From: Candidatus Gastranaerophilales bacterium
GTDB taxonomy: Bacteria > Cyanobacteriota > Vampirovibrionia > Gastranaerophilales > Gastranaerophilaceae
Assembly (NCBI GenBank): GCA_947589115.1
Contig: CANPZP010000019.1
Location: forward strand, 1-32,068
Direction of reading: 5' to 3'
DNA length: 32,068 bases
Shown here piece after piece: positions 1-32,068 of this stretch (its first letter is position 1; every line of letters begins with the position of its first letter). A model generated the notes under the pieces. It did no database searches. It saw only the letters and a list, made by a program, of their open reading frames with translations, and was not told where the DNA came from. Position numbers and translations under genes: made by a program.

Positions 1-626
1 GAAACTCCGTTATCATTTTCATCTCTTTTTATGAGAGAAGGAAATACGGTAGAAAGAGCAACTATACCGCCGATTTTTTCGAAAGCTTTTTTGTTTGCAA
101 TTTCAGGTGCTAAGGTTTCAGCATTAGAATATAAAACAGTTTTATATAATCTCTTAGCTTTATCTTCAGTAAAACCTACAACCTTTGAAGCCGCATTTTT
201 AACTTTTTGACCTTTAGTTACGGGAGTAGAAACCTTAAGATTTTCAGCTACCGCTTTCATTCCTTTTGAAATACCTTTAGCTGCTTTATTTGTAAGCTCA
301 GGTAAATTTAAAGAAATATTTTTTCCTTTTAAAGCAGGAATAAGATTTTTAAGAGATTCAACACCGGTTTTAGCCAAATCAGCAGTTTTAGAAGCAATCA
401 TTTTACCTGATATAAAGGTGAAAAATGCAGCTGTCGCAACAGATATAGCAGCAACTAACGGCTTCTTTATTTTTGTATCAGGTATATCTTTAACCGAGTT
501 ATAAACTCTGTCAAACTTCTCTAAGTTATCATCTGATGCTGTTACCGCATATATATTCAGGCCATCATGATTTCCAAATGATACTTGAGGTTTAATTGGC
601 GTACAATTTACAGGAGTTATACTCAT
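1..626 (-). CDS. Unrecognised membrane-anchored protein, N-terminal part (3' end outside window)
   Basis: The reading frame is open from an ATG at 626-624 to the window edge, giving about 208 residues with no stop. An AAAGGA Shine-Dalgarno lies about 8 nt upstream of the ATG. The N-terminus has a VSFGN motif near residues 17-21. One hydrophobic segment lies at about residues 55-75, flanked by lysines. A lysine- and alanine-rich region follows, and a second, weaker hydrophobic stretch (IGGIVALSTVF) lies near the visible end. I recognise no catalytic motif or family. The gene diverges from secA with a 190-nt gap. A membrane or surface role is only inferred from the hydrophobic segments. Confidence 0.75.
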   Translation of the reverse strand, partial: MSITPVNCTPIKPQVSFGNHDGLNIYAVTASDDNLEKFDRVYNSVKDIPDTKIKKPLVAAISVATAAFFTFISGKMIASKTADLAKTGVESLKNLIPALKGKNISLNLPELTNKAAKGISKGMKAVAENLKVSTPVTKGQKVKNAASKVVGFTEDKAKRLYKTVLYSNAETLAPEIANKKAFEKIGGIVALSTVFPSLIKRDENDNGV

Positions 627-817
627 TTTTTTGTCCTTTACTATTACACTTACTATTCTACATCATATAAAGCAATCAAGATTAAATTTTGCCTTTTTTT
701 AATAAATTATTAAGAAAACTTTACAATAAAATAATACAATAAAAAACTAATAATATTTAAAAAAAATATTTATATGTTAAAATGCTTATAAATAATAGAT
801 TATGGGAGACAGGGAGA

Positions 818-3502
818 ATGATTGATTTTTTACTAAAAATATTTGGAGATCCCAATAATAATAAAATAAAGAAAATGATGCCTATTGTGGAGCATATAAA
901 TGCCTTAGAGCCTCAATTTGCAGAACTAACCGATGAAGAATTAAAGAATAAAACAAATGAATTTAAAGAAATACTTTCAAAAAGACCGAAATCAAACGAT
1001 ATAAAGAAAGACAGAGAGCTTGAGAAGCAAGCGCTTGATTCAATATTACCCGAAGCCTTCGCAACAGTCAGAGAAGCAGGAAAAAGAGTATTAAATATGC
1101 GCCATTTTGATGTACAGCTTCTTGGCGGTATTTTTCTGCATGAAGGTCAAATAGCCGAGATGAGAACGGGGGAAGGAAAAACTCTTGTTGCAACACTAAG
1201 CGCATATTTAAATGCATTAACCGGTAAAGGTGTTCATATTGTTACGGTTAATGATTATCTTGCAAAACGTGACAGTGAATGGATGGGTAAAATCTTTAAA
1301 TTTCTCGGACTCACAGTAGGGGTTATCCTATCAGGAATGAATTCATATGATGATTTTGAGAAAAAAAGACAAGCTTACGAGTGCGACATTACATACGGAA
1401 CAAATAACGAATTTGGATTCGACTATTTAAGAGATAACATGGCAACTTCCGTTGAACAAAGAGTACAAAGACCATATAACTATGCCATCATTGATGAAGT
1501 TGACAGTATATTAATAGATGAAGCAAGAACCCCTTTAATTATCAGCGGCAGACTCGATAAATCAGCTGAATTATACAGAACTATGGCAGCCGTTGCTCCT
1601 CAATTAGAAAAAAATGTGCATTATGAAGTTGATGAAAAGAATAAAAATATAATTTTAACCGAAGAAGGTATAGATAAAGCGCAGGAAATTCTTGAAATAC
1701 CCGATTTATTTGATATTAATAATCAGTATGCACATCATTTACTTCAAGCATTAAAAGCAAAAGAATTATTCCATCTTAATACTGATTATGTAATAAAAAA
1801 CGGGGAAGTAATAATAGTAGATGAGTTTACGGGCAGATTAATGGAAGGCAGACGTTGGTCTGACGGACTTCACCAAGCCGTAGAAGCTAAAGAGTGCGTA
1901 CAAATCCAAGATGAAACTCAAACTCTTGCAAGTATTACATTCCAAAATTTATTCAGATTATATCCGAAACTTGCAGGCATGACCGGTACTGCAATGACAG
2001 AAGAAGCCGAGTTCGGCAAGATTTATAATCTTGAAGTAACTCAAATCCCGACAAACAAAAAAGATATAAGGATTGATTTACCGGATATTATTTATAAAAC
2101 AGAAAGAGTAAAATACTTAGCCGTAGCAGACGAAATAATAAAAATGCATAAAATCGGACGTCCCGTATTAGTGGGAACAATAAGTATTGAGAAATCCGAA
2201 TTGGTATCCGATATATTAAAACAACGAGGAATAAAACATAATATATTAAATGCAAAACACCATGAGAAAGAAGCATACATAATTGCTCAGGCGGGAAGAT
2301 TCGGAGCCGTAACAATAGCAACAAACATGGCAGGACGAGGCACCGATATTTTACTTGGGGGTAATCCGGAATATTTAGCAAAAGAACAGCTTGATGCCAA
2401 AGGAATTACCCCTGAATCAAATCCCGATTATGATGAAATAAAAAATAAAATATTGGAAGAAACAAAAAAGATTACCGAAGAAGAGCACAGAAAAGTTATT
2501 GAAGCGGGAGGTCTGCACGTTATAGGAACGGAAAGGCATGAATCCCGCCGTATAGATAACCAGTTAAGAGGTCGTGCCGCACGGCAAGGCGATCCCGGTT
2601 CAACCAGATTCTTCCTGTCGCTTGAAGACAGCCTTATGCGTATATTCGGCGGTCAGCAGATTATGGCGATTATGAATACTTTTAATATTGAAGAGGATAT
2701 GGCTATTGAAAACAGAATCATAACAAGACAAATAGAAAGCAACCAGAAAAAAGTCGAAACTTTCCATTTTGATGCCAGAAAAAGTGTTCTTGAATATGAT
2801 GATGTTATGAATCTTCAACGTGAAAAATTCTATCTTCAAAGAAATAAAGTACTTGAAAACACTGATTTGCATGAAGATATCATATATATGATAGAACGTG
2901 AAACAGACAGACTTTTAAAGAGTTATATTGCACCCGGCATGAACCCTGATGAATATATTTATGAGGACTTAGTTTCTTTAATTAAAGAAATTCACTCCGA
3001 AATGCCTCAGCTGTCTTACCTTGAAGTAAAAGATATTCAGGGATTAAAATTTGAAAATGTTTATGCAAAAATCAGAGATTTTGCAATTGAAGCTTACAAA
3101 GAACATGAAATTAACATGGTTAAATTTATTAACGAGGTATCAAAACAATACAATTTAGACCATAAAGACGAAGAACCGTTTACGGATAAAAACGTTATGA
3201 GGAGTCTGGAAAAAGATGTATTGTTAAGGGTTGTAGATAATAAATGGATTGACCACCTACACAATATTGATATGTTAAGAGATGGTATCGGCTTAAGAGC
3301 TTACGGGCAAAAAAATCCGCTTCTTGAATACAAAAAAGAAGCTTACGAATTGTTTAATAAAATGATGTATGATATACAAAGCGATACGGTTAAACATATT
3401 TTCAGAACAAAATTCGGAGTACAAATAGTTTCACCTGAGGCAATGAAAAATCCGAACAAATTTATTCCGCCTGAAAAAACTATCGATATGGATGATAAAT
3501 AA
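818..3502 (+). CDS. secA: Preprotein translocase ATPase SecA
   Basis: SecA is the ATPase that drives unfolded preproteins through SecYEG; it acts in the cytoplasm and at the inner membrane. The Walker A motif TGEGKT lies near residues 115-121 and the DEVD box near 225. GMTGTA lies near 387, and the helicase motifs TNMAGRGTDI and RGRAARQGDPG follow. The frame opens at 782, but the ATG at 818 is the better start: GGGAG sits 9 nt upstream at 804-808, and MIDFLLKIFGDP aligns with the usual SecA N-terminus. This gives 894 residues. The C-terminus ends NKFIPPEKTIDMDDK and lacks the cysteine-rich zinc-binding SEC-C tail found in many SecA proteins. waaA follows after 14 nt and is probably co-transcribed. 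Confidence 0.97.
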   Translation: MIDFLLKIFGDPNNNKIKKMMPIVEHINALEPQFAELTDEELKNKTNEFKEILSKRPKSNDIKKDRELEKQALDSILPEAFATVREAGKRVLNMRHFDVQLLGGIFLHEGQIAEMRTGEGKTLVATLSAYLNALTGKGVHIVTVNDYLAKRDSEWMGKIFKFLGLTVGVILSGMNSYDDFEKKRQAYECDITYGTNNEFGFDYLRDNMATSVEQRVQRPYNYAIIDEVDSILIDEARTPLIISGRLDKSAELYRTMAAVAPQLEKNVHYEVDEKNKNIILTEEGIDKAQEILEIPDLFDINNQYAHHLLQALKAKELFHLNTDYVIKNGEVIIVDEFTGRLMEGRRWSDGLHQAVEAKECVQIQDETQTLASITFQNLFRLYPKLAGMTGTAMTEEAEFGKIYNLEVTQIPTNKKDIRIDLPDIIYKTERVKYLAVADEIIKMHKIGRPVLVGTISIEKSELVSDILKQRGIKHNILNAKHHEKEAYIIAQAGRFGAVTIATNMAGRGTDILLGGNPEYLAKEQLDAKGITPESNPDYDEIKNKILEETKKITEEEHRKVIEAGGLHVIGTERHESRRIDNQLRGRAARQGDPGSTRFFLSLEDSLMRIFGGQQIMAIMNTFNIEEDMAIENRIITRQIESNQKKVETFHFDARKSVLEYDDVMNLQREKFYLQRNKVLENTDLHEDIIYMIERETDRLLKSYIAPGMNPDEYIYEDLVSLIKEIHSEMPQLSYLEVKDIQGLKFENVYAKIRDFAIEAYKEHEINMVKFINEVSKQYNLDHKDEEPFTDKNVMRSLEKDVLLRVVDNKWIDHLHNIDMLRDGIGLRAYGQKNPLLEYKKEAYELFNKMMYDIQSDTVKHIFRTKFGVQIVSPEAMKNPNKFIPPEKTIDMDDK

Positions 3503-3516
3503 GAAGGCTTAATAAT

Positions 3517-4770
3517 ATGATGTTAATTTATAATATTGTTCTAATACTTCTAACAGTGATTTTATCACCGTTAATATTTATTGCATTCATAATCCGCTCA
3601 AAATTTAGAGCGGGATTTTGGCAGAAAATCGGGTTTTATTCTTTTAATGACACAAAAAAAGAAGGAACAACAGTATTTCATGCAGTATCAGTCGGAGAAG
3701 TTAATGCAATTAAAGAACTTGTGATTCAGTATTCTAAATTACACCTCGAAAAAAATATTATTATTACAACAACAACAAAAACAGGACAAGAAACAGCAAA
3801 AAAATCACTGGGTGATTACGTTCAAAAAATTGTTTATTTCCCGTTTGATTTCTTTTTTAGCGTACTTTCCTTTCTTAATACGTTTAAGCCCGAAAAAATT
3901 ATAATAGCCGAAACGGAAATATGGCCAGGACTTATGTCGTTTGCAAAATGTAAAAAAATTAAAGTATATACCGTGAACGGAAGAATATCACCGCATTCTT
4001 TTGAAGGATATAAAAAAATAAAATATTTACTCTCTCCCATATTAAATAAGTATGAAAAAATATACATGCAGTCAGAAGATGATAAAAAAAGAATGACAGA
4101 AATAGGAGCAGATGAATCAAAAGTTGAAGTCATGGGGAATTTAAAATTTGATATCACTCCAAATTTATCAGAAAAAGAAATAAACAAATTTAAAGAAGAA
4201 TTAAAAACGGAGAATTACAGAGTATTTATAGCAGCAAGCACTCATAAAGGCGAAGATGAAATTGTATTAAATATGTTTAAAAAACTAAAATCTCAATATC
4301 AAGATGCTAAATTGCTTATTGCGCCAAGACATCCTCAAAGATTTGATGAAGTGGCAGGATTAATGGATAATTCAGGCTTAACTTGGGGCAAACGTTCATT
4401 AAATTCAAATTTCAATAATTGTGAAATAATAATGCTAGATACAATGGGAGAATTATCAAAGTTATTTTCCGTTTGCTACCTTGCATTTATAGGCGGAAGT
4501 TTTTCAAAAACAGGAGGACATAATCCTTTAGAAGCAAATATATGGGGTAAACCTGTTATTTCAGGGCCTTGCACTTTTAATTTTAAAGACGTATATAAAA
4601 CCGTTACGGGTAAAAAATGCGCAGTTATTGTTAATAATGAAGCTGAATTTTTAAGTGAAGCCGAGTCATTTTATGGAGATACAAATAAATACAGCTTATA
4701 TTCAAATAGTGCTGAAAAAGTATTTGAAGAAAACAGAGGCGCCATAAATTACGTACTTACAAGGATTTAA
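3517..4770 (+). CDS. waaA: 3-deoxy-D-manno-octulosonic acid (Kdo) transferase WaaA/KdtA
   Basis: WaaA transfers Kdo from CMP-Kdo to the lipid A precursor at the inner-membrane inner face, the first step of LPS core synthesis. One N-terminal membrane anchor spans residues 4-27. A GT30-type N-lobe follows with HAVSVGE; Glu61 corresponds to the family's catalytic base. AETEIWPG, VNGRIS and the nucleotide-sugar-side motif GGSFSKTGGHNPLEAN are all present. The length of 417 residues is normal. AAGAAGG at 3501-3507 overlaps the secA stop and serves as Shine-Dalgarno for the ATG at 3517; a second in-frame ATG follows at once. The stop overlaps that of the facing methyltransferase by 4 nt. Whether it adds one or more Kdo units cannot be told from sequence. 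Confidence 0.96.
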   Translation: MMLIYNIVLILLTVILSPLIFIAFIIRSKFRAGFWQKIGFYSFNDTKKEGTTVFHAVSVGEVNAIKELVIQYSKLHLEKNIIITTTTKTGQETAKKSLGDYVQKIVYFPFDFFFSVLSFLNTFKPEKIIIAETEIWPGLMSFAKCKKIKVYTVNGRISPHSFEGYKKIKYLLSPILNKYEKIYMQSEDDKKRMTEIGADESKVEVMGNLKFDITPNLSEKEINKFKEELKTENYRVFIAASTHKGEDEIVLNMFKKLKSQYQDAKLLIAPRHPQRFDEVAGLMDNSGLTWGKRSLNSNFNNCEIIMLDTMGELSKLFSVCYLAFIGGSFSKTGGHNPLEANIWGKPVISGPCTFNFKDVYKTVTGKKCAVIVNNEAEFLSEAESFYGDTNKYSLYSNSAEKVFEENRGAINYVLTRI

Positions 4771-5504
4771 AATATTTCATAGAAAATTATTGAAGCACTG
4801 ACAGACAGATTCAATGATTCCACATTATTTTTCATATCTAATTTCAAATTGTAATCGGCATGTTTTAAAAGCTCATCCGATAAACCTTTTGCCTCAGAAC
4901 CGAACATAACTATAAATTTATCAAGTTTTTTACAACCGGAGAAAGAAATATTATTCTTTTCAGAAAGTGAAGTTGAAATATATATATAATCTTTTAAAAT
5001 ATTTTTTAAATTATTAATATCAGAGAAACTAAATATCGGGGTTTTTAAAAAGTTTCCCGCACATGAGCGAATAACCTTAGGCGAATATAATTCAACACAA
5101 TTACCAAGTAAAACAACTGCCTCAACACCAAAAGCCGCAGCACTTCTTATTATGGTGCCCAAATTTCCGGGGTCTGAAATATTTTCAAATAAAGCTATCT
5201 TTTTATATTTTATTATGTCCGAATTATTAACAGGCTTTTTTTTTACAACAGCTAATATCTCACATGGAGAAGAAGTTGTTGAAATTTTTTTCATAGTATT
5301 TTCATTAACATAAGTAATATTATCAAAATCATATGATTCCGTGTTCAGAGCAAAAATATCAGATATTTCAAATTTAGAGTCATACAATTCTTCAACGGAT
5401 TTAAAACCCTCTGCAATAAAAAACCCTGATTCATCTCTGTATTTTTTTTGATGAAGTTTAACAATCTCTTTAATTTTATTATTAGAAAGAGTTAAAGTAT
5501 GCAT
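4767..5504 (-). CDS. SpoU/TrmH-family RNA 2'-O-methyltransferase
   Basis: This is a SAM-dependent 2'-O-ribose methyltransferase of rRNA or tRNA with the SPOUT knot fold. All three family motifs are visible: ENISDPGNLGTIIRSAAAFG, then MFGSEAKGLS, then VESLNLSVSASIIFYE at the C-terminus. The N-terminal part (SNNKIKEIVKLHQKKYRDESGFFIAEG) is the L30e-like substrate-binding domain of the RlmB/TsnR type. The frame extends to an ATG at 5519. I prefer the ATG at 5504 because MHTLTLSNNK fits the family start and a weak AGG precedes it; the 5519 ATG has no Shine-Dalgarno. The start lies inside the 3' end of the upstream aminopeptidase gene, suggesting translational coupling. The target nucleotide is unknown. 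Confidence 0.9.
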   Translation of the reverse strand: MHTLTLSNNKIKEIVKLHQKKYRDESGFFIAEGFKSVEELYDSKFEISDIFALNTESYDFDNITYVNENTMKKISTTSSPCEILAVVKKKPVNNSDIIKYKKIALFENISDPGNLGTIIRSAAAFGVEAVVLLGNCVELYSPKVIRSCAGNFLKTPIFSFSDINNLKNILKDYIYISTSLSEKNNISFSGCKKLDKFIVMFGSEAKGLSDELLKHADYNLKLDMKNNVESLNLSVSASIIFYEIF

Positions 5505-7150
5505 GCAGCTGCCTGCCATTTCATATAATAATACTTTTCGTAATCATTCATCATGGAAAGTTCCACAAGCTTTATTTCAAAAGGGAATTTAGAAAATGAA
5601 TGCATAACAATTTTATCATCCTCACTGAGAGCGCAAACGGTATTTTCTAACCTGACACCGCCCCAGCCTTCCTTATAAACTCCCGGTTCAATTGAAAAAA
5701 CTGTATTTTCAATTATTTTTGTTTTGGAAACAGGTGAACATGAAACCCTCGGAGGATTTTCATGAACTGAAATACCTACACCGTGACCGGTTGCATGGGC
5801 AAATTTATAATCTTCTTCGATTGATTTTTCAATAGTTTCTCTTGCTATTTTATCAATATTGAAATAAGACGACTTTTTCGAATATTTTTCATAGTAAGCA
5901 TTTAAAAAAGCCTTTAAAACAGATGTATAGGCATTTTTTTGTTCTTGAGAAGGTTCCCCTTTAATAAATGTTCTTGTTGTATCGGTAGCATAACCGCCTT
6001 CATAATATCCGCCGTAATCCACAAGTAAAAAATCACCGTCATTAACCATTTTTTCTTTAGAGGGTGTCGAATAGTGAATAACGGAAGAATTTGCACCCGA
6101 AGCAACGATGGGTTTAAAACTTAACGATAATGCCCCGTTTTCCTTCATTGCTTTAACAAGTGCCTCATAATAGTCATACTCTGAGTATACTTTATCCGAT
6201 TTTATCATATTATTTATAACTTTAAGCGCATTATCACTGCGTTCAAAGCATTTTTCCAAATGTTCCAACTCTTTATCATTTTTTACGGTCTTAAATAAAT
6301 TTACATGAGAGGGTAATATTTTATTGGATTTATTTATTAAATTATAATCGTATATACTTAATTGGTTTTCATCTATATATATTTGCGAATTTGAAATACC
6401 TGAAATATTATTATCAAACTCAGACAAAGGATAAACACTGAAATAAGAACCGATTTCAGGCAGTACACAATCACAAAAGAGCTTAACTCCCTCTTCATTA
6501 ATTACTGCCTTTGCCGGAAAAATTGAACTGTAGTTAAAGCTGTATGACCTTAAATTAGTCAGATATGCAATATCTTCAAGTGCGCTTACCAAGATATTAA
6601 ATTTATCGGAAGGTACACATTGCTTAATAAGTTCAAATTTTTCATTCGGTGACATTCCGGCAATTTTAATATCAACACTGAAAATATCGTAGTTTATTTT
6701 TTTTATCGAATTACTTTCATATTCAATAACAGGGTCAATATCTATCAGTTTTGGAACTGAATTTTTTTGTTTTAAAGCAGCAGCTAATATGTCATAAAAT
6801 TTCTTTGGTGTTTTCTTTGAAATAACTCCGATTTTAGAATAAGGTAAAATTTTATCAACTAAACAGCTAATATAACTGCCGCTTAAAGGAATTTTAACCA
6901 CTTCGGTATAATTCTTATCAACCTGATAGTCAGCTTGCTCATGATATCTTGTATCAACAAACAAATAAATTTTTTCGTTTGTAAAAAGAACATCTCCGGT
7001 TGAGCCTGTAAAATCGGTAACATAATATCGGGAGTTCAATTCCAAAAGATTATACTCCACTAAAAATTCATTAGTAGAATTAATAATTAATCCGTCCAAA
7101 TCATTTTTTATAAGATAATTTCTTAAATAATTTATTAATTCCGTGTCCAT
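5492..7150 (-). CDS. pepP: Xaa-Pro aminopeptidase (M24B, three-domain type)
   Basis: This is a dinuclear metallopeptidase that removes an N-terminal residue preceding proline; it is cytoplasmic, as there is no signal peptide. Two creatinase-like N-terminal domains span about residues 1-290. The pita-bread catalytic domain follows. Metal ligands are visible in LVDYGG (Asp378), ATDTTRT (Asp390), GHGVG (His), FSIEPGVY (Glu) and VRLENTV (Glu). The two aspartates are 12 residues apart, one more than usual. After the last ligand, the tail FSKFPFEIKLVELSMMNDYEKYYY resembles that of long APP1-type enzymes. Its ATG overlaps the stop of the upstream PPIase gene as TGATG, so the two are probably coupled. 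The gene symbol is approximate. Confidence 0.92.
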   Translation of the reverse strand: MDTELINYLRNYLIKNDLDGLIINSTNEFLVEYNLLELNSRYYVTDFTGSTGDVLFTNEKIYLFVDTRYHEQADYQVDKNYTEVVKIPLSGSYISCLVDKILPYSKIGVISKKTPKKFYDILAAALKQKNSVPKLIDIDPVIEYESNSIKKINYDIFSVDIKIAGMSPNEKFELIKQCVPSDKFNILVSALEDIAYLTNLRSYSFNYSSIFPAKAVINEEGVKLFCDCVLPEIGSYFSVYPLSEFDNNISGISNSQIYIDENQLSIYDYNLINKSNKILPSHVNLFKTVKNDKELEHLEKCFERSDNALKVINNMIKSDKVYSEYDYYEALVKAMKENGALSLSFKPIVASGANSSVIHYSTPSKEKMVNDGDFLLVDYGGYYEGGYATDTTRTFIKGEPSQEQKNAYTSVLKAFLNAYYEKYSKKSSYFNIDKIARETIEKSIEEDYKFAHATGHGVGISVHENPPRVSCSPVSKTKIIENTVFSIEPGVYKEGWGGVRLENTVCALSEDDKIVMHSFSKFPFEIKLVELSMMNDYEKYYYMKWQAAACIL

Positions 7151-7434
7151 CAGTCTTGTTTATCTGTTAAATATATTAAATGATAACCGAATTGAGTTTT
7201 AATCGGATTTGAAACTTCACCCACATTCATAGAAAAAGCGGCATCTTCAAATTCTTTAACCATCTGACCTTTTGAAAAATAGCCTAAATCTCCGCCATTT
7301 TGTTTTGACGGACATAATGAAGCTTCCATTGCCGCCTTGGCAAAATCTTTTCCTTCATTTATTTCCTTTTTTAATTTTAATGCTTCTTCTTCAGTTTTTA
7401 CCAGTATATGACTGGCTTTTACGAATGTAGCCAT
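7150..7434 (-). CDS. Stand-alone parvulin-type peptidyl-prolyl isomerase
   Basis: A 94-residue single-domain parvulin (PpiC/rotamase family) that catalyses cis-trans isomerisation of prolyl bonds. Family motifs run the length of the protein: KASHILVKTEEEA at the start, a segment around SKQNGGDLGYFSKGQMVKEFEDAAF, and QFGYHLIYLTDK at the end. There is no signal peptide or membrane anchor, so it should be cytoplasmic, like E. coli PpiC. AGGAG lies 5 nt upstream of the ATG. It is the first gene of a minus-strand set with the aminopeptidase and the methyltransferase; the overlaps imply one transcript. Confidence 0.93.
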   Translation of the reverse strand: MATFVKASHILVKTEEEALKLKKEINEGKDFAKAAMEASLCPSKQNGGDLGYFSKGQMVKEFEDAAFSMNVGEVSNPIKTQFGYHLIYLTDKQD

Positions 7435-7516
7435 AATAACTCCTTTTTTATGCAGTATATCATAATAATTGAAAAATTTAAATTAATTTTATGAGAAGGA
7501 AACACATATAAAACAA

Positions 7517-7550
7517 TAGGGTGTTATTCAAAATAATAAATAACACCCTA
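7517..7550 (-). terminator. Intrinsic terminator of the 7571-7885 gene
   Basis: A perfect 12-bp inverted repeat (7517-7528 with 7539-7550, arm TAGGGTGTTATT) encloses a 10-nt loop. It starts 21 nt after the stop codon. On the minus strand the hairpin is followed by TTGTTTTATATG, a moderately U-rich tail. Confidence 0.75.
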
Positions 7551-7570
7551 AAATTACATTAAAATTTATA

Positions 7571-7885
7571 CTATTCTTCTTTTTTAAAATGATCTACAAT
7601 CGCATCTTTTGCTGCTTTTGCTGCTTTTTCTGCACCCACAAATGGTCCAATTACATCTTTAATATTATCTTTTACTGCATCAACAGCATCTCCGATATTA
7701 AGTGAACCGCCTTCAAGAACTGTATTCATTGCTTTTGCATAATCATCAATAAGAGTTACATCTTCAAAAATAGAAATAGCCTTATCTTTGATTTTGTCGC
7801 CGACACCTTCCTCCTGTTTTACACCCGGTTTAAGCTCAGCTGCTTTTTGTGATACGTCGTTAACGTTTGGGTTAAATTCTACCAT
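7571..7885 (-). CDS. Small acidic helical protein of unknown function
   Basis: The protein has 104 residues from the ATG at 7885, which has AAAGGAG 6 nt upstream. An in-frame ATG at 7900 exists, but it would place that Shine-Dalgarno inside the gene. The sequence (MVEFNPNVNDVSQKAAELK...) has many Lys, Asp and Ala. The C-terminal half (VGAEKAAKAAKDAIVDHFKKEE) looks amphipathic and helical. There is no signal peptide, strong membrane helix or cysteine. I recognise no family. It is flanked by its own terminator and by a promoter region holding a run of ten C on the coding strand, so its expression may be switchable; see findings. Confidence 0.85.
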   Translation of the reverse strand: MVEFNPNVNDVSQKAAELKPGVKQEEGVGDKIKDKAISIFEDVTLIDDYAKAMNTVLEGGSLNIGDAVDAVKDNIKDVIGPFVGAEKAAKAAKDAIVDHFKKEE

Positions 7886-7915
7886 AATTTCTCCTTTCAT
7901 ACTCTGTACAAGTGT

Positions 7916-7944
7916 ATTATCGGCGGGGGGGGGGAACTTTAGTA
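7916..7944 (-). promoter_or_regulatory. Putative promoter with C10 homopolymer in the spacer
   Basis: On the minus strand GATAAT (7921-7916) is a plausible -10 box, 30 nt before the ATG at 7885. The ten-base C run (plus-strand G 7925-7934) lies just upstream, where the -35/-10 spacer would be. The -35 region near 7944-7939 reads TACTAA, a poor match to consensus. It is the only long G/C homopolymer I saw in the window. Confidence 0.45.
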
Positions 7945-8120
7945 TTAATTTGAATATTTTTACATATCTTTACAAAAACAATAAATTTTAATTTTTAATG
8001 AATTGTATTTAATCCAATTTTGATGCGTAAATTAAACATTTTAAATAATTTTTTATTTAACAAAATTTAATATTATAAAATTAAAAGCAATTTTTATTTC
8101 TCAGCATCATTTAATAACTT

Positions 8121-9032
8121 ATGTTAGTAAAAAGTGTAAATTTACCCATACCAAATATCACAAAAATTAACCAAAGTTCCGTATCTTATGACAGAAATAG
8201 CTTGAATGCCGAAAGAAACGGACAATTAAACCGTGATGTTTTTGAAATCAGGAATCCCCAAAATATTACTACCCCCATGACAAAAAGAAATATATTGATG
8301 GATTCTTTTGATTCAATAATGAAAGCAGAAAAAAGATTCAGTATTGAAGATTATAAAAAATTAAGCCGGAGAGAAAAAGACTTTTACAGAAAAATATGTA
8401 ATTATATTGATTCGGATATAAGTAGAATTACCAATGAAAATATAATACTTGCTGAATCAATAAAAAATGATTTAGATGAAAAATACGGTAAAAATAATTA
8501 TGTATTTATTTCTCTCGGAACTTCACCTGCCGCAATAGGCAGATATCTTGAATTAAACGGAATTGAAACAAAATATCTTCCGCTTTCGGAATTAAAATTT
8601 GCCAATGAAAATGAAATAGCAAAAAAAGAAAAATATAATAACTATAAAAAATTCTTAGACAGTCAAAATCTTACAAAAGAAATAATAGATTCATCCGATA
8701 AAAAATATGTTGTGTTTGATTTTGCAAACACGGGTCGTTCTATGCAAGTATTTGAAAGATTAATGAAAGAAGTCTTTGATTTAGACAGTGATAATATTGA
8801 ATATAAACTTATTAGAAGGTGTATTTGCCCAAGAAATATTTGTGATGAAATAATAACAAATCATTTATTTCATTGCGAAATAGAACCCTATACCGGCATT
8901 CCTCATTTACCGTTCCATGAAATAGAGAAAATAAATGAAATTTCAGATACGGATAAATATTGCTCACGTACATCAAATATGTTTAGTTTTATGCTTATGG
9001 ATTATTTGGCAAAAAAAGGTAAAATAAAATAA
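8121..9032 (+). CDS. Unknown protein with phosphoribosyltransferase-like motifs
   Basis: The protein has 303 residues. The first 55 or so look disordered (many Asn, Ser and Gln). A helical, lysine-rich region covers about 60-125. The C-terminal part has YVFISLGTSPAAIGRYLELNG (127-147), where a small-residue loop follows a predicted beta strand. KKYVVFDFANTGRSM follows at 194-208 and resembles the PRPP-binding loop of type I phosphoribosyltransferases: hydrophobic strand, acidic residue, then TGRS/T. Only one of the two usual acidic residues is kept. A cysteine pair, RRCICPR, lies near 228-234. There is no clear Shine-Dalgarno; TTTAAT ends 5 nt before the ATG. Substrate and role are unknown. 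Confidence 0.8.
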   Translation: MLVKSVNLPIPNITKINQSSVSYDRNSLNAERNGQLNRDVFEIRNPQNITTPMTKRNILMDSFDSIMKAEKRFSIEDYKKLSRREKDFYRKICNYIDSDISRITNENIILAESIKNDLDEKYGKNNYVFISLGTSPAAIGRYLELNGIETKYLPLSELKFANENEIAKKEKYNNYKKFLDSQNLTKEIIDSSDKKYVVFDFANTGRSMQVFERLMKEVFDLDSDNIEYKLIRRCICPRNICDEIITNHLFHCEIEPYTGIPHLPFHEIEKINEISDTDKYCSRTSNMFSFMLMDYLAKKGKIK

Positions 9033-9072
9033 TTCCGATTTATAAATACGGAATAATAAATCATGTTTAAAG

Positions 9073-9078
9073 TATAAT
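9073..9078 (+). promoter_or_regulatory. -10 box of miaB, implying a leaderless mRNA
   Basis: A perfect TATAAT ends 7 nt before the miaB ATG at 9086, and no Shine-Dalgarno is present. Transcription would start at or next to the A of the start codon. I see no convincing -35 element. Confidence 0.5.
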
Positions 9079-9085
9079 AACTGGT

Positions 9086-10408
9086 ATGAAGAAATTATAT
9101 ATAGAAACACTGGGATGCCAGATGAATAAATCTGATTCGGAGAGAATATCGGGGATACTCTCTCACTTTGGTTATGAAGAAACAGACAAGGAAAAAGAAG
9201 CAGATTTATTAATAATTAATACCTGCAGTATAAGACAGCTGTCGGAAGATAAAGCATACAGTAAATTAGGGGTGTGGGGCAAAAGAAAAAGAAATAATCC
9301 GAATATAAAAATAGGGATATGCGGGTGCGTAGCACAGCAAGATAAAGATAAAGTAAGAAAAAGAGCACCTTATGTCGATTTAGTTTTTGGTACTCACAAT
9401 ATATATGAACTTCCCAATTTAATAAAAAGAATTGAAAATAACGAAAAAATCTGTGCAATAAAAAATACACCCGTCATCTGCGACCAAAATAATTTTAAAA
9501 TAGAAAGAAAAGATTCGGTAAACGCTTGGATACCTATTATTGAAGGCTGCAACAATTTTTGCACTTACTGTGTGGTTCCGTTTACAAGAGGAAGAGAACG
9601 TTCAAGAGATATGAACGAAATCGTAAAGGAAGCCGAAAATATTATCAAAGAAGGATTTAAGGAAATTACTCTTTTAGGTCAAAATGTAGACAGCTACGGA
9701 AAAGATTTAAACGATAAAAATATAACATTAGCTAATCTATTGAGAAAATTAAATAAACTCAAGGGAGATTTCAGGATAAGATTTGTGACCTCATACCCTT
9801 CTGATATCACTGATGATTTAATAAATGCGGCAGATGAATGCGAAAAAGTATGCAAATATTTTCACATTCCTATGCAGTCAGGGAATTCAAGAATTTTAAA
9901 GGAAATGAACAGGCGCTACACGAAAGAAGAATATTATGCAATCGTAAAAAAAATAAGAGAAAGATTTCCTCTTGTTACCATAACAAGTGATTTTATAGCG
10001 GGATTCCCCGGAGAAACGGAAGAAGAATTTCAGGATACACTTAGTGCCATAGATGAACTTGAACTTGATTATTCAAATACGGCGGCATATTCTCCCAGAG
10101 AATTCACAAAAGCAGGTAAAATGACGGATAAATTTATACCCGAAAATATAAAATATGAAAGACTTGAACGACTCAATGAAAAAAACAAAGAGGCATGCAT
10201 TAAATCAAACAAAAAGTTTATAGGAAAAATTTTAAATGTATTGGTTGAAAATATAACTCTTAAAAACGGGAAAAGAATTTTAAATGCAAGGGCAGGAAAT
10301 AATAAAATAGTACATTTTGAAGATAATTCAAAAAATATAGGCGACTTTACAAACGTTAAAATAACAAAAGCACAAACATGGTGCCTATACGGCGAACCTG
10401 CCGATTAA
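9086..10408 (+). CDS. miaB: tRNA-2-methylthio-N6-dimethylallyladenosine37 synthase MiaB
   Basis: MiaB is a radical SAM methylthiotransferase that converts i6A37 to ms2i6A37 in tRNAs reading UNN codons. The N-terminal domain holds the second [4Fe-4S] cluster through Cys11, Cys47 and Cys81. The radical SAM motif CNNFCTYC puts Cys155, Cys159 and Cys162 on the SAM cluster. VVPFTRGRERSR and LLGQNVDSYG are MiaB-type rather than MtaB or RimO. A TRAM domain forms the last 65 residues or so. The length of 440 is normal. There is no Shine-Dalgarno; a TATAAT just upstream suggests a leaderless start. Confidence 0.96.
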   Translation: MKKLYIETLGCQMNKSDSERISGILSHFGYEETDKEKEADLLIINTCSIRQLSEDKAYSKLGVWGKRKRNNPNIKIGICGCVAQQDKDKVRKRAPYVDLVFGTHNIYELPNLIKRIENNEKICAIKNTPVICDQNNFKIERKDSVNAWIPIIEGCNNFCTYCVVPFTRGRERSRDMNEIVKEAENIIKEGFKEITLLGQNVDSYGKDLNDKNITLANLLRKLNKLKGDFRIRFVTSYPSDITDDLINAADECEKVCKYFHIPMQSGNSRILKEMNRRYTKEEYYAIVKKIRERFPLVTITSDFIAGFPGETEEEFQDTLSAIDELELDYSNTAAYSPREFTKAGKMTDKFIPENIKYERLERLNEKNKEACIKSNKKFIGKILNVLVENITLKNGKRILNARAGNNKIVHFEDNSKNIGDFTNVKITKAQTWCLYGEPAD

Positions 10409-10444
10409 TTTTTTATTTTAATATTATCGTGATAATCTGATTAT

Positions 10445-12298
10445 ATGAATAAATTTAGAAAAATAATTTTTATACTTATTATAGTTTTACTGATAACGGT
10501 ATCTTGCTTCAGAATTGATAAAAACGAAGAAGTAACGGTAAATAAAAGCGATAATACGAATACAAATGAAGAATACAAATTAAAAGAATATATGCCGTAT
10601 TCAACGCAAGAATATAACGGGACAGAATACAGAATGTCACGTTCCCCCGACGGAGTATACGGAGGTCAAATAATAACCTCGACAATAGGAGAAGGACCTA
10701 AAACCTTTAATCCTTGGACATCAAAAGATGCCACATCATCTCAAATTGCCGATATAATGTATGATTCACTATTTTCTACCGATGCAGAAACCGGGGAAGT
10801 AATACCGTATCTTGCAAAAGAAATGAAAGTATCCGAGAATCAAAAAATATATACAATAAAGCTTCGTAAAGGAGTAAAATGGTCTGACGGAAAAGAAATT
10901 ACGGCAGATGATGTTGTATTTACATGGAATGATATTATTCTTGCAGGTTACGGCAATACCTCCCTGAGAGATTCGGTATTAATCGACGGAGAATATCCTA
11001 AAGTAAAGAAACTTGATAAATATACAGTTGAATTTAGTATAAAAAAACCGTTTGCCCCTTTCCAGCGTTTTGTCGGAACACAAATAGCTCCTAAACACGT
11101 ATTTGAAAATGTCGTAAAAAAGGGGAAAAGATATTTTGATAATTACCTTTCAACAACAATTAATCCTAAGGATATTGTATACTCAGGAGCTTTTGTTATT
11201 GATGAATACGTTCCTGCTCAAAGAGTGGTAATGAAAAGAAATCCCAATTACTATGCAATGGATTCGGGGAAAAAATTACTTCCTTATATTGATAAATATA
11301 TCATTTTAATTGTGGGAGATTTAAATAATGAAATGCTCAAGTTTGAAGCCGGAGAACTTGATGTAATATCTGTTAGGGGGAAAGATTTACCCTCTTTTAA
11401 ACAAAAAGAAAAGAAATCCGATTTTAAGTTATACAATTTAGGCCCGAATACGGGAACAATGTTTCTCGCCTTTAATTTAAATACAAGAAAAAATAAAGAC
11501 GGAAAATACTATGTATCACCGATTAAACAAAAATGGTTTAACGATTTAAACTTTAGAACGGCAATAGATTATGCTATAGACAGAAAAGCAATGGTATACA
11601 ACGTCGCAAACGGAGCAGCGCAGCCATTATTTACGGCTGAATCTTTATCCTCCATATTTTTAAATGAGAAGCTTGCGTCGGGGCATGAACGAAATATTGA
11701 ATATGCAAAATCACTTTTAAAAGAATCAGGTTTTTATCTTGACAAAAATAATATATTACACGACAAAGAAGGTAATACGGTAGAATTTGATTTACTGACG
11801 AATGCGGGACAAACTGAGCGTGAAGCCTCCGGAGTAATGGTTAAAGAAGATTTAAAAGAGCTTGGAATAAAAGTTAACTTTAAACCTATAGAATTTAACT
11901 CATTAGTGAGTAAATTAATGACAACATACGATTGGGATATGGTTTTAATGGGGTTAACCGGAAGTCCTCTCGAGCCTCACAGCGGGAAAAACGTATGGAG
12001 TTCAACAGGACATCTTCATCTTTTTAATATGAGAAATCAAGATGAGAAAGCAAATGATATTCTGCCTTGGGAAAAAGAGCTTGACGAAATAATAGAGCAA
12101 GGAGCTTTAGAGCTTGATTTTGATAAGCGAAAACTTATTTACGATAAATATCAACAAATAATATATGATGAAAGACCTATTATATATTTATATTCTCCTT
12201 TGACAATAACGGCGGTAAGAAATAAAATCAAAAATCTTCATCCGACTCCGTTAGGAGGGGTGCTAAACAATCTTGATGAACTGTATATTAAGAATTAA
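10445..12298 (+). CDS. Peptide ABC transporter substrate-binding lipoprotein (SBP_bac_5 family)
   Basis: This is an extracytoplasmic solute-binding protein of the OppA/DppA type. Residues 1-20 form a lipoprotein signal peptide ending ITVS before Cys21, the expected lipidation site. Family signatures include GPKTFNPW near the start of the mature domain, EGEVIPYLAKEMKVSE-like sequence, KLRKGVKWSDGKEITADDVVFTW, and FRTAIDYAIDRKAMV. The length of 617 residues is slightly long for the family. No permease or ATPase gene is nearby, so it may serve a transporter encoded elsewhere. GATAAT lies 8 nt before the ATG and there is no Shine-Dalgarno. The last 11 nt overlap the facing tsaB gene. Confidence 0.92.
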   Translation: MNKFRKIIFILIIVLLITVSCFRIDKNEEVTVNKSDNTNTNEEYKLKEYMPYSTQEYNGTEYRMSRSPDGVYGGQIITSTIGEGPKTFNPWTSKDATSSQIADIMYDSLFSTDAETGEVIPYLAKEMKVSENQKIYTIKLRKGVKWSDGKEITADDVVFTWNDIILAGYGNTSLRDSVLIDGEYPKVKKLDKYTVEFSIKKPFAPFQRFVGTQIAPKHVFENVVKKGKRYFDNYLSTTINPKDIVYSGAFVIDEYVPAQRVVMKRNPNYYAMDSGKKLLPYIDKYIILIVGDLNNEMLKFEAGELDVISVRGKDLPSFKQKEKKSDFKLYNLGPNTGTMFLAFNLNTRKNKDGKYYVSPIKQKWFNDLNFRTAIDYAIDRKAMVYNVANGAAQPLFTAESLSSIFLNEKLASGHERNIEYAKSLLKESGFYLDKNNILHDKEGNTVEFDLLTNAGQTEREASGVMVKEDLKELGIKVNFKPIEFNSLVSKLMTTYDWDMVLMGLTGSPLEPHSGKNVWSSTGHLHLFNMRNQDEKANDILPWEKELDEIIEQGALELDFDKRKLIYDKYQQIIYDERPIIYLYSPLTITAVRNKIKNLHPTPLGGVLNNLDELYIKN

Positions 12299-12950
12299 CT
12301 TCCTTTTTCTTTGTAATGGAAGGCGGCTGAATATATAACGGCTTTAATTTTGCCCAGTAAAATTCATTATCCTTTTCATTCCTTAATTTTTCTTCAGTTA
12401 ACTGAGCCAAATACAAGCCTAACTGCGAATCATTTTGAGTATATAAAGTTGATTCCGTATTATTTTCTTTTAAATATTCATAAATACTATTATCAGTTAT
12501 TATTATTTTATTCTGATTTTTTAAATTAAGAAGAGAATCCTTATCTCTTAATTCAGGCAAAACAAAAGAATTTTCATAATAATAAACCTTATTTTTTCTT
12601 GCATCAAGCACGCAAACAGTATTTAAAGGATTAGAACTTAATTTTTGAAGCAGTTCCAAAGAATTAACCCCGACCAATTTTATATCAGCCTGCTGTGCCA
12701 AAACCCTTGCAACTGTAATCCCTACTCTGATTCCGGTAAAACTTCCCGGCCCTTCATTTACACCAATAACATTAATATCTTGAATACTTAATGAATTACT
12801 TTTTAAAATATTTCTTATTTCAGGTATTAAATAAACACTGTGATAATTTGAAGAATCACTTTCAATGATTTTATTCTCTAATACTTCATTATCTTTTTTT
12901 AAAACTATATATGTTTTATCAAAACAAGTATCAAAAGCAAGTATATTCAT
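12288..12950 (-). CDS. tsaB: tRNA t6A biosynthesis protein TsaB
   Basis: TsaB is the inactive Kae1/TsaD paralogue that scaffolds the TsaB-TsaD-TsaE complex making N6-threonylcarbamoyl-A37 in ANN-decoding tRNAs. The ASKHA-fold start MNILAFDTCFDKTYIVL is present. The diagnostic GVNEGPGSFTGIRVGITVARVLA lies near residues 64-86. The 220-residue length is typical. The ATG overlaps the tsaE stop as ATGA, so the two are translationally coupled. No tsaD is in the window. Confidence 0.94.
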   Translation of the reverse strand: MNILAFDTCFDKTYIVLKKDNEVLENKIIESDSSNYHSVYLIPEIRNILKSNSLSIQDINVIGVNEGPGSFTGIRVGITVARVLAQQADIKLVGVNSLELLQKLSSNPLNTVCVLDARKNKVYYYENSFVLPELRDKDSLLNLKNQNKIIITDNSIYEYLKENNTESTLYTQNDSQLGLYLAQLTEEKLRNEKDNEFYWAKLKPLYIQPPSITKKKEVNS

Positions 12951-13414
12951 AGTGAAATCCTTCTTAAAACTTCCTCCGATTTTTTGCCGAAAGAATTAAA
13001 AATAAATTCCCTTTGATTTTCATCAATATAAATAATATTAATTTCAATTCTGTCAAACGGTAAAGGTATACTATGAAACTCCGCCCATTCAACAAAAGTT
13101 AAAATTTTTCCTTCCGAATATTCATCAAGTTCATTAATAATAGTACTAACCCCTTCATGTTCAAGTCTGTACAAATCAAAATGATATACAGGCATTTTAC
13201 CTGATTTGTATTCATTAAGTATGACAAAACTGGGACTCGTTACTTTTTCTTTAACTTCCAAATACTTGCAAACAAGTCTTGTAAAAGCAGTTTTGCCTGA
13301 GCCTACATCTCCGTACAGGCAAACAAAAGCGCCGTAATTTATAACGGCGTCTGCAAATTTTTTGCTGAGGGCTTCAGTATCCTCAAGGTTTTTACACAGA
13401 TATTTAATACTCAT
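12947..13414 (-). CDS. tsaE: tRNA t6A biosynthesis ATPase TsaE
   Basis: TsaE is the small P-loop ATPase that works with TsaB and TsaD in t6A37 formation. The Walker A motif GDVGSGKT lies at residues 35-42. TSPSFVILNEY and PVYHFDLYRLE follow, then the Walker-B-like segment ILTFVEWAE, all typical of YjeE/TsaE. The 155-residue length is normal. Its ATG overlaps the bamA stop as TGATG, and its own stop overlaps tsaB. The three genes therefore form one coupled unit, although outer-membrane assembly and tRNA modification are unrelated jobs. Confidence 0.96.
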   Translation of the reverse strand: MSIKYLCKNLEDTEALSKKFADAVINYGAFVCLYGDVGSGKTAFTRLVCKYLEVKEKVTSPSFVILNEYKSGKMPVYHFDLYRLEHEGVSTIINELDEYSEGKILTFVEWAEFHSIPLPFDRIEINIIYIDENQREFIFNSFGKKSEEVLRRISL

Positions 13415-15276
13415 CAGAATATATCTCCTACCCCAAAAGAGAATGCCCCGCGTCTGTTTCCGTCCCCAACATTTGTAAACGGAATACCATAGTCTATGGA
13501 CAAAGGCCCTACCCCGGGAATAAAGAGTTTGATTCCGACACCGCCTGCTATACCGTATTCCGGTCTGTTATACAATTTATTGGTAATTGAACCGTTATAT
13601 AACTGACCTGCATCAACAAATAATGATAACTTAATATTATCTAAGAATTTAGCTTTTTCAATTCGGTCTAAGAAGAAGAACGGAGTAGTTAATTCGGCAG
13701 ACCCCATCATAAATCCTTCACCGGTACCTATTGTACTCATTCTGTAACCTCTTACGGTATAAGGGCCGCCTAAACTGTATGCCATAACTTCAGGCATATC
13801 GCCGTGAATCTTTCCTGCCGCCCTTGCCAATAATGAAAATGAAGATTTTTTCATAACGGGGAAATATTTCTTTATACCGCCTGATAATGTAGCGTGGGTA
13901 TAATCAAAATCAGAGAAATTTAAATTTTCATTATACCTTAAAGTAGCAAGCACACCATTTCTTGGATTCAGAACATTATCTCTTGTATCATAAACCAAAC
14001 TTGGCCCCAAAGTAAAATATGTACCGCCCTGCAGCTGCTTTGAACGTTCGGAAATAGGAATATTATGCTGGCGGTATAAAGAAGCAATTTTATTATAATC
14101 ACCTTCTTTTACTTTAATGTACTCTCCCCCGAATTTCATAGAAGCAAGTAAATTTTTATAGGTTTTAAAAGGTCTTGATAAAACCACTTCAGCACCATAA
14201 CGACGTTCAACCGACAGAGGAACTTGGTAGCTGCCGAAATCACGACCAAAGGCTTTTACAAGTAATGAATTATCCGACCCTCTTAATCTGGGTTCAAAAA
14301 AGCTTACTTCTGCCTGTAAATTAGCATGGTCAAGCGTTGAACTGTCAGACATTATAACACCGGTACCTGCCATAAAGTTAATTCCGACTCTTTGTCCATT
14401 TCCCAAAAAGTTATTTTCAACAAACCCGGCCTGTCCGAATAAACCGGTTGCCGTATCCAAACCTCCGCCTAATGATATCGTTCCTGTCCTTTGTTCTTCT
14501 AAGACAATCGTTATATCATATAAATTCGGATTCTCCGGACATTTTTCTATCTGTCTGTTTACATCTTTAAATGCCTGAGTTGAATACAATCTTGTTAAAT
14601 CGGCTTTAAGTGTATTTTCATTATATACACTTCCCGGAGTGGAAAGAATATTTCTTTCTATAACAAAATCTTTAGTCTTTTTATTTCCCTTAAAAGATAT
14701 AGAATTAATAATACCTTCATCAATCTTAATATTTACACACCCGTCAGGGTCATCCTGCATATCGGATACCCTTGCCAATACGTATCCCTTTGATTCATAC
14801 AACTCTTCAATTTTAGAAACCGCATCACCCAAAGTTTTAAGATTCTGAGGCTGACCTTCCAAGTCACTTATTAAATCCAATATTTCACCCGTTGAAACAA
14901 CACTGTTTCCCGAAACGGCAAAACCTGTTATAGGTATATTTTCTTCAAGATATATCCTTAATGTTAAAGAATCAGGGTCGGTAGGTATAGGTATTGCCTT
15001 CATCTTCTCGGAAAAATATCCCGTCTTATATATTGCTTTTAAATTCTGCTGTACTAATTCCTTACTGTATTTATCTCCGATTTGCATATTCATTACTTTT
15101 ACAATATCGGAATCGTTAATTAAATGATTACCTTCAAATTCTATTTGAGTAATCTTAGACCCTTCGGATATCTCTGAAGTAATACTCTCTTCTTCGACAG
15201 CAAATACTGCATGTCCCAAAAATGACACACATATTAACATTACACTCGAAACTAATTGTCTTACAATACTTCTCAT
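13414..15276 (-). CDS. bamA: Outer-membrane assembly protein, BamA/Omp85 family (three POTRA domains)
   Basis: This is an integral outer-membrane protein that inserts beta-barrel proteins. A signal peptide covers residues 1-26 (cleavage near HAVFA). Three POTRA domains then appear at about 41-115, 116-190 and 192-265. E. coli BamA has five; three is the cyanobacterial number. The beta-barrel fills about 270-620 and contains VRGYRM, the conserved loop-6 motif. It ends in a C-terminal Phe, as expected for a barrel signal. The length of 620 residues is short for BamA and fits the three-POTRA form. A TamA-like or Toc75-like role cannot be excluded. TATAAT and GATAAT hexamers lie upstream, with a weak AGG before the ATG. 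Confidence 0.92.
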   Translation of the reverse strand: MRSIVRQLVSSVMLICVSFLGHAVFAVEEESITSEISEGSKITQIEFEGNHLINDSDIVKVMNMQIGDKYSKELVQQNLKAIYKTGYFSEKMKAIPIPTDPDSLTLRIYLEENIPITGFAVSGNSVVSTGEILDLISDLEGQPQNLKTLGDAVSKIEELYESKGYVLARVSDMQDDPDGCVNIKIDEGIINSISFKGNKKTKDFVIERNILSTPGSVYNENTLKADLTRLYSTQAFKDVNRQIEKCPENPNLYDITIVLEEQRTGTISLGGGLDTATGLFGQAGFVENNFLGNGQRVGINFMAGTGVIMSDSSTLDHANLQAEVSFFEPRLRGSDNSLLVKAFGRDFGSYQVPLSVERRYGAEVVLSRPFKTYKNLLASMKFGGEYIKVKEGDYNKIASLYRQHNIPISERSKQLQGGTYFTLGPSLVYDTRDNVLNPRNGVLATLRYNENLNFSDFDYTHATLSGGIKKYFPVMKKSSFSLLARAAGKIHGDMPEVMAYSLGGPYTVRGYRMSTIGTGEGFMMGSAELTTPFFFLDRIEKAKFLDNIKLSLFVDAGQLYNGSITNKLYNRPEYGIAGGVGIKLFIPGVGPLSIDYGIPFTNVGDGNRRGAFSFGVGDIF

Positions 15277-15354
15277 TACCTATCCAAGATTATCTAAAAA
15301 AATTATAACATATATATAAAAAGATACCAAAAGAGTAACGGATTAAATACACGA

Positions 15355-15382
15355 AAAAGGAGGAATTTTATTTCCTCCTTTT
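15355..15382 (-). terminator. Intrinsic terminator of the 15410-15856 gene
   Basis: An 11-bp inverted repeat (15355-15365 with 15372-15382, arm AAAAGGAGGAA) encloses a 6-nt loop. On the minus strand the stem ends in a run of T, a classic intrinsic terminator 28 nt after the stop codon. Confidence 0.85.
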
Positions 15383-15409
15383 ATTTTATTTTCAAATATT
15401 TTATTTAAA

Positions 15410-15856
15410 TTATCCTTGAATACCCGAGAATTTAGGTGTTGCTCTGTCAATACATTGACCTTCAGCCTGTTCACAAGCTTCTAATTGTTTTTGCAGCGTT
15501 GTTACTTGAGTATCAAGTCGTTTAACTTCCATTTCAATTGCATTCTCTTTTATTGAAACTTCATATATTTTTCTGTTAATCTCATCAACTTCAGCTTCAA
15601 AACTCTCTTCTTTTGCTTTAATTTGATTGTTAATTGAATCTCTTTGCGCAGTATCACTTGTTTCTGAAAGCTGCTTGTATAAATCTGCCAATTCCTGAGA
15701 TTGTGACACATTCATACTGGTCAATTGTTGTTGTAGATTTTGATTTCCTGTCGCAAGATTAAATTGTTCATTAGACCTTTGAGTTTGCTGCAATTGTGCA
15801 TTATTTAACTCTCCGTCCAAAACCAATTTTCTTGATGCAAATAAAGCGTATCCCAT
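15410..15856 (-). CDS. Small coiled-coil protein beginning MGYALFASRK, function unknown
   Basis: The protein has 148 residues. It begins MGYALFASRKLVLDGELNN. A Gln/Asn-rich segment (residues about 20-50) follows, then a long heptad-rich stretch (about 55-130) that should form a coiled coil. Near the C-terminus is a cysteine pair, CEQAEGQC. There is no signal peptide. From memory, gut bacteria carry small coiled-coil proteins with similar starts (MGL-x-ARKL-type), some near secretion or surface genes; I cannot verify that here. AAGAGG lies 8 nt before the ATG. The gene stands alone with its own terminator. Confidence 0.82.
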   Translation of the reverse strand: MGYALFASRKLVLDGELNNAQLQQTQRSNEQFNLATGNQNLQQQLTSMNVSQSQELADLYKQLSETSDTAQRDSINNQIKAKEESFEAEVDEINRKIYEVSIKENAIEMEVKRLDTQVTTLQKQLEACEQAEGQCIDRATPKFSGIQG

Positions 15857-15927
15857 CCTTTTATCCTCTTATATGTTTCTTATATACATGAAAACTTTTT
15901 GTTTAAAATTCATGACATTTTTTAATT

Positions 15928-15943
15928 AAATTGTTAACAATTT
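15928..15943. repeat. Perfect 16-bp palindrome between two minus-strand genes
   Basis: AAATTGTTAACAATTT is its own reverse complement. It sits just beyond the radical SAM stop codon and about 70 nt upstream of the coiled-coil gene. It could be an operator for the latter, part of a weak terminator, or chance in AT-rich DNA. Confidence 0.4.
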
Positions 15944-15944
15944 G

Positions 15945-16799
15945 TTACAATTTAAGTGAGAATAATAAATTATTATAGTTAACGCACTGAGAGCAAAATT
16001 CGGTTTCCAAATAACTTTTAGAGGAAAAATCACTCATATCTGAACCGCATTTTCCCCTATTATCTTCACACAATAACGGACAGGTAAATACACCGTTTAT
16101 GGTTAATGTCCTTCCTAAGGCACATTCCGTATTTAAATTATCAAAATCAGTATCCGGTTTTATTTCCAGTCGTTTATTTTTATCCAATAAAGGAATTATT
16201 TTAAAATTTAAATCAGATGTTTCAAAATTAATTGAATCACACAGTTCTTTAAAATTATTTTTTAATTCATTTTCCGGCATGGAATAATGATTAACAATCG
16301 CCAATATAGGATTAAAATCATATTTAATAAGACTTTGTATTGCATGCACGGCTTTACGATATGAACCTCTTCCTCTTATTAAATCATTTTCTTTTTCAAT
16401 ATAATGATCAATACTAATCATAAATACTATTTCATTACCCAAATTATTTTCTTCTTCGACTTTGCGTAAAAATCTTGCTTTCTTATCATTTATATTTAAT
16501 GCATTAGTATGTATAATAACGGAAGAATATTTAAGACAAAGCCTTAAAATATGGTTAAAATCAGGATGAAGCATAGGTTCTGCACCTGTTAAATGTATAT
16601 ATTGAAGGTTAGTTCTGTCTGTTGTATTTAATGTTTGTTTTATTTTATCAATCGGAATAAAATCTTTAATCTTTTTATCCTTAAAATCTATATAACAATG
16701 TTTGCATCTTAAATTGCAGTTTTGAGCAGTCATCTCAATAAACAAATTTTCAAGTTTTCTCATAGTCACACATGGTGCTTTAATAATTGTCTTATTCAT
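15945..16799 (-). CDS. Radical SAM protein with SPASM-like C-terminus, substrate unknown
   Basis: The protein has 284 residues from the ATG at 16799, preceded by GAGG with an 8-nt spacer. In-frame ATG and TTG codons further upstream would swallow that Shine-Dalgarno. The radical SAM motif CNLRCKHC gives Cys28, Cys32 and Cys35. The C-terminal region has several more cysteines in the pattern CALGRT...TCPLLCEDNRGKCG...FCSQC. This resembles a SPASM or twitch auxiliary-cluster domain. Such proteins modify peptides or mature enzymes. A 55-residue protein is encoded divergently 168 nt away and is a possible but unproven partner. A GTE-like segment (THLTGAEPMLHPDF) after the first strand fits the SAM-binding site. 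Confidence 0.88.
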   Translation of the reverse strand: MNKTIIKAPCVTMRKLENLFIEMTAQNCNLRCKHCYIDFKDKKIKDFIPIDKIKQTLNTTDRTNLQYIHLTGAEPMLHPDFNHILRLCLKYSSVIIHTNALNINDKKARFLRKVEEENNLGNEIVFMISIDHYIEKENDLIRGRGSYRKAVHAIQSLIKYDFNPILAIVNHYSMPENELKNNFKELCDSINFETSDLNFKIIPLLDKNKRLEIKPDTDFDNLNTECALGRTLTINGVFTCPLLCEDNRGKCGSDMSDFSSKSYLETEFCSQCVNYNNLLFSLKL

Positions 16800-16952
16800 A
16801 AATAAATCCTCTTTCATCAATGATTATTCATTTTATGTATCATTAATTTTTTACCGAATAAATTAGACACACGTATATAATCTTAAAAAAAATTACTAAT
16901 ACACTCGGAGTATATTTTTAAAGATTTATCTTTAATATCCGAATAAGAAATC

Positions 16953-16960
16953 AAGGAGGT
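16953..16960 (+). promoter_or_regulatory. Strong Shine-Dalgarno of the 55-residue protein
   Basis: AAGGAGGT, a near-complete anti-SD complement, ends 7 nt before the ATG at 16968. It is the strongest ribosome binding site I saw in the window and decides the start of a gene that is otherwise easy to miss. Confidence 0.85.
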
Positions 16961-16967
16961 TTTATAT

Positions 16968-17135
16968 ATGGCACATATTATCGAAAACTTAAACGGAAGA
17001 AGAAACATAAAACTTAACACTGAGGATATCTTAAATATTGTAAGAGAATATCAAAATATAACAACAGGCTCATATACATACAGTGAGATAAGAGAAAAGC
17101 TTGAAAAATTTGAACTGTTTTTGCCCGAAGAATAA
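16968..17135 (+). CDS. 55-residue protein of unknown function
   Basis: The sequence begins MAHIIENLNGRRNIKLNTED and ends EKFELFLPEE. It is charged, with a helical middle (TEDILNIVREYQNIT) and a second helix (SEIREKLEKFELF). It has no cysteine, signal peptide or membrane helix. The full AAGGAGGT Shine-Dalgarno and the helical composition make it a real gene despite its length. It lies 37 nt upstream of alr on the same strand and diverges from the radical SAM gene. The regulatory region (16800-16952) holds a short inverted repeat, AAAGAT/ATCTTT, at 16920-16933. A DNA- or protein-binding role is possible; I recognise no family. Confidence 0.8.
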   Translation: MAHIIENLNGRRNIKLNTEDILNIVREYQNITTGSYTYSEIREKLEKFELFLPEE

Positions 17136-17172
17136 ATAATTCAATAAATTATTTTTAAGCTATCATGTATAT

Positions 17173-18297
17173 ATGAAATTTCAAAGATTATCAAACATAA
17201 ATACAAAACGAGATGCTTGGGTTGAAGTAAATCTGGATGCAATAGAAAAGAATATCCTTGAACTTAAGAAGTATGTAAAAAAAGATTCAAAGATATTGGC
17301 GGTTGTAAAAGCCGATGCATACGGGCATGGCAGTTCAATGATTGCACCGACTCTTATTGCCTCAGGGGTGGATTATCTGGGTGTCGCATCTGTTGATGAA
17401 GGAATGGAGCTTAGAAATAATAAATTTACTCTCCCTATATTGGTTTTAGGGGCAGCACCCGTATGGGCATTCGATTATGCCGCTCAAAATAATATTGAAT
17501 TATCAGTATTCTTACAAAATCATATTGACGCTTCAGAGCTAACATATAAAAAAACGGGACTAAAAACAAAGGCTCATATCAAACTCGATACGGGCATGAA
17601 CAGAATCGGAGTCCGAAAAGAAGAAGCAATTGATTTTATAAAAAGGATTCAAAATACTGAATCTATTGATTTAAAAGGCATATTTACTCATTTTGCATGC
17701 GCTGAAGATGAGGAAAAAACAAAAAAACAGCTTGAAATATGGGATAATATTATAAGCAATGTTAATACCGAAGGTCTTTTATTGCACTGTTTTAATACCG
17801 CAGCCGCAATAGCGGGATATAAAGAAGAAAGATACAATATGGTCAGGCTTGGATTAGCTTTATACGGGCTTCTTCCCGACTTACCGCCTTTCGCTGAAAA
17901 AATACCTGAATTATGCCCCGCAATGAATATAAAAGGAAGAATAACAAATATACACTGCGCACATAAAAATTCAGGTGTCAGCTATTCATATACCTATATT
18001 ACGGAAAAAGAAACCAAAATTGCCACTATTCCCATAGGATATGCAGACGGTGTTGACAGAAGGCTGTCAAATAAAATATACGGCATACTTAACGGAGTTA
18101 AAGTTAAGCAAATCGGTAATATCACAATGGACCAAATGATGTTTGATATTACGGGAGTTAATGCAAAAGAAGGTGATATTATCACCCTTATAGGAGAAGA
18201 TATTTCAATTAATGATTGGGCAAAAATTTTGGGCACAATTAATTATGAACTTACTTGCAGAATGAAAACAAGATTATCAAGAGTTTATACCCGCTAA
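17173..18297 (+). CDS. alr: Alanine racemase
   Basis: Alr is the PLP enzyme that interconverts L- and D-alanine for peptidoglycan synthesis. The PLP-binding lysine is Lys46 in AVVKADAYGHG. The opposing catalytic tyrosine is probably Tyr271 in GVSYSYTY. The N-terminal TIM barrel motif HIKLDTGMNRIG and the C-terminal segments IPIGYADGVDRRLSN and GNITMDQMMFDIT are all present. The length of 374 residues is normal. TATCAT lies 6 nt before the ATG and there is no Shine-Dalgarno, so the gene may have a leaderless start as well as read-through from the 55-residue gene. Its stop overlaps the facing tolC-like stop by 4 nt. Confidence 0.97.
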   Translation: MKFQRLSNINTKRDAWVEVNLDAIEKNILELKKYVKKDSKILAVVKADAYGHGSSMIAPTLIASGVDYLGVASVDEGMELRNNKFTLPILVLGAAPVWAFDYAAQNNIELSVFLQNHIDASELTYKKTGLKTKAHIKLDTGMNRIGVRKEEAIDFIKRIQNTESIDLKGIFTHFACAEDEEKTKKQLEIWDNIISNVNTEGLLLHCFNTAAAIAGYKEERYNMVRLGLALYGLLPDLPPFAEKIPELCPAMNIKGRITNIHCAHKNSGVSYSYTYITEKETKIATIPIGYADGVDRRLSNKIYGILNGVKVKQIGNITMDQMMFDITGVNAKEGDIITLIGEDISINDWAKILGTINYELTCRMKTRLSRVYTR

Positions 18298-19592
18298 AGA
18301 TTTTCAACTTTACTTCCGACAGTAAAATTTTCTTTATTTACTTCTCTTATAAAAGCGTTCCAAGCATTATAGTAATCAGCTAAAGCATACGTATGGGCAA
18401 CACTAATCATTTTGTATGATTCTTCCATAGTTATTAATGTAGTTAAATTTATCTTACCGCTGTTATAGTTTTTTCTGGATTCTTGTATTAATTTTTCCGA
18501 ATTTGGAATTAAATTTTTATTATAATTATTTATTGTAAGCTTCGCCAGAATAAATTTATCGTAAGTTTTCCTTAAATTATTAATTGCTTTATTCTCAACC
18601 GATGAATAATTAATACGAGCTTGCTCAAGTTTAAGCTCGGAAGCTTTAATTTCAGGTTTATAATTATAAAGGACGGGAATATTAACAAGATTAGCACCGA
18701 CAAAAGCTCCGTGTTTAAATGAACCGTCCCCCGATTGCCCCGGATTTTGATATGCATATCCTCCCGTCAATTCAACATCAGGCACTTTTTTTCTGATTGT
18801 ATTTTTTAATTCCTTTTCCGCCACATCTATATCTTGAAGTGCTATTTTAATATCGTATCTGTTTTCTATTGCTTCATTTGAAATATCATCAAATTCCGGC
18901 AGTTCATCATCACAATCGGGAATCAACAAAGGTTTATAATCAGGTGTAAAACTATCTTCAACAGTATCATAAAACCCATCAGGAGAATTAATTACCTTAT
19001 TAAATTCATAAAGCGCCGTTTTAACTTCATACTTTGCAGAGTTTACTTCAGTAATAATTTGATTTAAAAGCAATTGTGCTTGTAAAACATCTATTTGAGT
19101 AACTTCTTTTGTTTTATATTTTTCCTGAACTTGAAGTAATAATTTATTTAAAATCTTTTCTTGCTCCCTGATAGTATTTAAAACTGATTTTCTCGCAAGT
19201 AAGTTAGTATATGCTTCTCTTACATCCATCTTTAAATCAAATTCAAGATACATTGCTTCCGTCAGGGCAATTTCATAGTTAGCCTGCGCAATTTCTTTTC
19301 TGGGATTTCTTTTTGCTATTTCAATCAACTGTGAAATTCCGGCCTGCTGAGGATTCCCTTTTCCTGCATTTCCCATATTATAAAATACCCCGGCTCCGGG
19401 ATTTTGAAGTTTATTAGCTGATTTAATATTATTTTCTTCTATAAAAATATTTAGTCTGGAAGAAAGTATATCCAGATTGTTTTTTGATGCAATATCTACT
19501 GCTTCATTTATGGTTATTTTCTTTGTATCAACTATTCCAAACGCAAAATTTTGAAATAAAAAAAGTAATAAAATTATTATAATTTGTTTCAT
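18294..19592 (-). CDS. TolC-family outer-membrane efflux protein
   Basis: This is an outer-membrane factor that forms the exit duct of efflux or type I secretion systems. A signal peptide covers about residues 1-19 (FQNFAFG). The mature protein has the repeated alpha-helical hairpin and beta-strand layout of the OEP family. ITINEAVDIASKNNLDI opens each half-like repeat, and NNLDILSSRLNIFIEENNI is typical. The segment around NPQQAGISQLIEIAKRNPRKEIAQA resembles CzcC/CusC-type metal efflux proteins. No inner-membrane pump or adaptor gene is adjacent. The length of 432 residues is normal. A perfect TATAAT ends 6 nt before the ATG. Confidence 0.93.
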   Translation of the reverse strand: MKQIIIILLLFLFQNFAFGIVDTKKITINEAVDIASKNNLDILSSRLNIFIEENNIKSANKLQNPGAGVFYNMGNAGKGNPQQAGISQLIEIAKRNPRKEIAQANYEIALTEAMYLEFDLKMDVREAYTNLLARKSVLNTIREQEKILNKLLLQVQEKYKTKEVTQIDVLQAQLLLNQIITEVNSAKYEVKTALYEFNKVINSPDGFYDTVEDSFTPDYKPLLIPDCDDELPEFDDISNEAIENRYDIKIALQDIDVAEKELKNTIRKKVPDVELTGGYAYQNPGQSGDGSFKHGAFVGANLVNIPVLYNYKPEIKASELKLEQARINYSSVENKAINNLRKTYDKFILAKLTINNYNKNLIPNSEKLIQESRKNYNSGKINLTTLITMEESYKMISVAHTYALADYYNAWNAFIREVNKENFTVGSKVENL

Positions 19593-19598
19593 ATTTTT

Positions 19599-19604
19599 AT
19601 TATA
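19599..19604 (-). promoter_or_regulatory. -10 box of the tolC-like gene, implying a leaderless mRNA
   Basis: TATAAT on the minus strand ends 6 nt before the ATG at 19592. There is no Shine-Dalgarno between them and no good -35 match 17 bp upstream. Confidence 0.45.
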
Positions 19605-19794
19605 AAACGAATATTTTTTTAAAAAAGCATATATTTTGGAGTAAATTTACACTAAAAATTATAAAAAATTACAAAAACCAACATATTTTTATTAATTTTT
19701 AAAATTTTTATTATAAAAAACTAAAATATTGAGTGTAAAAAATACAATTTTAATAAAAAATATATGAATTTTTAAAAAAAACTTTAAAAAAGTA

Positions 19795-19823
19795 TGGACA
19801 AATACTCAAAAAAGGTATAAAAT
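19795..19823 (+). promoter_or_regulatory. Promoter of the 144-residue unknown gene
   Basis: TGGACA at 19795-19800 and TAAAAT at 19818-19823 (or TATAAA at 19816) are -35 and -10 candidates with a 17-bp spacer. GAGAGG at 19836-19841 then gives a Shine-Dalgarno 5 nt before the ATG, so this gene has a normal leader. Confidence 0.6.
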
Positions 19824-19846
19824 AATAAAAGAAAAGAGAGGTTTGT

Positions 19847-20281
19847 ATGAATGTTTCTGCGGTCGGTTTTTTGTTTCAAGATACAATAAAAACAAAGGGG
19901 TTATTAAAAGGAAAAAATTATACCTGTACCATTCATAAACTTATTCCTAACGGAAATTATACAAGAAATATATCTACGGCTCCGATTATAGAGGAGTCCG
20001 TTCAGGATATTGTCAGCCCTGAAATCGCATTAGCTGATATCAAACAAGCTCTTTCACGTGTATACACAAAAAAAGTTCCCGGCTCTAATCGTTCTAATGA
20101 GTCTAAATTTATAGGTGCAACAATCAAAGACGGAATTAAAGAAACAGAAGTTCATTCCTTTTTCTTTGACAAGCTTTTTGCAATAAGAACGAAAGATGAG
20201 TTAGGAAAAAATCATTTCAGATTTTCGTCAAGGGAAAATACTCAAAAAATTCTTGCTAATAATTTAAATTTCGCCGTTTAA
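19847..20281 (+). CDS. Unknown 144-residue protein
   Basis: The protein begins MNVSAVGFLFQDTIKTKG. It is basic and soluble, with a middle segment (SPEIALADIKQALSRVYTKK) that looks helical. The C-terminal half (ETEVHSFFFDKLFAIRTKDELG) mixes strand and helix. It has one cysteine and no signal peptide or membrane helix. Good promoter and Shine-Dalgarno elements support it. I recognise no family. Its stop overlaps the facing ccdA stop by 4 nt, but they share no transcript. Upstream, 19593-19846 is an extremely AT-rich gap with no other gene. Confidence 0.82.
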   Translation: MNVSAVGFLFQDTIKTKGLLKGKNYTCTIHKLIPNGNYTRNISTAPIIEESVQDIVSPEIALADIKQALSRVYTKKVPGSNRSNESKFIGATIKDGIKETEVHSFFFDKLFAIRTKDELGKNHFRFSSRENTQKILANNLNFAV

Positions 20282-20988
20282 ATATTTGAAAACACGGTGT
20301 AATATATAAATAAACCGGTCAGGACTAAAATTGCTCCTGATATTTTCATTAAAATACCGGTGTATTTTGCAAGTTTACTCATATTTTTAAGGGTAGAAGT
20401 AAACAGGGCAAAAAATATAATAATTGCGCACTGTCCCAAAGCAAAAGAAAACAACAAGGCTACGGAAAAAAGAATATTTGTTGAAACAGCCGCTATTGCC
20501 ATAATACTAGCCAATATCGGCGAAGAGCAAGGGCTTGAAGCAAGCGCAAAAAATGCACCTACTATAAACGGGAATAAAAAGAGTCCGCCGGTTTTATTTT
20601 GGGGCATTTTTTTTACTATTGACGGAAATTGTATATCCAAAAAACCGAGTAAATTTAACCCGAGGATAATAATTACCGAAGCAAATATTAATATTAACTT
20701 GGGTGAAGCAATACCCGTAAATGCTCTTCCTGATAATGCGCATATTACCCCAATTATACTCAATACTATAGACAATCCGAATGAAAATGAAAGCATTTGA
20801 ATAAATAATTTTTTATTGCTTTCTCTTGAGTATCCTCCGACGTATCCTATTATTAAAGGAAGTATACCAAGACTGCAAGGTGATAAAGATGCTACAATCC
20901 CTGCCAAAAATGCAATTATTAATACTAAAGGTGCAATCATGCCTGTATTTGATGAATACATTGAAAATGCATGAACGAGATTATCCAT
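20278..20988 (-). CDS. CcdA/DsbD-family thiol-disulfide transporter
   Basis: An inner-membrane protein with six predicted membrane helices that passes electrons from cytoplasmic thioredoxin to thiol proteins outside the membrane. The paired redox cysteines are Cys38 in SLSPCSLGILPL and Cys154 in ASSPCSSPILAS, each in the family SPC motif. At 236 residues it matches CcdA, the DsbD core without its soluble domains. The start lies 8 nt inside the upstream thioredoxin-like gene, with GAGG as Shine-Dalgarno. The two are therefore coupled, and the thioredoxin is the probable partner. Cytochrome c maturation and general oxidoreduction are both possible. Confidence 0.93.
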   Translation of the reverse strand: MDNLVHAFSMYSSNTGMIAPLVLIIAFLAGIVASLSPCSLGILPLIIGYVGGYSRESNKKLFIQMLSFSFGLSIVLSIIGVICALSGRAFTGIASPKLILIFASVIIILGLNLLGFLDIQFPSIVKKMPQNKTGGLFLFPFIVGAFFALASSPCSSPILASIMAIAAVSTNILFSVALLFSFALGQCAIIIFFALFTSTLKNMSKLAKYTGILMKISGAILVLTGLFIYYTVFSNI

Positions 20989-21373
20989 TTATAGCTTCCT
21001 CTATTTCTTTTATCAGTTCTTCTTTAGGTATAAATCCTTCCAATTTATTTGTTTCATTTCCGTTTTCATCTAAAAATATTAAGGTCGGAACTAACACAAC
21101 GTGATATTTTTTTATATAATGCTGTACTTTTCTGTTCTTGTCTAATGCATTTATGCCTACAAAATTTATTTTTCCCTGATATTGCGGTTCTACTTCTTTT
21201 AAAATCCCCTTCATTTTTTGGCAGTCAATACACATAGAGGACGTAAATGTCATTAATGTCGGGATGTTGCTTTCTTTTGCCATTGCACTTATATCTGCCG
21301 CTTTTCTGCTCATTATTGAGTATATCATTACCGGCAAAATTAAAATTAATAAAATAGTTATTATGTTTTTCAT
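20981..21373 (-). CDS. Membrane-anchored thioredoxin-like protein
   Basis: Residues 1-20 form an uncleaved or cleaved signal anchor (IITILLILILPVMIYSI). A thioredoxin fold follows, with the redox motif Cys48-Ile-Asp-Cys51 (CIDC) and the cis-proline Pro96 in VPTLIF. ENGNETNKLEGFIPKEEL is the usual glycine-containing end. The length is 130 residues. It is upstream of and overlaps the ccdA-like gene, so it probably receives electrons from it and reduces extracytoplasmic disulfides. GGGAGG lies 7 nt before the ATG. Confidence 0.93.
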   Translation of the reverse strand: MKNIITILLILILPVMIYSIMSRKAADISAMAKESNIPTLMTFTSSMCIDCQKMKGILKEVEPQYQGKINFVGINALDKNRKVQHYIKKYHVVLVPTLIFLDENGNETNKLEGFIPKEELIKEIEEAING

Positions 21374-21445
21374 TATATTTCCTCCCGAAAATACATTACA
21401 ATAAGTTAGTATAAACTAAATTCTCTAAATAGGTATAATTTTAAT

Positions 21446-21474
21446 ATTACATTCCTAATAAATTTGTGTATAAT
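21446..21474 (+). promoter_or_regulatory. Promoter of the GT39-like gene
   Basis: ATTACA at 21446-21451 (4 of 6 to TTGACA) and a perfect TATAAT at 21469-21474 have a 17-bp spacer. The TATAAT ends 7 nt before the ATG at 21482, so the mRNA should be leaderless and the upstream ATG at 21464 untranscribed. Confidence 0.6.
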
Positions 21475-21481
21475 AATAGTT

Positions 21482-23164
21482 ATGAAAAAGTTTTTCTGTT
21501 TTGTTAAAAAGTTTAACTTAATTTATTTTTTTATAATTTTAACTATCCTGTTAATATGTTTTCAAAAGTATAAATATAATATATATTCACCATACTCTGA
21601 TATCGGAAGAGAGTTTTATATTAACTGTCAGTCATTAAATAATGAACCGTTATATTCGGGTATTTTTAATGTGTATGCTCCATTAGGATATCAAATCAAT
21701 AATTTAATAACTCGTTTATTTTCAGACAGTTTAAATACATTTTATTCTATAGGATTAATTTTAAGTTTATTAATATTAACGGGTATATTTCTGATAAGTG
21801 AAAAATTTACAGGCAAGGCAGCAGCACTTGCAATATCAGTTTTAATTATACCGACTTGTATTTTTTATCCTTCCGTATCTAATTGGATAACTCCATATTC
21901 ATATTCCGTTTTATACGCTTTATCAGGTTTTATCTGGTCATTATATTTTCTTATAAAATATACGGATGAAGAAAAAGATAAATATCTTATACTTTCTTGT
22001 TTAAGTTCAGGTTTCAGTTTAGCTTCAAAATACGAATACGGTTTAATTTTATTAGTTATATTCGGAGTAATTATTTATAAAAGACCGTCAAAATCCGTCA
22101 TAATTAAATCTTTAGAAGCTTTAATTTTATTTCCTCTGCTAAGTATAATAATACTATTTATCACAAAGAGCGGGTTATACGGAATAATTGAATCAATAAA
22201 TTATATGAAAGGATTGGCTTGGTCATATAGTGCAAAGTATTTTTATTATTATAACGGATTTATACCTTCACAAGGAGCATTTAAAAATGCTGTTGTTTCG
22301 CTATATAAAGATTTTTACTATATTATTGAAAATATAGAAAGGTATAATCATAATAATCCTCTCACAAACATTCAGCCTAATTCTCAATCCTTTTTGTGGA
22401 TAGGATACTCAATAATTATAATAAATATTATATTAATTATTAAGGCACTTGTTAAAAGAAAAAATTATACAAAAGATGATATTTTGCTGTTAATACTATG
22501 TCTTGCAGCTATAGCGGGCAGTATAAAATGTATTTTCGCTGTTAATTTTGAAATATACGGAACATTCTTTTTCCCGATATTATTAATTGCTTTTATATCA
22601 TTTTTAAACAGTTTTCGATTATTGAAAATATTTAAAAGAATAATTATTTTAATATTATTTTCGATTTCATTTTTTTATTTTACGGATAACAGTCAAATAA
22701 TAAAATCTTATAATTTAAAAGAAATATCAACACCAAAAGGGATTATAAAAGTAAAATCCGTTTATTATGAATCAACGATGAAGCTTATTAACTATATACA
22801 ACTAAATACAAAAGAAGGAGATAAGATTCTGGTAATTCCTGAAGGCGCAATTATAAATTATTTATTAAACCGAATATCGGACAATAAACTATACTACTTA
22901 ATTCCTCCCAATTGTGAAATATTTTCGGATAAATATATTATAAACAGATTATCAATGTTTCCTCCTGACAAAATCATAATATCAAATATAATGTATAGAG
23001 ATTTCAATCAAACGTCATTTATAAATTCATGGGGAGAAAATATTTATAAATATATTGAAAGTAATTACCGTATGGAAAAAATTATAGGAGAAGATATGCG
23101 GTTTTACATATATTCAAAAGATATTAATCAAGAGATTGAAGAGAATCAGATTCATTTAAAGTAG
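21482..23164 (+). CDS. Multipass membrane glycosyltransferase, GT39/PMT-like
   Basis: The protein has 560 residues from the ATG at 21482; the in-frame ATG at 21464 lies upstream of the -10 box. About ten membrane helices fill the first 410 residues. After the first helix, the extracytoplasmic loop has SPYSDIGREFYINCQSLNNE and YAPLGYQIN. This is the aspartate-containing loop and Tyr-x-Pro motif of the GT-C family (ArnT/PMT-like), which use lipid-linked sugars. The C-terminal 150 residues are soluble. LPS or protein glycosylation is likely; acceptor and donor are unknown. The 3' end overlaps facing recG by 41 nt. Confidence 0.85.
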   Translation: MKKFFCFVKKFNLIYFFIILTILLICFQKYKYNIYSPYSDIGREFYINCQSLNNEPLYSGIFNVYAPLGYQINNLITRLFSDSLNTFYSIGLILSLLILTGIFLISEKFTGKAAALAISVLIIPTCIFYPSVSNWITPYSYSVLYALSGFIWSLYFLIKYTDEEKDKYLILSCLSSGFSLASKYEYGLILLVIFGVIIYKRPSKSVIIKSLEALILFPLLSIIILFITKSGLYGIIESINYMKGLAWSYSAKYFYYYNGFIPSQGAFKNAVVSLYKDFYYIIENIERYNHNNPLTNIQPNSQSFLWIGYSIIIINIILIIKALVKRKNYTKDDILLLILCLAAIAGSIKCIFAVNFEIYGTFFFPILLIAFISFLNSFRLLKIFKRIIILILFSISFFYFTDNSQIIKSYNLKEISTPKGIIKVKSVYYESTMKLINYIQLNTKEGDKILVIPEGAIINYLLNRISDNKLYYLIPPNCEIFSDKYIINRLSMFPPDKIIISNIMYRDFNQTSFINSWGENIYKYIESNYRMEKIIGEDMRFYIYSKDINQEIEENQIHLK

Positions 23165-25535
23165 TTTTTAAATATCTTTTCAAAGAAGGAGGGTAATCCT
23201 TTTCAGAATGTTCATTAGTATAGTTTTGAGCCTCAGCTCTTGCCGTTTCAAGTATTGGTAAATCTTTTGTTAAATCGGCCAATTTTAACTCAACAATACC
23301 TGATTGTCTAAATCCTAAAAATTCTCCCGGCCCTCTTATTTCCAAATCTTTTTCAGCAATTATAAAACCGTCATTTGTCTGAGTCAAAATATTCAATCTG
23401 TACTGAGTTTCCTCATTCGAAGAAGAAGAAACCAATACACAATAGGACTGAGCATCTCCTCTTCCTACTCTGCCTCTTAATTGATGCAGCTGGGATAATC
23501 CGAATCTTTCTGCGTTTTCAATTACTATTACGGTTGCGTTAGGTACATCAACACCGACTTCCACAACAGTTGTTGAAACAAGAACATCATAAACTTTATT
23601 TTTAAAATCGGTCATAACCTTATCTTTTTCATCTGGCTTCATTTTCCCGTGTAAAAGTCCTACATTTAAGTCAGAGAAATAACCTTTTTGTAATTCTTCT
23701 GCTTCTTTTGTTGCGGCTTTTGCAGATAATGATTCTGATTCATCAATAAGAGGGAAAACTATATATGCCTGATGTCCTTTTTCTATTTCTTTTTTAATAA
23801 GTTTTAATGCTTCTTTTCTTTTTGACAAAGGTATTAAAGTTGTTTTAACCGGTTTTCTTCCCTTGGGAAGTTCATCTATTATTGTCAAATCCAAATCTCC
23901 GTGCACGGTAAGTGCAAGAGTCCTGGGTATGGGAGTAGCTGTCATTGTCAATACTTGCGGAACCGCAGCTTTATTCTTTAACAGATTTCTTTGATTTACA
24001 CCAAACCTGTGCTGTTCATCTATTACCAATGCACCTAAATTTTTAAATTCTATATTATCTTGTATTAAAGAGTGAGTACCTATAGCAATATTAATTTGTC
24101 CATTTCTCAAATCTTTTTCCAGTTTAGATTTTAGTTTTTTGGAATTAGAAGATGTAAATAAAGCTACATTTAAGCCAAGAGGTGCAAGCCATTTAACAAA
24201 ATTATTAAAATGCTGCTGTGCCAGTATTTCGGTAGGCGCCATAATTGCTGTCTGATATCCGTTTTCTATTGCAGCTAAAAGCATTATACAAGCTACCACT
24301 GTTTTACCGCTTCCTACATCACCTTGTAAAAGTCTTTGCATGGGTTTATCAGAATTTATATCATTCAATATTTCGTTTATTGCTCTTTTTTGTGCATCGG
24401 TTAATTTAAACGGAAGATTCTTAATAAAAGTTTGTACGAGTCCGTTATCTTTTATATGTATTGCTTTTGTATTATATGTTTTTTGATTCTTTTTTCTGAG
24501 TGAAAACATTTTCATCTGAAGAAGAAAAAATTCCTCAAATACAAGAGTAAATCTGGCTTTTTGAAGCATTTCATTATCCGGCGGAAAATGAATAACATTT
24601 ATGGCATCTTTTTTATTCATCATGGAATAATTATCAATTATTTCATCAGGCATCAGGTTTTCAATTTTATTAGAATAAAGTTCAAGTGCATTACTTATGG
24701 CTTTTCTGAGCGCTTTAATGTTAAGATTTTCAACCAAAGGGTAAATCGGAACAATTCTGCCTAAATTTAAATTTTCTGACTCAAAATTATCTTCACTTAT
24801 TATTTGATGCTGAGGATTGTCTATTGTTAATTTTCTGCTGTAATTATCAAATTTAACTTTACCTGACAGTATTATTCCGGCACCTTTAGGAAACTGCGAT
24901 TTATATCTTTCTATTGCAAATTTATTTATTTTGGCATAGAAATAGCATAGCTCCAAAGAACCTGTATTATCTTTTACCGTTACTTTAAGCACGGTTAAAT
25001 TTTTCTTTGTCGTAAAAGAAGAAACAGATGTTATTTGACCTAATACCGTAACATCTTCTCCTATTGTAAGCCGCCTTATAGGACATCTTAATGAATAATC
25101 AGTATATTTTTTAGGATAAAAACTTAATAAATCATAAACTGAAAATATCCCCAATTTATTTAACAGATAACCAAATTTAGGCCCGACGCCTTTTAATTTA
25201 ATTACATCGGAGTAATATATGTCCTCATCGTCATAATTTGATTCAACACCTTGATTACTTTCCTTCTTTTTTTCCATCAAAATAAGTGCTATAAACCTTT
25301 TTATTGTTTTTTTTCTTTGAAGCATATTTTCGGCAGGATATCGTTCAAAGGCTTCCATTACAGATAACCATTTAATATCCTTGCCCGAATCTTTATATAA
25401 TTGTTTTATTTGTTTCACCATAAAGCCTGAGAAGGTTGTTTCTCTTCCGCTCACATTTATATATTTATACTTTTCTTCAACCTCTATAGCTTTTTTTAGT
25501 AAGTCTATATTAATTCTATCAATATAATTATTCAT
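23124..25535 (-). CDS. recG: ATP-dependent DNA helicase RecG
   Basis: RecG remodels stalled replication forks and branched DNA. Residues 1-110 are an extension absent from E. coli RecG. The wedge OB-fold domain follows, beginning KLKGVGPKFGYLLNKLGI. The helicase core has Walker A GDVGSGKT (Lys411), DEQH at 506-509, MTATPIPRTL, and the RecG/TRG segment HQLRGRVGRGDAQSYCVL. At 803 residues it is long because of the N-terminal extension, as in cyanobacterial RecG. The start overlaps the upstream cyclase gene by 8 nt, suggesting coupling. The end overlaps the GT39-like gene by 41 nt. Confidence 0.96.
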   Translation of the reverse strand: MNNYIDRINIDLLKKAIEVEEKYKYINVSGRETTFSGFMVKQIKQLYKDSGKDIKWLSVMEAFERYPAENMLQRKKTIKRFIALILMEKKKESNQGVESNYDDEDIYYSDVIKLKGVGPKFGYLLNKLGIFSVYDLLSFYPKKYTDYSLRCPIRRLTIGEDVTVLGQITSVSSFTTKKNLTVLKVTVKDNTGSLELCYFYAKINKFAIERYKSQFPKGAGIILSGKVKFDNYSRKLTIDNPQHQIISEDNFESENLNLGRIVPIYPLVENLNIKALRKAISNALELYSNKIENLMPDEIIDNYSMMNKKDAINVIHFPPDNEMLQKARFTLVFEEFFLLQMKMFSLRKKNQKTYNTKAIHIKDNGLVQTFIKNLPFKLTDAQKRAINEILNDINSDKPMQRLLQGDVGSGKTVVACIMLLAAIENGYQTAIMAPTEILAQQHFNNFVKWLAPLGLNVALFTSSNSKKLKSKLEKDLRNGQINIAIGTHSLIQDNIEFKNLGALVIDEQHRFGVNQRNLLKNKAAVPQVLTMTATPIPRTLALTVHGDLDLTIIDELPKGRKPVKTTLIPLSKRKEALKLIKKEIEKGHQAYIVFPLIDESESLSAKAATKEAEELQKGYFSDLNVGLLHGKMKPDEKDKVMTDFKNKVYDVLVSTTVVEVGVDVPNATVIVIENAERFGLSQLHQLRGRVGRGDAQSYCVLVSSSSNEETQYRLNILTQTNDGFIIAEKDLEIRGPGEFLGFRQSGIVELKLADLTKDLPILETARAEAQNYTNEHSEKDYPPSLKRYLKTTLNESDSLQSLD

Positions 25536-27498
25536 CTCTTAATTTTAGTACTTCATAAATATCTATCGGCATAGATTTACCTTTAATATAAACCTCGCTG
25601 AGTTTAACAACATCAATTTTATCTTTTATATACTCATATGTATGACTGCTGATTAAAAATTGTGTTCTAAGTAATTGATTATATGTTTCAATTCTGTATG
25701 CAAGATTTACATTATCACCGATAACAGTATACTCAAGGCGTTCATCAGTTCCTATGTTTCCGGCGAATACTTCCCCCGTATTAATTCCTATCCCGATTTC
25801 TATCGGAGGCTTATTCTCAGCAAGAAACTTTTCTTTTAATTTTTTAACTTCTTCTATTATTTCTACTGCACATTTGACCGCATTTAAGGCGTGTGACTCA
25901 CTTCGTATTGGCTCTCCGAAAACCGCAAGAACTCCGTCACCTATATATTTATTTATTATTCCGTGATACTTTGCTACTATAGGTTCTATTTTTGCAAAAT
26001 ATTCATTTAAAATTAACGTTACTTCCTGAGGAGATAACTTTTCCGATATTGACGTAAAATTTCTTATATCCACAAATAATACCGTTGCTATTACTTTTGT
26101 ACCTCCGACATGTAATTTATCCAAATCAGAAATTACTTTTTGCATTACATCTTTGGAAATATATTTCCCCATCGCTTTTTTCATCATCTCTATCTTTTTA
26201 TCAGATGTTAATACTTCATATATTTTTTTTGAAATTGCACATGAGAACAAGACAACAATGGGAGATATCGGAGGAATATATACATTTACAAAATACTCAT
26301 AAAGATAATAAACCAGATAAACCACAGACAATACCAAAGCTAAAATTAAATTATATTTTAGTTTTCGGTAGCCTCTTATAATAAACAATGAAAAAATAAT
26401 TGTAATAATAAGTACAGCTTTAGAGTTATCAGTAGTGACAAAATTATTCTTAAGCATATTACTAATCATGCAGGCATGTATATCAATATCAGCCTGTTTA
26501 GTTAAAACGGGAGTCTGACTCAAACGCTCCCATACATATCCGTCCGCATTTAACCCAACAATAACTATTTTATTTTTAAACAATTCGGGATTTAATATAG
26601 GTGTTTTTCCCTCTCTTAATGCATAGTATGAATCCAATACATCAATTGCGGAATAGACCTTATGCGTATAAAACTCTCCTTTTGGTTTATACCAGTTAAT
26701 CAATGTGTATATTCCCCATACATCATTTGTTAAATAATCATGTTTTTTTAAGTGTTTAACCGGAATTTTCAATATCTTACAGTTATCATTACTGCACAGA
26801 TAATTATCGTATAAGGTAAAAGACTTTATACCCGTATATAGTGAATATGCACTAAGTGCGATTGAGGGATATAATTTCCCGTTAAATTCAGCAGCAGGCA
26901 TATAAGAGCGATTTATGGTATCCGAATCTTCTATAAGCATTGAAAATGCCAAATTATTCGCATTTTCAATCACATCTTTCGGAATACTCATAACTCCTTT
27001 ATACGACTTATTGTACTTATTTTTTCTCCTGTCCTCTATAATAATTTTATTTTTTGAATCAAACATATTAATATATGAAGAAGGAAGAATATCCCCCGAT
27101 TTTAAGGAATTTAAAAATATATATGAGTTTATTAATTTTTTTTCTTTTGTAAGATTATTAAAAAATATTCTGTCTTTATCGGGGTTATAACTGTCTTGTG
27201 ATGATATTAAGTCATGATTAATAATGGCTTTGGCGCCTGAATCGTGTTCTAAATAATTGAAAATATTTGAGTATAAATCCTTAGTCCACGGCCAGCTGAT
27301 TTTTTCTAAAGACTTATTATCAACGGCAACTAATACAACTTCATCTCCGGCTTGTTTATTCAACAGATATTTAGATGTTTTTATTACAATATCGTTAAAC
27401 TTTGCATCAATATATTTTGAAGATATTATGTAAACTATGAATATACTTATGCATAAAAATAATATAATCAGATATTTAGTATTAAATACTTTATTCAT
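25528..27498 (-). CDS. CHASE2-domain membrane adenylate cyclase (class III)
   Basis: This is a sensor that probably makes cAMP in response to an extracytoplasmic signal. One membrane helix spans about residues 8-25. A CHASE2 sensor domain fills about 30-345, then three membrane helices about 355-430, and a class III cyclase domain about 465-650. Metal-binding Asp477 (FVDIRNFT) and Asp521 (GDGVLAVFGEP) are 44 residues apart, as in active cyclases. Adenine-selecting Lys517 and Thr591 match the Lys/Thr pair of cyanobacterial CyaC. Asn598 and Arg602 (VNLAYR) complete the site. It therefore looks catalytically competent. TAAAAT lies 6 nt before the ATG. It lies between the Fe-S gene and recG. Confidence 0.95.
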   Translation of the reverse strand: MNKVFNTKYLIILFLCISIFIVYIISSKYIDAKFNDIVIKTSKYLLNKQAGDEVVLVAVDNKSLEKISWPWTKDLYSNIFNYLEHDSGAKAIINHDLISSQDSYNPDKDRIFFNNLTKEKKLINSYIFLNSLKSGDILPSSYINMFDSKNKIIIEDRRKNKYNKSYKGVMSIPKDVIENANNLAFSMLIEDSDTINRSYMPAAEFNGKLYPSIALSAYSLYTGIKSFTLYDNYLCSNDNCKILKIPVKHLKKHDYLTNDVWGIYTLINWYKPKGEFYTHKVYSAIDVLDSYYALREGKTPILNPELFKNKIVIVGLNADGYVWERLSQTPVLTKQADIDIHACMISNMLKNNFVTTDNSKAVLIITIIFSLFIIRGYRKLKYNLILALVLSVVYLVYYLYEYFVNVYIPPISPIVVLFSCAISKKIYEVLTSDKKIEMMKKAMGKYISKDVMQKVISDLDKLHVGGTKVIATVLFVDIRNFTSISEKLSPQEVTLILNEYFAKIEPIVAKYHGIINKYIGDGVLAVFGEPIRSESHALNAVKCAVEIIEEVKKLKEKFLAENKPPIEIGIGINTGEVFAGNIGTDERLEYTVIGDNVNLAYRIETYNQLLRTQFLISSHTYEYIKDKIDVVKLSEVYIKGKSMPIDIYEVLKLRDE

Positions 27499-27543
27499 AA
27501 TATAATTTTATCTGAATATAATATATTTGTAAAAAAAATAATA

Positions 27544-28563
27544 TTACTTTATTTTTCCGTATTTATAAATATATTCGCTGTAAGAAATTACTTTATTATT
27601 ATATTTTTTTAGTCTAAACATTTTTTTTAATCCCCACAACGAAAGATTGCAAGAGGTTACAATACTATTTTCTTCTATATCTGATTTTTTATAAAATACG
27701 GAATTAATTATCTTATTTACATACTTATAATTTTTTAATATAAAGAAATTTTCCATTAACGAACAAGAACCCTTTTTATTAATTTCTTTCATATTCTTTG
27801 GAAGATAACATTCACTATCCCGTAATAAGGGTCTGTGGTAAACACAATTTTCAGTATCAGGGAGTTCATAACCCTTTAATTTTAAAAATTCATCAAAAGT
27901 TATAAGTTTATCATTAAAATCACTATACTGTTTTAAAATAGAGCAGCAAGAATCACAAGAACATATAATATAATCTATATCTGAATTACAACTTTTCTTT
28001 ATTTTCTCCATATTTTTATTAAATTTAGTATAATTCCCCTCGTTTATATACGGATACCCGCAGCAAAATGAAACAACTTGCACATTATATCCCATTATTT
28101 CCATAATCTTTAAAAAATAATTTTTATCGGAAGAATCAATATATTTATTATAACAACCTTCAAAGTATATAACTTTTCCTTTCGGATTATTAATTTTTTT
28201 CTTCTTACTGAATTTTAAAAATTTTAAGGAAATTATTCCGTAAAGATTTAAATATAAAAAATATAAAGTTGAGAATATTGAAGGAGTTGATTGTTTGTAA
28301 TAATTAAATATATCAGCGGAATTAATATTGCTGGGACAAAATTTCATACATAAATTACAGTTAAGACAAACATCAAGATTTTTAATAAAATTTTCCGATA
28401 ACTTTTTGGAATTATTAAAATAATTATTTAAAATAACAAATCTGCCTCTTGGTAAAAACATTTCATTTTTAAGAGCAAGATACACAGGACAAACACTTTG
28501 GCATAACCCGCATTTTGAACATTTATATACTTCTTCTTTTATAACACTCTCATTTAATTTCAT
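27544..28563 (-). CDS. Iron-sulfur protein of the GlcF/LldE/HdrD type
   Basis: The protein has 339 residues. Two ferredoxin-like [4Fe-4S] motifs are present: Cys15-Cys18-Cys21-Cys25 and Cys66-Cys69-Cys72-Cys76, each CxxCxxCxxxCP. A first cysteine-rich CCG-type domain follows, with YFEGCYNK...SFCCGYPY and CSCDSCCSIL. The second CCG domain is reduced: YHRPLLRDSECYLPK and TSCNLSLWG remain without a clear CCG. Such proteins pass electrons in glycolate or lactate oxidation or heterodisulfide reduction, with a flavoprotein partner. None is encoded in the window. GATAAT lies 6 nt before the ATG. A role is therefore not assigned. Confidence 0.88.
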   Translation of the reverse strand: MKLNESVIKEEVYKCSKCGLCQSVCPVYLALKNEMFLPRGRFVILNNYFNNSKKLSENFIKNLDVCLNCNLCMKFCPSNINSADIFNYYKQSTPSIFSTLYFLYLNLYGIISLKFLKFSKKKKINNPKGKVIYFEGCYNKYIDSSDKNYFLKIMEIMGYNVQVVSFCCGYPYINEGNYTKFNKNMEKIKKSCNSDIDYIICSCDSCCSILKQYSDFNDKLITFDEFLKLKGYELPDTENCVYHRPLLRDSECYLPKNMKEINKKGSCSLMENFFILKNYKYVNKIINSVFYKKSDIEENSIVTSCNLSLWGLKKMFRLKKYNNKVISYSEYIYKYGKIK

Positions 28564-28569
28564 AACAAA

Positions 28570-28598
28570 ATTATCATATAAAATTATTTTACGTACAA
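28570..28598 (-). promoter_or_regulatory. Promoter of the iron-sulfur protein gene
   Basis: On the minus strand, TTGTAC (28598-28593) and GATAAT (28575-28570) are separated by 17 bp. GATAAT ends 6 nt before the ATG at 28563 with no Shine-Dalgarno, so the transcript is probably leaderless. Confidence 0.5.
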
Positions 28599-28630
28599 TT
28601 GCTTTTTCAAAATAATTATAAGATAATTAC

Positions 28631-29257
28631 ATGATAAGAGTACTTTTGGGGATAATTTCAACTTCGGTATATAAATATATGGGACTTAAGAATTTTATAA
28701 AAAGCAAAAGAAATATAGGATATTTAGTACTGCTGTCAGTTGTAATTTTCGGATGTTTATGGGCGTTTATATACTCGGGTATTATAACTCAATCCTTCAA
28801 AGATAAAATCGTTTCACAAACATATAATAATCAAGAAGCAGAAATTGAAAACCTCTTAGTAACGGAAACGAAAGAGGGCGAAAAACTGTGGGAGCTGTAT
28901 GCAGAAAAAGGCACATACAGCGATCAGGACAGCATTGTTTTTCTTGAAGATTTAATAGGTAATTTTTATGACAACAACAAAGTAAAAGCAAGTTTTAAAG
29001 CTGATAACGGAACATATAACTCAAAATTAAAAGAAATAAAGTTGTTTAATAATGTAATACTTGTATATGATGACGGAACAAATATTACTACCGACAGATT
29101 GGAATATAAAGGCAAAAACGAAGACATTATTGCACAAGGTAATATAAGAATAGAAAAGCCGAACGAAGTTGTTATATTCGGCTCTAAAGCAATTCTTAAA
29201 GGAGATTTTTCGGATTTTAATATAGAAGGAAGAACTAAAACTCAATTCTATATGTAA
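28631..29257 (+). CDS. lptC: LPS export protein LptC
   Basis: LptC is the inner-membrane-anchored bridge protein that passes LPS from LptBFG to LptA. One membrane helix spans about residues 29-50. The periplasmic beta-jellyroll follows, with KLWELYAEKGTYSDQDSIVFLEDL and repeated strands (DNGTYNSKLKEIKLFNNVILVY) of the LptC/OstA fold. At 208 residues it is near normal. The start is uncertain: ATG 28631 has TATAAG 8 nt upstream, and an in-frame ATG at 28679 would leave the helix intact. lptA follows after 20 nt. The divergent Fe-S gene shares the 67-nt upstream region. Confidence 0.88.
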   Translation: MIRVLLGIISTSVYKYMGLKNFIKSKRNIGYLVLLSVVIFGCLWAFIYSGIITQSFKDKIVSQTYNNQEAEIENLLVTETKEGEKLWELYAEKGTYSDQDSIVFLEDLIGNFYDNNKVKASFKADNGTYNSKLKEIKLFNNVILVYDDGTNITTDRLEYKGKNEDIIAQGNIRIEKPNEVVIFGSKAILKGDFSDFNIEGRTKTQFYM

Positions 29258-29277
29258 AAAACTAAAGGATAAAAAAT

Positions 29278-30234
29278 ATGAAAAATAAAATAATAAAAAT
29301 ATTAATTATATTAGCTGGATTATCAATAGGGATTGTATATGCTGCATCTTTAACCGTTGAATCCGATAAACAGGAATTTAAAGACAGTGATAATAAAATA
29401 TATCTTGAAGGAAATGTTAAAGTAAAATCAGGCGGTGTAAACGTAATAAGCCCTCGTGCCGAAGTTCAAATAGATTCTAAAAATAATAAAGTAAATAAAG
29501 TAAAATTCGGAGAAAATGCCTACACTTTTCAGCTTGATAAAGGTAAAAAACATGAAATTAAAGCCCAAATCCTTGAAATGTCACTGCTAAATAAAGTATT
29601 TACAGCTGAGGGAAATACAATTTCTTCAATCACCGAAAAAGACAGACCCGTTGTTATTGTTACCGCTGATAAACAAGAATATAATAAACTTACTCAGGTA
29701 ATGAAAGCTACAGGACACGTAAATATTATTTATAAGGATATTGAAACATTCTCAAATACCGCAATTGTCGATTTAACAAAAAATAACGACGTAAAAAAAA
29801 TTCAGTTGATTGGTAACGCAAAACTCCATCAGGGAAATAATAAAATAAATGCCGCAAAACTAACTTATGACAACATTAAAGAAGAAGCAATAGCTATCGG
29901 AAACGTTTATTCAAAAATGATATCCGATAATAACAAAGATTTAGAAGTTTGGTCAAGCTACCAATCCTACAATAAAAAGGCAAATGTTGTTACCGCCTCA
30001 GGCTCAACAAAAATAAAATACCAAGATTATGTTGCAAATGGTCCGAAAGTTAACGTTTATCCTGATAAAAGCGGTAAAAAATTGAACGAAGCCGTTTTTA
30101 TCGGCAGGTCAAAAATTGAAACTAAAGGCAGAACTATTGAAGCTGACAGAATATCAATAACCATGAATCCTAAAGATTTTAAAGCCGAAGGTAACGTTAA
30201 ATCAGTTATTCCTAATATAGGGAATATGGATTAA
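29278..30234 (+). CDS. lptA: LptA-like periplasmic LPS transport protein (OstA domains)
   Basis: LptA proteins form the periplasmic bridge that carries LPS to the outer membrane. A signal peptide covers residues 1-22 (cleavage at VYA before Ala). Then come OstA-type repeats: SDKQEFKDSDNKIYLEGNVKVKSG opens the first, ADKQEYNKLTQVMKATGHVNIIY the second, and SKIETKGRTIEADRISITMN closes the third. At 318 residues it is almost twice E. coli LptA, so it may form a longer bridge as one chain. AAAGGA precedes the ATG. It is co-transcribed with lptC. No LptB, LptF, LptG or LptD gene is in the window. Confidence 0.87.
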   Translation: MKNKIIKILIILAGLSIGIVYAASLTVESDKQEFKDSDNKIYLEGNVKVKSGGVNVISPRAEVQIDSKNNKVNKVKFGENAYTFQLDKGKKHEIKAQILEMSLLNKVFTAEGNTISSITEKDRPVVIVTADKQEYNKLTQVMKATGHVNIIYKDIETFSNTAIVDLTKNNDVKKIQLIGNAKLHQGNNKINAAKLTYDNIKEEAIAIGNVYSKMISDNNKDLEVWSSYQSYNKKANVVTASGSTKIKYQDYVANGPKVNVYPDKSGKKLNEAVFIGRSKIETKGRTIEADRISITMNPKDFKAEGNVKSVIPNIGNMD

Positions 30235-30307
30235 TTTTATTAATTATATGTATATCTTGCAGGCTGCGGCTTCTACTCGGAATCATAATATAATTATCTG
30301 CAATTAA

Positions 30308-30345
30308 AATCGGAAGGTTGGACATTCTTGCCCAACCTTCCGATT
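30308..30345. terminator. Bidirectional terminator between lptA and a small minus-strand gene
   Basis: A perfect 14-bp inverted repeat (30308-30321 with 30332-30345, arm AATCGGAAGGTTGG) encloses a 10-nt loop. It lies between two converging genes and can form a stable hairpin in both transcripts. The minus-strand side is followed by TTTTAATTG; the plus-strand side is less U-rich. Confidence 0.75.
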
Positions 30346-30373
30346 ATCTTATAAAATAAATGTTTTCAATAAC

Positions 30374-30637
30374 TTAAGCTACTGCTTGTAATTTATTGCC
30401 AGTATTTGCACCATAACGAGCTTCTAATTGTTTTTCAGTTAATATTGTTGTTTTCCACTCTGAACCGGGAGTAACATTTTTTTCTTTAACTGCATACGTA
30501 CCATCGTTACAAGGCTCAACATAAGTTTCAACACCCAACGCTGAAGGGATTATTACCTCTTTTCCTTCACTTGTAGTAACAACTTGACGCACATTAGGAT
30601 CATTTTTTACCCATGTAACACTTCCTAGTCCTTCCAT
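30374..30637 (-). CDS. Unknown 87-residue protein
   Basis: The ATG at 30637 has AGGAG 7 nt upstream; an in-frame ATG at 30676 would put that Shine-Dalgarno inside the gene. The protein begins MEGLGSVTWVKNDPNVRQVV and ends ARYGANTGNKLQAVA. It is soluble and beta-rich at the N-terminus, with TTILTEKQLEARYG helical near the end. It has one cysteine and no signal peptide. I recognise no family. It shares a terminator region with lptA. Confidence 0.78.
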   Translation of the reverse strand: MEGLGSVTWVKNDPNVRQVVTTSEGKEVIIPSALGVETYVEPCNDGTYAVKEKNVTPGSEWKTTILTEKQLEARYGANTGNKLQAVA

Positions 30638-31051
30638 ATTGATTTCTCCTATACTATAACTTATAAATACACACATTATTAAAAAAACAAAAATGACTCA
30701 AAATTTGATAATTATTAATTTTTTCTTTACATTTTTTCATAAATTATGTTGAATTAATTTTAGCCAGTAGGTTTGGCATTCTTGTTCCGGATTATTTTAA
30801 TTTTTTTGTGTATGGGAGAGAAAAAACCTAATCTGCAAACTAAAAAACGCATATATGGTTTATTATCTATATTCTATTATTTACTTTATTTTTGTTTTTT
30901 TATTTATACTGACTTTTTTAGGATTTTATACTAATTAAAAATATGAATTTGAATAAAATATTTACAAAACATAAAAAAATAGCAATTTTTTTATGTTTCT
31001 TGTTTTTTCTAAATAAGATAATCCCATAAGAAGTAAATATGGAAGGTGAAT
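30638..31051. other. AT-rich intergenic region with two short hydrophobic ORFs
   Basis: No established gene lies in these 414 nt. Two short plus-strand ORFs are present. One at 30812-30934 encodes 40 residues (MGEKKPNLQTKKRIYG, then a hydrophobic FYYLLYFCFFIY stretch). The other at 30943-31029 encodes 28 residues (MNLNKIFTKHKK, then IAIFLCFLFFL). Neither has a Shine-Dalgarno. A degenerate copy of the palindrome from the lptA terminator lies at 30766-30790. The region probably holds the promoters of the flanking genes. Confidence 0.6.
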
Positions 31052-31681
31052 ATGGAAAAAATTCAATTTTCAAACATTCCAATAGTTCAATCTAAAAGTA
31101 ATTTTAGAGAAAACAAAACGGCTGACAAAAATCTTAACACTCGTATTTTTAATTATCAGCCAATATCTCAAGATGCTTCAAATGCTCTTAAGGCGCAAGT
31201 TTTGTATAACAAAAACAATAAACAATACCTTCCGTACGGATTAGAGCATAAACAAATTATAAAAGAATTAAAAAATAAAGATAAAATGGGTCGTTCGTTT
31301 TTTGGTCAAAAAGCTATAATTGCACATACAATTGCACAAGCTGATGATAAAAAATTGGCGGTTGATAACTTTAATTTTCTTTTGGATGCAAAAAATAAAG
31401 AACTGACAGCCAAGGATATAGCAGACATTTTGCTTATTAGTACATTAATTAACAACGGTAAAATTGATGAAAAAATGGCAAAAGATTACGGCTTTGAGGG
31501 CGGAGCATTAAATGAAGAAAATGTTGAAAGTGTTCTATCCAAGTTAAAAGAACAAAGAAAAATACGAAATTTTGTGCTTACTCAACAACAAATGATGCAT
31601 CAACAAATGGTACAACAGGAGATGGATCAGAATATGATGATGCAGCAAAATATGATGATGCAGCCCGGAATGGGATTTTAA
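31052..31681 (+). CDS. Unknown protein with Met/Gln-rich C-terminal tail
   Basis: The protein has 209 residues from the ATG at 31052, with GGAAGG 5 nt upstream; a GTG at 31046 overlaps that Shine-Dalgarno. The N-terminus is asparagine-rich and probably disordered. The middle (about residues 85-175) is helical and charged. The last 35 residues are Gln- and Met-rich (TQQQMMHQQMVQQ, then two MMMQ repeats). An 18-bp tandem repeat, 31631-31648 and 31649-31666, encodes part of this tail. There is no signal peptide. Met-rich tails can bind copper(I), but no other evidence supports that here. I recognise no family. Confidence 0.82.
   Translation: MEKIQFSNIPIVQSKSNFRENKTADKNLNTRIFNYQPISQDASNALKAQVLYNKNNKQYLPYGLEHKQIIKELKNKDKMGRSFFGQKAIIAHTIAQADDKKLAVDNFNFLLDAKNKELTAKDIADILLISTLINNGKIDEKMAKDYGFEGGALNEENVESVLSKLKEQRKIRNFVLTQQQMMHQQMVQQEMDQNMMMQQNMMMQPGMGF
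31631..31666 (+). repeat. Two-copy 18-bp tandem repeat in coding sequence
   Basis: The units AATATGATGATGCAGCAA and AATATGATGATGCAGCCC differ only in the last two bases. Each keeps frame, so copy-number change would lengthen or shorten the Met/Gln tail by six residues. Confidence 0.85.
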
Positions 31682-31826
31682 TTTATTTCTATTATACATT
31701 GTGAGAAATTAAGCTATAAATTTGTAGGTTGGGGTTTTACCAAACAAGTAAAAAATATAACACATTTAAAACAGACATTAAAAATTAATGCGCAGCTTTT
31801 TTAATCCCATAATCAACAATAAAAAA

Positions 31827-31898
31827 TGGGCCCGGTAGGATTCGAACCTACGACCAAAGGATTATGAGTCCTCTGCGCTACCGCTGCGCCACAAGCCC
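31827..31898 (-). tRNA. tRNA with CAU anticodon (elongator Met, or Ile2 read as AUA)
   Basis: Read on the minus strand this is a 72-nt cloverleaf: acceptor GGGCTTG/CGGGCCC (three G-T pairs included), D-arm GCGC-AGCGGTA-GCGC, anticodon arm GAGGA-CTCATAA-TCCTT, and T-arm GTAGG-TTCGAAT-CCTAC, with A as discriminator. The anticodon is CAT. Initiator Met is unlikely, because the anticodon stem lacks the three G-C pairs. Elongator Met and Ile2 (lysidine-modified) cannot be separated by eye. CCA is not encoded; a run of T follows the discriminator. The first 11 nt are repeated upstream; see the adjacent repeat. Confidence 0.92.
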
Positions 31899-32068
31899 AT
31901 GATTTTTATGGAAGAACTTATGAGCGGTAGCTGCTGCGCTACCTTTCCTCTCCTCGAACGTGACATTTAGTCACCTTCTCGTCGGCAGAGTGCCACAAGC
32001 CCATGATTTTTATGGAAGAACTTATGAGCGGTAGCTGCTGCGCTACCTTTCCTCTCCTCGAACGTGAC
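31888..32068. repeat. Tandem duplication with 104-bp period, truncated by the window edge
   Basis: Positions 31888-31964 and 31992-32068 are identical over 77 nt, offset by 104. Each copy holds the first 11 nt of the tRNA (its 5' acceptor end) and the region upstream. The 27 nt between the copies read CATTTAGTCACC and onward, ending CAGAGT. The unit is much richer in GC than its surroundings. It contains two hairpins, GTGAC/GTCAC and GGTAGC/GCTACC. The second copy ends on the final base of the window. Confidence 0.9.

Follow-up and report, generated by a model that had tools for sequence, protein, structure and literature searches.

Gene content and promoter of the locus

The window, a stretch of 32,068 nucleotides that constitutes contig C19 of a 1.82 Mb host genome in 98 contigs, shows on its minus strand a gene encoding a protein of 104 residues, which forms a monocistronic unit with the intrinsic terminator predicted right after it (Table 1). 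Most of the nearest named records are Candidatus Gastranaerophilales MAGs, and several come from animal guts. No relative of the protein was found in the 41 congeneric genomes (40 other species), GTDB contigs or viral contigs, nor in phages, Pfam, NCBIfam and PDB. One weak match to a PHROG of unknown function was obtained (E 2e-4 over 37 residues), and a single-sequence structure model, with a pLDDT of 49, was unusable. In nine relatives, about 80 bp separate the flanking ppiC-like gene from its divergent neighbour, and this stretch contains no gene, tract or sigma-28 site, whereas the window has 686 bp at the same place. This difference makes it probable that gene and promoter were acquired together, or else lost together in other genomes.

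Table 1. Features of the 104-residue gene, its promoter and the surrounding segment.
Feature	Position	Strand	Basis
Segment of 686 bp (gene and promoter) absent from nine relatives	7435..8120	.	locus comparison
Intrinsic terminator right after the gene	7517..7550	-	terminator prediction
Orphan gene of 104 residues downstream of the promoter, stop codon included	7571..7885	-	no convincing relative
Ribosome-binding site AAAGGAG	7891..7897	-	sequence
Predicted transcription start region	7909..7911	-	inferred from the -10 position
Sigma-28 -10 element GCCGATAA, consensus matched in full	7917..7924	-	consensus from PMC2859248
C10 homopolymer (G10 on the plus strand), promoter spacer	7925..7934	-	sequence, run census
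Sigma-28 -35 element TAAAGTT (consensus TAAAGTTT)	7935..7941	-	consensus from PMC2859248
TTTGTAA upstream element, common to many sigma-28 promoters of the genus	7970..7976	-	site enrichment

From 7941 down to 7883, the minus strand reads TAAAGTT-C10-GCCGATAA-N19-AAAGGAG-N5-ATG. The run of ten bases that the first-pass annotation had pointed out is present at 7925-7934, as G10 on the plus strand (TCGGC-GGGGGGGGGG-AACTTTAGTATT) and as C10 when read along the 104-residue gene. As had been proposed, it separates two promoter elements ahead of this small gene, here TAAAGTT and GCCGATAA, both of which adjoin the run; since the tract is the spacer, a change in its length would alter the -35/-10 distance. 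The promoter elements are those of sigma-28, whose consensus is TAAAGTTT-n11-GCCGATAA (PMC2859248): TAAAGTT(C) and GCCGATAA agree with it at 15 of 16 positions. The gap between TAAA and GCCGATAA is 13 at C10, short of the n11 of the consensus (gap 15; 15-16 in the genus), and C12-C13 would bring it within 15-16. The cognate sigma factor is encoded in the same genome (G000:C26:2348-3010) and scores 241.5 bits with the FliA_WhiG profile, whose cut-off is 189.6. Judged from these elements, the promoter is of the sigma-28 (FliA) type and not of the sigma-70 type, and it is presumably FliA that uses it.

The first-pass annotation had read GATAAT as the -10 hexamer of a sigma-70 promoter with the tract as its spacer. 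GATAAT is a fair -10 hexamer, but this region (7917-7922, minus strand) belongs to GCCGATAAT, there is no -35 hexamer at 16-18 nt, and a scan for sigma-70-type promoters returned nothing at the site, so that no match of this type uses GATAAT. The TAAAGTT and GCC- sequences flanking the tract are explained by sigma-28 only, in an arrangement that recurs 13 more times, and a sigma-70 promoter is thus highly improbable here. A coding-frame switch was also discarded: no open reading frame across the tract is switched.

Sigma-28 spacing in the genus

Pairs of TAAAG and GCCGATA in the own genome show a peak at gap 15, with nine matches against zero to two at each gap from 8 to 14, and these sites have genes downstream. 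Across the 41 congeneric genomes, the 150 consensus sites listed show a TAAA-to-GCCGATA gap of 15 in 87 cases, of 16 in 57 and of other lengths in six, none of them being 13 or 14; the reversed-pattern control gave one match in the same 41 genomes. Among 38 other sigma-28 sites sampled in other species, 33 have a gene start 52-127 nt downstream, and therefore the sigma-28 regulon looks real. An element of the TTTGTAA/TTACAAA type is located about 25 nt upstream of TAAAG in 13 of 20 own sites and, in an independent set, in 16 of 33 sigma-28 sites, compared with 20% of controls. It is possibly an activator or UP site and may involve a second regulator.

Recurrence of tract-spaced sigma-28 promoters

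The pattern TAAAG-N1-4-C7-N0-10-CCGAT, which admits gaps of about 8 to 21, was found at eight sites in seven species, and its reversed form at none. Six of these sites are beyond the own genome, each in a different species. The own genome contains, in addition to the window site, a twin (TAAAGTA-C9-GA-GCCGATAT) ahead of a gene encoding a protein of 210 residues. This twin, at G000:C36:12841, is predicted to be ON at C10-C11. G-tract versions were found five times in genome G008 and once in G010, which gives 14 tract-spaced sites in eight species, seven besides the own one. Twelve of the 14 are followed, 55-62 nt after TAAA, by a start codon supported by a ribosome-binding site; for all eight C-tract sites this distance is 56-61 nt. 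The proteins encoded downstream show no common family by eye. A mixed G/C-run search across the family gave mostly noise outside the genus, and the C-tract matches from other genera do not represent such promoters.

Nine of the 14 sites have a gap of 14, two have 13 (the window site included), and one each has 15, 16 and 18. These gaps differ from those of the tract-free sites (15-16) with a Fisher p of ~3e-12, a value which, like those for the upstream element, refers to sites taken from a pattern search in species of one genus and hence not independent. The simplest reading is that most of the sequenced tract promoters would be one or two slips off the working distance. Alternatively, gaps of 13-14 may be functional, the tract acting as a rheostat or being a tolerated mutational product instead of an ON/OFF switch in the sigma-28 spacer. 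The nine promoters that share gap 14 could then reveal a working or intermediate spacing for G/C-tract spacers, and in G008 the combinations G10+AATT and G9+AATTT give an equal total, as if total length were held. Against this stand the complete lack of gaps 13 and 14 in the listed tract-free consensus sites and the spread of the tract sites themselves, with the window at 13 and others at 15, 16 and 18, and this alternative is considered unlikely.

Homopolymer tracts in the window and in the genome

In the window, which has a GC content of 30.5%, no G or C run other than the tract exceeds five, and a run of the G10 type is expected from base composition about 4e-4 times per 32 kb on both strands. 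The host genome contains 105 G9 places. All results rest on assembled sequence, and homopolymer lengths in MAGs are uncertain. A census of 1.72 Mb of the host genome gives 378 G/C runs of length 5, 23 of 6, one of 7, two of 8, 52 of 9, 20 of 10, three of 11 and one of 12. The distribution is bimodal and far outside chance: about 76 runs are of at least 9, and lengths 7-8 are nearly absent, which places the window tract within a set of contingency tracts spread over the genome. The rarity ascribed to G10 in this AT-rich genome thus describes the window but not the genome. Likewise, the idea of a switch is retained for a tract between promoter elements, but not as a singular feature, as it is one of many tracts, 39 of 77 being in prepilin-like genes. 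At 7925-7934, the run is long enough to slip and beyond chance, and it occupies a position, the spacer between -35 and -10, where its length should alter expression.

Poly-G artefacts occur in short-read assemblies, and G008 shows long poly-G runs near contig ends, plus Ns, as would be expected if such tracts were neutral or an assembly artefact with no regulatory tie. The window tract is nevertheless internal and has unique flanks, and the bimodal run lengths, together with the location of tracts at repeated functional positions (prepilin leaders and sigma-28 spacers), leave very little probability for this explanation.

Proposed switch and comparison with known systems

It is likely that a sigma-28 (FliA) promoter with the C10 tract as its spacer drives the lineage-specific 104-residue gene, and that slippage would reset the distance between TAAA and GCCGATA. 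Slipped-strand mispairing at C10 would change the number of C residues and, with it, this distance; because the tract forms the promoter spacer, expression of the gene should rise or fall when a base is gained or lost. The sequenced C10 state is predicted to be low or OFF, since its gap of 13 is two short of the genus-wide 15-16, and two or three extra C residues (C12-C13) would restore a full-strength promoter. The strict spacing rule thus gives a sharp prediction, that cells with C12-C13 would be ON. The sequence elements, the FliA gene, the spacing rule of the genus, the recurrence before unrelated genes and the genome-wide tracts are documented by the sequences, and the length change at the window locus, its transcriptional effect and the use of the promoter by FliA are inferred.

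Pathogens provide the best-known cases of homopolymer phase variation. The window host has a large set of homopolymer tracts and belongs to an uncultured, non-photosynthetic lineage of gut bacteria with cyanobacterial relatives; in the open-access literature, a full-text search for 'Gastranaerophilales' together with 'phase variation' yielded no paper. If a slippage-prone tract separates sigma-28 elements, the expression of some members of a flagellar-class regulon would vary at random from one cell to the next.

The nadA gene of Neisseria meningitidis, which had been offered as a comparison, resembles the window in that repeat length controls transcription, but its tract is a TAAA repeat located distally upstream of the promoter, which acts through NadR operators (PMC2791445). 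The better parallels are porA, opc and fetA of Neisseria, where a homopolymer between -10 and -35 sets, by its length, the distance between both elements, as at the window (PMC2791445). These promoters are not described as sigma-28 in that source, whereas the window elements are of this type, and the window design is found in a gut bacterium of a cyanobacterial lineage and is common to several unrelated genes. In Chlamydia trachomatis, the -35 and -10 elements of lpxC are separated by a poly(A) tract whose length is heterogeneous among reads (PMC4514472); it differs in being an A-tract at a single locus not presented as sigma-28. The class 3 flagellar promoters recognised by FliA share the same elements (PMC2859248), but the window spacer is a slippage-prone homopolymer and the own genome lacks flagellin and the filament cap.

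Flagellar apparatus and sigma-28 regulon

The own genome contains genes encoding FlhA, FliI, FliF, FliE, FlgB, FlgC and FlgF/G-like proteins. Flagellar export and rod genes and fliA are located at G000:C13:27952-29928 and C26:2348-3010. A second FHIPEP match, at G000:C11:26326-27351 (L015:928-2391), covers the C-terminal half only and corresponds to a 487-residue protein from which the membrane part is seemingly absent. A search of the 41 genomes of the genus found flagellin in two of them and no copy of FliD, the filament cap. Partial flagellar sets of this order have been read as loss or decay (PMC3787301 for MEL.A1; PMC4040986).

Tract-free sigma-28-like sites of the own genome precede genes encoding proteins with annexin repeats, a calpain-like protease domain or collagen repeats (L037:10424-11887, L093:7374-8162 and L034:11030-13477, respectively), and many unknowns. 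Because FlhA is present but flagellin is restricted to two genomes and the filament cap to none, and because annexin, collagen and calpain-like products lie behind sigma-28-like sites, the regulon may serve a flagellum-derived secretion or export apparatus. The tightly held spacing of a sigma-28 regulon that spans the genus suggests that the apparatus is still used. A tentative and rather doubtful extension would be a filament-less flagellum kept as a protein-export machine, with a sigma-28 regulon of fast-changing proteins, some of them homopolymer-switched and differing from cell to cell. S[IVL]F, a candidate for a common secretion motif, was overrepresented in the sets from which it had been derived, but three of 33 independent products contain it against a background of 7.7%, which is no enrichment, and it was dropped.

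Other tracts of the genome

The 39 tracts in prepilin-like genes, among the 77 of at least 8, are located in the 5' part of genes with a class III signal (e.g., GGKTLAFTLSEVLITL). Most consist of C9 or G9 and leave the gene out of frame, three keep the frame, and two lie at contig edges, where the frame cannot be judged. Examples are found at L011:70, L014:9218, L017:15901, L034:453 and :662, and L056:1362 and :1673. In the assembly, nearly all of these approximately 39 genes stand out of frame, a picture that resembles a silent repertoire in which few copies are ON. A fixed programmed frameshift was rejected, since comparable sites in a sister species have lengths ranging from 8 to 11, although the pattern used there also caught opposite-strand G-leader sites and the counts per leader type are not clean. 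A near-identical pilin leader (L035:68 and L046:8020, contigs C41 and C68) is present with C9 at one contig end and with C10 at another, and represents either a second copy or a length mixture in the population.

Twelve other coding genes would be switched by their tracts, six being in frame and six out of frame. Homologous tracts are present in three paralogues, as G9 out of frame at L012:5234 and as G10 in frame at L020:15585 and L047:6965; such length differences between homologous tracts of the genome speak in favour of the proposed slippage. Two cytidylyltransferase-like genes show a G10 near their 3' end (L037:759 and L037:1572), which would alter the C-terminus only. At L066:19605, a G9 separates the intact tRNA-like sequence from a partly copied tRNA-like 5' end, perhaps an integration scar.
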